Assembly (NCBI GenBank): GCA_002897115.2
Contig: BCIH01000010.1
Coordinates: forward strand, 554,833-618,832
From: Prototheca cutis
Taxonomy: Eukaryota > Chlorophyta > Trebouxiophyceae > Chlorellales > Chlorellaceae
DNA length: 64,000 nucleotides
Direction: 5' to 3'
In this document: positions 1-64,000 of the stretch, in pieces
Layout of the letters: each line of letters opens with the position of its first letter
Position numbering within the stretch: position 1 is the stretch's first letter
Translations under genes and position numbers: made by a program
Notes under the pieces: generated by a model
Database searches by the model: none
What the model was told of the DNA's origin: nothing
The model's input: the letters and a program-made list of their open reading frames with translations, nothing else

Positions 1-1874
1 AAACTCTGGCAGCGCCGTCGTCGTCCGATCACCAGCCGAACAGCCCGTCCTCCAGGTACGAGGGCTTACTTGCTTGGCTTGTTATTGAGTCCGCTTGTGA
101 TGTGCATGTCTGTGTGCACGTGGGGGGAGGTGTTGGGACCCTTTGCGGCGCGCTGCTTTGTTGGCGCCATTGTGATGGATTTGCCTCAGGGAGCACCCTG
201 GGCCCTAGCCCCCTCTCCCCCCTCGTCGATCGAAAGCCAACTCCCTCACCACAACACGAGCAGGCCGGGACGCTGGCCGGTCCCCCCGACGAGAACGCTG
301 GCTCTGCGGCGGCTTCGGCCGCCAGCGGCTCGATTGCCGACTCGCTTCGAGATCGTCTGAACCGACTGATTGACGGAAATGCGACCAAGGCCATCCGGGA
401 GTGGGTCTCTGCGGGCGGCAGCGAATCAGATGCAGCGAGTCAATCGTCTACTGCTGCTGCAGTCCCATCATCGCCCGTCGCGTCGCCCAGCCCGCCGGCC
501 TTTGTCTTTGCCGAGCTCCCGCCGCCCGAGGTNTGGGACAAGAGCGCCGACGCCTGNGCCGCGGCCATGAACCTTCCCAAGGTCGCGATCCTGTTCCTGA
601 CCAAGGGTGACCTGTTCCACGCCAACGCCTGGCGGCTGTGGTTCCAGTCGGCCAGCGGCGTCCTGCCCGTCGACGTCGCGGCCGCCGCGCTGTGCGCCGG
701 TGATGCTGCCTCGGCGCCCAAGCGCACGGACCTCGCGACGCTGTGCAGCCTGCAGCAGCTGGCCGCGCCCGACGCCAGCCCCGCGGAGCTGGCGGCTCGG
801 GTGATCGATGCGCAGCACCTTTTTAATGTCTATGTGCATGCCCCCCCGGGAGTGGAGGACTCGTCGCTGGAGCCGCTGTTCCAGGGTCGCCTGGTGCCCC
901 GCCGCGTGTCGGCGGCGTGGGGCAGCCACCAGCTGGTCGAGGCGGCGCGCAACCTGCTGCTCGAGGCGTACAAGGACCCTCTGAACCAGCGCTTCTTCCT
1001 GGCCAGCGAGTCGGATATCCCCTTGTACGACCCGCTGACGCTGTACCAGCAGCTGATGGCGGAGGGGGGTTCCCGGGTCAATGGCTGCGCACACTCGCGC
1101 ATGGACCGTCGGCGGTGGAGCTGGCGCATGCGGTCGGCGGCGCTCAAGGCGCACCACTGGCGCAAGGCGAGCCAGTGGTTCTCGCTCACGCGCGAGCACG
1201 CGCAGCTGGTGCTCGAGGACGTGGAGGTCTACCGTCGGTTCGAGGAGTACTGCCACCCGGGGTGGGACCCGGACTACCGCCGCGAGCGTGACTGCTTCTC
1301 CGACGAGCACTACATGCCCACGCTGTTTGCCGTGCACCGTGTCCAAACAGAAGCAAACTGCGGTGCCGTCGGCATCGCCGCCACAAACTGGTCGGGCGGG
1401 CCCCACCCGCGGAGCTACACGCCGGAGGACATCACCCCGGCCCTCGTCCAGGACGCTCTGCGCTCGCCGGAGCTCGGCTGCGACGCACACTCCGCCTGGG
1501 AATCGGCCCAAAAGATGTTTGTCAAGATCGACGAAGCCTTCAGCAGGTGGGGGGTGGGTTGTTTGAGAGTGGGGAAGAACGGCCTTGCAAGCCGCGCACA
1601 CACTCTTGGTTGCAGTACAATGAACACCCGACCAACACGTCCCTCCATTCCAAAACTTTACGACGACAACAGTGGCTTTTGCAAGCTGGAGGTCCCCAGC
1701 TACGGCAGCCACCTCACGTCACTGTGCAAGCTCACGGCACGCAAGTTCCCAAAGACCACCGTGGCGGCCACGGAGAAACTGTTCACCGATTGCGATAATG
1801 GTCTCAACCTGCTCACACGGGGGGTGTGCATGGCCGGCGGGGCAGGGAACCCGGGTGAAGCCGGAACCCCTTGA
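1..1874 (+). CDS. GT14 (Core-2/I-branching-like) glycosyltransferase 1, 5' partial
   Basis: Predicted Golgi type II glycosyltransferase of the Branch family (Pfam PF02485, CAZy GT14, plant DUF266/BC10-like), which typically transfers a sugar from a nucleotide donor. The window opens inside the gene: positions 1-55 are open in phase, an intron runs about 56-263, and the rest reads to a stop at 1874. Seen motifs: KVAILFLTKGDL (about 580), LFNVYVHAPPG (about 820), SESDIPLYDP (about 1005), HHWRKASQWF (about 1155) and SDEHYMPTLF (about 1300), the last carrying the acidic pair conserved in the family near the active site. A Ser/Ala-rich stem precedes the domain. A 69-base GT-AG intron at 1547-1615 is a multiple of three, so the frame stays open through it. 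The membrane anchor should lie left of the window. Two N bases (533, 557) fall in the stem. Acceptor substrate unknown. Confidence 0.85.
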   Translation, partial: TLAAPSSSDHQPNSPSSRYEGLLAWLVIESACDVHVCVHVGGGVGTLCGALLCWRHCDGFASGSTLGPSPLSPLVDRKPTPSPQHEQAGTLAGPPDENAGSAAASAASGSIADSLRDRLNRLIDGNATKAIREWVSAGGSESDAASQSSTAAAVPSSPVASPSPPAFVFAELPPPEXWDKSADAXAAAMNLPKVAILFLTKGDLFHANAWRLWFQSASGVLPVDVAAAALCAGDAASAPKRTDLATLCSLQQLAAPDASPAELAARVIDAQHLFNVYVHAPPGVEDSSLEPLFQGRLVPRRVSAAWGSHQLVEAARNLLLEAYKDPLNQRFFLASESDIPLYDPLTLYQQLMAEGGSRVNGCAHSRMDRRRWSWRMRSAALKAHHWRKASQWFSLTREHAQLVLEDVEVYRRFEEYCHPGWDPDYRRERDCFSDEHYMPTLFAVHRVQTEANCGAVGIAATNWSGGPHPRSYTPEDITPALVQDALRSPELGCDAHSAWESAQKMFVKIDEAFSRWGVGCLRVGKNGLASRAHTLGCSTMNTRPTRPSIPKLYDDNSGFCKLEVPSYGSHLTSLCKLTARKFPKTTVAATEKLFTDCDNGLNLLTRGVCMAGGAGNPGEAGTP

Positions 1875-3067
1875 GGCCATATCCCCCCTTGCTCATAATT
1901 GTGCTCATCCTCTGTGACGCGTTCTGTTCCCACGCAGCGGCCGCTGCCGCCTGCATCCTAAGAAACCCTTCACTCATAGATTCTCATCCATCCGCATAGG
2001 ACTTGTGCATCTGCACGCTCGCTTGCCCACATCAACCAGCTCAATTTGTTATCGGTTGGGTCGAGGCCCTGTGATTCTTCGTATTTGTGTGTGAACATCA
2101 TCACACAATCGCTGTGATGGGAAGTACAAAGGTCTTTGGGTGTGAGATCGGCTTGCCCGCAAGCGCGCCTCCCAGCGCTGGGCGGGCCCACGGCCAACGA
2201 GCGCCAGTGGCACAGATCGTTCTGTGTGCTGACTGTCCTTGATGAGCCGTGCGGTGGCATGCCGTGCAAGATCTTGGTCGAGTGAATTGCGGAAACGAGG
2301 GACTGCAATTGTCGGAAAGCATGTGGGTCTGTGGCGGTTCTTCCCGCTGCTGGCGCGTCCCCGGTCGGACTGCGGGAGCTGGGGTCCCGGTGTTATAGGG
2401 GCAGCCCCACGGTGTTTGCCTCTCGCGGAAAATCCATGGCTCACAAGCGCACATGGATACAGACGCTGCTGAAACATTTCATTGTTGTTGAGTTGTTTAA
2501 ACGAAAGTTCCTGTTGACCTGAGCCCCAAAGGGGCCACCGCATGCCTTGCTGCGACAGGAGCGGGCTGGACTCAGAGTTCCGAGTGCTGGCATACAACAC
2601 CCCCGAGGAGACCACTGGTTTCGTTGTGACGACACGGATACTTCTAATGCACTGGTGCGCCGGTAACAGAATCTACAGGAGCGATTCTGCCCGCATCAGT
2701 CGAAGTAGGCGCCCTTGAGGGTTCGGCCGAGGCGGCCTGAGGGGGGGTGGCCCTTCCCAGGTGCCCTGGGAGGTCTGTGAGGCGTGTGCAAATTCGCCTG
2801 AACAATTGATCGGATCTTTCATACTATCATTACTAGCAGAATGGGCTGTTGAGTAACCCCGCTGGCGAGCGTTGTTCCCACTTCGACGTGGTCTAGGCAT
2901 CCGGACTTGGCCGTTCTCTAGCCCGTTGTGCCACGGGCACCGGGCCAGGCCAGGAGGCGCCGTTGGAGTGTAGAGGGACCTTCCCCATCCCCTCAAGCTA
3001 AATGCAGATTGTCCGAAAATCCAGCGGGGTGAAACATTCCCCCACCCGCAGCAGGCTGGTCGCCACC
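1875..3067. other. Intergenic region
   Basis: 3' flank of the first GT14 gene and promoter of the second. Open frames on both strands here (for example 2049-2615 on the minus strand) show no recognisable motif. I see no RNA gene or repeat. Confidence 0.5.
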
Positions 3068-6000
3068 ATGCGGGGGCGAACAGAACTGCTGTTCGGATGT
3101 CTGCTGATCTGCGCGCTTGTTTTCAGCAGCACTCTGTTCGTGTTGGGGTCGCCAAAATATTCATTCAAAGCTGTTCATGCTCCTGAGGTGGCAAGACAAT
3201 TGAACACCACCGCAGCTAGCCGGGTGCGATCTTCGTTGTCGGTCGTGAGGGTTTGGGGACGTGGCACGGGCTGGGGGCGGAGGGCCAGCCTGGGGGCCTG
3301 GCTGGAACCCGCGGTCAACGTGTTTGCTAATGTCCCCCTCCTCAGGGTTTTCGTCCCTACCGTGTGGGATGCTGGAAGGAGTCCCTTGACTTGCATTTCT
3401 CCCCTTCCCTCGTAGGACAATGGCATGACGGTGGTGACAGTGAAGAGCCAGCAAGAAATGGAAATGGTGATCACACCCGAGGGTTCCGATGCCATTGCAA
3501 GGACACCGTACGCCATGCCAAACACGGCCGAGCTCATCCGGCCCTTTGTGCACGATAGGTCTCGGGACTCTTGTGCCGAGGTGCGTGGGTGGCTTGCCTC
3601 ATGGGGTTGCAATTCACGTCTGAGGCGACTTTCTGCAGGTGCAGTGACGTCCATTTCATGATTTTGAGTTGCATTGGTGCTGGAGGCATGACATGNCGGT
3701 TCTTTTTTATCTGGGGGTGAACAACAGCAGAGCATTAGCTGAGATTCTGCGTCTGCCACGTCCCCCCCTCCCAAATGGCCGGACATCTGCAGACGCTGGG
3801 CATCCAAAAGGTGGCATTGATGTTCCTGACACGGGGCCCGCTGCCCCATGCGCCGACCTGGCGGCTGTGGTTTGAGTCTGCCATCGGCGTGCTGCCGGCT
3901 TCTGCTGTGCGCTGCCAGTGGGCATCCACGTCCGACGTCACAAATAACTGCCACAGCTGGATGGGGTCGGAGGAGGCCAAGGCACTGGCCGATGCGGAAG
4001 TCATCGACCAGCAACACCTCTTCAATGTCTACGTCCACATCCCCCCCACCGCCAACTGTGAGGGCATGGGGAGGGGTTGAAGGGGAGGGGAGTGAAAGAC
4101 CATGGCCGCCAGTGTGGACGCCTCGTAGAGCTGCAGGGGCAGCAGTCGGAGATAAATCCCCCCCTTTTACAACCCCCCACCCACCCACCAACGCACTGCA
4201 GTGACGGACGTGCCGCCATTGTTTCGGAGAAAGGTCTTGCGCAAGCGTGTGGAGACGCCGTGGGGCAGCATGGGCCTCGTCCACGCCTCGCGCCTGCTGT
4301 TGTGGGAAGCCTACAAGGATCCAGCGAACACGAGGTGAGCACAAGCTGTCGCACATAGGGCGGTGCCGCTTGTTGTGCTGGGTCCCGTTGTGCTTGTCCC
4401 CAGTTCCGCTGGGAACGGCCCAGCGAGGCGCTCAGCCACCCATGCCTGCCGCAGGTTTGTTCTGGCGAGCGAGAGCGATGTTCCGCTGTACGACGTGCGG
4501 ACGTACCACCACCAGCTCGTCAACGAACGGGCATCCCGGACATCGGCGTGCCGGCAGACAGCCAAGGATCTTTACCGATGGAATGGGGCCATGCATGTGC
4601 GGGCGTGCGCCAGGGATGGATGTCACTCTTGACTCTGCGTGTCTTTGGGGGGTAGGGTTGGACGGCAATGGAAAGAGACGGGCAGTGAGGTTGCCATGAA
4701 TGCAGACTGATTCCCTGGCGACTGCCTGACAGGAAAAACAGTGGGCTGTTGACTGCCCCGTATATGCATTGTATGGCAATTCCCGTTTACCACACAAACC
4801 TCTCCATGCAGTCGGAGGGCTTGCAATTGAAACACTTCCGGAAAGCCTCGCAATGGTGCGCCTTTGGGTTTGTTTGTTTGGGCTTTCTTTCTTTCTTTCT
4901 TTCTTTTTTTTGGGGGGGGCCTCAGCACAAAGCTGTGTGTAGGGGCCGCCTCTGCGATGACTTGCCATTGGGGGTGTGTATGACTCGTTGAAATGCGGAG
5001 GCCGGGCCCGATCCTGCTTTTTGTGGGACACCACCAACGCACACATGGGCACAAGACCCACGTCTCATGGCAAACAGGTTCACTCTGACGCGGGAGCATG
5101 CATTCGTGGTCCTTTCAGATGTCAACATCTTCAGGAAGTGCGTGCCATCCGTGGCAAGATGTGATTGGATATGCGCGGTGGTGGTCGGTGGGTGACGACC
5201 CAGGTGAGGTCTGTCGCAGGGAACGCCAACCCCAGGCCAACTCTCACTCCCCTGTCTGCCAACGCCCCTTCAGGTTTGAGTCATACTGCTTCAGTGGCTT
5301 TGACCCCGACATCAACAGGTGGCGAAATTGCTATGGGGATGAGGTGCGATGGGGAGGAGGTTGTGAGGGCGCGCCATGGGCGAACAATTGGAAGGAAGCG
5401 CACACATTATTGGACCGGGATAGCAGTGTTGCCGGCCAGGCATTGGCACGACTCCGCGGAACAGGATGCCCTTTCCAGCGAGTGCCTGGAGACTGCAGGA
5501 CTGGTCCTTGTCGCATTGTCCATGAAACAACCGTCTTTTCATTCAAACACTCTCGTCGCCTTGCACAGCACTACTTGCCGACTCTGCTGGCGGCCAGGGG
5601 CATGCAGCAGAACGTGAACTGCGACGTTTGGGGGGTGTCATCGGTGGACTGGGGACAGGGCGGTGCCCATCCGCGGGCATACAAGTGAGTCGAGGCGGTT
5701 TGGAAGGGGAGGGGTGGCTGCGCAGTCGGTGTCGATGCCCCGATCCGGGGTTTTGAGGGTTGACGGTCTGGGGAGCGATGCTGACAGGGAGTGAAAAATG
5801 ACTGGGAACTGTTTGCTCGCAGGCGGGGCAGGCCTTGCATGCCTGGGCCTGGGCCGGCCTGTCGCTGCTGAAACGGAATGCGAATGCGCTCGGGTGCACC
5901 TGCTGGCATGGATGGCATTGAATGCTGAGGGGGCAGCCACGCTAATCCCACCATGCAGGCCCGAGAATGTCACCGAGGAGTTGATTGCGTCCATCCGGAC

Positions 6001-6413
6001 GCGGATCGCGGGATGCGGGTCTGCCCAGGCCATTCAGGTCGCAGCGGAACAGTATGAACTCTTCCAAGACAATATCCTGCCCAACAGGTTCGTGTGTCAG
6101 ATTGCGGCGCAGGGGATCGGGGTGTGCATGTGTGGTGCGTGCATGTTGTTGAGTGCGATGCCACCCGAGAGTTGCTCAGTTGCTGGGCATTGCCCAACAC
6201 CCTCCCCCTGAACCCTCCCCCCCCCCCACCACCACGCACACACAGCACGACATATGACTGTTCACGGGCAGAAGAGGCAACCCCCGTGATGAAGTCGATC
6301 TGCCACCTAAATGCACGTAAGTTCCCACCGGACACGGCGGAAACCGTCACGCAGGTGTTTACAAACTGCAGCTCCGCTCTCCGCCTGTTGCCGCCGGCAC
6401 TCTGTGCCGCCTA
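3068..6413 (+). CDS. GT14 (Core-2/I-branching-like) glycosyltransferase 2
   Basis: Second tandem member of the GT14 family, predicted type II Golgi enzyme. The ATG at 3068 has a strong context (gccaccATG) and is followed by a hydrophobic anchor (LLFGCLLICALVFSSTLFVL). An in-frame ATG at 3002 would add 22 residues. Exons I can phase: 3068-3223, 3416-3580, 3793-4057, 4202-about 4334, 4456-about 4600, about 4812-4853, about 5090-5138, about 5275-5343, 5569-5684, about 5959-6089 and about 6272-6413. Motifs in order: KVALMFLTRG, LFNVYVHIPP, ETPWGSMGLVHASRLLLWEA, SESDVPLYD, FRKASQW, GDE joined across an intron to HYLPTLLAARG, and AHPRAY. The C-terminal CHLNARKFP segment matches LTARKFP in gene 1 and VLARKFA in gene 4. 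Acceptor and linkage cannot be told from sequence. Confidence 0.85.
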
Positions 6414-6963
6414 GAACGTGTGTCTTCTTGCTTTGTTGGTGCTTCCTTTCATGTAACGATTTGGACATTAAGAGGAATGTGAGTCCAGCCGCTGCCTCCA
6501 ACCTGTTAGCCGCCAGTACAACGGCAAGCAGCTTGCCAGGGTTTCACTGGAGCCCCAGTGCGCTACCAAAAACATCCAGGATCCGTCATGCATAAGCCCC
6601 GTGGCATGCGCCTAGTGGCTTTACCAGCGACTCAGCGGCGAGGGAGGGAGTTTTGTCACTTGAACCGGAAGAGGGGCCGGTTAGGGAGCGGTCGCCTTTC
6701 GAGCCGCCTCGCGGATCCATCCGCGAGTTCGAATGGAGACGGGTGGTCACCAAGTGCATGGCCAAACGATGCGAGCTGCACATTCACAAGAATTGTACTT
6801 TGATTTACATGATTTACAGATACCCGATGGCGATGAAAGAGAGATTGCGTGGCGCAAACTAATGCCCAGGATCGCGGCTCGGGAGGGAAGGCGGAGGTTC
6901 CCGGGGGGACTGGGCAGTTGAAGATACAGCCGCTGTCAAGCCCTGGGCCATTTGCTCTGTGGG
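6414..6963. other. Intergenic region
   Basis: Spacer of 550 bases between GT14 genes 2 and 3 holding the 3' UTR of one and the promoter of the other. A GTTCGAAT string near 6728 recalls a tRNA T-loop, but no cloverleaf could be drawn around it. Nothing else recognised. Confidence 0.4.
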
Positions 6964-9648
6964 ATGTTGGTCAAAAAGAGCATGTACAATGCGGTCGGTA
7001 GCCTGCCGAAGCCCCATGCCAGTCGCCGATCGCTGGTGCTGTCTGTCCTGGCGCTGCTGTCCATGGTGTACACGGTGTCCATCTTCAGCGGCGGCCACCC
7101 GCCCCCAGAGTCCACCCCCGGCACCCGGCCCTTCACAACCGAGGATCTGGCACTCATCATGAACGGCACATACGAACTGAAGGGCGTGGAAGACCACGTG
7201 TGGGGCCTGCCCCGCAGGACCTTCCTCATGCCCGACACTGGTTACCTGCGCCCGCCCGAGGTCATGACAGGCTATGCCAACAACTGTCAAAAGGTATGTG
7301 TGCTCAAGGTGGAGGCACATATTACGTGGGGGGACATTGCTGCGCAATTTTCAGCCGTTCCCACCCCTCGCTTTTCTTCTTTACCTCTCTCTCAACCCCT
7401 CTCTCACAAACACGCGCACACAATGCACGCATACATGGCGTCGTCCTCGTCATGCAGGTGCTGAGGACGCCCAAGGTCGCGCTGCTGTTCCTGACTCGGC
7501 AGGACCTTGTGCATGGCGGGGTGTGGGCGCGGTGGTTTGCGTCAGCGGTGGGCCTGGCGCCCAACATGGTGGCGAAGACGCCCGAGGAGGAGGCCGACAT
7601 CCGGCGGCGGCTGTCCGGGATGCTGGCGGCCTGCGATGTGAATATGACGCCGGGGATGGCCATGAAGCGGCCGGCGGATGAGATTATAGCCCTGCAAAAC
7701 TTGTTCTCCGTGTATGTCCACGCGCCACCCGACGTCTCTGGTGCGTTTGGGGGAGAGATTTCGGGGGCCAGATTTGAGAAATGAGAGTGAGCCTGGGAAC
7801 TACCAGTCCAATGCCACCATACAATGCACCCTCTCAGTGTGCACAAATAAAAACGTAAAACACAGATGGAGACATCCATCCACTGTTCTCACGGTACCTC
7901 ATCCCGCACCGGACCGTAACGGAGTGGGGCCGAGCCTCCATCACCCTGGCCTCTCGTCTGCTGGTCTGGGAGGCCTTTCGTGATCCGCTCAACACCAGGT
8001 ACAGGAGGGCGGATGGACTGGGTACACAAGGGCGATAGGGTTGCGCTGCTGCTGCTGAAGGGAAGGAAGTGACAGAAGCTCTGCCGACCTTTTGCCAGCT
8101 GGCAGGAGGTGCAGCCGACTGCACCGGCAACTCCTTCCCCATGCCATTCCCTGGTCATTCTCAATCATCCAGGTTTTGCCTGATCAGTGAGTCGGACGTC
8201 CCGATCTACCACCCGGTGGCCTTTTATGAGCAGGTCCGTACTGGTGCCTCATTTGCGTGTGTCTCTCTTGGGGCTGGAAGCGTGCAGGAGGGGATGCCCA
8301 AAACCTGTTCTTGCCCAATCCAGTATGTTCATCTACGAGTGGCGCATTGGCAGACCTGCAAATGCTCCATGTCAATGACGCAGCTCATGGCGGAGGAGGA
8401 GTCCCGGGTGTCTGCCTGCCAGACTGCTTCGGTGGATGCACAGCGCATGGCCCCCGAGATGGAGTCACCGGTGCTCAGGCGGCATCACTGGCGGAAATCC
8501 ATGACATGGTTCATGCTCCAGCGCCGTCACGCGGCGCTGATGCTGCACGACACGCACGTCTTCCGACAGTGCGTCTGACGGTGTTTGTGACTGGGGGGGG
8601 GGGGGGGGGGGGCATCATTCTGCTACCAAGCCAAGGTTGTGCTGCGTCCTGCATGCCGCACGCTCACTAGCAATGCCAATCCCACCGGTTTGCTTTGCAG
8701 GTTTGAGCGCTTCTGTCGGAGCGACATGCATGTGCCGGGGACGACCAAGAAACGCGGCTGCCTGGCGGATGAGGTGGGTGCGTGTTGTCTGTTGGCAGGG
8801 GCTTGAGCCTCGAGGCTGTTGGGCCCAGGGTGAAGGAAGGAAGAGGAGCAGAGCACAATGCCGTTGTTGCTGCTGCCATGTGTTGCCCTGTCAGATCGGG
8901 TCCCCACCCCCCCCCTCCTTCCACCCCCACCACCCTTCCCTACCCCAACCAATGGGTTCCGAATGATCCCCCTCACCCCTTTTCCCCACACCCCTGCAGC
9001 ATTATCTGGCGACGCTGTTTGCAGTGCATGGTGTGCAGACGAGCAGCAACTGCCTGGCCCGGTCCTTGTCCTGGGACGACTGGAGTCGGGGGGGTGTCCA
9101 CCCCCGGACATTCACGTACGTTGGCGGCAGTTGGGTGGGGCGCGAGGTATTTGGTCTTTGCCGGCTTGTGGACCACCCACCCTGCAAAAGAGGTGAAGGG
9201 GGGGGGGGCTTCTGATGCTCAGGTTCTCAAGGCCCCTGGCCCTCTCCCAAAGCAGTCACCCACAACCCATGATCGGTGCAGGGCCGATGAACTGACCCCG
9301 GAGCTGGTGGAGTCGGCACGCCGTGGGACCAACACTTTTCTGGCGGGTGTGTCAGGGAACTACCGCGGCGACTTGAATTGCTCGCACGCACAGCTCCGGC
9401 GCACAGCGTGGTCGAGCGTGTCGACGCTGAGGGAGCTGTCGGTCCAGGCTTTCCGCCCGTCACCAGGGGCCGGCGCCGATGCCGGGCCGACGCGGGCTCT
9501 GCCGCCGTGGTGCCGCCTGCTGCTTCGCAAGGTCCCGGAACACAGCGCGGCAGCTGCGGCAAACCTGCTCGTCGGCTGCGCTGCCCAGGCTGCGGGTGTC
9601 GATGTCGTCGACAAGGCACTGTGTGTGACGTTGCCCACTCCGGTGTGA
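6964..9648 (+). CDS. GT14 (Core-2/I-branching-like) glycosyltransferase 3
   Basis: Third tandem GT14 gene. The ATG at 6964 opens a short basic tail followed by a signal anchor (SLVLSVLALLSMVYTVSIF, about residues 23-41). The first exon runs to about 7294. The catalytic domain starts after an intron that ends near 7457: KVALLFLTRQDL, then LFSVYVHAPPDVS. Later exons give TEWGRASITLASRLLVWEAF (about 7920), FCLISESDVPIYHP (about 8175), LMAEEESRVSAC (about 8385), HHWRKSMTWF (about 8485), FERFCRSD (about 8702), and DE joined to HYLATLFAVHG (about 9000). The last long exon (about 9283-9648) carries an extended C-terminal tail that the other copies lack. The intron around 8590-8613 holds a run of about 25 G. 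Same family and likely same compartment as its neighbours. Confidence 0.83.
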
Positions 9649-10664
9649 AGATCCAGAGAAGCCTCCTCCCCTCTGGAGCCCTGTGGCAACCGTGACCTGG
9701 TTTTGTCACGTGGCCATCAAAAGCCGCACCCGGGATCCGGAAGCGGCAACCGTGATTGATCATCGTCGGCACGCTGGCCGCCCGCCCCCCCTCCCCCCAA
9801 AGAAAAATGAAAGAACTCTTAAAAACGAACTGATTAGACCCCTTTCCACGTGATAATATCTGCAGAATTCGCTGCGTAGAATGTGCGACTGCTCATTCCT
9901 CCCGGCTCCTTGCCGGCACTCGTGATGTGAAGGCACATCCCCTTTGTGCCTCGACCCAAACCCCCGCATAAGCTGTGCTCGCTCTTTCCGCCAGAGGCAG
10001 ATGGCCACCTCACGCCAGCCATGCTTGCTTCCGGCCCCCATGGCAGCTGTGCACAGTGGTGTTGGACCCACCCAAGGCAGCGACAGCGATAGTTGCCCAT
10101 GCGTATGCCTCCATCCCACCTCCGCCCTCCTCCAATGGATTCTGTGTCATCCGAACGCTGCGTGCTTGCTGCGTGCGCCCACGCTGTGTTTGATTCTCGA
10201 TGCCCAAGAGGCACCCGTCCTTTGGGCCCTTCTGCGAGCGCGCATTGCGGCTTGCAATTGAAATGTCTGCTGTAGGGTTTAGTTTCGACACGTGTGCATG
10301 CAACAGATGTGTAAACTCCTGCGTCCATGCGCATGTCAGCTTCGACATCTGCGTTGCAAGGCCTTGTCTCCGTGAGCCGGGTGGGCCCAGATGGATTTGC
10401 TGGGTGGATCACGGGGTGATCTTTTGGTCCGAGCTGGCGGTCCGAGAAACAGATCAACAGGGGACGACAACGGCTTCCATATCTGTGCATGTGCATTGAA
10501 CTTCATTATAACTCTGTAGGAGAAGGACTATGTAGCTGGAGGCTCCGTGAAGAAAGGCTGAGGCCATTCGCCTTTGAACAGGCTCCTTTTTGGCAGGCCC
10601 ACGGTGTACCCTGGCGGGGCACAGGGGATCTCTGGGGCCTGCCGCCAAGGGGGCCCTTGGAACC
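9649..10664. other. Intergenic region
   Basis: A 1-kb spacer between GT14 genes 3 and 4. A 220-codon open frame on the minus strand (9834-10496) has no domain, no paralogue and a composition consistent with chance in GC-rich DNA. No repeat or RNA gene seen. Confidence 0.4.
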
Positions 10665-11865
10665 ATGTCCATTCGTCGAGTCGTGTCCCTTACAGACACC
10701 AAAGGCGAAGAACATGAGAATGCGGAGGAGGTTCGGCAACCCAGCAGGGGTTACCTGGGCCCGATGGCGGGGCTGGCTGCTTCAGAGGCCTCGGCACGCA
10801 ACCTTGTCAGTGCCGCCGTAGCCTCAGTGATCCTGGTGCTCTTGATAGTCATGGCACACTCTTGGAAGTACAGAGATGTGATGCCCTCCGCTCTTGAAGG
10901 CCTGGACTTTGTGGTGAGCGGGGGACCACTTTGGAGTGGGCCTGGCGGCTTGCACGTCAGCGTGCCAGCGCCAGGCGTCAGCACCATGTGCATGTTGATC
11001 ACCGTGCTTCCCACTCATATGCAGGATGCGGATCAAATAAATGCAGCCCGTGGGAAACGGTTTGCCTATGCCGCAAACTTCACAGCCATTTTGAACGTGG
11101 CGGCTGCACAGCAGGCTGATGCGGCGGGGCGGAAGGCCGGACCGGCAGTGGCAGTGCTGCCAAGGCCCTCGGTCTGGGATGACCGCGTGGACACCTGTAA
11201 CCGGGTGGGTTGGGAAGGAAAGGCAGGCGCTCTGGGTGTCTGCCTACGCTGGACTGTCTCTGACTATGTCGAACACACTGGGATGGAAAGCTAAAAATTG
11301 CCAACTTTTCATCCTGCAAACCATCCACATCCATTTTCCTGTGCAGGCCCTGAAACTCGACAAAGTAGCGCTGATGTTCCTGACGCGAGGAGACCTGTTC
11401 CACCACCAGATGTGGAGCGCCTGGTTCAGGTGAGTGCTGTTACATTTGGACTTTGGTGGTCGTTGGGTGGGGCATGTTTGATCTCTGATGCTGGTGCTTT
11501 GGGCGTCCCTAGGGTCTGGCGTGGCCGCTTTGCAGGTCCTTGATGTCGCGTGCCTGTACGCTGCAGCGGCGGAGCGGCAGGGAGCTCTCGGATCCGGTGC
11601 CCAGCTCCTTGGCCCCAACTCCCTGCAGGTCCATCGCCGGGGTCGTGCCCAAGACCAACGTCGCTGAATCCATGTGTGCCTGGGCAGAGGATGACGAGAA
11701 CCCAGAGGATGATGGCAGCTTTGCAGCGGCAGCATGCCGGATGAGTATGGGGATTGATGCGGATGAAGCAGACTCCCTTCCCGAAGCAAAAGTGCTGGAC
11801 AGGCAGCTTCTGTTCAGTGTCTACATCCACGCGCCACCGGATGTCGCAGGTGGGATTTGTCTGTC

Positions 11866-11896
<31 letters not shown>

Positions 11897-14209
11897 TCTC
11901 GTTCTCATTCTCGTGGGGGGATGGGGGAGTCCTTATCGTTTGGGTCCACGAAGAGGAAGGTTTGGGTTGAAGATAGTAAAGTAGGATGCTGTGCAAACAG
12001 GCTTCGTTTGCATGGTCACAACACTGCTAGCCCGTGTGTCCTGTGCAGACGGCGACCTTCATGCGCTTTTCCGAGGGCGGCTGATTCACAACAGGATACA
12101 CACGCCCTGGGGCACGCATCAGCTGGTTCAGGCAGAACGCAACCTGTTGTGGCATGCTTTCAGGGACCCAGCAAACACGAGGCATGTTCAGGAGGGCGAA
12201 CTCTGTGCAGGCGCATTGCAGTGGCATGCCATACCATTGTCTTGAAGAAGCCGGACTAAAAGTTTCCACACCTGGTGTGTGAAATTCAATGGCTCCGTCC
12301 CTCTTTGTTGTGCAGGTTTGTCTTGCTCAGCGAGAGCGATGTTCCGCTATACAACCCGCTCGAATTCTACAGCCAGGTGCAGGGTGTTGTGCTGAGTTTG
12401 AGGCTGGCGGGGTGTTGCTCTCACTGAGGGGTTAGGCTGTGCAGGGCGGCATTGTCAGCGCCCAGTGTGCCGAATCCCTACCCACCTCCGCAAAAAATAA
12501 AGCCCAGGTCATGAGCGAGAGGCTGTCGAGGGTCAATGCGTGCTCTTCGGCCAACCAGGACCACCGGCGATGGTCATGGCGCATGACGGTGCGTGGGTGG
12601 TTTGGTGTCTGCCTGCGAAGTCAGTCCTATGGAGGCAAGGATGAGCCCGTTGTTGTGGTTTGAGTTGCAGGGCTGTGTGGCCCATCACTTGACGGCATTG
12701 CTGTTCTGTTGGGGGAACTCGGGTTCTGCTTCTCCCCTCGCAGCGCAAGGGCTTGAAGAGCTCAAACTGGAGAAAGAGTTCCCAGTGGTGAGCACAACAA
12801 GGAGATCTGGGTTTCCTGTGCCTGTGCACGCCTGTTCTGGATGCAGAGAACATTGCTGGCATAGCTGCATGAATGCTCTCCATGACCATTCTCAACAGGG
12901 AGCTCCCGATTCATGTACACCCTTTCAGGTTCATGCTAACAAGGGAGCATGCCGGGATTNTGCTGAATGAGACCGAAGTATACAGAAGGTAGCTGACAGT
13001 TGGTGGCAGAGCAATGGGCAGGGGTTGTGATTTCCGCAGGGTGCTGTTTTCTCAGCTAGTATTTCGAATCAGGTTCGTCAAGGGGCCGGTGCCCGCGCTG
13101 GTTGCATGCGCCGTGGTCACTCAAGGTCCCGTGTGTCAGAGTCCGTCGTGCATCTGTGCTTGTCACAACATGCAAGCTCTTGCCCAACGCAGTTTTGAGG
13201 CACACTGCATGCATGGCTACGACAACGACTATCGGAGGAACCGGGACTGCTTCAGCGATGAGGTGGGAAGGGAGGCATCGCTGGGTGTGCTTGGGAATCA
13301 AATCATGGAGGGAGCTCTGTGCTGGGCATGCATGTGTGCTGGCAGCACGCTCATGGGCTCCGGGGGTCGAGGCGCATCATGGCCAGCGCAATCTTGTGAG
13401 TCGTTGGCAGGAAGAAGGCTCTCTCGCATGTTCGCATGCACCTTCCCCGCCTTGCCTCACGCCACACCGTCAATCCCCTCGTTCACTTCCTGTCGCAGCA
13501 CTACTTGCCAACACTTTTCGCGGCAAGGGGGATCCAGACAAACGAAAACTGCGACGTCTACGGAATTTCATCGACAGAATGGAGCACATCCGGCTGGCAC
13601 CCACACCCCACAGCCTACCAGTGCGATTCTTGTTGGTGGGATGTGCATGCTCGGAGGGACACCCACTTTAGCATCGAGTTTGTTTGCTTGTTTGGAACCG
13701 GTGGCAGTCTATCATTCAGCTGTTGAGGTGCTTGTGGCATGTTGTCTGCTGGCATCCCCCCAATTGCAGGCCTCAGGAGGTCGGGCCGGCGCTGATCGTG
13801 CGACTGCGGGGAGACCCCAAGAAATGCGATTACAGCGCCTTGAGCCAGGTCGCCTCCACCAGCTTCATTGCCCTGCAGGACGTTCTCTCCAGCAGGTAAT
13901 TGGTGGCCCTTTATGTTTGATATTAGGACTGCTGATTTGCTTTCAGCGGCACAGAGTATCACGTTCAAGGATGCAGCTTCCGCTGGCTCACTCCATGCGT
14001 GCAGTGGCAGAAACTGCTCCCTGCTGGAGGCGTTCTCCTCTCCAGTCACGGACCCCATGCCGTCGACGTGCTACGTCCTGGCAAGAAAGTTTGCCAAGGA
14101 CACGACCGGCGCAATCTACCGCACATTCACGAACTGTTCCTCGGCCCTGAATCTTGTGTTTGGGGACCAGTGCATCCAGAGTGGTGGCATCTGGACACAC
14201 ATCATCTGA
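10665..14209 (+). CDS. GT14 (Core-2/I-branching-like) glycosyltransferase 4
   Basis: Fourth tandem GT14 gene. The ATG at 10665 starts a roughly 45-residue cytosolic tail and then a signal anchor (VSAAVASVILVLLIVMAH). Later exons encode KVALMFLTRGDLFHH (about 11365), LLFSVYIHAPPDVA (about 11806), FRGRLIHNRIHTPWGTHQLV (about 12070), FVLLSESDVPLYNP (about 12317), SRVNACSSANQDHRRWSWRM (about 12525), NWRKSSQWF (about 12760, finished by an exon near 12931), FEAHCMHG (about 13195), SDE joined to HYLPTLFAARGIQTNENC (about 13500), and a C-terminal exon with VLARKFAKDT. The most intron-rich of the four. One intron holds a (GT)n tract near 11870-11895. One N falls in the exon at about 12960. The RRWSWRM block is shared with gene 1, supporting recent common origin. 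Confidence 0.85.
11870..11895 (+). repeat. (GT)n microsatellite in an intron
   Basis: About 12 GT dinucleotides directly after the splice donor that follows the HAPPDVA exon of GT14 gene 4. Confidence 0.9.
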
Positions 14210-14528
14210 AACCTTGTTTGCTCTGTTGTCTGACTGAGAGGTGGGCAAGCGATGTGTCCATTGTTTGTCGTGCGTTTGGATGGTTGTTTGCGCCGCAAGG
14301 ACGAGGCACGTCCAGCTTGGCCATGAGGCAGGGAAAGCGCCAACCCCTGGTGATATGACGGACATATCCCTGGCAAGTCGACGACATCCGGCGTCAAGGA
14401 GCGTATCCGTTGTGCAAAACCTGGAAACCCGCGTGAAGGACATATACGATACGTACTACAGCAGATCACGACAAGCACTATGTCACTGACATGAAGCGAG
14501 CGCATGCGCGTCTGGAGGAGCCATAAAC
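14210..14528. other. Intergenic region
   Basis: Spacer of 319 bases between GT14 gene 4 and the HEMK2-like gene, both on the plus strand. No feature recognised. Confidence 0.4.
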
Positions 14529-15799
14529 ATGGCGCCGTCGTGGTGCGCCGAGATCCGCAAGACTTGCTACTCGTCCGCCGTCTACGAACCCTCCGATGTA
14601 CGTGCTCATCTTGTTTCATGAAGAAACCGGTGTTCTCGATCACATTGTCAGGACCAAACTGTTTTTGCGGCAACTGCACCGTAGGATTCATTTGCTCTGT
14701 GCGACGCCGTCGGTGCCGCTCTGGCGGCGTGGCAGGGCAGCCTGCCAAGAATGTGCGTTCGAGAACAGAGGTGATCCTGCCCTAAGGGTTTATATATAGG
14801 GTTGGCCATTGCTCCTGACGGGGCACGTTTGATGTATCAGCTGCAATCATCCGTCCGAATGCAGATGTGTAGAGATTGGCTGCGGCAGCGGGTATGTACT
14901 CTGCAGCACAGCCCGCTGCCTGGAGCAACTGCACGGATGGCGGGCTATGCTCATCGCCACAGACTGCAGCGAGGCTGCACTAGGGGCCACATCTGGGACA
15001 TTCAAAGCCCACAACGTAGGCATACATGGACAGACGTTGATCGTGCAGGGCACAGACTTTGCCTGTTTTTGTGTTTCCAATTGACGGGGGGCCCTTAGCC
15101 GGCTGCGAGCTGCCTTGGAGCACTGTGCATGACCACTGAGATCGGGCGCCAGGAATTGGCAGCATGACAGGTTTGAAACCAATGCAGTGCAGCTGTGCAA
15201 CTGGTGGATCATCAGGTGTGCTCGGCACCAGATAGTAGGGCATTCATGAACAGCATCAACCCTCAATCCCCCTCCCTCCTGCAGATCTCGAACCTTGAGC
15301 TTGTCCGGACAGACTTGCTGCAGGGCCTGCACACACGACTCGCTGGATGCATAGACCTCCTGCTGTTTAACCCTCCCTACGTCGTGACACCTGACGAGGA
15401 GGTCTCACTTGGAACGTCCATCACTGCGGCGTGGGCTGGCGGCTGGAAGGGGCGACGGGTCATCGACCGCCTCCTCCCACAGCTTCGCAGCCTACTATCG
15501 CCCACTGGTCATTTGTTCATGGTCACCATAGCACCCAATGACCCCGACGGTGAGTCGAGCGCATTGCCGCATGCCTCGCGAAGGACAAGGGCATTCATGT
15601 TGTCGGCAGAATGCCATCCGCGCTGCATTGCATGCCCGAGGTCCCTCAAGAGATCTCCAGTCTGCCCCACACTGGGTCAACTTTTGCAGAGGTGATCTCA
15701 ATATTGGATGGCCTGGGCTTCCATGTGGACGTTGCGCTCCAGAGAGATGCAGATGAAGAAAGGTTATACATTGTCCATGCCTGGCGGAAGGGAAGCTAG
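14529..15799 (+). CDS. HEMK2: HEMK2/N6AMT1-type glutamine methyltransferase
   Basis: Class I SAM-dependent methyltransferase of the HemK/PrmC group. Family members of this short, HEMK2-like type methylate the GGQ glutamine of eukaryotic release factor eRF1 together with TRMT112. Exons phase perfectly: 14529-14597, 14685-14770, 14865-15015, 15285-15549 and 15690-15799, giving 226 residues, close to the usual length. Visible: the N-terminal AVYEPSDDSFALCDAV (family YEPxxDxFxLxDAL), SAM motif I EIGCGSGYV, the acidic residue of motif II in IATDCSEAALGA, and the signature FNPPYV (Asn131-Tyr134) that binds the substrate glutamine. AWAGGWKGRRVIDRLLP and LFMVTIAPND follow as in human N6AMT1. No transit peptide is seen, consistent with a cytosolic enzyme. 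It stands alone between the GT14 array and acetolactate synthase. Confidence 0.9.
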
Positions 15800-16805
15800 G
15801 CCCTTAGCAACTGGATTGCAGCATTTGCTCAACTGGGATCATGCCTGGATCATGCGCTGAGGTCCTCGTCATGATTATCCTGCCAAGATCATTTGATTCC
15901 GTCGCACAAGGCAGGCATGCAAGGGAGCCACCTTGACGGCGGTCCGAGCAAATCTTATGCCTCTCTGTCCAACCTTGCTGCGTCTGACAAGCCACAAAGT
16001 GACTGATTTTTCGCATCCATGCCATGTACCGGACATGAAATGCAAGATTTCTTGGTTCTCAGCTGCAAGAACGCGTGTGTATTGTCAGGGGCTATGGCAA
16101 CGACGGCAGACCAAACTGCAACCCCATTCCCGCCAGGGGTGGCTGATTCGCAGATGGAAGGACAACATTCGGTCAAAGAGAATCATCTCATGTTACAGTA
16201 GAGACAACATCGATCACGTACTGTGTCTCGTGGCTGCCATTGGGCAAAGAACAAGCTGGCGAAGCTTGTCAAAACGACGAGGCGATCGCTGATGTGTCAC
16301 CATGACTAACGCGACACCCAAGCCACCTTGGCGCCCTTTCCTCCCCACCCCTCCGCCTCCCGTGACGCAGGGCTCGGGTGGATTTGTAACGCACGTCCTT
16401 GCGCGCATGGCCGTATCGCGTAGTCCAGAAGTGTTCGATTGAAGCTTCAGGCTTCACCCGCGCCCAGGAGATCAATCGGGCGCCATGGCGTCGGCTATCT
16501 CGGCGAGACCGGGGCCCACGGGTCACGTGTGCTCCGCAAATTCCCTTGCAACTCCCGCGAGGCCCCAGGTAGGGAGCTCGAGCCCTCAGAGGGATCTGTG
16601 CTGATGGTCGGGAGGCAGAATGAGCCATGCATTGCCGCATCGTAACGAGGAAACTACGGGATTGCGGTGCAGGCCACGCTCTTCGCTCATGGCAAGCCAC
16701 CAAAGCGAGAGACCAGGAACAGCAAGACTGTCAGGTATCGTGCCGCCAGAGGGTGTATTGTCACGTGCATCTTCTTCCCTGCGGCCGTGCTGCTGCATTT
16801 ACGGA
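15800..16805. other. Intergenic region upstream of acetolactate synthase
   Basis: About 1 kb holding the 3' flank of the methyltransferase gene and the promoter and 5' UTR of acetolactate synthase. Short open frames show no motif. No repeat or RNA gene was recognised. Confidence 0.4.
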
Positions 16806-17488
16806 ATGNTCTCCGTGAGCAGTTGCATGGCGGGGTCGCGCATTGCATGGTGCATGGCAGTGTGTCCCCACAGGTTTGATCAGCTTTACTGATTAGGGGA
16901 GCTGGCTCTCCTCCTGCATCTCAGCCGGAAATCCACTGGCTCTCACGGCCCACCTCGCTTCCTTCCAAACAATGCCATCACAGGTCCTTTCCTCCTCTGC
17001 CCCCCCCCCCTTGCAGGTCTTCCTCCAAGCCGTTCCAGTCTCGGTCGGTCCGCAGTGCGGCGCTGGCCCGCGATTCTGACGTGGACTCTGATTTGCGGGC
17101 GGCGCGCGAGGCGGCTCAGGCTTCGCTGTCCAGCCCGTCCGCCAAGGGCTGGGTTGACCGGTTTGGCTCCGCCCCGCGCAAGGGCTCTGACATCCTGGTG
17201 CAGGCACTCGAGCGCGAGGGCGTGGACACGGTCTTTGCCTACCCTGGCGGCGCCAGCATGGAGATCCACCAGGCGCTCACACGCTCAGACGCGATCCGCA
17301 ACATCCTCTGCCGGCACGAGCAGGTGCAGGGAGTGGCTGGCCTGTGTTGGTGGGGGTTGTATCGACCTTGGCTGCAGGGTTTGTTCTCGAGCTTTGACGT
17401 TTGGTCGCCAGCGCTTTGAAAACAGCCCCTTCATCTTCTTCCTACGAGAGCACTCATGCACGCGCGTGCGCGCGCACAACAAAGACAC

Positions 17489-17533
<45 letters not shown>

Positions 17534-19582
17534 CAGGGTGAGATTTTCGCTGCGGAGGGTTACGCCAAGGTTTCCGGTCGGCCCGGCGTGTGCATTGCGA
17601 CGTCTGGTCCCGGAGCAACGAACCTGGTGACGGGTCTTGCCGATGCGCTGCTGGACTCTGTGCCTCTGGTGGCCATCACGGGCCAGGTACCACGCAGTCT
17701 GATTGGCAGCGATGGTTTCCAGGAGACGCCGATCGTGGAGGTGACGCGTCAGATCACCAAGCACAACTACCTGGTGCTGGACGTGAACGACATTCCACGC
17801 GTGATCCGTGAGGCATTTTACCTCGCGCGGACGGGGCGCCCCGGCCCCGTGCTGGTAGACATTCCCAAGGACCTGCAGCAGACGCTGGCCGTGCCTGATT
17901 GGGACGCGCCCATGGCGCTGGGGCCCTACATCTCGCGCCTGCCACCGCCGCCGCAGCCCGAGGCCGTCGCGGCGATTGCGGCGGCCCTGCGCGGCGCGCA
18001 CAAGCCCGTGCTGTACGTCGGCGGTGGGTGTCTGGACGCGGCGCCCGAGCTGCGCGAGCTCGTGGCGCAGACGGGCATCCCCGTGGCGCAGACGCTGATG
18101 GGCCTGGGCACGTACCCCGAGGAGGACGCACTGGCTCTGCGCATGCTGGGCATGCACGGCACAGTCTACGCGAACTATGCGGTCAACGAGGCTGACCTGC
18201 TGGTGGCTCTGGGCGTGCGGTTTGACGACCGCGTGACGGGCAAGCTGGAGGCGTTTGCGGCGCGTGCGCGCATCGTGCACGTGGACATTGACCCCGCGGA
18301 GATTCACAAGAACAAGGAGGCGCACATCCCGGTGTGCTGTGACGTCAAGCCCGCGCTGCAGATGCTCAACCGCCTGCTGCGGGCCAAGCCCATCGACCGC
18401 GAGCAGTACGCGCCTTGGCGCGCGGAGCTGGACGCGCAGAAGAAAGAGTACCCGCTCACGTTCCCCCGCGACCGCACCGACGTCATCATGCCCCAGGGCG
18501 CCATCGAGATGCTGTACGAGGAGACGGGCGGCGAGGCCATCATCACCACGGGCGTCGGCCAGCACCAGATGTGGGCCGCACAGTTTTACTCCTTCAGCGA
18601 GCCCCGGCGCTGGGTCACCTCGGGCGGCCTGGGATCCATGGGCTTTGGCCTTCCCTCTGGTAGGTTTGTTGGGTCATCTTGTTTGGGGGGTGTTGGGTCG
18701 ACGGGGGGTGTGCATGTATATGTATACATAAGGGTGTTGATCATAGACGGATGGACGGACAGAAAGGGGAATTGTAAGCCAAGCATGTATCCACTCCACA
18801 TCCCCCATGCAGCTCTGGGCGCGGCAGCTGCTTTTGACGGCCGGGACGGGCGGCCCAAGCGTGTGGTCGTGGACATTGATGGCGACGGTTCCTTCGTGAT
18901 GAACTGCCAGGTATGGGGGGGGGGGGTTGGAGCCTTGGCACGAGCGTAGGCTGGGTGATGGGCGACTATCCCTGGTGGAACTGGCATCGTCGAGGACGCC
19001 TGGCCCAATGGCATCGTTGTGCAGCCAGATCCTGCAGACCCTTGTTCAACTTACACCTTGCCCCCCCTCTTTTAATTAATAGGAGTTGGCCACGGCGGCT
19101 GTGGAGGGCCTGGAGACCAAATGCTTTGTGCTGAACAACCAGTACCTGGGCATGGTGATGCAGTGGGAAGACCGGTTTTACAAGGCCAACCGGGCCCACA
19201 CCTACCTGGGCAAGCGGGTGCGTCAAGCTTTGCTTTTGCTTTTGTTTTCTGTGGTGGTGCCCCAGTGGATCCCCAAACCGAAACACATCTACACACAAGC
19301 ACACCCAACTGCACGCTGCAGGAGGGCGAATACCAGGTGACGAAGCAGGTGGCGGACATCTACCCCGACTTTGTGAAGTTGGCAGAGGCGTTTGGCGTGC
19401 CCGCGCGCCGTGTGATGGACCTGTCGGAGCTCCGCAGCGCGATCCGGGAGATGCTGGACACGCCCGGGCCGTACCTGCTCGACGTCATGGTGCCGCACAT
19501 CCAGCACGTGCTGCCCATGATCCCGGGTGGTGCGTCCTTCAAGGACATCATCACCAAGGGCGACGGGGCTGATGAGTACTGA
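16806..19582 (+). CDS. ALS: acetolactate synthase, catalytic subunit
   Basis: Catalyses the TPP-dependent first common step of valine, leucine and isoleucine synthesis, in the plastid. Exons 16806-16873, 17017-17323, 17537-18659, 18813-18910, 19083-19217 and 19322-19582 join in phase to 663 residues, the expected size. The first exon is short, basic and Ser/Cys-rich and continues into [17 protein letters not shown], as in a plastid leader. Motifs: [19 protein letters not shown] with the TPP-activating Glu, GPGATN, and the TPP/Mg site DIDGDGSF. Positions that set inhibitor sensitivity in plant enzymes are the wild-type Pro (GQVPRSLIG) and Trp (MVMQWEDRF). The C-terminal PGGA replaces the plant PSGG. 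One N falls in codon 2. The start in exon 1 is inferred from phase and may not be the true first exon. Confidence 0.95.
17490..17532 (+). repeat. (CA)n microsatellite in ALS intron 2
   Basis: About 20 CA dinucleotides close to the acceptor of the intron 17324-17536. The frame happens to stay open across it. Confidence 0.95.
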
Positions 19583-20371
19583 GTGAGCGGGGATGTCCTC
19601 CGCAGGACGGAGCGGTGACGTGGGCGCCATCTGTGATGACCAGAGGACGGCGACTCCGCGTCTCTCGTGAGGGGCGCCAGTACCGTCCGGGAGGCATTTC
19701 CATCAGGCTGTCACGGCATCTGCCAACCACGGTGCCGGCTCCAACACTGTGACGGGTTGGCCGATGGGCCTTCCCTCAGCATCTCCACGCCCATCCCATG
19801 GGATGCACCCAATCTGCCTTCTTTTTTGTGAATCCTTTCCGCACCCCAGGGAACGGCATCTGTGACAGTGCGCCTCACCCGCCGCCCCTCCCCGCTCTCT
19901 GAGCCCAAAGCAGCAGAGCATGGCTGTATGGTAAGCAGTGTCTTGTACCCTCCCCACCCGCTGTCGCCTCAGTGGCAGGGCCATCTGGCCCACGCCCCAT
20001 CCAACGACGTGCCGGGTACCCAACTGTGCTTTCGAGTCTCCTTCGCCTCACCCCCCTGTCTGTGTAACTGGCCGAGCAGAGAGTGCAAGCAGCACCGGTA
20101 AATGGGGCGATTTATGATTTCAAACATCTCTGGACGAGCGGCGGGCCAGAGATACACCAAGTTGACTTGCATGCTTCAGTTGGACATCGCTGCAGTGTTG
20201 AAGGGTGGAAACTGGGACAAAACCCAGCAACAGTGGAGGACATTCCGGCACGTCCCTGACCCAGTGCGGTGGCTGGAATCGCCTGATGACGCAGGAAACA
20301 ACGACTTCTGGGTATGGAAAAAGAAAAATGGCAAACGTGGAGATGGACGATCCATCCTCCGGCTGTACATA
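19583..20371. other. Convergent intergenic region
   Basis: The 3' flanks of acetolactate synthase (+) and the E2 gene (-) meet here. A 107-codon plus-strand frame overlaps the last E2 exon and has no motif, so I treat it as a shadow. Nothing else seen. Confidence 0.45.
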
Positions 20372-21265
20372 TCAGACTCGGTCGTCATCAAAGTTCCATT
20401 GCACCTCCTTTGGCGACCGGCCTGACATCCGCAGGCAGTAGGCGTGGTCACCCGGCGGCCGCGTCGTACTGCTGTTGCTTGCCAGCATGGACCGCACAGA
20501 CAGAGCCACCTGCATGCGTTGCTGGGCGTGACTTGGATACAGGGGTGCCATCAGCGGTGACGGGAGCAGGGGCTGGCACGCCATCGACCCCGTGGCCGGG
20601 GAAGCACGGCACTTTCACAGGGAGCTCTCACCCACCTTGCTGATGGTCAGCGCTGGCGACCATCCGCCGTTCGAGGAGTCATACAGTATGTCCAGGCAGA
20701 TGTGGCCATTGGAATAGATGTGAGGGTGTACCGGCGAGGGTGGCACAAATGTGACCACCGGCGATTCTAACGGATAGTGGTCCGTGAACTGAATCTTGAG
20801 GCGATACACCTGGCCTGCACATTACCCAGAGTGGCCGCACAATAGGAAATGAGGCAGGGCCATCCAGAGGGACGAGGAGGCTCGACCAGGTCGAGCGAGG
20901 AAGAACCCATTCGCCTCGTGCAGCCCAGGGCTCTTAACACATACCCACGACCTCCCAGCGGCCTCTATGTTCCTGCCAGGGGCCCTTACCGTCATAAATT
21001 GGTGAAGCTGATTGCTCCCTGCTCGGTCCTTGCATCTCAATCACCCAGGTGAGCAGGGGTTCGTACTCCAACAGCTTGCAGCCCTCGGGCGGATGCAGGA
21101 GCCACTCGCCCAACTCGCTCTGCAAAGTAAACACAGGGTCGGAAACACCGGGCCCCTTGCTGCTGGGGTTTCGACGCGGCTCCGAGTAGATGTACAAGTT
21201 CTACCTACAGACCATGCCTCTACCTGTATTCGTCGCATCGCCACAGCCGTCGGAGTGCGCGCCAT
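20372..21265 (-). CDS. ubiquitin-conjugating enzyme E2, UBC15-18/UBE2W-like
   Basis: E2 enzyme that carries ubiquitin as a thioester on cysteine. Four exons join in phase (21224-21265, 20990-21119, 20636-20814, 20372-20509) to 162 residues, matching the roughly 160 of plant UBC15-18. Reading from the start: MARTPTAVAMRRIQ, then SELGEWLLHPPEG, LLTWVIEMQGP, VYRLKIQFTDHYPLESP, and the active-site block HPHIYSNGHICLDILY with the catalytic Cys. GWSPALTISK and the family-specific C-terminus GRSPKEVQWNFDDDRV follow. That WSPAL and RSPKE..W.FDDD signature is typical of the plant UBC16 and human UBE2W group, the latter being known for N-terminal ubiquitination. The substrate here is unknown. The 347 bases upstream may be a bidirectional promoter shared with the plus-strand gene at 21613. 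Confidence 0.92.
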
Positions 21266-21612
21266 CCCGTTCCGAGCTCGGGCGTGGACGACAACCCTGG
21301 AAACGCCTCCACCCAGCAGTCCCACTGCCGAACACCACAAACTCTGGTCCCAGGGAGCTATTCGAGAATACCCAATATGCAAAATAGTACAGAACCAGTG
21401 TTCGCCGCTGATGAAGCGTGGCAGGGGTGCATCGATTGGAATCAGATCCAAAGCGCCCGTATCGATGCCTCTCTTTCGGAACTCGAGCGCAGGGCCGTCC
21501 CGTTCGATCAGTCGTTCAGGGGCCTGCGTCGGGATGTGGGACAAAGGGGCGTGCATCCCATTACAGGAAGTCATTGTGGTGTCCCCACTGAAGATGGCAA
21601 CCGCTGACTGGC
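21266..21612. promoter_or_regulatory. Divergent intergenic region
   Basis: 347 bases between the starts of the E2 gene (-) and the small gene at 21613 (+). It probably holds both promoters. No specific element recognised. Confidence 0.35.
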
Positions 21613-22208
21613 ATGGAGGACGTCGGGCCAGCTTGGGACAAGTTCGTGCAGGCTGCTGCTGATCTCCACGCTGCCGCCCAGAGCAGGCAGGTTGAGGACG
21701 CGCATGACCTCGCGATGGGCTTGCAGAATGTTTTCGCGCTCGTGGGGTTGGAAGTCATATCCGGTGAGTCAGAGCCTTTTCTGCAGGGCGCTGCAAGCGA
21801 CTGCAGCCAACAAGCTCGTCCAGGCTCGGCAGGAGCTGGAGGCCGTGCTGCTCTCAGCCGAGTTTGAGCTGGTAATGCATGCGACGGGCGGACAGGGCGT
21901 GACGATGAGCTGCTAGCATGCTATGCGTGGGTTGCGCTTAGTGCGTCCTGGTACCAGGCCATCTAACCCCATTGGTCCTCACGATTCTCATCGATCTGCA
22001 GTCTGCTGCGCAAGAGGCACTGCTGCACCAGAGGCTGTTTGTGCCAGAGCAGGATCAGTCGCCCGGCCCCACAACAGTGCTGGACGATCTGGTTGCAGAC
22101 AAGTCGGGACCTGCAGGCACCACGGAGAACTCGCAGCCAGCTGCCGGAAGCGCCATCCCGTTCATGTCAGACATGCTGATGGACTTTGACATGGACTCCA
22201 ACTTCTGA
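21613..22208 (+). CDS. small helical protein of unknown function
   Basis: Three exons (21613-21763, 21807-21871, 22002-22208) join in phase to about 140 residues. The first intron would be only 43 bases. I do not recognise the family. The N-terminal two thirds are Ala, Gln, Leu and Glu rich and look helical (AWDKFVQAAADLHAAAQS; KLVQARQELEAVLLSAEFEL). The tail is a Pro/Gly/Ser linker ending in an acidic-hydrophobic patch, PFMSDMLMDFDMDSNF, that resembles an activation-domain type motif. Size and layout would suit a small Mediator subunit (for example MED32-like), but this is a guess only. It sits between divergent E2 and same-strand ZNF511-like genes, 82 bases before the latter's ATG, so the two transcription units are very close. 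Confidence 0.6.
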
Positions 22209-22290
22209 GGATCTCACACCGTGGAACGGGATGAGGGGCGGGTTGGCACCTGGAGAGGCCCTCAACCCATGCCACGGCAGGGACCAGACG

Positions 22291-23100
22291 ATGTCCCAGC
22301 CACTGGCTGAAGCCGCGGTGGCCGAAGCCGTGAGGTCGTTCCTGTGCCAACGGCGACCGCTGCCTGCGGGTGACGTGCTGTTTGTGGAAACCCAGGATGC
22401 CAGAGCCGAGCTGGCAGGCCTTGCAGAGCAGGTGGGCAGGGATGCGCTCTTTTTCTGTTGGCAAGCCTTGGTGCCCGTTGCGCAGGGAATGGGGGTGTCA
22501 CCGGTCCCCGTGATGGCGCCGCCTGGATCCCCTTGTCGCAGGCGACAGAGACTGAAAACCGTTGCCAGGTGCCGAGCAGCGCGCCACTGGGCAGCTTTCA
22601 GGAGTTTCGGCACTGGTGCGGGCAGTGTCGCGCAGTGCTGCCCAGTGCGCATCTGCTGGACCTGCACCTCTCGGAAGTGCACGACAGCTTCTTCGCAGCG
22701 CAGGCCGCCCGTGGCATGTGCGTGTACGTCTGCCTGGTGGAGGGGTGCCCCCANCGGTCGGCCTCCGTGGCAGAGCGCGAGGTGCACCTGCTAGAGCAGC
22801 ACGGGATATCCGACGCCCTGGATCTCAACGCCGCCCACCTGAGGTGCGTCAGGGTGGTTAGCAGCCAGATTTGCTGGCTGCATGGGACGACATTGAAACG
22901 AGCAGCTTTTGAAGTTGGCTCGGATGACGCAGTTCTTCGACGTAAATAACAAGCAGTGCTCAGTGGTTTTGCTTCTGCGCATGTGCAGGCGAAGAAGGCC
23001 AAAGACGAAACCGAGCAAAGCAGCTGGGCGCAAGGCACAGCACCGTTCAAGCGAGGATGCTGCAACCAGCGAAGCCCCGATGGACATCGATGGCGCCTGA
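22291..23100 (+). CDS. ZNF511-like C2H2 zinc-finger protein
   Basis: Predicted nuclear zinc-finger protein. Exons 22291-22431, 22542-22843 and 22989-23100 join in phase to 184 residues. The centre matches animal ZNF511: HWCGQCRAVLPSAHLLDLH, then SEVHDSFF, then VYVCLVEGCP and EREVHLLEQHG. That is one full C2H2 finger (CxxC, HxxxxxH) and a second CLVEGC finger ending in H.....H. The C-terminus is a short Arg/Lys-rich nuclear-localisation-like run ending APMDIDGA. The family's molecular role is poorly known. One N at 22754 falls in the second finger. Codon use is like its neighbours. Confidence 0.8.
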
Positions 23101-23339
23101 CGGAGAGGTCAGCAAGCGATTTCCGGTCGCTGGCACCTGATTCTGCCGCGGAGCCTGTGCCGACTGGCACAGGCAAGCGCACATGATGCGTGCACACGAT
23201 AGCTTGCCGAACAGGGTCGGATCACTGACTGATACGGGCGAGCCATGCACGCCTCGGGTGTCCAGCAACGCGCTGTTACAGGATCTGTATTCCATGAACA
23301 CCTCTAGAAATCGTGCATCAAGAATTAAACAGCAGTCAC
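23101..23339. other. Convergent 3' flanks
   Basis: Short spacer where the ZNF511-like gene (+) and cytochrome b5 reductase gene (-) end facing each other. No other feature. Confidence 0.4.
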
Positions 23340-24748
23340 TCAGAACTGGAATTGCACTTCACGAGTGTAACCTATGTTGTCCAGATACGTTTCCATGGCC
23401 TTCATCATCGGCGACGGACCGCACCGGACCACGAGCACGTCCGCAGATGGCGCCGAGAAGTGGTCCCTGCAATCGAGTGTGCGGGGAAAGGGGCAGACCC
23501 TGTCGGATTCGAGTCGGCGGCGTCTGCCGGGAGCCTTTTCGACGCAGGCGCAGGCCAGAATTAGCAGATCCTTTCACCTCAAATCCCTTGCTTAATGACC
23601 ACTGGTGCTGGTTCCGCACCTGATCATCTGCTCAGTCACAAACCCCACGCCGCCCTTCCAGCCCGGTGGGGGGTTGTTGAGCACATGATACACCTGCGGG
23701 GGAAGAGGCGATAGGGTTCCAGACTGAGTTGCGATCCAGCGGCATGGGGACTCCGGACTTCTATCCACGTTGTGCCATGGGCCACGAGCGCAAGGGCTTC
23801 ACCTTGAATCGGCTGTGTGCTGCAGCAAACTCATCCAGCTCCTTGCGGAGCAGGATGTCCTCCTCCGTGACATTCCCAAAGATCAGTGACACCTGCGGTG
23901 GAGAGGACCAGGAGGAAGAGGTCTTCCACTCTGTCCAGAATCCCCTGCATGGCACGACGTGTCTGTGTGAGTCATCCCGCAAAGCCGGCTCGCAACACGC
24001 CATCCATGCGCATCGATCTCGCCATTGCTTGCCTCCGTGGTGTCGTTGGCATCTTTGAGGATCTTCTGCAGCAGCTGGTACATGGGGGTGATCCCCGTCC
24101 CGCCAGCCACCATGCAGATGCTCTTCCACGTGTCGGGCTTGTAGACAAAGCGGCCCTTTGGGCCCTTGAACAGCACCGTGTCGCCAACCTTGAGGGCGTC
24201 CAGGGCCCGAGACATCCGGCCCTCGGGGTACACCTTGACCAGGAAGTCGACAAAGCCCCGCTGGCCGATGTCAGACACGGGCGTGTAGGGCCTGTTGCAA
24301 AGGGGGTGTGAGAATGGACATGCACTCGTTCGGGACATTCACGGCAACCCTGCCCGCTCCAAGGCCAGGAGCTGGTGGGACTAGGCACTCTGGCGGCCTG
24401 GAATCCAGCTTCCCAGCCAGGGACCCACCTGAGAATTTCTTCGCCATGTGCGCCTGTCACTTTCAGCGTGATGTGCTGGCCAATGGGCAGGCCCAGCTGC
24501 TGGTCGATGTGCGGCAGCGCAAAGCGGAACAGGCGGGTGTTGTGCGTGGTCTCCTTCCTGTCGGCCAGGGGCAGCGGCTGCCACTCGTCTGGTTTCAAGA
24601 ACGGACGCCGAAGGCCATTGACAATGTCCTTTGCAATCATTACCAGCACAAACACTACCAACAGAACCAGAAGGATCTGTGGCGTGGCCCTGATCAGGTC
24701 CAGGAAAATGCCGTCCACCATGGTCTCCACCGACGACCAAGACGGCAT
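23340..24748 (-). CDS. CBR1: NADH-cytochrome b5 reductase
   Basis: Membrane-anchored flavoenzyme that passes electrons from NADH through FAD to cytochrome b5, for lipid desaturation and related ER or mitochondrial outer-membrane reactions. Exons 24429-24748, 24033-24291, 23803-23892, 23620-23693 and 23340-23466 join in phase to 289 residues, the family length. Residues about 12-38 form the membrane anchor ([18 protein letters not shown]). The FAD motif RPYTPVS is residues 107-113. GGTGITPM and CGPSPMM are the NADH-binding motifs, and [20 protein letters not shown] is the conserved family block. The C-terminus ends in VQFQF, near the usual F. The intron between exons 2 and 3 uses a GC donor (GAG/GCAAGC), confirmed by phase and homology on both sides. 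Confidence 0.95.
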
Positions 24749-25087
24749 GGGCGAGCAGCAGGAGTGCGCACGACGTTTCTTTACGAGTGTAACCCACTGA
24801 AACTCAATCTCTCAAGATGTATTCGGGCTGCTTCGTCACTCGCCTCCTTCGAAACCGGCGCGGTCGCATGGCTGAAGAACACCCTCCTCACATCGACGTG
24901 TACCAAGTGCGTTAGGTTCTGGCAGTCGTCCATTCAAACTTGGGGGGAGGGCGAAACAAGAATCGATTGATTGGCAGGGTGCACTGCCGTAAACAAAATT
25001 AAACGTCCCTGCGAGAAAGAAAAGTACATGTATCTCCCACGGCTCTGCAAGCGTCAAGGAGGGAAACAAATGAGCCGGGTTGGAGTC
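24749..25087. other. Intergenic region
   Basis: 339 bases between the start of cytochrome b5 reductase and the end of the DUF1664 gene, both minus strand. Likely the reductase promoter. No motif recognised. Confidence 0.4.
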
Positions 25088-26731
25088 CTACCACGCTTGG
25101 CCCAGGCGGGACATGCGCATGTTCCCGTTGAGCGACCTCGCCGACAGGAATGGAAGGTTTCCCAGACCGATGCCCTCTGACGAAAACGACGACTCGTCCT
25201 CGCTCGCGTTTGATGGCAGCGCCGGCACGCTCTCCGGACTGGTGCTCCGGTTGGCCAGGAGGAACGGCCTCTGCGACTTGCCGCCAGCGTCCTTGTCTGT
25301 CAGGATGCCCTCCAGGCCCTGCACGCAAGAAGTCAGAGGCCTGATCGGCGGCCGACAGGTGCACATGCACCAGCCATGCTCGTGGACATGCGGTGTGCAA
25401 ACAGGCAGCACAGTTCATCCACTGGCAAACCCTAAGACCTCGCCGCCCACACATAGTCCCGGTATCCTGACGCACCTGCAGGCGCTCGCCCTTCCAGATG
25501 GGGTGCTGGGTAAACTCCAGGAGCTCGGCCCGGGACGGGATGTTGGAGCCCTGCATCAGCTCGCCGACCGCCTTGCACAGGATGTAGATGCCGTGGTTGG
25601 CGTGCCGCTGGTTGGCACCCACCTCCACTAGCGCCGAGTCCATGTCAAATACCTTGCCATGAATCTGCATGCGGTAATTGGGCCGGGCACTGCCTCGGTG
25701 ACGACTCGCGGTCAGGCCGTATCGGCCTGACACCGTTGCCCAATGCCCGGGCAAGCCGATCATACCAGTCCGGAGCGTCTCCGGTTCCCAGTCCCTCCCA
25801 ATCGCACCTGGCGGACTTGGCTCCCCGTGTTGACAATGTCCTTGGCCACATCGTCGAGCTGCAGCTTCATGTCCCGCTGGGCGGCCATGGTGGCGTCCTG
25901 CTTCCCGCTCAGCTCCGCCAGTTTGGCCTGCAGCCTCGTCTTGACCTCATTCAGCCGCGCGTTCAGGCCCTCCAAGCCTAAAACAAGGGAAATGTGCACC
26001 AAGAATGTAGTCGGCAGGAATCTGGTGTGCAAGGTCTCCCGCATCATGGCAAGGCGTGCATCCTTCCCACACCTTGCATGCACAGGACAACCGCAAGAAC
26101 CCTCAACATACGTGTGTGAAGCTGGTCGAGCCCTTGCTTCAGTCCTCGACGGGTCACATACATGAAGTCAGCAAATCTCCAGCCGCGAAAGATTGTCAAG
26201 TACAGAACCGCTCCAACTCCCACCACGGCAACAGTGTACGTCACCACACCGGTGCCCCTGCGTAATGTGCGACGGTTCCAGGCCTCGGTTTTCCGCGCCG
26301 CAGGAGACACACCTGAAGCAGTGCAGCCATGCCACATAGCACTGGGAAACTCACTTTCCGGAGCCTGTCTGGACCACCATGACCCTTTGCTGTTGCGCCT
26401 GCAAGTCCCTCGACAGCTGCTCCACCTGGCGTGGTTCAATGGGACACAGCGCACTTGGTTGGGGGTTCAGGGTGCGCTCCTGGATGCCGATCCGTCCTTC
26501 GGAAGCCATTCGAGTGCAGAGCGATGAGCCAGCACACATGCCTCATGCCGACGAGAGAAACCTCACCATCTGCTTGAGGGCCTCCGTGTCACTCCCGCTG
26601 CTGGTCTGCACCTGCAGGCGCTGCAGCGGACCGAAGGCGGCATCGAAAGCAGCTCCTGCGACCAAATCAGGGCGCAGGTACGCTGTCGCCGCGCCGGCTC
26701 CAAGAGCCAGAGTGGCCACGTTCTTGGCCAT
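25088..26731 (-). CDS. DUF1664-family membrane/coiled-coil protein
   Basis: Matches plant DUF1664 proteins, a green-lineage family of unknown biochemical role. The ATG at 26731 is the first after an in-frame stop. Exon 1 (26567-26731) gives a hydrophobic alanine-rich leader, MAKNVATLALGAGAATAYL. An exon near 26260-26110 carries a membrane segment and the family hallmark: VVTYTVAVVGVGAVLYLTIF, then GWRFADFMYVTRRGLKQ. The next exon is a coiled coil (LNARLNEVKTRLQAKLAELS; LQLDDVAKDIV). Then HGKVFDMDSALVEVGANQRH and a Ser-rich tail ending MRMSRLGQAW. Internal exon borders in the second exon (EQLSRDLQAQQQRVMVVQ, about 26360-26450) are uncertain. Plastid or mitochondrial membrane location is inferred from the leader and family. 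Confidence 0.8.
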
Positions 26732-27182
26732 GTCAACCACCTCCCGAAGTCGTCACTCCTAACCAGAGGTTCGAACGGGAGCAAGTGTCTGCGGGCCCAC
26801 CCGCGTCCGAAGCAATCTTTTTCAACGCCCGAAGGCTTTAGAGGTATGGCCGTACAAAGCTGAGCAGGCTCATTTGCGACGGAACTGATGAGTAAGGTCC
26901 GTCGCGGACTGGGCTACCCACGCAGGGGGATCGGTTCGCTGACACGCCCCCATAAGGCGCGGCTGGAGGAAATCAACACGGGTCCCGTTTGCCCACCGTC
27001 ATTCCGCCGTCTGCCGATGTCCTCCCATTATCTCATACATGGAATATATTAATATGTATGATGTAAAGCTGCACTGAGCCGAGTGCTGGCTGTGAAGACG
27101 GCCCTAGCGTGGAAGACGCTGTGTAGCATTCGACGGTCTGCACCTCCGCCGTGTCCCACCCGCTCAGCGGGCCAGCCCCACA
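26732..27182. promoter_or_regulatory. Divergent promoter region
   Basis: 451 bases between the starts of the DUF1664 gene (-) and the MTR4-like helicase (+). An AT-rich patch around 27035-27065 stands out in otherwise GC-rich DNA. A GGTTCGAAC string near 26768 is not part of a tRNA that I can fold. Confidence 0.35.
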
Positions 27183-30100
27183 ATGGATTCGGAGGACATA
27201 CAGAGAATTAATGTCATTGAGATAGATGGGAAGTCATGCACGCACGAGGTGGCGTGGCCAGAAGGTAGGAGAACAACTGTGGCCATGCATGCTCTCCGTG
27301 ACAAAGGGGCCCCCCACCTGAGCACGCTCACCTGGACTCCCTGGCCTGCTTGAGCTGCAGGTCAAGAGGGCAGCACGCTCCCCCCGCCCGCATCTTCAAA
27401 GCCTCCTGCACGGGAGTACAAGTTCAAATTGGATCCCTTCCAGCAGACCGCCGTGAACATCCTCGAAGCTGGCCACAGCGTCCTTGTCGCTGCCCACACG
27501 TCAGCTGGCAAGACCGTCGTGGCAGAATATGCATTTGCTATGGCCTTGAGGTGAGAGACTTGACAATGGGATGTTTATGCAGTGCAATCTTGGCATAACC
27601 TTGATGCAGCAGTGGATTCAGCAAACGTGCTGTCCAGACACCCCCTGTGCACCGTCAAGATGCAGACACTACCGGGCATTCCTGGCATGCCCATGGTCCA
27701 GAATGGCCATCAGGCAATAAAAAAAACACCTGGCAATGGCTCCATGCACTGGATGCATCGCAGGGACAAGCAAAGGGTGATCTATACGTCGCCGCTGAAG
27801 GCCCTGAGTAACCAAAAGTACAGGGAACTGCAGCAGGAGTTTGGCGACGTGGGCTTGATGACCGGTGATGTGACCATCAACCCCAATGCGAGCTGCCTGG
27901 TCATGACCACTGAGATTCTGCGAAGCATGCTTTACCGTGGATCAGAGGTGGGTCTCTCGGTCAGGGGGGTTGCAATCTGGACTGGGAGTTTGCAGTGTTC
28001 ATACGTGCTCTCCCTTCAGGCCCAGCCTGCACCGCACCAGCAACCTCTGCGCAACCTCCGCTATTCCTTGCAGATTGTCAGAGAGGTGCAGCTCCTTGTT
28101 TATGACGAGATTCACTACCTTCGCGACAAGGAGCGGGGTGTCGTTTGGGTACGCTAGAGAACAGTGGCGAAGAATGTTTGTGTGTTGGAGGAGCAGACCA
28201 TATCGCATGGGGCTGTGCTCGAGGCTCTCTGTGCGCTTGCTCTGCATCCCACCTACGATGTCGATCGACGCCCACTGCCTCTGCTCTTGCAGGAGGAGTC
28301 GATCATTTTAGCTCCCAGAACCGCTCGATTCGCCTTCCTGTCGGCCACCATTCCCAATGCTAGGGAATTTGCAGAGTGGATTGCCAGGATTCATGGGTGA
28401 GTTGCAGTTGGCACGATAGGCACCGGAGTCCCTGAATGTCCCCCTACGGTGACTTGACACTGGAATCACGGTTGCCCCTCATCTGCAGGTCTCCATGCCA
28501 CGTCGTATACACCGACTACCGCCCTACGCCGCTGGAGCACTACGTGTTCCCTGCTGGAGGGGATGGTTTGTACCTAGTGGTCGACTCAAAGGGAACATTC
28601 AGGTGAACAGAAACTTCTGGACACTGTGTCGCACTGGCGTATTTGCTATATTCGGCCCATGAAGATGAATTCAAAGCACTTTATCTTGCGCACAATGCAG
28701 GGAGGACAACTTTACAAAGGCTGTGGCTGTTGTCAATGATGTCACAGGAGACTCTGCGCAATCGGCGAAGGTATTGTGCGGTGACACATCAGATTGTGCT
28801 GTTCACTTGCGGAATAAGGTAGCTGCACCGATGGGTCATCGAGTTGTCTCGCTCTCTGACTTGCAGAAGCACAAGAAGAACGAGCCTAGCAATGCAACGC
28901 TGTCAGTTGGAGGCGCAACAGAAAAGTCCGACATCCTGAAGTTGATCAAGATGATCATGGAGCGGAATTTTGATCCGGTGAGGAAGGGAAAATTCGTGGG
29001 GAAGCCAGCGGCCCAATCGTTACTCATGCAACACACACATTTCCCCATATTCTGGTGCAATTGCCATTTTGGCCACTGCAGATCATCGTCTTCAGTTTCA
29101 GCAAGAAAGAGTGCGAAGCGCTCGCGATGCAAATGGTGTCAATGGACTTGAACTCCTCCGATGAGAAGAAAATCATCGAGAGTGTGTTCAANAGGTACGC
29201 TGTGCGGTTCCTGCAGCGCTTGTGATGTGCCAAGTCCGCAAGATCGATAGGCCAGTGAAGGCTCCCAGTGACCTTGAACGTCCAACAACTTGCATTCTGC
29301 AGTGCCATTGACGTCCTCTCCGTGGAAGACCAAAAGCTGCCACAAATCCGCAATCTTCTTCCGATGTTGCAACGTGGATTTGGAGTTCACCACTCTGGTG
29401 AGAGTCGAGGGTGGTGCACGCTAGCAGTGCAACGTGTCTCTTTGAGTCTGCTCTTAAAAGCCACCTGATCACAAACCCGACGGTGCAGGTCTCCTTCCAA
29501 TTCTCAAGGAGATGGTCGAGATTCTGTTTCAGGAAGGGCTGATCAAGGTACGTTGTGTTCCGGATTCGTTTTGCTCTGTCATGAGGGTTCATTGGAACAG
29601 CCCTTGACATGCAAGGATGAATATTTCTGTCCATGCAAACGCACGTTATATATTGTTCCGTCTCTTGCAGGCGCTATTTGCAACTGAGACGTTTTCCACA
29701 GGTCTGAACATGCCTGCAAAGACTGTGTGCTTCACACACGTTCGGAAGTTTGATGGGGGAGGCTTCCGCTGGGTGTCTGGCGGAGAATACATCCAGATGA
29801 GCGGGCGGGCTGGACGCCGTGGTCTGGACGACAAAGGTGGGGTGATCGATTGCATCCTTTGCGCCGGTTGTACCGAGTCTGTGGAAGGCTTGCTTGATGG
29901 CCTCTCTATGTTATTTGACATGCGAGTGCATTGTGATCACGCTGATCAGGGATTTTGCTTGTTTGATGCAGGGCTGGTGATTATGATGCTGGACGCAAAG
30001 ATGGAACCGGCAGCAGCAAAGCAAATGCTCAAAGGAGCAGCGGATACACTATATTCANGTAGGTATCGTCTTTGTTTCTTGACTTTCAAGTGCATCAACC

Positions 30101-32470
30101 TTGCAGCAGCACGGCGGACGCAAGTGATATTGCACTCTCTCTTTGCAGAATTCCACCTGCAATATAACATGCTGCTGAATCTACTGAAAGTGGAGGGAGT
30201 GGAGCCGGAGGAGCTAATGCGGAGGAGTTACAGGCAGTTCCAAACACAGCGAATGCTTCCCACTTTGCAACGGCAGCTTCAAGAGCTGGAGGTAGGGGAA
30301 AACCGGATATCTCCTCTGATGAAGTTCCGTTGTCTCTGCACGAGAGCTCATCAGATATCGTGAGCGGTCTTTCTTTGATATTCTCACAGGCGAGGCGGGA
30401 GGAGGTCAAGGTTGCTCACGAGGCGGCGATTGACGACTTCCTAAACTATTCCAATCAGCTCAGAGGGTTTCAGCAGCAAATGCGAGATCTGCTCTACCAG
30501 CCCAAGTACGCTCTGCCTTTCCTCCAACCAGGAAGGCTTCTAAGAATAAAGACGTCAAAAACTGCAGGAGAAGTGGAGCTGTTCCTTCACGATGAGAAAC
30601 CTGTGTGGGCCTCTTTGGTCAATTTTCAGAAGGCTTCGGGTTCCAAGAAGAGAACCGAGGCCGGCTCTAAAGCAGCCAACAAGGAATACGTCATAGACGT
30701 ACTGGTCAACTGTGAGACTCTGCACTCACAAGATGGAAACGAGTAAGTAGACGAGACTTTGCATTGATGTCTGATGGTTGATATGTGAAGTCCGTAGACT
30801 TGCTAACAGGTCGGTTCTTTATTTCCTGCAGGCGTCCGAACCCAAGATCTGCATTGGAACCTGGAACAGCACACGTCATTCCAATCTCACTGTCGGAAGT
30901 GCAAGACATCAGCTCGCTTCGCATATACGTCCCAAAAGACCTGAGGACATCTGAGAGCAGACAAAATGGTGTCAAGGTGGGTCACAGGATACTAGCCAAT
31001 CTGGTATCGTTTGTTTGGAATTCATTGCACTGTTACAAGAATGTCTCCGCTTATGGACTTTATGAATACATGAATCTCCCCACCAACGCTTCAGACCCTC
31101 GCTGAGGTTGCCAAGAGGTTTGAAGGCAGTCCGCCTCTGCTCGATCCCACGGAGGACATGAAAGTCAAGGTACGCATTGTTGTGCCACAGATGCAGAACT
31201 TGGATCAATCATGTGTCGGTCATCATAACGGACGTCATTCACCATCTCTGACAGGAAGAGGAGTATCGGAAATTGCAGAGGAGAATCGAGAATGTTGAGC
31301 ATCTGCTCTCCAGAAATCACGTTTCTAATGCACCGAATCGCCAGGAGCTGTTGGGGCCTTATTTGAAGAAGAAGGTGAGGTGGAACGCAAGTGAAAGACT
31401 ATATGCCGTTTTGCATCAGCGCGCGGTACTGACAAGAGCTTGATTGTTGCAGGCAATTGGCGACGACATCAAGCAAGTGAAGAAGAAGATCAAGGGGGCC
31501 CAGGAGCTGGTCCTCTTGACAGAACTAAAACAGCGCATCAGAGTTCTAAAGAGACTGGACTTTGTCAGCCCAGAAAACGTGGTCACCCTCAAGGTACGAG
31601 TTTGTTGGACGCTCCCACAGGACTGAGGACTCAAAGAGATGACTGCTCACGATCGTTTGCTCCCACTCGCAGGGTCGCGTGGCTTCCGAGATCAGCACGG
31701 GAGATGAGTTGGTCGTCACAGAGCTCGTCTTCAGCGGCTTCTTCAAAGAGNTCAACATCCCTCAATTGTGTGCAATTCTGTCATGCTTTGTATGGAGGGA
31801 ACGCTCAGAGGTACGCGGGAGCTTGGGAGATCTTGGACAATTATTTGTGCAGGGGCGGGACCAAAGCACTTGACTCTGAAAACTTCCACTTCCCTTCTTA
31901 TAAGCAGAGTGGAGCAAAGGTGCCGCAAGGAATGGAAGCTGCTTTTTCAACACTGCGGGATACAGCAAGGTCAGTGAAGCATGTGGCGACGGGATAGGGA
32001 TTGGAGAGTGTCCAACATGTGCATCCCCATGCTTTATTGACGACACTAGCTGTTGCTCCTACTCGCAGGCGCATCTGCAAGGTTGCCAACGACTGTCAAC
32101 TCACTTTGGACGCCGACGAATACGTCGGCTCCTTCAGTCCGACCGTCATGGACTTGGTGGCAGCTTGGGCGCAGGGTGCCCGATTCTTGGATATTCTGAA
32201 ATCCAGCGGTATCTTAGAGGTAAGGGCTCAGTGTTGGGCTCTTGTGAGGATTTGACGAATGTGTCTTTGAGTTTCCACGCTGATTTAGGTGTGGCAAAAA
32301 ACATCCTGCAGGGATCTATTGTCCGGGCAATCCGTCGCCTTGAGGAATTATTGCGGCAGTTGGGCACAGCACTCAGAACTATTGGCGATCTCAAACTGGC
32401 TGAGAAATGTGACAAGGCCATCGAGGCGATCAAGAGGGACATCATCTTTGCTGCTTCACTGTATTTGTAA
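27183..32470 (+). CDS. MTR4: MTR4/SKI2-like exosome RNA helicase
   Basis: DExH-box RNA helicase that feeds substrates to the nuclear RNA exosome (TRAMP/NEXT-type complexes). About 20 exons. The start [16 protein letters not shown] is only about 40 residues ahead of the helicase core, shorter than in yeast. Motifs: [15 protein letters not shown] and AAHTSAGKT (Walker A, about 27487), [12 protein letters not shown] (about 27785), [13 protein letters not shown] (about 27905), DEIH (about 28103), FLSATIPNA (about 28335), [12 protein letters not shown] (about 29092), GFGVHHSG (about 29380), [12 protein letters not shown] (about 29687) and [12 protein letters not shown] (about 29790). The KOW-type arch follows (GRLLRIK; WASLVNF, about 30530-30630). 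The C-terminal exons give the helical DSHCT end ([20 protein letters not shown]; [14 protein letters not shown]). The stop is at 32470. Base composition here is clearly less GC-rich than in flanking genes. Single N bases fall at about 29192, 30058 and 31751. Confidence 0.93.
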
Positions 32471-32505
32471 CCATACTGGCAGTGTATGTACTTCTTGGAC
32501 AGGTT

Positions 32506-34415
32506 ATGGCATGGCGGACAAAACTGATGAGTGCTGTGGGCAAGAAAGGGGAGCGATGGCCAAATGCGTAGAATTCATCGTGTATGTCAATGCCTCCCGT
32601 GTCTGGAACGTCAAGAACGTGGGCTGTTCACGATGAGCAGTTGTCCTGGAAACAATATTCCGCGCACTTTTGTGCATCATCGATGTGATCTCGCTCACCA
32701 ACTTGGCGAACAACGAAGGAAGCACGTGGATAACAGATTCACAGAGTGTCTGCGTGCACACGGAAAGTCAGTATCCCAAGTGGGTTAGGACTGATAGGCA
32801 GCACTTTCGCGTGTGCGTGATTTACGACCCTTCAGTTTGTTGACTCATGTAGATGATGCAAGCCTACAATGTTCTTGTACTCACAGAGCCAGACTCTGGA
32901 TGCTGTTCTCAAGATGAGACGCCTGTCCAAAGATTCGTGGAAGATACGTTGAACATCGCATTACTCAGACGCTGGGGCGGTGTGTGCGTGTGTGGAAAAT
33001 GCCGGCATCCATCTCGCGTGAACTGTTCGCTATTTTCAGCTGCTTGGGAATCTGCAGCCTATCGCATGCAGCGAGTTCGTTTCTTGTAGGAATGGGTTTG
33101 CAGTTGGTACAGAAAATGAACGCGTTCATCCACGTTGCGGATCCATGCAGGTATTGCAGGCTGCCATGCCCAAGCCGTATCGCTGGATAGATCCCGTCGA
33201 AACATTTGCAGTACGGTGTTATTCCGCAATGGCTATGCCTGGGAATTTCAAAGTTGGTCTTTTCACTATCTTCATTCATGATTGCAGCACCTGTTGCCAA
33301 TATGAACTTTGTACTTGTGGCCATAACGTAGACATGCGATTTATTTGGAACGCCATGGCACTTGGGGATTGGGGAGCTTCTTTTGTCTACATCTGTGGCA
33401 AAACAGGTAATGCGCATAGAAAAATACTTTCAGTTGTTAGCAGGACGACCTTCCACGACTGCAAGCACATCAACGTTGCTGAAAGCCTGGGATCGATGCA
33501 ACTACTCGCCAAGTGCGTCTGCAATTGCACATAGCTGCCCAGGGGAAACGCTGGATGATATCTGAGGGCACCTACGACCTCTGCAACGGATTATTGCAAG
33601 GTGTTCCTCCAAAGCAAGACGTGCATCTCTACATCGCATTGCGTGATTGTGGCCCACCAGGCATTGGAGACATGTTTGTTGGGGCAACACGCAAGGCCGA
33701 CCAATTGCCGCCGTTGAGAAAACAGCAAGTGCATTTGTCCAATGAGACGTGCAGATGTGCTGCCAAGAAAGAAGTGGTCTCATACCCTTGAAGTGCAGCG
33801 CTCTTCGCCATCAGGCGATGGGAGATTGACTATGGCTTCGCGCGCCGCTCGGTCTGTGAAAGGTCATCCCTATGGAGCCAATATCTGCATGCTGCCTCTC
33901 CACGGCCAGCGAAGTCCTCTTTCCAATTATGTGACCTGGTGTCGTTGGAGGGCAACCGTGACAGCACACATCAGATCAGCACAGCGGGCCCTGCTTCTGC
34001 AGAGCTCCGCGTTGCTTGGGAATGTCACTGGGATTGTTCCTTAATGACTCGGCCGCCATGGGCAATCCGCACAGCCTAGCACACAGTAGTTGCTTCTCAA
34101 CACAGGTGAACTGGTAATTATGTCCCAGTCCTTGGCCGAACACCACAAGGTAGTCAGAACCCTGGTTCTGTCCCACCCACAATGCTCGACGTGGCAGTGG
34201 CTCGCCGTGATGAGGGGCACACGGGCATCCCCACCGGCATCACGATGCTGGATGTGGACGCTTTGCAAATCACGGACTCAGTGCACCGTCAGGCCCCTGA
34301 CTATAGCGCATCGGCGATGCGGCCACAATCGGCCACTGGTTATGACCCAGTGGGGAGCGTTGTCCTGAGTGTGGCCAGCGTGGTGGCCATGGCCACGGTG
34401 CGCTCCAGGGCGTAG
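32506..34415 (+). CDS. unidentified multi-exon gene (tentative)
   Basis: I could not assign a family or a full exon chain. Segments that look coding by composition and splice edges: a start MAWRTKLMSAVGKKGERW at 32506, KRWMISEGTYDLCNGLL near 33550, VLPRKKWSHTLEVQRSS to AARSVK near 33750-33870, joined in phase to GELVIMSQSLAEHHK near 34107-34148, and a last exon near 34190-34415. The last exon reads GITMLDVDALQITDSVHRQ and ends SVASVVAMATVRSRA. The first ATG is only 36 bases past the MTR4 stop, so the true start may differ. Composition resembles the MTR4 gene. It could be one real gene, two genes, or a decayed one. Confidence 0.35.
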
Positions 34416-34738
34416 TCTAGATGTGTTTCACCATAATATGGAGCTTTGTGATCGCAGTGGAAAAAGATGAGCAGAGCATGNGCCTGTGTTTTAAGATTGA
34501 GATTGGAAATCTATGCCTGAGGCCCGCACCAAGGACAGCAATCCCGGCCCTACCATCGAAATGATTCGCCACCTAGTTTGCTATCTATTCGATCAATTAG
34601 CAAGCTTGACCAAGATCTTGGGTTGCCCTGTGCCGGGGGGGGGGGGGGGTAATTTGAGCACCCAGGGTCCTTATGGATGGGCACGCCAAAATGTTGATAG
34701 GAGGCGTCCCCGCGGGCGGGTATCCAAGAAATGCACAG
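34416..34738. other. Intergenic region with poly-G run
   Basis: 323 bases containing a run of about 14 G near 34637. It lies between the unresolved gene and the downstream end of the decayed Fanzor-like copy. No gene recognised. Confidence 0.45.
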
Positions 34739-35700
34739 TCAGACTTGGCATGCATTCATTGCGTGACCCTCGACACTTTTCAAAATGCGGAAGTCGCCGC
34801 GGGTTTCGGCCTCCAGGCTGGAACCCGCGGCGATATGGCTAATGCCAAAGGAAGGAAGGTGTGCCAGGGGGGCCAATGCTCNGCCCTGCCCTGGTGTCTT
34901 GGGTGGCCCGAGTTGCTTGTCAAAAGGCTCGGGCCTGACGCTGGTGTCGTTGTCGACAGCGTACAACCCCAGGAAGCGGATGTTTGCGCCTGCGTTGTCG
35001 TCGCGGCGATGGATCACGCCGCATGCCGGGCACTGCAGGACAGAGTGGCTTCAGTTGGCGCTGGCAATGTGGACCAGGCGCCCTTTGTGATGGCACTTGC
35101 AGCAAATCTGCGGAGCGGCATGTTTGGTCGGGGAGTGTGTCGGCCCGCAGCCAGTTGACACCTCGCACGCTGCGTGCACTTGTGGTTGCGCCGGCGCACT
35201 CCGTGCCCCTGTCCAGGCACACTCCGCACGTGCACACCCACGCATAAGCGCACCCGCCACCCACCCACACGCGCACGTCCACACACACCCGCCTACCCAC
35301 CACCATACAACGGTGGCCGCAGATGTGCAACGGTGCCTCCGTGGATTTGCCGATCGGATGTTGCAGCTGTTGACGGATTGGCTATTAGGTGGCAGCAAAG
35401 CAGGGGACCAGGACCAGCCCAGGGTCCTGCCGGGGATCTGGGAGCTCGCCAGGAGTCCGGCGAGCGGTGCGAAAGTGCAGACCCTGCAGTAACATGCCAA
35501 AGAACATGCCACGGATGGGACTGCGGCCACTGACGCAATGTAACGGTCGCCCTGGGGGCTCCACACGTCTCCCACTCTGCAGTGTGGAAATAGTTGGAAT
35601 TGCTACATCCCAGGCTGCCTTGTGGCCTGCCCCCCAACTGCCATGTCCAGGTGCATTCCACATTTTCCAACCTTGCTTGCTTTCTTGTCACGATTCGCCT
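34739..35700 (-). pseudogene. decayed Fanzor/TnpB-like nuclease copy
   Basis: Reading the minus strand I see, in different frames, pieces in the order expected of the C-terminal half of a Fanzor (eukaryotic TnpB-like, RNA-guided nuclease). First comes APGHGSWGAGHKA (about 35625-35660), like the family GDGSWGxGxKG block. Next is the first zinc-ribbon pair in QICCKCHHKGRLV (about 35075-35105). Then CPACGVIHRRDDNAGANIRF (about 34960-35035), with the second Cys pair and the RuvC-III Asp in RDDNA. The tail continues VRPEPFDKQ, comparable with RPPPFDRK and RPDRFQR in the other copies here. Between the first two pieces is a stretch with GT-rich DNA (35220-35310) that may be an intron. Stops and frame changes suggest decay, although introns could explain part of it. 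No N-terminal half recognised. Confidence 0.6.
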
Positions 35701-36052
35701 TACCAGTGGCAAATACCACCTTCTCGCCTTGCATGCATGGCCTGCAACTCTCGGCCTGGGACTCTTTCTCACAGACAATGGGATTCGGGTTTGGGTGGAT
35801 TTGTGGGGCACGTGACACCATTCCTGTCCCCTGAATCCCTGCTGAATTCCCCGGCATATGCGATCTTCGAAAGTGAATGGCACAATAGGTTTTCTACGGC
35901 GCGAGCTACCGAAGGGATGCAATTGTCGATTGCGCGTTCATTTTACTGCTAATAGGCGTGATTTGACGTGCAGATAGCTTAGATTGCGGCCCATGTAGGA
36001 GTGGGGAAGCCCCCCAGGACTCAGGCCAGGACTTTTTGTCCAGGGCTCGGAC

Positions 36053-37992
36053 ATGGCCGGACTTCAGTCTGAACTTGCGTCAGCCGCTGCAACTCAGAAA
36101 AAGTGTAGTGGGCAGACTGCGGCTATCCTGGATCGTTGCATCGGCGATGTGCTCCGGAGCTGCGAGTCGATCGTGGCAGGGGGGGATGTCACACAAGTTG
36201 TGGGCACCCTGAAAGCGTCGCTGGCTTCTGCCAAGGTCGAGTCTTCCTTGGCCCAGGCAACGAAGAGCCTCCACAAGGTTGTTGCATCGCTTGGAAAGGT
36301 ACGTGTGGTTCGAGGCGATAGCACATGAGGCGTACGAATGCCTCCGGGTTTCGGAGGAGACACGGCCACCCGTTGTCCAGCCTCGCCTTGAGCTTCTGCA
36401 GACGATTGAGGAGCGCTTCTCTGCAGACATATCGAGTGCACGGTGTGGTGCAGAATATGATCCCAATCTATTGAACGAGGTGGGTTCCTCACTGGTGCTC
36501 TCAATGCCCCTGAACGGTGGGCCCTGGCTCGAAAGGCTGGCGCAAGTGCCTGATGTTCTGCTGGATGTCCAATCCACTTCTGCAGGTGATATTGGATCAC
36601 TTCTATCAAGAAGGCCAGTTTGATGTCGCGGCACTACTGGCCGAGGAAGCCGGGATAGCACAGGCGCAGGACTTGCGCGAGCCGTTTCTGGCCATGCACC
36701 GGGTCTTGCAGCAGGTGGGATTGGCGAAGAGTGCATGGTTGTTGTCACGAAACTAGGAGCGGGGCAGCAGGGTGAATGACCCCTCACGCTGTGACCACTT
36801 CCTGATGCCATGCTGCAGATCCACGAGCACAATGTCCAAGCAGTGCTGGACTGGGCTGACCAGAACAAGGCACACCTGGAGAAGGAAGGCCAGTTTGCGA
36901 TGTCATTTGTCTTTCAAGTCCATCGAGTGGCATTTATCAAGACCCTGAAAGAGAAAGGTTGGCCGTGTGCTTTCGTATATGTGCTGCCATAGATCGTGGG
37001 GGTCAGCATGCGCTTTGGAGCGCTGAAATCTGACCGACGGGCAGCGGTGGGGATCTCAACAGCCACTGGTGCTTTGCAACGGGCCTTCCCCCTGTGCAGG
37101 ACGGCAAGCGGCGCTGGAGTATGGGCGGAAGCATTTGACGGCTTTCCAGGGGACCCACATGCCCAAGATCCAGCAGCTGATGGGGGCTCTCTGCTTTGCC
37201 GGCAGTGCCCATGTCCGCAATCCATACGAGGAGGCTATGTCAGATTCCATGTGGGATGCCCTTGCAAAAGATTTTGCCATCCAGGCGTGTTCCCTCCTTG
37301 GACAGGTGATTCGGGTGGTGGTTGGCTGTGACACCGAGCCATCGTGAATGTGCGGCGCCGATGCAACGTGCCATGTGACAGGCAAGCCCTCCACCTTCTT
37401 TGTGACAGGCTCAGAACAGTCCGCTGCTCGTCAGTGTCGCCGCTGGAGCGACGGCCCTCCCAACCATGCTGAAGCTCACGATGGTGGCACCCCTGCAGCA
37501 GGCACTCGATGTTGATGCCGAGGGCGAGAAGCAGTTGCCCGTGGACATACCCCTGGGTCGGGAATTCGTATTTAATTCCATATTTGCATGTCCCGTTTCG
37601 CGGGAGCAGGTGAGAGTGCCGGTTTCTGTCTGGCTATGGGTTGCTTGAAGCTCAGAACCCATGGTAGACGGGGTCGAGCTGCACGATGCCTGGTGCAGTG
37701 GCGCTTTCACGATGCTAATCGCCGCGCAGGTTGCGTGCGTTTTAAGGATCTGACCTGTTGCATCACCCTTTCCCTGAACCCAGCTCGGCAAGCGCCACAA
37801 TGGCCACCTCCTGAACCTTTGCAGAGCACTCCTGACAACCCGCCGGTGCTCCTGCCGTGCGGCCACTGCATGTGCCGCGAGAGCATCTTGAAGATTGCAA
37901 AGTCACCCACGAGGAGNTTTAAGTGCCCATACTGCCCAGTGGAGTCCACGCCACTGATGTGCAAAGAGATCATCTTCCCCCCTGTACCTTGA
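36053..37992 (+). CDS. RMD5: RMD5-type E3 ubiquitin ligase subunit (GID/CTLH complex)
   Basis: RING-type subunit of the GID/CTLH ubiquitin ligase. The first exon, 36053-about 36300, is a helical N-terminus (MAGLQSELASAAATQKKC). Around 36588 a LisH-like segment reads ILDHFYQEGQFDVAALLAEE. The CTLH region follows: VQAVLDWADQNKAHLEKEG, then LSFKSIHRVAFIK-like sequence near 36905 and LEYGRKHLTAFQGTH near 37117. The C-terminus has the degenerate RING (RING-Gid) pattern: FACPVSREQ (about 37585) and, after an intron, PVLLPCGHCMCRESILKIAK and FKCPYCPVE (about 37845-37935). That spacing is the RMD5 type, with Cys/His replacing part of a standard RING. The stop is at 37992. One N at 37917 is in the RING. 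Confidence 0.9.
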
Positions 37993-38232
37993 ATGGCAGA
38001 AAATGATGAAACCTTCTCGAGACTGGTCGACTCCCACCTGCACTGTATGGCTTTAATAAAGCATCAGGCTGAAGATGAGGTTTATGCTCGATCAACAGGA
38101 TCCCGCAAACTCGGATCAGACCATTTGCCAAGGCAATTTCCCGAAGCTGAGGGTGTCAGAGTATGAGAATATGGATAAAATAGCAATTGCAAAATTGTTC
38201 GTCGTGATGGGTCACAGTTTACATGTGTCTCG

Positions 38233-39618
38233 ATGACTTTCGGAATATGGGCGGGTGTCCCTGTGGCGAGCGGACAGCTTGCCTTCAAGCCGTTCACGGA
38301 GCGTCGAAGGTCTCGCGGCTGCAGGGTCGTTGCTCGCGTTGGTATCGAAGAGCGAGGTATGATTGACAGTCGAGTATGAATGCAACGCCCGTGTGGCTGC
38401 ACCGTTACCACGATGATCTCGTCGTGGTGGGTTGAGGAACCCTGTGCATCATCCGCACGCCCTTCTGCAGGTGGCCAGGAACGCCCAGTCGTTCTCACAC
38501 GGGAAGTTCACAAGAACGAGGAGCTCGCTGACCTTTTGCTGGCTCGCGGCATCCCCGTCTTGAAAGTACCACTGGTAAAGGCCATGCAGGGGCCTGACAG
38601 GTGCGGCCGGGGCGTCCCTCCTGCCACTGGCAGCACTGCGATCTTGGAGTACCACAAAAAGGGCCGGACTTGTGGGATCAACGCACGGGATGCTTGCCAC
38701 GTCGACGAGCTTGGCTGCGATCAACCACACGCCGCTGCTCCTGGGGGCCCGCCCGTGCAGATCTCAGCTTCCAAGGGCGCTGCAGGACAGCACCTTTGAT
38801 TGGGTGTGCGTCACGTCTCCAGAGGCTGCAGCTGTGACAGCCCGGGCATGGAAGGAAGCAGGTTGTCCACCCACCCGCTTCGCAACCGTTGGCCCAGGAA
38901 CCGCACGAGCATTGTCAAAGGAGACGGCATCTGCCGCCCAGTCTGACTTTAGTCCATCCGTGGTGCGCTTTGCAGCTGGTTGTGTCTCAAGGTGTTGTGT
39001 TGCGTAGTTGGTCAAGGGATGATGTTGGCAAGAGTCGGCTGAGTTGGCTTCTTGGTCACATTGACAGTCGCTTGGATTCCCTGCTGGTGCAGGCAAACGC
39101 AGAGTGCTTGGGATCGGAGCTGCCACATGTCATGGGGGACACGGGCAAGGTGCTCTACCCGACGAGCGCCAAGGCCTCGACAAGACTGCAAAATCTCCTC
39201 GCAAGGAGAGGGTTCACTGTTCAGCGGATGAACACGTATGACACGGTTTCCGTGGGCGCTGTAGACCCAGGGCTCTTGCAGGCTGCACAGTCTGCTGCGT
39301 TGATAAGCATCGCGTCTCCCTCGGCCATCAGGCAAGCAAGCATGCTGGTTTGTGCTTTGGACAGTGTGCACAAGACAATGGATCTCCGACTCCCGGATGC
39401 ATGCCAATGCAGTCGGTACCCACTCCTGCAGGTCATGGGTATCCATTGTGGGACTCGAGCATGCAACAGACCTGCCCGTGGCCTGCATCGGCGAAACTTC
39501 TGCGAGGGCAGCCGAGCAGCTTGGCTGCAAAAGAGTGGTCTGGTGCAGCGTCCCCGGACTGCAGCCCTTTGCCGACCTCATCTCACACGAATGGCACCTC
39601 ATAGTTTCTGACAGTTGA
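38233..39618 (+). CDS. HEMD: uroporphyrinogen-III synthase
   Basis: Closes and inverts ring D of hydroxymethylbilane to make uroporphyrinogen III, the shared precursor of chlorophyll and haem, in the plastid. Exon 1, 38233-38356, encodes a basic leader (MTFGIWAGVPVASGQLAF, then ERRRSRGCRVVARVG) suited to plastid import. It joins in phase to the exon from 38471, which starts GGQERPVVLTREVHKNEELA. Later: FDWVCVTSPEAAAVTARAW (about 38797), FATVGPGTARAL (about 38880), VLYPTSAKASTRLQNLLARR (about 39150) and VACIGETSARAAEQLGCK (about 39477). These are the conserved blocks of the otherwise poorly conserved family. The stop is at 39618. The exon border between about 38600 and 38730 is not resolved. 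Confidence 0.88.
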
Positions 39619-39935
39619 TCATGATTTTTTTTTGGCAAATGAACACATGGATTGGCCAGAGGCGGCTGTGAATAGCAGCCGGGAACGCAGTGGAACTCAA
39701 AGGTTTGGACTGATATAGTCATGTCATGAACCAGAAGACGTGTCAAGGCGAGTGCAGAAAAGGCAAGGACAGTGTTGGGAACGCTGCAATGGGAGAGGAG
39801 GGATGAGCGGCCGTATCGGTCATGGCACTGGGCCTCGGCGGCAAGCAATGGGAAATGAGCGTTGTTCTTCTACTGGGCAAGGCGTTGCTCCCTTTGCAGT
39901 CAAGGATGCTCCTCAATGGGCCGCAATGCCAGGCG
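39619..39935. other. Convergent intergenic region
   Basis: 317 bases where the uroporphyrinogen-III synthase gene (+) and GT49 gene (-) end. No feature recognised. Confidence 0.4.
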
Positions 39936-42533
39936 TTATATGGGTGCAAGCACATGCTCTGGGTCTTCCGTGTCCCTTACAGCCCTGCACTGCTTGTAGA
40001 ACGCGGTGCTTGGAGTCCATTGCCTCGACAGAATCTCTGTCTGCGCTTTTTGGTAGAGATTGTTCAGCTGCGGTGTGCAGGAGTGAGGGGAACGTGGAGC
40101 GCGGGTGAGCTCTCGGTGGGCAGTGATTCTGCCACTGCAGTCCGGTCACAAGTTGCCACGCACACTGCAGTGCTGCTCACTGGGCGTGGGCCCCATGATT
40201 CCACAACTGCGGAGACGACTGGGCCCACAGCACGCAAGCACAAATAGGAGTCTATGCCACGTACATGATCCCACTGTCCCGTCTTCTTGGTGAACTTGTA
40301 TGTCGCGGCCTTCCGGTGGGGGACATGGACGACAAATGCATTGGGGTGCACCACCCAGGACACACCCGTGACTGCATGGGAAGAGCATGGGAAGAGTTAG
40401 CTGTGCCTTTGCAAGGAAGTCAGCAAGACATCCTGCAGGGCGCTACCGGTTTCAGCAACCTTCCGGGTGGCCCCCCTTTCTTCCCCCACGCACACACATG
40501 CCCTTGCACAGCATGGTCCCCGCCCACACCTGATACATGGAGGAGGTGGACAATCTTGTCCCGGCCGTAGCCACGGAAGCGCTCATCGTACCATGGCACG
40601 TCTTGTCGGAGCGCCACGATGTACGGTTCACAGCCCTGGGAAACCAGGAGGGCGATTTGGCAGGTGGGTTGGCTCGGGAGTTTGGGGGAGGGGGTAGGTG
40701 TGGGCTGGGAAAGGACAGAGGGTTTTGAAACCATGAAGATTGCACTGCAACACAACAGACTGTTACCGGTCTTATTGTGAACACAAGCATCCGACCGCAG
40801 GCAATGTGCACTGCGGCGCCTGCTTACCTTATCGTACATGACAGGGTACACGAACGAGTCCCGGATCCAGCGGCCAAAGTCTGTTACGCCGTGGCCCTTC
40901 CTGAACTTGGACATCTGGAAGCCGCCAATCTTCTTGGCCTTGAACGCCTCCACGACTGCAGGCTTGCCAGCTGCAGAGGTGTGCAGTGGTGCAGTGCAAG
41001 GCACACTGTCAGTCGGCCTTGCTGTGCCGTCAGCTCAGTTTGCATGCAACCGTGCACACCCACCCACCTGCCCCACCAAAGCAAGCACGAAAGGCCCCAC
41101 CTCGAGCGAGGCTGACTGCGAGCTCCTCGCCCTCGGTGGTGTTGCCCGTCAGGGTTTCGAATGCCGGCAGGATGAGCACCCGACGTTGTGCCAGCAGCCG
41201 CTTGAGTCGCATGTGGCCCCCCTTGATTCCCAGCTCCTCCTGGAAAGACAGCGACGGCACAAAGTCTACGTCCAGCAGCAGCACGATCTGTGGATGGGGT
41301 GTGGGAGAGGGGAGCTGGTGGGTGGGAGAGCGGGGGTTGCTTCCACAGTTGGAGGCGCTGCAGGTGGCATCGACAGGCCCATCCTCACATCCACCATCCT
41401 CTGACCTCCGTTTGGGCAAGCATGAGTGCCCGATTCCTGATAGCATTAAAGGGGTAGAGCCCTGTCTCCGTCTCGTTCGCAAAAGACTCGACCATAAGCT
41501 CCAAGTCCAGGGTGCAAGCCCCTGCACCGATCCGGAGCCATTGGGAACCAGTTGGGCCCTCCNAAACATGCATCACTCATCGAGCTCAATGGCGCACACA
41601 TCCGATGCCAGCCTCAGCCGGTTTTAGCATAGGAGCAGCATCGTTTAGCGATGCCAGATTAAGAAGTGAGGTTGAAGGTTTTGGGCTACAGAGTTACCGA
41701 CTGAAATGCACCCATGCCCGTGCACTCTCGCCCACTCTATCCATTGCCCTCCAAGGGCCCAAGTTGCAAACCATTCACCTCCCCCTCACAGCAGCAAGAA
41801 CCCCTATCCCACAAAAAATCCCCGCACATCCAACAAACACACACACGCACCAATCTGCTCGAGGTCTGCATGGAAAGCAGCGAGTCTTTCCACTGCCGCC
41901 CGCACGGGCAGGCCATGGATGCTGGCGTCCTCAAATGCTACAACTCGGCTGTCGACCACCGGGACGTAGAGCGCAGCAGCTATGACATCTGTCCAGGCAT
42001 CACACTGTCGGCGCAGCATGTCCAGTCGGTTGAGCGACAGCTGCGTCACGAGCGTGACGCCTTGCTCGCGGCGGGGCCGCAAACCGCGCCAGGTGTGGAC
42101 CCGACGCAGCTCGGGCAGCGCGGTTCCGTCAGGCGCGGGACCGCACAGTGCCATCAGCCGCGTGTTCGTGATACTGGAGATGTAGGCGTCACGCTGCCGC
42201 TCCAGTGCCACAATTTTGTCTTCAACGTCGGGTCCGGGGCGCCCCTGCGGCAGTCCGGGGCCGGGATGCGCCAGAGGCAGCCTCGCCGGGCCGCCCCGGG
42301 CAAACAGATCCAAGACGCCGACCACCAGGCCCAGGACCATCTGCACAGCATCACATTGGTGAGTCTATGGGAGAGGTCCATGCCAAAACTGCTGCAGCAC
42401 AGCCACATGGTACACAGCGCAGCAGTGGCGACGCTCTGCAACTCGACCGGCCGCCACGCACCGCAGCAGAGATGATTGCCATTTTGCGCACACCTCTACG
42501 GGCGGCTCGAACATTCTTGCAAGGAAGCTCCAT
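39936..42533 (-). CDS. LARGE/B4GAT1-like GT49 glycosyltransferase
   Basis: Predicted type II Golgi glycosyltransferase of CAZy GT49. Animal relatives (LARGE, B4GAT1) add glucuronic acid or xylose, but the algal substrate is unknown. Exon 1 (42462-42533) and the exon starting at 42340 join in phase to a basic tail (NVRAARRGVRK) and signal anchor (MAIISAAMVLGLVVGVLDLF). Then TLVTQLSLNRLDMLRRQC (about 42040), YPFNAIRNRALMLAQTE (about 41420-41450), the DxD metal site IVLLLDVDFVPS (about 41260-41290), and FKAKKIGGFQMSKFRKGHG (about 40890-40945). PWYDERFRGYGRDKI is near 40570, HPNAFVVHVPHRK near 40330, and a final exon ends EHVLAPI. The order matches LARGE (FLSDIDFLP; YDERFxGYGxNKI; PNAFMIHMPH). 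A longer start at 42683 is possible. One N near 41563 lies in an intron. Confidence 0.88.
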
Positions 42534-43029
42534 GCTCCACTTTCCCCCGGCGATGGTGGATTTTCGGGCCTCCGGGCTCTCCAGCTGTTGGCTGCGTTCA
42601 CGAACCCGCTGCCCGCGACGGCCCTCCGGGTCCTGGAGGCCACTGGGCCGCCCTGCCAGTGCGCCCTCCTCTTTACAATCCAAGTTGGACTTTCTGGGCT
42701 AACAATCTCCTTACGCCGTTGACCTCGCGCACGCCAGTCGCCAGCGACGTCTATGCCATTTCAACGTCACACTGCCACAGCTGGAAGGCAGCTCCCACTT
42801 TGCAGCGCTGCTGCCAGACTCACAGGGCATGCATGCTCGCAACGGTACCAATTCAATAATAAAACAATACCGGGGACCATTTGCTGGTCGAAGAACTGGA
42901 ATNGAAGAGGGCGATTGGGGTTTGCTTACTTTACACCGGACGGGCCAAAATACCCGAACGGCCGGTGGCCTCCATTTCAACGGCGCCAGCCCCAACCAGC
43001 CAGCACTTTTGATGGGAAGGGAATGGCGC
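42534..43029. other. Intergenic region
   Basis: About 500 bases between the start of the GT49 gene and the left edge of repeat copy A. One N at 42903. No gene recognised. Confidence 0.4.
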
Positions 43030-43737
43030 GATCTCCAATAATCCCCTCCAGGCCCTCCCGTGCAGAACCCCCTTCTGTGGCTGCAAAAGGATGTTTATTC
43101 CGCACCAAAAGCACGGTTTGAGAACATGACGCGGCCAGTACGGAGCGCGTTCGTGGGCAACCATCCTTCGACGTTCGGGGGCCGCGCAGCTGCGGAGGAC
43201 GGGGCCACCAAGCCGCGCGTGTAGGCCCTTGCAACGCCTGTCAACTCCAGAAATCGAGATGATGAAAGGATTGAGGGTGCAGATGGGAGTTGCGATTATG
43301 TCGGTTTCTCGCTCGGTGGCCCTTGGCTTTCGTCAAACGCGCCGCCAGGAAGCAGTCTTAGGGTTGGCAATCGCCTTAGGGTTCATGCACTGGTTGTGCC
43401 CCAGGGCAGGTGCTGTTTGGGTTGATGTCAGAAGAAAATCTCGTCTTACACCTCCATATCATTATTCAATTGCCCATTGTTTTGTCGAATCAAGGGGAGT
43501 ACTGTGCAGACAAAGACAGGTCAATCTGTCTAGGGATCAGACTCAAGTTCAGCAACAGGCAATGTCGTGGCCACCGTTTTCTGGACCTCTGCAGCTGCAT
43601 CTGGCCTCGCTGTGCTCCTCCGCTTGTACTTCTGGCAGTTACGGTTCTGTCTGCCACCCGATCTTCCGCTTCTTGGATCCAGAGCCTGAGTTGGGAGGTA
43701 TCTCAGCCCAGAGTCCTTCTTCTTCCAGCTCTGTTAC

Positions 43738-44241
43738 TCACTTGTCGACGGATTCCGGGGAGCGGGTGTTCAGTACTTTGTGAGTGAATCGAAGAAGGTA
43801 ATCCTTCGGTGCGTGTGGGTCCTCCAGCATGAAACGCTGCACCATGCCATTGATGACAAAGTCTTTCAGGGGGTGGCGAGGGGGAGGGATTGAAGGTCCG
43901 GCATCATTCCCACTTGGGGGTGCCGCATTCGGGGTCAGCGAGACCAGCTGGCTGTCCATAGCAGCCTGCTGGGATCTGGTAGCATGGATGTCTCGTGGTG
44001 GCTCCTGTTCAGCACAGCGGGGATTGGGCCAACGCTGCCGGCGGCTGATCCGACAGCCGACCGCCTGCTGGTTTGGATCGTGCCAGTCGTCCATGTGCTG
44101 GGCGTGATCGTCAGGCTGAGCAGCTGTGGTGGCTGGTGCCGGTTGATGTCCATAGTCAAAAAACGCCTTCTCCTCATCCTGCGTTGAAGCCAGACCACGG
44201 GGATGGATAATGCAGCCACTGCATCTGTCTGGTCGATGCAC
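43738..44241 (-). pseudogene. antisense ORF of repeat copy A (unknown protein, broken)
   Basis: Minus-strand frame running through repeat A, matching the frame at 49184 of copy B: SQLVSLTPNAAPPSGNDAG, then IPPPRHPLKDFVING and MVQRFMLEDPHAPKD. In copy A it ends at a TGA where copy B has TGG (VDK-stop versus VDKW), so it is truncated. Low-complexity N-terminus rich in Gln, Asp and Pro. No known domain. It could be an accessory protein of the element or the displaced N-terminal part of a former nuclease. Confidence 0.45.
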
Positions 44242-44576
44242 CAGCTGTCACAGGGCCGGACACAGCTCTCCAGTCGGCAGTGGGCCACCCCGCACGACAC
44301 ACTGCTGCCACGTGAGCATGACCTCGAAGGGAGGGCTGCACCGGCGGCTGCCCTGGGATGCGCACCGCAGGGGTGGCATTGAGGCGGCCGAGCACCCGCA
44401 AGAGGCACGCCTTCATGATGCGGCGCGGGTCGGAAGAGAAGACACCCACCCAGACGGTACGCCGGCATCAAGCGCAGCAGGTGCTCCAGGCAGGGNCGAG
44501 GCCGGTGGACGTGATGCCCCGCGGTTAACGGTGGCCCCCATCCAGCAGCAGCACTGCGCGCAACGCAAACAGCAGC

Positions 44577-44828
44577 ACCGCCCGGAACAAGTACGCCATC
44601 CTCAGATGCGACCGTTGTGGCGTGGTGTGGAACCGCGACGTCAACATGGCATGGAACATCCGCCACCTGGGGGAGAGACTGGTCCTGACCGGCGACAGGC
44701 CGCCGCCTTTTGACCGCAAAACCAAGCTCCCCCCCCTTGCACATCCCCTGCCTCCCAGGCGCTCCACCTGGTATGATTTCATCACCAAGATACTCCGCTG
44801 GCCCTGGTCTGCGGAACAGTACCATTGA
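44577..44828 (+). pseudogene. Fanzor/TnpB-like zinc-ribbon tail in repeat A
   Basis: Reads YAILRCDRCGVVWNRDV and then NMAWNIRHLGERLVLTGDR, followed by PPPFDRKTKLPPL, to a stop at 44828. CxxC followed by VVWNRDVN..xNI is the C-terminal zinc-ribbon and RuvC-III (Asp) signature of TnpB and Fanzor nucleases. Upstream in this frame a TAA occurs near 44525, and no RuvC-I/II block or first Cys pair could be found, so only the tail remains. Compared with copy B it has MAW where B has AAR in the RDVNAARNI motif, a sign of decay. Confidence 0.65.
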
Positions 44829-44845
44829 ACACGTGCTGTGAGGTA

Positions 44846-45396
44846 ATGCCCAGTAACTTTGTTGCTCGGTAACCTCGCAGGGTGCCTCCTCTTCACCGAG
44901 TGCAGCCCGGTGGAGTGCGAGCGCTTGTGAGTGGTGCCGCCGCCAGATTCGGGGCCCCCCCATTTTTTGGTGATCGTACACCACTGCACTGGTGTTCGTG
45001 CTTGAAAAGCAGTTTGGCCATTGCAAACTCGACCAAACATGCAATCCTGTTCACATCTTGTCTGCATCCAGGGCTCATCGTGGCCACATATCATATTCAT
45101 CGTGCATGCCGCCGCGGCCTGTCTCCATTTTGGCCGCGCCTGGGTTCTCGACTGCGATCGAAATCGCGGCTGTACCGCTCGTCCCTCCTATCCCTGTCGA
45201 AGACCAAAGCGCTGGGTTGCGTGAAGGCCACGCATTTGAGTGAATTCCGCATGTGAACTGTGTGTGACGCATGTCACAAAATCAAAGACATCGCCNATAA
45301 ATTGTCAACTCCCGGGGGGCAACTGGCGGCACATACGCCTTCCAGGCCCCACCATCTGGCACACCCAGGGCGACGCCTGCAAGACGGCGTAAGTTC
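44846..45396. other. Intergenic region
   Basis: About 550 bases between the right edge of repeat A and the stop of FIP1 (-). One N at 45296. No feature recognised. Confidence 0.4.
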
Positions 45397-48300
45397 TCAC
45401 CTCGTGGGGCTATGTCTCGCACGTTTTGGGGATCGGGATCGCGGTCTATGCCTTCCCCCGTTGTCTTCCCTCTGCTGGCCGCGCGTCCGGGGCGACGGGG
45501 AGCGGGCAAACCTGTCTTGGCGGGGAGAGCGCCGCCATTCGTCCCTGGCAGTGTCGTGATCAAGGAATGCCCTCAGAAAAACAAGGCCAAAAGCACAAAT
45601 TGTGGAGGGGACACATTGAATCGGGCTGGCATGCTGCCGGCCACAGATCCTAGCCTCGCATCAATGGCCCCTGCCTTCTCAGAACGCTGCAACTGGACAA
45701 GCTCTCCAGCGCCGGATACCATCCCAACGCTCCAAGCAATCATGCTGCATTGGGCAAACTTTGGGGGACCTAAAGCGGAAGTCGCCCACCAGCCTTCAAA
45801 CTCACCTCGTCGTCATGTCATCCCGCCTCCGGCGCGTGTCCGGGTTCTCACGCCTGTGGATGCAAGGATTCAGCGCAGCAAAACCTGCCGTGGTCGATGG
45901 TTGCTTTACTCGAGCATGTGCACATTCCTTGAAAAAGCAGACACCCACGGCCCCCGTGAGGTCCCTCACCTCTCTGCACGGGACCGTTCCGACAGCAGTT
46001 CTCCTCCAAAGGCCGGGGGTGTCTGCCTGCCTTCATCGCCAGGCTGATGCCGGGTCATGGGGAGAGCTTGCTGCTGCCGCTGCTGCTCCTGCTGCTGCTG
46101 CTGAGGCATGGCCGGGTGCATAAAGGGCTGGGGGAATCCCACGGGCATGGCAAAGGGCGGCGGCAACATCGCCGGAACCAGTCCCTGTCCAGCCATCGGG
46201 AAGCCCATGCCATTGACATGCTGCATCGGCTGCGGCGCAGTCGACGGCGCATGCTGTCCGCCGTCCCNACTCCCGCCCCCGTGGTTTGGCGAGCCAGGGG
46301 GAGGCGGCGGCTTTGAACTGCCACCAGGCCTGGACCCGGACCCGCCCTGCGTTCGGGCCGGCCTGGGCTGCGCCGGAGTGCCGCCAGCCCGGCGCTTGGG
46401 CGCGCCAGCCTCCTCTGCCCCGTGACTGGCCGCTGAGCTGGGCTTGCCTGACTCCCCGCCGCTGTTGTTGATGTCCAGGGCGTCCAGTTCACCTCCCGTG
46501 AGCACGATGATGTGATCCCACGGGCTGCCAAATCGGGGGTAGTTTGTCCTCTGCAGGTGCACGGTCAGTGGGACAAGGGATGAGTTTGGGATGCAACTGA
46601 GTGTGCAGAAACCTCACGCAACAATACACTCAACCTCATCCAGGGTTGCAATGGAGAAAGCAGCATGCAAAGCCGACCCAAGCAGCACCGACCGGGGGCC
46701 GTTCGCTCGTCACAGAGGCTCGGTAGGCTGCATCGTCGTCATTGGCGCCAGCTGCCGCAGGAACCGTACCGGCCGAGGCCGGCGGCGGCGGCGTGGGCTC
46801 GGACCTTCCCGCCTTGAATGGCACCCGCGTCTGGTCCAGGGTCTGGATCTTGCTCTACACGATGGCACCGACGCAGAAAGGGCAGTGTGTGCATTTGGGT
46901 TCAACAGGTGTGCCACCAGGCCCGGGGGTGCACGGCGCGCCAGTGTCCAACTCCCGCGCCCAGCCTGCACCCGCAAAAGCCCATCAAACAGTCTTCACCT
47001 GCATCACAAATTCCTCGCGGTATCGCTGCACCGCGGCGACATATTCCTTCCATGTCCTCGGGTTCATGCCAAAGTTGAAAAAATCCGAATAATCAATACC
47101 CGGGATCCTGCGGATTGCAACGGGAGGGCGGGCATGGAGTTTCTTCACACGTTTCCATCCACTGCATCCCCTGCTCACACGCATTTGCGCCAGCTAGTCT
47201 CACGGAATGCAACAAGACGGATCAAAAAATGCCTCTTGGAGGCTGCCATCCGCCAGCCATGTGCGAGCTGCTTTCCCGCCATGCCACGCACCTCCAGGGA
47301 GCGTTGACGACACGGTCAATGTCCAACGTAAAAATCTCCCCGTGGCCCAAAGCCAGGAACTCCTTGTACTCCTCGGGCGTTACGCGTGTCTGCAAAGCAT
47401 TTCATGGGAATGGGTCATCTGCCTCCACTGCCACTTCAGCACAGCCGTCGATTCCACCTCCGATGGATGTGGCAAGGTCCACCACCACCCATGTCCAGAA
47501 CCTCACCTGGCCTGGCAATTTAATGGCCTGGCCTGGCTTGGCCTCGGACAGGAAAGCAGGCTCCTCCTCTGGTTCTGCAGGGATACCCAGCCCGAGTATC
47601 ATGCTGGGACAGGCCAATTCCAAGCCAGCAATATGCTTTCAGCAGCATCCATGCCGGGCTGCATGGCGAGGCCCTGCAGACTGGCCCGCTTTCACATGCC
47701 TGACAGCCACTGGGATGCAGCACCGCACCCTGACGAGAAAGCAACACAAGGCCACAGTCCAGCGCACATACCTGTTTGTCCAGTTGGGCCCCGGGCAACC
47801 GTATGGGTCATGCTCCCGAGGCCGGGGATGGCGCTGCGAGGAACCCCCCCGATAGCAGGTCGGCCGGTGCCAAATCCAAAGCCTGAAGTAGCAGGGCCGG
47901 CTCCGGCACCACCCGACTCAGGCGCCAGTCCAGGCAAGGTTGACAGGGTGGGCCGGGGCCCAGCTATGCTCCCGGGCCCACCCGCGGGTGGCTGGACACT
48001 CAATCCTGGAACTTCCCGAGGCCTTTGATAACTCGGGCGGTGTGCGGTCGGGTCGTAAGACGTCGCATTCTCATCCAGGGTGATCATGAGGTCATCCTCG
48101 CTGTCCTCTCCCTCCCCTGCACCCGGCGCATGTCCGCCGGCTGGCACCTCTGCTTCCGCCACCCAGCCAGGAACCGGCTCGGCTCCGACCTTGGCAGGGG
48201 CCGCAGACCACGCAGGCTCTGCAGGGACAAGACCCTTGTGATGTCATGTGAGGATGAGTACAGCGATCCCCGCCATCCCACGGCTGCATCTGCTGGAGAT

Positions 48301-48559
48301 CTGGCCCATGCAATCACAGCAGAGTCCCTCAACCCTGGCACCACCATCCCAGCTTGCCTGAAAAAGGCTGCCTTTTGGCCGGTGCATCCGACAAGGACGC
48401 GTAACCCCCTCCGTACAATGTATCAAAGAGATCGCCATCATCTGCAGCATCGGCAACGGGCGCGGCGGCCATAGCAGCCACTGCGCTTGCCGGGCCAGGC
48501 CCCGGTGCCGGCGCAGCGGGTGCCGCCCCGTACAATGCCTCAAATTCCTCGTCCTCCAT
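45397..48559 (-). CDS. FIP1: FIP1-like pre-mRNA 3'-end processing factor
   Basis: Subunit of the cleavage and polyadenylation specificity factor that links poly(A) polymerase to CPSF. Starts MEDEEFEALYGAAPA (48559), a repeated EFEALYG/LFDTLYG motif. Then an acidic exon (GEDSEDDLMITLDENATSY, about 48100) and a Gly/Pro-rich stretch. The Fip1 core is GIDYSDFFNFGMNPRTWKEY (about 47035-47100), matching the family D.SDYFNYG....TW. C-terminal exons: a Pro-rich region with a polyglutamine run (about 46060-46110), then an exon that joins in phase across the intron 45545-45968 to an RS/RD-type tail: EWRRSPRQDRFARSPSPRTR and RPRSRSPKRARHSPTR, stop at 45397. A coding CAG/CTG-type repeat is present. One N at 46267. 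It is flanked on both sides by the 1.8-kb repeats. Confidence 0.9.
46060..46112 (-). repeat. polyglutamine-encoding CAG/CTG tract in FIP1
   Basis: Imperfect CTG/CCT triplet run on the plus strand, read on the minus strand as Q-rich QQQQQEQQRQQQ. Confidence 0.85.
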
Positions 48560-49183
48560 TATATCAATTTGAGGAACAACTATGCAGGCACATGTTTCAT
48601 TGATGAAGGATGCCGCTGTTGTGCTCTCACATCATGTGCTTTGGGGGACAGCCTATCCCCGGCACCGAGGATTTGGCTCTCGGCCCATTTTTAGTGACCG
48701 ACAATCCCTTCCAGGCCCATTCAGGCCCTCCCGTGCGAACATCCCCTTGTGTGACTGCACGATGATGTTTATTCCGCACCAAAATTCCAGTCTCAGAACA
48801 GGGCGGAGCCAGGAAGGAGTGCGTTCGTGGGCAATCGGCCTTCGACGTTCTGGGGCTGCGCAACTGCGGAGGACGAGGCCACCAAACCGCGCGTGTAGGC
48901 CCTTGCAACGCCTGTCAACTCCAGAAATCGAGATGATACAGGATTGAGGGTGCAGATGGGAGTTGCGATTATGTCGGTTTCTCTCTCGGCGGTCCTTGGC
49001 ATTCTTCAAACGCGCCGGCAGCAATCGCCTTAGGGTTCATGCACTGGTTGTGCCCCAGGGCAGGTGCTGTGTGGGCTGATTTCAGAAGAAAATCTCGTCT
49101 TGCACCTCCATATCATCATTCAATTGCCCATTGTTTTGTCGAATCAAGGGGAGTACTGTGCAGACAAAGACAGGTCAATCTAT

Positions 49184-49741
49184 CTAGGGATCAGAATCAA
49201 GTTCAGCAACAGGCAATGTCGTGGCCACCGTTTTCTGGGCCTCTGCAGCTGCATCTGGCCTCACTGTGGTCCTCCGCCTGTACTTCTTGCGACTCAGTTC
49301 CAGCCACCCGATCTTCCGCTTCTTGGATCCAGAGCCTGAGTTGAGAGGCATTTCAGCCCAGAGCCCTTCTTCTAGCTCTGCCACCCACTTGTCGACGGGT
49401 TCCGCGGAGCGGGTGCTTAGCACTCCTCGAATTAATCGAAGAAGGTCATCCTTCGGTGCATGTGGGTCCTCCAGCATGAAACGCTGCACCATGCCGTTGA
49501 TGACAAAGTCTTTCAGGGGGTGGCGAGGGGGAGGGATTGAAGGTCCGGCATCATTCCCACTTGGGGGTGCCGCATTCGGGGTCAGCGAGACCAGCTGGCT
49601 GTCCANAGCAGCNTGCTGGGATCTGGNANCNTGGATNTCNNNTGGTNNNTCCTGNTCAGCNTAGCGGGGATTGNNCNGGCGCTGNCGGCGGCTGTCCCGG
49701 TTGCAGTCCGCCGGCTGGCTCAGATCGGGCCAGTCCTCCAT
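49184..49741 (-). CDS. antisense ORF of repeat copy B (unknown protein)
   Basis: An open minus-strand frame of 185 codons inside repeat B. Visible: SQLVSLTPNAAPPSGNDAG, IPPPRHPLKDFVINGMVQ, FMLEDPHAPKDDLLRLIRG, VDKWVAELEEGLWAEM, and a basic patch SGSKKRKIGW with KKYRRR. Stop at 49184. Its match in copy A is broken by a stop, but the shared frame between diverged copies hints at past coding. The N cluster hides several codons. The frame probably continues upstream (to about 49850) through a reading matching GLASTQDEEKAFFDYGHQ. No known domain. The basic KKRK stretch could be a nuclear-localisation signal. Confidence 0.4.
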   Translation of the reverse strand: MEDWPDLSQPADCNRDSRXQRXXNPRXAXQXXPXXIXXXRSQXAAXDSQLVSLTPNAAPPSGNDAGPSIPPPRHPLKDFVINGMVQRFMLEDPHAPKDDLLRLIRGVLSTRSAEPVDKWVAELEEGLWAEMPLNSGSGSKKRKIGWLELSRKKYRRRTTVRPDAAAEAQKTVATTLPVAELDSDP

Positions 49742-50224
49742 GTACTAGGATTCATCGTCTGGCTGAAGAGCTGTAGTGCCTGGTGCCGGTTGATGTCCAT
49801 AGTCAAAAAACGCCTTCTCCTCATCCTGCGTTGAAGCCGGACCATGGGAATGGATAATGCAGCCCTTGCATCGGACTGGTCGATGCGCCGGCTGTCACAG
49901 GGCCGGGGACAGCTTTCCAGTTGGCACCGAGCCGTCCCCGCACGACGCATTGCTGTCGTGTGAGCACGACCTCGAAGGGAGGGCTGCACTGGCGGCTGCC
50001 CTGGGATGCGCACCGCAGGGGTGGCATTGAGGTTGTCAAGCACGCGCAAGGGGCATGCCTCTGTGATGCGGCGCGGGTCAGAAGAGAAGACACCCACCCA
50101 GACGGTACGCCGGCATCAAGCGCAACAGGTGCTCTAGGCCGGGACGAGGCCGGTGGACGTGATGCCCCGCAGTCGATGGTGGCCCCCATCCAGCGGCAGC
50201 ACTGTGCGCAGCGCAAACAGCAGC

Positions 50225-50425
50225 ACCGCCCGGAACAAGTGCGCCATCCTCGAATGCCAGAGGTGTGGCGTGGTGTGGAACCGCGACGTCAACGCCGCGC
50301 GCAACATCCGCCACCTGGGGGAGAGACTGGTCCTGACCGGCAAAAGACCGCCGCCTTTNGATCGCAAAACCAAGCTCCCCCCCTTGCACGTTCGCCTCCC
50401 GGGCGCTCCACCTGATATGATTTGA
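50225..50425 (+). pseudogene. Fanzor/TnpB-like zinc-ribbon tail in repeat B
   Basis: Reads KCAILECQRCGVVWNRDV and NAARNIRHLGERLVLTGKR, then PPP.DRKTKLPPL, stop at 50425. It has an exact WNRDVNAARNI motif: the RuvC-III Asp and the zinc-ribbon Cys pair of TnpB/Fanzor proteins. An in-frame TAG lies near 50134, and the rest of a nuclease is not recognisable upstream, so the copy looks like an internally deleted element. One N at 50359. Confidence 0.7.
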
Positions 50426-50490
50426 TCACCAATATACTCCGCTGGCTCTGGCCTGCGGAACAGTACCATTGAACGCGTGCTGTGAGGCCA

Positions 50491-50864
50491 GTTTGTTTCT
50501 GGGTAACCCTCGGGGATCTCTTGTGGGGTGCGCCCCAGTTTGTCGGAAATCGTACCCCACCCATTTTTGAAGCCACATCTGACCTGGCGAGTTGCTGCCC
50601 CGATGATCTCGCGGCTTGCTGGGCACATGTGGCATCCTCTTGCTAAGTTTGGTGTTCTTTGTAGTACATGCGACGTGCTTAGGGAGCGCTGCTGCTTCTG
50701 GCTGTGCTGTCTCGGCAAGGGCCTAGGCGCAGTGCCGGGGGAGCAGTACGCCCGAAGATGCATTGATATCAGATCGATCCCGCGCTGCCCGGCTCCCTAG
50801 GCGCTCCGCCCCTGAATCCTCCATGTAGCACGGGTTAGACGTTGGTTGGCATAGCGGACGTGCG
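50491..50864. other. Intergenic region
   Basis: 374 bases between repeat B and the fifth GT14 gene, presumably its promoter. No feature recognised. Confidence 0.4.
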
Positions 50865-52972
50865 ATGTCCGGGCTGCTCCAAGCCTCATCCCGCGCAGCC
50901 TCCTTCTTGAGCCTGCGCCAAGCCGTCCGGGAGGTGGCTGTGAACCCCGATGAGCAGCCTGAGACGCCCGACCAGCGCCACCGGCAGTCCAGTCGCCAGA
51001 GGCCCTGGAGACGTCCTCTGGCGTGCCTGATAGGCACCCTGCTCCTGGGGCTGTGGTGCACTTTCACTGTCGACTCACGGCGGCTGGACCGAGCCAACTT
51101 CACGCTGCGCCAAGCGGCGCGGGCAACGGCCGCAGCCGGTGCCACGCTGGGCAATGCCACCGAAGCCACACCCTTTCTGTCCGGGGCATCTGACTGTGCG
51201 CGTGCACTCTCCATTCCCCAGGTGCGGCTCGTTGCTGAAAGAGAGGTCGGGGGGGGGGATNGTATTTGGGAGGGGGTTACATGAACCCCAGAGCATATGG
51301 GTTTCAGCGAACCACACCACTGAGAGATAGTCGATGGCAGCACGAAACTCCCTGTTCACCCCTGGACGTATTCGTCAGGTGGCGCTTCTTTTCCTGGTCA
51401 AGGGCGAGATTTACCACGAGGTGGTGTGGACGCTGTGGCTCGAGCAGGCGGCTGGGCTAGCACCCGCCGAGAACCTGGCCAGCCCCGGCAATGCATCGCT
51501 GGCAGCCTGCGCCGCCGACGGCGCCTGGCGCAACGCCTCAGCTGCCTCAGGCCTGCACCCCGCTGTAGCTGGCCAGAACCTGTTCACGCTGTACGTCCAC
51601 ACGCACGCCGACTACGGGGGTCCCACGCCCGGCTCCTTGTTCTACGGGGCCGTGCTGCCCCGGGGCCAGCGTGTGGCGACCGCCTGGGGCGGGCACAACC
51701 TCGTCACTGCCACGAAGGCACTGCTGCGTGCTGCGTTGTCCGAGCCCCTCAACACCAAGCTCCTGCTCATCAGCGAGACAACGGTGCCCATCTACAGCCC
51801 ACACCTGCTCTATCGCCAGGTGTGACGTGGGTTCTGTCGGGCTGATGCGGGTGAGGAGATGTGTAGTGACGGCAGAGCCGATTGTCGTTCAGCCGACCAA
51901 CAGCTCTGGACCCATTTGCCCAACAACACGCACAAGGCACATCTTCCTCTTCCCAAACTTGAGTAAGCAACCTTTATGCCAGCTGCTGTCAAGTTCCAAG
52001 AGTGTGCTGAACGCCTGCAACGAGACGGCATGGTACCGAGCAGAGGACCAGCGCTGGACGCCCGAGTTCGAGACGACGGAGCTCAAACTGCACCACTGGC
52101 GCAAGAGCTGGCAGTGGTTTGCGCTGGTACGGCCGCACGCGCAGCTGGTACTGCAGGATACCGCGGTGGAGCACCAGTTTGAGCGCTACTGCCGACCCAC
52201 CTGGGTGCCAGAGTGGAAGACCCACCGCGTCTGCTATTCGGGTGAGAGGGGCAGTGGAGGGGATCTGGTTTGAAGTTTCGTTGTTAATGTGCTGCAAGGT
52301 GCGGCATTCCTGTCCAAAACCACTCTTCTCCCCCCTTCCGGTCGTTTTCCAGATGAACACTACATCCCGACGCTGCTGGCGATGCATGGATTGGACAATG
52401 AGACTGACTGCGAGGGCCTGACGACCCATGCCAATTGGGAGCGGCGGGCGAACAAGTATTCGCCGCACCCGTACGAGTACACGAAATGGGACATTCGGTA
52501 CGGTCTGATCCAGACGCTGCGACGAAGCGCCTGGCCCGGCTGCGCGCATGGCACTGCGCTGAATCTGGCGGCCCGGGCCGGCTTTGCCCCGGCCTGGGCG
52601 ACAGCGCCTGACGATCTGCAGAGCGCCGCACAGGCGGCGGCATCCTTTGCGCCGCTGGCTCGGTACTGCCCGCTCCTGGCACGCAAGTTCATGCCGGAGG
52701 TGGTGCCGCAGCTGCTGGCGCTGCTGCTGCGCTGCCACCCAGGGCTGGCCATGCTGAACTCGGGCGACTGCCACGACCGGCGAGGGCTGTCGCACCAGCT
52801 GGCTTCCGTGGTGCAGCCATGGGCCGGCGCAGCTGCCTTCCTGGCCGCCACTGCACTGCTAGCAGCCTGCTTGAGCGCCGCAGTCAAGGCGCTGGTGGCA
52901 CCGGGAGACGGGGCACGCAAGAGGTGGGTCCAGACCAAGACCTCGGCCGCGCCGCCGGAGGTGGGACCTTGA
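50865..52972 (+). CDS. GT14 (Core-2/I-branching-like) glycosyltransferase 5
   Basis: Dispersed fifth member of the GT14 family, 36 kb from the tandem array. Start MSGLLQASSRAASFLSLRQA, then a membrane anchor (PLACLIGTLLLGLWCTF, about residues 49-65). After an intron: IRQVALLFLVKGEIYHEVVW (about 51370), LFTLYVHTHADYGG (about 51580), ATAWGGHNLVTATKALL, LLISETTVPIYSPHLLYRQ (about 51762), HHWRKSWQWFALVRPHAQL (about 52090), FERYCRPTWVPEW, and DEHYIPTLLAMHG (about 52352). Changes from the tandem copies: SESD is SETT, and a second hydrophobic stretch appears near the C-terminus (WAGAAAFLAATALLAACLSA). It has fewer introns than genes 2-4. The end at 52972 follows PPEVGP. One N at 51261 lies in an intron. 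Confidence 0.85.
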
Positions 52973-53288
52973 GCGCTAGGCGCTTGCTGGAGACTGTCTC
53001 CGAGATGATCATTGTGTCGCATATATACAAATACATACGCTTTCATCGACAAGGGTTTGAAACTGGATATTCGTTCCTCCTCTGTGGGGGCTTGCTCATT
53101 CTTGGCTGCTTGGGTGCCGATCTGCGCTGTGGTTGTGGGCTCCTTGGTCGAACCTCATGACACCCGTTCCCAGCGTCTGTTGAGCTGTGGCGTGAAAGCC
53201 AGCCGCTCGGACTCACATAATGAAATATTGGAAACTGTGTAGAAAGACAAGAACTGAAGAGGTCTTCGAGAGATGTAGGCAGTCCCCG
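52973..53288. other. Intergenic region
   Basis: 316 bases between GT14 gene 5 and the GNAT gene. An in-frame upstream ATG for the latter lies at 53220. No other feature. Confidence 0.4.
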
Positions 53289-54269
53289 ATGTCGATGGCG
53301 TCGCAAGAAGGATACGTCCTGCGGCGGTGCCAGTCGGAGACCGATGGCATGTACAAGCAGATCCTGTCTCTGGAAAAGAAATGTTTCAGCAAAGCGGACT
53401 CGTGGCGAGGTATTGCGTGGGCTGTGCGGCGATGCGCTCTGTCACTGTTGCGATCTGGGCACCGTCACCCACCAGCGGCTGGCGGCTGGGCATGAGGAGT
53501 TGGGCCGTCCAGGCGGCTCCTCGGTTCCCTGTCCCCCGCCAATCCCGATGTACGTATGCTGTTCGTCTCACATCTCAATCCTCCTGCGCTCCCTGATTTA
53601 GGGGACATGGCTGTAGAGTTGAAGCACAGGAACACTTTTATTGTGTGCTTGCTGCGTGACGGCGATCCACACGTGAGCTGGACCATCGGTCTTCCTGCCT
53701 TGGTCCTGCACGACCAGTGTACAGCCTGCGTGCTGTGTTGCAGACAAGGTCTGTCACGATGCTGAGACACAGCCTCCATAATTGGCCCCGGTCGAGCGCA
53801 GGTGCTGGCATACATGCTGTATGGGCTCCGGGGCCTGAACGCCCACATTGCCAGGCTGGCAGTCTGCCCGCAGAACCGACGTCAGGGCCACGCCTCGAGG
53901 CTCCTGCAGCTTGTGCTGACAGAGATCAGGGTCAAACGTCGGGTGGGGGCTGTGACACTGCACGTTGCCGCTACAAACGGCCCTGCACGCGGGCTCTACC
54001 TCAAGCACGGGTTCAAGGACGATGCGTTCCTGGAGGTATGCTGATGCATGTGTTTGAGGGGCGGGGGAGGGAGCAGCATGGCATTGATACCTTTCTGCTT
54101 CCCTGCCAAGAGCAGGATTGGGGTGCATGCACTGGAAACAGGTGGCGAGCGCAGAACCCCTGCGCCGTTCTCGGACCCACCGGCCACCAAGTTTGCCATC
54201 CCTGCCCAAGCCCAGGACTACTATGCGCCCGGCAGGCACGCTTTCAAGATGATCCTGGACTACGACTGA
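53289..54269 (+). CDS. GNAT-family N-acetyltransferase (RimI/NAT-like)
   Basis: Acetyl-CoA dependent N-acetyltransferase. Exons 53289-53409, 53602-53672, 53802-54035 and 54216-54269 join in phase to about 159 residues, a normal single-domain size. Motifs: YKQILSLEKKCFSKADSW (N-terminal RimI-like helix), VLAYMLYG, then the core HIARLAVCPQNRRQGHASRL with the acetyl-CoA loop RRQGHA. VTLHVAATNGPARGLYLKHG and the end DYYAPGRHAFKMILDYD follow. The LHV..TN.PA..LY...GF and YY..G.HA..M pattern is that of ribosomal-protein or N-terminal acetyltransferases. An in-frame ATG at 53220 would extend it by 23 residues. The substrate is unknown. Confidence 0.87.
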
Positions 54270-54488
54270 CTGCAGTAGCGTGATGTGGTGGAAATTTCGT
54301 GCACCGATTTCATTTGTTCAGACCTGTTCTTTGCTTGGAAATTTGTTGGCCCCCAAACTCAACCTGGATCTGCCAGCCGGCCGGCACCTGCCATTTCTTG
54401 GGAAAACGAGCTACGGCAAAATGAAACATGGCATGCTGCCTGCAGTTGACATTGACAGGGATTCCTTCAAATCGATCATAAAGGTTTT

Positions 54489-55048
54489 ATGAATACTTCC
54501 TGGCGGCGTGCGGATACGTTTTCCAATTGCATGGCGTCCACGGAACAGCCCACCGCGCTGGGTGGGGGCCGACCAGAGCTCGCTGAAAGACGGCCGCAGC
54601 CCCACCGATGCAATGCGCGCTTGGAGGATCTGGTGCAGGTACGTATTGGAGCTGGTGTGTCATAAACAGCGTACCCATGCATGACAGCGGACAGCTGGGG
54701 TTGTGCAGCCATGACATGGACCAGGGTGCAAGCAGTCTCGGTTGTCCCCCTACACGGTCTGCAGTCACTGTTTACGTTTGAGTGGTCAGAAAAGGTCGTC
54801 CCTGCCTGGAGCAATTTTCGGCAATGCCTAACTTCGGAGCCGGGGTGAGTGAGGAGGCTTGGCCGCGGGTAGTGTCCAGATGGCAAGTGGTGAGACGCGA
54901 CGGCAGGCAAGTGCAATCAACTCTTCCTTTCCCTGACCTCCCTTGATGCAGCCAAGAGCCAACAGCACCGTACCTTGTCGTCACTGATCCGCAACAGTAC
55001 CTAGACCCTGAAAGCGTGCACAACAAGAAGCGGCATGCAAAGTTGTGA
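54489..55048 (+). CDS. small protein of unknown function
   Basis: Too short and too split for a simple ORF search. Three exons join in phase: 54489 (or ATG 54531)-54638, 54765-54844 and 54952-55048, giving 94 residues from the second ATG or 108 from the first. Sequence features: Pro/Arg-rich N-terminus, LEDLVQSLFTFEWSEKVVP, WSNFRQCLTSEPG, then APYLVVTDPQQYLDPE and a basic end HNKKRHAKL. All three junctions have GT-AG signals and phases that match, which supports a real gene. I do not recognise the family. Confidence 0.55.
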
Positions 55049-55341
55049 CAACTCCATTCTCGATGCGCCCCTGTATTTTTACAGCAATTGAGGACATTTG
55101 AAGCCGTCATAGTTTTCTGTTTCAGTTCCTTGGCAAACGGCTTGGAAGCATACTTTGACGGCTGCCTTTTCTCGATCGTTCTCCGTCAGTTGTGGCCATG
55201 GAGAGATCCAGGGAGACGAGGACTCCGACAAGCGGATTGGGCCGCGATTCTCCGGCGGAACGCGGNGTGGAATCCACAAAGCCGAACGACACTGCTCCTA
55301 AAAGCCGCAGATTCCATTGCCAGATCAAATCCCATTGTCGA

Positions 55342-57899
55342 ATGGGGTGCTGGCATCTGCCATTGTTGCGATTGCAGCAGAGATTTGCGGCAAGGTACCC
55401 CGTACTTTCGGCGAGTGGGTTCCCGGGCCGGCGGCCGCTGCACCTCTCGGCAGCAATGGCTCAGCATGGGTTCAATTCGACCTTTGGGGACCTCCCCGTC
55501 ACCATTTTTGAGATCATGAGCCAGATGGCTGCCAAGCATGGCAGCATTAATCTGGGGCAGGGTTTTCCGGACAACGAGTTGGAGGGCCCGGCCAGCATGA
55601 AGGAAGCGGCGTACAAGTGAGGCACCCCGGTGGATCTGGCGTGCGTGTGAACAGGGTTGCTGCTCGTGGCGCCTGGATCCTCTCCTCCCCTTGCAGCAAG
55701 GCAGTGGAGGTGCANTGGGTCGTGTGCTTGAACCTGGCCCTGGCTTTGCTGGTACAATGCAGGTCTATGCTGAACGACAGCAACCAGTATCCAGCCATGA
55801 TGGGTGTGCCGGAGCTGCGACAGGCCATCGCTCGGCACAGCCAGCACTACGCCCGGCTCCCTGTGGACTGGCAGACCGAGGTGCTGGTCACCAACGGAGG
55901 CACAGAGGCCCTGGCTGCGGCGTTTTTGGGACTGCTGGAACCCGGTGACGAGGCAAGCATGCCTGAAGGGGTGGTTAGCCGGCGGGTGTGGGGATGCTGC
56001 TCGATCGAAGCCTGTGCTCAGGCGCTCACATTCAACTCGGTACACGTGCAGATGTGTGCATCGTGGGAAACATTTACCTTGAAAAAATGCAGGGTGACAG
56101 TGTCTCCCGTGATGTCCCCCGGCCCACCAGGTGGTGGTGTTTGCCCCGCTCTACGACTCGTATGTGCCCATGATTCAGCGGGCCGGTGCTGTGCCCAAGG
56201 TCGTCCAGCTCAGGCCACCCAGCTGGAGCTTTGACGAAGCAGGTGTGAGACCGGTGTGCATGTGGGTGCACACCTGATCTGCAAAGGCCCTCCTCGTGCC
56301 TGGCAGCGTCCGAATTCTCGCAGTGTGTTCACCCGATTCAAAGTTTCTCCCTTTCCTCTTGAAACAGAGCTGAAGGCGGCCTTTACCGACAAGACCAAGC
56401 TTGTCGTCGTCAATAGCCCCCACAACCCCACGGGCAAGGTGCGTCGAGTTGGCTGCAGCGCTGCGCGCTGCAGACGGCGTTGCAGCAGACCAAGGCAGTG
56501 GCCCTTGCTCAGTTGCTCTGTCAGCCCATGATGTTCCCATCACAGGTCCATCCGTACATCTTCCGCAGTCCGTCAACCGGTCCGCCCTCGGCCCCCTCCA
56601 AACAACAGGTGTTCACCGTGCAGGAGCTGGAGTTTATTGCCAGCCTGGTTCTGAAGCACGACGCCTATGCCGTGCTGGACGAGGTGTATGAGCACCTGGT
56701 GTATCCAGGTATGGTGCTTCATGGAGTGATGTTTCAAGTCCCATTCGCACGTCGTCGATCACCTCACCGNTGTGCAATCCCTTTACTCACTCTCACCGCA
56801 GGCACCAAGCACATCTCGTTGCGCAGCCTGCCATCCATGGCAGACCGCTGCGTGCGCATCGGTTCGGCCGGCAAGACGTTTTCCTTTACGGCTTGGAAGG
56901 TGGGCTGGCTCACCGGCCCAGCGCCCATGGTCCGCGCCGTGGCCAAGGCGCACCAGTTCATCGTGTTCACCGTGCCCGCTGCACTGCAAAAGGCTGTGGC
57001 CTTCGGACTGGAGCAGGAGTCGGCCTTTTACGAGGGGTGCGTCTGTCCGTCCATGTGGATGTTGCAAGTGGCATGTGGGTTCCGTGGACAGTGCAAGCAT
57101 CGACCAACGTCTCCTCGGCTGCAACGGGACGCAGGCTGGGCGGGCTGTTTGGCCAGAAGCGGGCTCTGTTGGAGGAGCGTCTGACGGCCATTGGGTTCAC
57201 GGTGAGCGCGTCACAGGATGGTTGCACGGGCGCATCGCGATGCCGCTGCGCTGCAGGTCTCTGTGACCGAGGTCTGCCGGAATGAAGCCCTAAAACCAAG
57301 AGTACTCTCCTCTGTGCAGGTGCTGCCGAGCCAGGGAACGTACTTTATCACCATGGACATCACAGGCGTCCTGCCCGAGGGCAGCACTGAGGACGACGTG
57401 GAGGTGTGTGTGTGCGTGCTTTTGTGCCCTGGGAATTTTTGTCAGGCAGGGGAAGATGGTGCGGGCAATGACGAGGTGAATGTGTGCCGTAGCATTTTGG
57501 TGTTTGCAGCCCACTTGTTCCCTGGCTATCGTGCATAACTCATGACACCCATCCGCTGCTGCACGCAGTTTTGCACGCGCCTGACGGAAGACGGTGGCGT
57601 GACGCTCATCCCGGTCAGCGCCTTCTACAGTGACCGGTACGGCCATTTGCTGTGTGTGTATGTGCACATGTCGTGGTGTAGATCCCCCTTGGGATGGTGG
57701 TGCTTTTTGTGTGTCTGCCTTCTACACCCATGGACACAGTAAAGCAATTCTGCAATCGCCAGGCACAGCTGTCCAACCTGGATCGCCACCACCACACAGG
57801 TCTGCCGCGCCAAAGAATCTGGTCCGTCTCGTGATCTGCAAGACCGATGCCAAGCTGGAGGCTGCACTGGCCAAGCTGGAGAGCTACCTGAAGAAATGA
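55342..57899 (+). CDS. class-I/II PLP aminotransferase (kynurenine/methionine aminotransferase-like)
   Basis: PLP-dependent aminotransferase of the kynurenine-oxoglutarate or methionine aminotransferase type. The ATG at 55342 opens a basic, hydroxylated leader (MGCWHLPLLRLQQRFAARYP), suggesting import into plastid or mitochondrion. The mature start is near MAQHGFNSTFGDLPVTIFE. Motifs: INLGQGFPD, VLVTNGGTEALAAAFLGLL (about 55885), VVNSPHNPTGK (about 56408), AVLDEVYEHLVY (about 56669), GSAGKTFSFTAWKVGW with the PLP lysine (about 56863), LPSQGTYFITMD and NLVRLVICKTD with the carboxylate-binding Arg (about 57820). About ten exons. The intron at 55951-about 56130 has a GC donor (GAC GAG/gcaagc), supported by the joined sequence GDE-VVVFAPLYD. 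Stop at 57899. Exact substrate not predictable. Confidence 0.9.
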
Positions 57900-58468
57900 A
57901 ATGAATTTGTGTGCTTGCAGTGCTGTGACCTCGTTGAGGGCAGATTTTCTTTTGGCTGCACGGAAATGTGCAACGAGTGCGTGCCCTGTTTCTGCTGCAG
58001 TGGAATGCAATGGGTGGAAGGGAAGCTCCCAACACCAACGCCATGGCCAGTTGGAAGGAGTGGCATCACTGCTGTTACACTGCAGGTGATTCACAGACAG
58101 GCCAGCCNAAATGAGCAGCCATGGCCTGTACTGCAAACGCTGCCTTCAATGTCAAGTGCCAGCAATCAAATGGTTTGCGCAGGACAACACAGGGCACCCT
58201 CCCTACTCGAATGGATGACGCGGGAAGGAGGGAAACCTCCCTTCGCCTATCACCACTATTTTCTGGCCGCAGTCTGCATGCGACAGACGGCCGAGCGCCC
58301 TGACCACCGACAATCAGCAGGTGGACGGCGCCGCACCTGCCGCCAGGGGGTGCAGGTGCGCAGCGGAAGGTACGAGCCGTGGGTTTGTCCTTACCCGCAG
58401 AAGCCCTGTACCACACCTGGCATGCCTAGCGTTGTATCCAAGCTGATGCATCCAGGCCCAGTCCGTGC
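57900..58468. other. Convergent intergenic region
   Basis: 569 bases where the aminotransferase (+) and GT7-like (-) genes end. One N at 58108. Open frames have no motif. Confidence 0.4.
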
Positions 58469-60308
58469 TCAATACAACGAGTCTGGGCTGTCCTCCTTTA
58501 TTATCGCGGAGCTGAGCAGGCGCTGCGAGAGCCGCGCCACCCCCGCACGTGACTTGGGGTCGTAGGTCACCGCCGCCGCGGCCGCCGCACGGCGTGCTGC
58601 TTCGATATCGGCGCTGTCACCATTGGACTTGTCCCCCTCTTCTTCCTCCTCCCACGTGTCGCCGTCTTTGGGCCGGCCGTAGACCCACCATGTCCAGGAT
58701 GGCATCTCCTCGCGGATGGCCACCTTATCCCGCCAACCCTCGGGCAGCGCATGCAGCCCATCGGCTGCCGTGCCCGCCAGCGCCTCGCCCACCTTGACCG
58801 GGTCCACTCCTGCCTCCCACCTGTTGAGCGCGCGCACGCGCGCGTGTGTGTGGGGGGGGGATGAGGAATTTTGGAGACATTCACATAGACGGCCGGCGAC
58901 CTAGCATCACACAACGCATGCGCGAGTCACTCAACAAACCTAGACTTGTAGATCTTGCGATTTTCTGCGCGGTGGGACGCCGCAAGGTGGTAGACTGCTG
59001 TGACATCATCCAGTCTGTCAAATTGGCCTCCCGTCGCATCCGCCGATGCCAGTTCCCGGAGCTGTAGCTGCATGGAGCAGAGTTTCAACCGTTGGCGAAT
59101 GCATTTGTGGGTGGGGGTGTCGGGCGTGAGCGTGCATGTCGTCATCCAACCCCCGCCACTGACACCAACCTTGTGTTCCACGCGGCGGCAGAGGTCGTCC
59201 TCGACGCCTTCGTAGCCCGTGTAGTGCGTGGACATGCCCTGGATGGCGCGGAAGAGCGAGGCGCGCATGGCCCACGCACCGCCGCAGTACCCCCGGTACG
59301 GCTTGCCATAGCCAAACAGCGTCTGCGCCGAGGCCAGGTGCAGAAAATCCGACGCCGGCGGCAGGCTGAACCGCACGCGGGGTCTTGGCCGCAGCGTGGG
59401 CTGCATGTACACCACGATATCCTCCGCCTCCAGACCCTGCACCTCTGACGCCACGGCAAATCCCACGTCCACCAGCGTGCCAGGCGTGAAATTTTGCGCC
59501 GCGTGCTGCTCGACGATGTGCACATGGAAGCTCGGAACACCTGCAGGTTGTGTGTGTGGGGGTGGGAGTGGCGGTGGGATGCGGTGTGCAAAGCAGGTGT
59601 GGTCACGGTCGCACCCACGGGGAAAGACATGCCGTCGCACCAACCAGTCGGGTGACGAGCCAGTGGACCCCGCGCATCTCCCACCCAAGCACCTTGGCTT
59701 TGCAGGTGTTCCGTGAGGGCAGAGATGAGGGGCGGGACGGCCGCGACGTTGCGCCAGATAGGGACGATCACGGCCAGCTTCGGGCCTGTGGCCGCACCGT
59801 TGGCAGCAGCAGAGCCGCCGCCTTGTGTGCCTGCTCTCCTCTGGCCGCCCGCCTCATCAACCACTGCCCTGATCCCAGGGGGNTTGGGAACATGGTGGGA
59901 GGTTATCCCCGCGCCTGCCGCATGTGCAGCCGCGCTAAAGCTGCCGTTTGCCTTATCCAAGAACGCTGTCTCTGCCTGGGAGATGATCCCAGCCTGACCC
60001 CCCTGATTCGCCGTGGATGGGACATCCAAGCTTGGCTTGGACCTGGATGGCGCCCTCAGGATCGGTCGCGGCACGCCCAGGCGAGCAGCGGCGACGCCTT
60101 TGGTCCCTGCATGCCTCCTTGGCGCCGCAGGAGCCTCCACCTTGCCATCATACGACAGCCCCTCTGGCCGCGGCGCGCTGTGCAAGGTAAATCCTCCATG
60201 CAATGCCAGTATGATGACGACGAGGATGGCAGCCACGAGCGTCAATGGTCCTCTCCGGTGCCCGCGCTGTCCGGGGCGGCCTCGCAGAGGGTGCCCAGGA
60301 CCAGGCAT
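58469..60308 (-). CDS. GT7-like (beta-1,4-galactosyltransferase-type) glycosyltransferase
   Basis: Predicted type II Golgi enzyme. The ATG at 60308 gives an Arg/Gly-rich cytosolic tail and a signal anchor (LTLVAAILVVIILALHGGF). A Ser/Pro/Gly stem follows, then a nucleotide-sugar transferase domain: PKLAVIVPIWRNVAAVPPLI (about 59730-59785). After an intron come FHVHIVEQHAAQNFTPGTLV (about 59480-59535) and VGFAVAS. Then PYRGYCGGAWAMRASLFRAI and HYTGYEGVEDDLCRRVEH (about 59180-59300). FHxxxVEQ, YxGGAxA, and the Gly-Glu-Asp-Asp stretch (GVEDDLCRR) match GT7 galactosyltransferases. The metal-binding DVD of GT7 is not seen: the expected place reads DIVVYMQPTLRP. A C-terminal acidic/Ala-rich tail ends EDSPDSLY. 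One N at 59882. Donor and acceptor unknown. Confidence 0.72.
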
Positions 60309-60575
60309 CGGCGGAGAGCGCGTGGAGGCTAGGAATCAATCATTGGACACCATGTGCTCTCATGAAAAGGCATTACAATTGTTGTACTCACTATCGGCGC
60401 TCCGCTAGACAGTTGAGGCGCGCCCGCGTCGTTCGTCGCCACCAAGAAGGGCCCTATTGCTTAGGGCTGTTTAAAACAGGATTCGATCAGGTCAGACGGG
60501 GCAGATCAACTGCACGGCACTCGCTCACAATAAAATTCCCAGTCCTGCTGCGTCTGCAGCGTCCCAAAAACTGCA
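60309..60575. promoter_or_regulatory. Bidirectional intergenic region
   Basis: Only 267 bases separate the starts of the GT7-like gene (-) and the BRCT gene (+), so the two probably share promoter sequence. No element named. Confidence 0.35.
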
Positions 60576-62965
60576 ATGGACAATTCCTGGGCCTCAGGCG
60601 CGATCATATGCGTCACTGGCTTGGGCAGCAAGGCAAGAGCCGAGGTGCGGCGATCCGTGGAGGCAGCCGGGGCCAGGTGGGCATGCAGGTGGAGGATCGG
60701 GTTGTTCAAGGCGCCACTCCAGTGTGTACCTCGCAACGGGGCCTTCCAAGAACAATACAGTCCGACCTCACCCAATTCTCACTGTGCGATGGGATGGCAT
60801 TTCTGCATACAGATACACTGGGGCGCTGTCCCGGGCATGCACGCATCTGCTGGTTGGCGCTGGCACCGCTGACCACCCAACAGCAAAGCTCACGGCCGCC
60901 TGGGGCCTGGCCGACCGATGGCGCCTGGCCATTGTGCACGAGTCCTGGTGGGAAGCTTGCCTGACAGCACGTCGGCTGCTGCCGTCAGCCAAGTACGTAC
61001 TCCTGCCGACAATGGACATGCCTGACGCTGGGCATCCGGGACAAGCGCAAGTTGTCGACAGCCCCTCCAGGCCGCAGTCAAGGGCTTCATGCCCAGCTGA
61101 AACCCCTGCTGGCATCAACACGGGCATGACACATGAGCAGCTGATTGCCATGCTCAGGCGTAGGAGGGCGGGGACGGCAGGAAGAGAGAATGTGTCCCCG
61201 GACCATCAGCAGCAACAACGGCGGGGATCGCCGCCTCGCGAGGCATTGGCGCTGCATGCTGGAGTGCCTGAAAATGGTGCAGCCCAGCCTGCGCCCGTCT
61301 CCGAGCGGCGGCTGGCAGACTGTGCTGTGAGAGCCGCTGGCAACAGTGCAGCGGAGCTCGCGACAGCGGCGGCACCCTGCCGTGTGTTTGAAGGCATCAA
61401 CGTCCATGTCGACGCCGCATCCCTCCCGTCCGACCTGGCCGCAAGGTGCAACTGCTTGTCACGGTTTTGGAGATTGACCACTGGATGGACCCAGGTCTGG
61501 TGTCATGGGCATGAAGTGTTCAAGCTCGCTTAGGTTTTAAACTGCCCGAATGCCATCGTCCGTCCATCCACATGGCCAAGCTCCCCTTCCGAACCCGTCG
61601 TCAACAGGGCCGAGAGGGAGCTCGAGCAAGGGGCAGCCGTGCTTGTTCCCAGCCACCAGGCATCCCATACCGTCTGCGCAGCATCGGCTGCTGTCCCCTG
61701 GCTGCAAGCAGGCGAGCGCCGTGCTGTGTCTGTTTTGTGTCAGGATGTCTGGGTGGGGATTGGGGAGGGTGGGGCCGAGGCCCGGGGGCCCCGCCAATGG
61801 CACAGGCGCACTTGGAATTTCTGTTGCACGATCCCTCGTGTAGAACTGCAAAAGCCGCAATAGGCCTTGTGACAGGCTTGTTTTCTAATGCTGCCTTCCC
61901 TACAACCCCAACTGGCTCTTCTCATGGTTACAGGACTGCACGTGTGGTCCGTATCCTTTGTGCATGCCTCCCTTTGCGCGGGTGCGCTCCAGCACAGCAT
62001 CTCCATATCGGCCCAGCTGGCTCGACAGCTCAATGTCTTAGACCCCGGCGGTGTGGGTGCAAGCTCCGGCGACCCCGCAGCAGCGCCAGCCAATGCCACA
62101 GAAAATCCTGTACTTGCCACCGAGGAACAGCGCCGTGCCTGGCTCCAGCGCCAGCTGTCCCGGGAAGCGGGTGCCGGGGCGCAGCGGAGTGCACTGCCGG
62201 CGAGCCTGTTGGCGGGGCTGGTGTGGAGCGTGGTCGAGAACCCTGCCCTAGCCAGGCCGCTCTCGTTCGATCCCCAGCAGTCCTCAACGTACGGCCGGGC
62301 CCATGGAAGAGCATGGTTCCATGGCATGTGGCTCTGTTTTTGATAGTTCGGCAATGCTGCTGAATGGTCTCCGGAGAACGTGTGCACTTTTGGTTTTGGA
62401 GTCGCCTGTCCCCTTCCGCAACAGGAACAAGCACACACAAACATGTGTGCGTGGAGCAGCATGACAGACCGCACCATCTGCCTCGTCACTGGCCTGCAGG
62501 GATGTCATCTGCGATAGCGAGGAGGAACCCAACGGCTGCCTCGGTGTCGGGCCAGCCAGCCAGGTGCCGGGAGTGGGTTGCGGGGACGCTTCCTTTGACC
62601 TGGACACGCCACTGGCATGGCATTGCCACTGGGTGACGCTGCTCCTCCCTGCCGACCGCCTGGACTGTCTGCCCTTTGAGGCCAGGAGGGTGGAGATCCC
62701 GGGGGGTCGGCCGACGGCGAAACGGCTCCTGGAAGCGATACATGATTTTTATGCTGAACAGCTGTCCCCGGCCGATCTGGGGCGCTGCCTGCTGGCCTGC
62801 TCGGGCACAGGGACAGGCACGGAGGAGCTGCTGCGCAGCTCCTTTTTCGCTGGGCGTGAACTCAGCAGGGTGGACTTGCTGGGGCCACGGCTGAGTTTTG
62901 AAGGCCTGCAGAGGAGCATCAGAGGGCCGCACACCTGTGTCTATGAAGTCTGCCTGGGTAGCTGA
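60576..62965 (+). CDS. BRCT-domain protein, probable DNA-damage or replication factor
   Basis: Contains at least one clear BRCT repeat, a phosphopeptide-binding module of DNA-damage and replication proteins. Exon 1 (60576-about 60676) reads IICVTGLGSKARAEVRRSVE. An exon from about 60805 joins in phase and gives THLLVGAGTADHPTAKLTAA, then LAIVHESWWEACLTARRLLP with the hallmark Trp. A Ser/Gln/Ala-rich linker follows. A second, weaker BRCT may start at VFEGINVHVDAASLPSDLAA (about 61385) and finish at WSVSFVHASLCAGALQHS (about 61943). The last exon (about 62500-62965) is unlike BRCT: DTPLAWHCHWVTLLLPADRL, RPTAKRLLEAIHDFYAEQL, ending VYEVCLGS. That C-terminus I do not recognise. Exon borders between 61450 and 61890 are unresolved. 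Confidence 0.7.
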
Positions 62966-63255
62966 GCGTCGGCATGCATTCAATGGTGCAACAGGTGCTG
63001 CGTGTATGGACAGGCCTGGGGGCGCCCAGACGTCCCTTTGGAACCCTGCCATCAATGTGGGAAAGAGCTGGGTGGGGCAAACGTGATCGGCAGGTACCGT
63101 GCAAGGCAAAAATAATGCAACCAGCTCAGCCAGCAACAGCGCCACATCACCCCGGGGGTTGCTGGGCATCACGGATGGCCCGAAAATTTTCACACTCTGC
63201 ATGGCAATAGGAAGGTGGATGACCATCTTAATGATGGACCACCTCCGGGACTGTT

Positions 63256-63364
63256 TTCCCTTCCCGGGCCAAGGAGCCCAGGGTTCCTTGCCCCGGGAAG
63301 GGAGCCCCCAGGGTTTCAACCCCCGGGGCTGCTTTCCCTTTCCGGGGAAGGGAAGGAGCCCCGG
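63256..63364 (-). ncRNA. two strong hairpins downstream of the Fanzor-like ORF (candidate guide RNA scaffold)
   Basis: Two adjacent inverted repeats just 3' of the minus-strand nuclease stop at 63410. Hairpin 1: arms 63258-63275 (CCCTTCCCGGGCCAAGGA) and 63284-63302 (TTCCTTGCCCCGGGAAGGG). Hairpin 2: arms 63326-63344 (GGGGCTGCTTTCCCTTTCC) and 63345-63363 (GGGGAAGGGAAGGAGCCCC). In TnpB and Fanzor systems the omega RNA is made from the region overlapping or following the 3' end of the nuclease gene, so position and structure fit. This is inference; the DNA could also be a terminal palindrome of a transposon or an unrelated repeat. Confidence 0.4.
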
Positions 63365-63409
63365 GAGNTCCCACCCCCATTGGAAGGCTATAACCTCCCA
63401 GGATGGATG

Positions 63410-64000
63410 TTACTGCGGCGCTGGGCGCTGGAAGCGGTCCGGCCGCTCGCCGGTCTTCCGCAGGCTCTGCACNATGTNCCTCATGTTCAGACACGCCATC
63501 AAGTCTCTGTTCCAGAGACGATGCTCGCCGTTCGGGGGGCGGCACTTCTCGTTGGTGCAGCGCAGCAGCCNGTGGCACACCACCTCGGGCGTCTGCTCCC
63601 TGCGGTACGGGNGTGGGTTGGGCACGCGGAGGAACGTCTCCACCGTGCACTCCTCGTGTTCGCAGGCCGGGCAGCGCTTGGAGGTGCGGAACTCGTCGAT
63701 GAGCACGACGTTGAACCCCGCCTTGACCAGCGCCCGCAGCAGCCCGACGTGTGGCATCGGCTCGTGGTAGCGTGCCGGGCCCGGCGAGCAGTCGCCGACG
63801 ACCAGCGTCGCGCCGTTCGCGAACTTGCGCAGGCGCGCGATGACCGCCGCGTAGGCCTTTTGCCGGTAAATGTACGCCCAAAGACGGAGCTTCCGGAAGA
63901 TGGGCTTGGCATAGTGCTTGCTGAGCGTCGCCTCGACTTGGCCGAACACGCGCAGGTACGCCAAGAAGTCTGCCACAGTGCAGGCCTTGGCCCCGTTGGG
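63410..64000 (-). CDS. Fanzor (TnpB-like) RNA-guided nuclease, C-terminal part, runs off the window
   Basis: An open frame from the right edge to a stop at 63410, about 196 residues. It shows the C-terminal RuvC and zinc-ribbon core of Fanzor/TnpB nucleases. A helical region comes first (TLSKHYAKPIFRKLRLWAYI), then TLVVGDCSPGPARYHEPMPH. FNVVLIDEFRTSKRCPACEH is the D-E-x-x-T-S-K-x-C-x-x-C block. After an insert (VETFLRVPNP.PYRREQTPE) comes LRCTNEKC and HRLWNRDLMACLNMR with the RuvC-III Asp. Four cysteines (CPAC and CTNEKC) would bind zinc. The tail GERPDRFQR matches RPPPFDR in the 1.8-kb repeats. N bases at 63367-63612 affect a few codons. RuvC-I and the N-terminus lie beyond the window. The open frame makes this the best-preserved copy, though activity is untested. 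Confidence 0.82.
   Translation of the reverse strand, partial: PNGAKACTVADFLAYLRVFGQVEATLSKHYAKPIFRKLRLWAYIYRQKAYAAVIARLRKFANGATLVVGDCSPGPARYHEPMPHVGLLRALVKAGFNVVLIDEFRTSKRCPACEHEECTVETFLRVPNPXPYRREQTPEVVCHXLLRCTNEKCRPPNGEHRLWNRDLMACLNMRXXVQSLRKTGERPDRFQRPAPQ

What the first reader, a model, noticed from the sequence alone, without database searches (positions are those of the whole stretch)
63410..64000. Well-preserved Fanzor-type RNA-guided nuclease at the right edge
Seen: an intronless open frame with DEFRTSKRCPAC, a second Cys pair and WNRDLMACLNM, the known C-terminal RuvC/zinc-ribbon signature of TnpB and Fanzor. Known: Fanzors are eukaryotic OMEGA nucleases, some of them programmable, and are patchy in algae. 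Inference: the gene is probably complete to the right and may be active, as no stop or frameshift occurs in about 590 bases.
Basis: partly seen in the sequence, partly recalled or inferred. Interest (0 to 1): 0.9.

Follow-up and report, generated by a model that had tools for sequence, protein, structure and literature searches.

The report
Fanzor1 nuclease gene in algal transposon
The end of the window holds the back part of a Fanzor gene, a eukaryotic relative of CRISPR nucleases, carried by a repeated mobile element in what looks like a colourless green alga; the gene type is known, but the element comes with many gene-less copies that keep the end where the guide RNA would be made.

Summary
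Window 63410-64000 (minus strand) encodes the last 196 residues of a Fanzor1 protein (PDB: Parasitella Fanzor1 E 8.7e-33, Spizellomyces Fanzor1 3.3e-20), with two of three catalytic acids and four zinc-ribbon cysteines. Openness is not evidence: longer unrelated frames overlap it. The gene has a predicted intron. Completeness is unknown: the window ends exactly at a 1,410-N gap; beyond lie an upstream exon and the element's other end. The gene sits in an element with terminal inverted repeats and TA target duplication (C10:617929-621189; right end at window 63097). In the 19.9-Mb genome a 121-aa piece matches 32 places, against 395 terminal-repeat matches. Eight fetched ~360-bp elements are just the first ~199 and last ~146 bp, like the "ghost" elements of Spizellomyces. 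Left flanks favour W[GC]TA over right flanks, suggesting a TAM. No transposase was found; RNA folding gave no support for a guide RNA. Fanzors are published in green algae, and one is the commonest Auxenochlorella repeat: a new member of a known kind.

The parts
63410..64000 (-). C-terminal 196 residues of a Fanzor1 protein (RuvC-II, zinc ribbon, RuvC-III), last exon; stop codon 63410-63412; continues past the window into an assembly gap
63692..63697 (-). Asp-Glu of DEFRTS; the Glu (63692-63694) aligns with catalytic E541 of SpuFz1
   Evidence: alignment; E541 named in PMC10432273; codon positions
63662..63673 (-). first zinc-ribbon cysteine pair CPAC
63542..63559 (-). second zinc-ribbon cysteine pair CTNEKC
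   Evidence: translation; positions counted by hand from it
63503..63511 (-). Asn-Arg-Asp of RuvC-III; the Asp (63503-63505) aligns with catalytic D606 of SpuFz1
63097..63409 (-). 3' untranslated part of the element between stop codon and right end; repeated widely in the genome
   Evidence: C10:617929-618240, 94% to the L048 copy; 325 first-look candidates, 40 scored
63257..63303 (.). near-palindrome inside the 3' untranslated part (GC-rich hairpin)
   Evidence: C10:618089-618135 also matches the query on the opposite strand, 87%
63097..63180 (-). last ~84 nt of the element: inferred omega-RNA scaffold region; by position only, not shown to be transcribed
   Evidence: 95% or more identical at 40 of 41 listed places (window copy included, over 76-82 of 82 nt); analogy with the 75-nt SpuFz1 scaffold (PMC10432273)
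63097..63117 (+). right-end terminal inverted repeat (1 mismatch to CCRTGCAGGGCAAAAATRATG), the only match with up to 3 mismatches in the window
63095..63096 (.). TA target-site duplication at the right end
63079..63094 (-). predicted guide of this copy (first 16 nt beyond the TA); inference
   Evidence: position only

Best explanation
The reading frame is the last exon of a Fanzor1 gene carried by a cut-and-paste-type element with ~21-bp terminal inverted repeats and a TA target duplication, in a streamlined, probably non-photosynthetic green alga. Shown by sequence: protein family, the three catalytic acids in ungapped relatives of this family, the zinc ribbon, the element ends, TA duplication, many copies, and short derivatives that keep only the two ends. 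Predicted: one intron. Inferred: an omega-RNA is made from the last ~75-150 nt plus TA, with a guide read from the flank beyond the right end; Fanzor loaded with it cuts the empty site (a flank carrying 5'-TGTA or W[GC]TA next to the target), helping the element persist or spread; an unidentified transposase moves it.
Confidence: 0.85

Rival explanations
1. The window copy is a dead remnant: a Fanzor1 gene already broken inside the gap, with the family maintained only as a passenger repeat.
For: Other copies are broken: L051 lacks most of the middle and L048 has a disrupted exon 1; dN/dS 0.64-0.93; the gap hides 1,410 bases.
Against: Both visible parts of this copy, 116 codons of exon 1 and the C-terminal 196 codons, are open, and the latter holds the catalytic Glu and Asp and all four cysteines; L048, L036 and L050 (L048 and L050 are 53 and 48% identical to L036) keep second exons of 649-704 codons without stops.
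Confidence: 0.35
2. The frame belongs to another zinc-ribbon family (bacterial TnpB, Fanzor2 or Cas12-like), or is a bacterial contaminant.
For: The only Pfam match is the generic PF07282 below its cut-off; Guillardia Fanzor1 does not stand above Cas12 chains in the fold comparison.
Confidence: 0.03
3. The short ends-only elements are ordinary MITEs kept only for transposase binding, and the conserved 3' end is not an RNA gene.
For: Internal-deletion derivatives keeping both ends are the usual outcome of DNA transposon decay (recalled); no folding signal.
Confidence: 0.45

Closest known systems
Spizellomyces punctatus SpuFz1 and its Spu-1 elements (PMC10432273; section 7 and passages read)
   Same: Fanzor1 protein, catalytic D-E-D, inverted-repeat element, ORF-less ghost elements keeping the region next to the right end, conserved dinucleotide left of the left end (CA there, TAM CATA; mostly TG before TA here); there 42 Fz loci and 134 ghosts
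   Different: Here a predicted intron, a low-complexity insert before RuvC-I, a longer 3' region (~312 nt), no RNA or cleavage data
Parasitella parasitica PpFz1 (PDB 9cf0; PMC11423790, passages read)
   Same: Best sequence and structure match over REC, RuvC and zinc ribbon
   Different: ATN TAM reported there; presence of the paper's FRI domain was not tested here; 34% identity over residues aligned
Fanzor-encoding repeat of the green alga Auxenochlorella (PMC12633428, passages read)
   Same: The most abundant repeat of a streamlined trebouxiophyte genome encodes a Fanzor
   Different: Called uncharacterized in the passage seen; whether it is the same family could not be tested (its sequence was not seen)
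Fanzor1 in Tc/mariner elements (PMC3627910, passages read)
   Same: Elements that encode Fanzor1 alone, with TIRs and TA target duplications
   Different: Those share TIRs with confirmed Mariner elements; no Mariner-type transposase was found here

Membership tests
Fanzor1 | Sequence homology to characterised Fanzor1 proteins | tested here: met
Fanzor1 | RuvC-II Glu before [TS]S, C4 zinc ribbon, RuvC-III Asp in NRD | tested here: met
   window ORF
Fanzor1 | RuvC-I Asp (SpuFz1 D383) | tested here: inconclusive
   hidden in the gap for the window copy; present in L036, L048, L050
Fanzor1 | Fold closest to Fanzor1 rather than TnpB/Fanzor2/Cas12 | tested here: met
   on relative L036 exon 2, not on the window copy; PpFz1 and SpuFz1 lead, GtFz1 ranks among Cas12 chains
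Fanzor1 | Carried by a eukaryotic transposable element with defined ends | tested here: met
Fanzor1 | omega-RNA transcribed from the 3' end with a guide from the flank | not testable with these tools
   only position and conservation; folding not above shuffles
Fanzor1 | RNA-guided DNA cleavage with a TAM | not testable with these tools
   flank asymmetry only
Tc1/mariner transposon | TA target duplication and TIRs | tested here: met
Tc1/mariner transposon | Own or related DDE/D transposase in the genome | tested here: inconclusive
   no PF13358 or PF03184 match; searches are exon by exon and the control did not ring

The most novel reading that the evidence does not exclude
A few Fanzor1 genes serve, in trans, a large population of gene-less elements whose right ends each make an omega-RNA with a private guide: an RNA-guided homing network in which ghost elements are amplified because they keep (and sometimes duplicate, as right-end/right-end fold-backs) the guide-RNA end. 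The left-flank TGTA bias would be the footprint of the TAM.
Probability: 0.15. Interest if true: 0.65.

Novelty: new member of a known kind. Interest (0 to 1): 0.42.

Why it matters
Fanzors are programmable eukaryotic nucleases, but what they do for their hosts and elements is open. In this small genome one Fanzor1 element family has coding sequence at up to 32 places and 289 right-end matches, with a TAM prediction computed from the flanks. In Auxenochlorella, a green alga that can be manipulated by homologous recombination, the most abundant repeat also encodes a Fanzor (PMC12633428, passages), so whether ghost elements home through Fanzor could be tested directly.

Tried and rejected
Pfam alone: too weak. 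Protein search with the whole L036 exon 2: the 8000 candidates scored gave no hit, probably because of its low-complexity insert; repeating it on residues 365-640 worked. RNA evidence: folding z-scores 0.24, 0.91, 0.35, -1.17, alifold with 1 compensatory pair of 22, and only sub-threshold Rfam matches, best E 0.0086 at 31.7 bits against a cut-off of 80.6: no support. Transposase: PF13358 none (control rang in 3 of 14 genomes), PF03184 none (control rang in none, so uninformative). Viral contigs: no relative of P0001 (one scan). Family B by PDB and protein search: no Fanzor chain (weak TnpB/Cas12f-type rows at E 0.6-0.7 only), no hit; probably because the frame reads through an intron and a simple repeat. 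A first flank test collapsed independent sites that shared six flanking bases and the TIR, and so lost the commonest flanks; it gave W[GC] 12 of 17 vs 10 of 31 (p 0.016), G 10 of 17 vs 13 of 31 (p 0.37), TG 6 of 17 vs 7 of 31 (p 0.50). One search repeats it keyed on 20 bases; left out there: one unclassified end (L081) and two of the 19 left-end fetches whose inner sequence proved to be right-end (L064, L070); only ends followed by the TA enter the ratios. On ORF-bearing copies and ends-only derivatives alone, one search gives W[GC] 10 of 11 vs 9 of 30 (p 0.0009) and TG 7 of 11 vs 6 of 30 (p 0.019). Right-end excess as fold-backs: of the 100 right ends listed (of 289), 29 have a facing left end within 5 kb, 4 a facing listed right end, 67 neither (the 189 unlisted right ends could not be considered), so most of the excess is unexplained.

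Full report
What is there. The frame at window 63410-64000 lies on the minus strand, ends in a stop at 63410-63412 and is open to the edge: 196 codons, 4 of them ambiguous because of single Ns. Length and openness prove nothing here: unrelated frames of 262, 256 and 223 aa overlap the same bases. Homology does: phmmer against PDB gives P. parasitica Fanzor1 at E 8.7e-33 and S. punctatus Fanzor1 at 3.3e-20. The Glu of DEFRTS and the Asp of NRD align with SpuFz1 E541 and D606, two of the catalytic residues named in PMC10432273 and PMC11423790 (passages read). The third, the RuvC-I Asp, would lie to the right.

The edge. The window is C10:554833-618832 of a 19.9-Mb genome in 23 contigs. C10:618833-620242 is a run of 1,410 Ns, so the window stops exactly at an assembly gap. 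Beyond it, on the same strand, an open stretch of 116 codons (C10:620591 down to 620244) resembles the N-terminal parts of the homologues P0013 (E 4e-8) and P0002 (5e-6), and weakly PpFz1 (0.45). In relatives without gaps there (L048, L049, L050, L051) this exon is separated from the second exon by 137-215 bases. A GT lies at the exon-1 end (three bases after it in L049) and an AG at, or 9 bases before, the conserved start of exon 2; stops occur in all three frames of the interval in three relatives and in two frames in L048. So an intron is predicted; no transcript was seen. The very long frames that one search reports for some copies (up to 4,907 aa) come from N runs.

The element. The close copies share a 3' end about 312 nt past the stop. 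The ends read TA|CCRTGCAGGGCAAAAATGATG ... CATTATTTTTGCCCTGCAYGG|TA. For the window copy the right end is window 63097 (C10:617929) and the left end C10:621189, about 3.26 kb including the Ns. TA flanks 26 of 29 left ends and 30 of 32 right ends checked. The TIR pattern with up to 2 mismatches occurs 395 times, reversed control 0. With 3 mismatches of 30, right ends number 289 and left ends 93, controls 0. Twelve short elements were fetched: eight of ~360 bp are the first ~199 plus last ~146 bp of the Fanzor element, one of ~600 bp also keeps a piece of the coding end, and three of ~100 bp are right-end fold-backs. These were picked from the pattern listing because two facing ends lay close together, so they are not a random sample. 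SpuFz1's host has 42 Fz loci and 134 ghosts (PMC10432273, section read).

Guide RNA and TAM. The last 82 nt (TA included) of the window copy are matched at 95% identity or more, over 76-82 nt, at 40 of the 41 places that one search lists, the window copy included (314 first-look candidates, 40 scored). By analogy with SpuFz1 (75-nt scaffold, guide from the flank) and with the reported use of the target duplication as scaffold (PMC10711439, passages), the omega-RNA would run to window 63097, include TA, and read a guide leftwards from 63094. Folding gives no independent support. Left flanks carry W[GC]TA at 21 of 26 ends against 9 of 30 right ends of ORF-bearing and ends-only elements (p 1.8e-4); TG alone 15 of 26 vs 6 of 30 (p 0.0055). 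Over all 155 exact TIRs with TA: 30 of 37 left against 60 of 118 right (p 0.0011; ends sorted there by one TIR base only, and the right set includes fold-backs). The class was chosen after looking, and target preference of the unknown transposase could contribute.

The host. PF00504 (light-harvesting) has no match (control rang in 1 of 14; exon-by-exon search, so absence is not proven), while a bacterial-type ribosomal protein L6, read as the plastid one, sits beside L048 (4.6e-24, 85.1 bits, fragment below the model's cut-off). With the genome size and GC this suggests a colourless alga of the Auxenochlorella-Helicosporidium-Prototheca group; the guess Prototheca is recalled and not tested. 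A paper on Auxenochlorella reports that its most abundant repeat encodes a Fanzor (PMC12633428, passages). Searches 'Fanzor'+'Prototheca', 'Fanzor'+'MITE' and 'Fanzor'+'ghost'+'transposon' listed no title or abstract on this element; that covers only the held open-access library, and only listings were seen.

Verdict. A genuine Fanzor1 gene end in a multi-copy TA-duplicating TIR element; an ordinary member of a known kind, with a rich set of ends-only derivatives and a testable TAM prediction.

Noticed in passing
window 44529-44828 (+) and 50138-50425 (+); L001-L008: A second Fanzor/TnpB-like family, several of whose copies end in WYDFITKILRWLWPAEQHH or close to it; it makes up part of the 97 PF07282 matches and seems to have an intron between the RuvC-II Glu and the zinc ribbon. 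Two C-terminal remnants lie in the window; the first ends ...AEQYH, the second stops earlier.
   Followed up: partly
L049 (C4:1442000-1451999): Three diverged Fanzor1 copies (70-73% identity) lie within about 7 kb of each other in mixed orientation.
   Followed up: no
window 63251-63404: Very GC-rich inverted repeats in the 3' untranslated part give sub-threshold Rfam matches; their role is unknown.
   Followed up: partly
genome-wide: Right ends of the Fanzor element outnumber left ends about three to one, and 67 of the 100 listed right ends have no facing left end or listed right end within 5 kb.
   Followed up: partly
L048 2325-2481 and L009: Upstream of exon 1 lies a second, ~70% similar copy of the start of exon 1, so the exon start may have been duplicated in the element.
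   Followed up: no
window (47 Ns in all); L018-L047: Isolated Ns occur in these repeats and large N runs begin inside or beside many Fanzor copies: the repeat probably broke the assembly.
   Followed up: no
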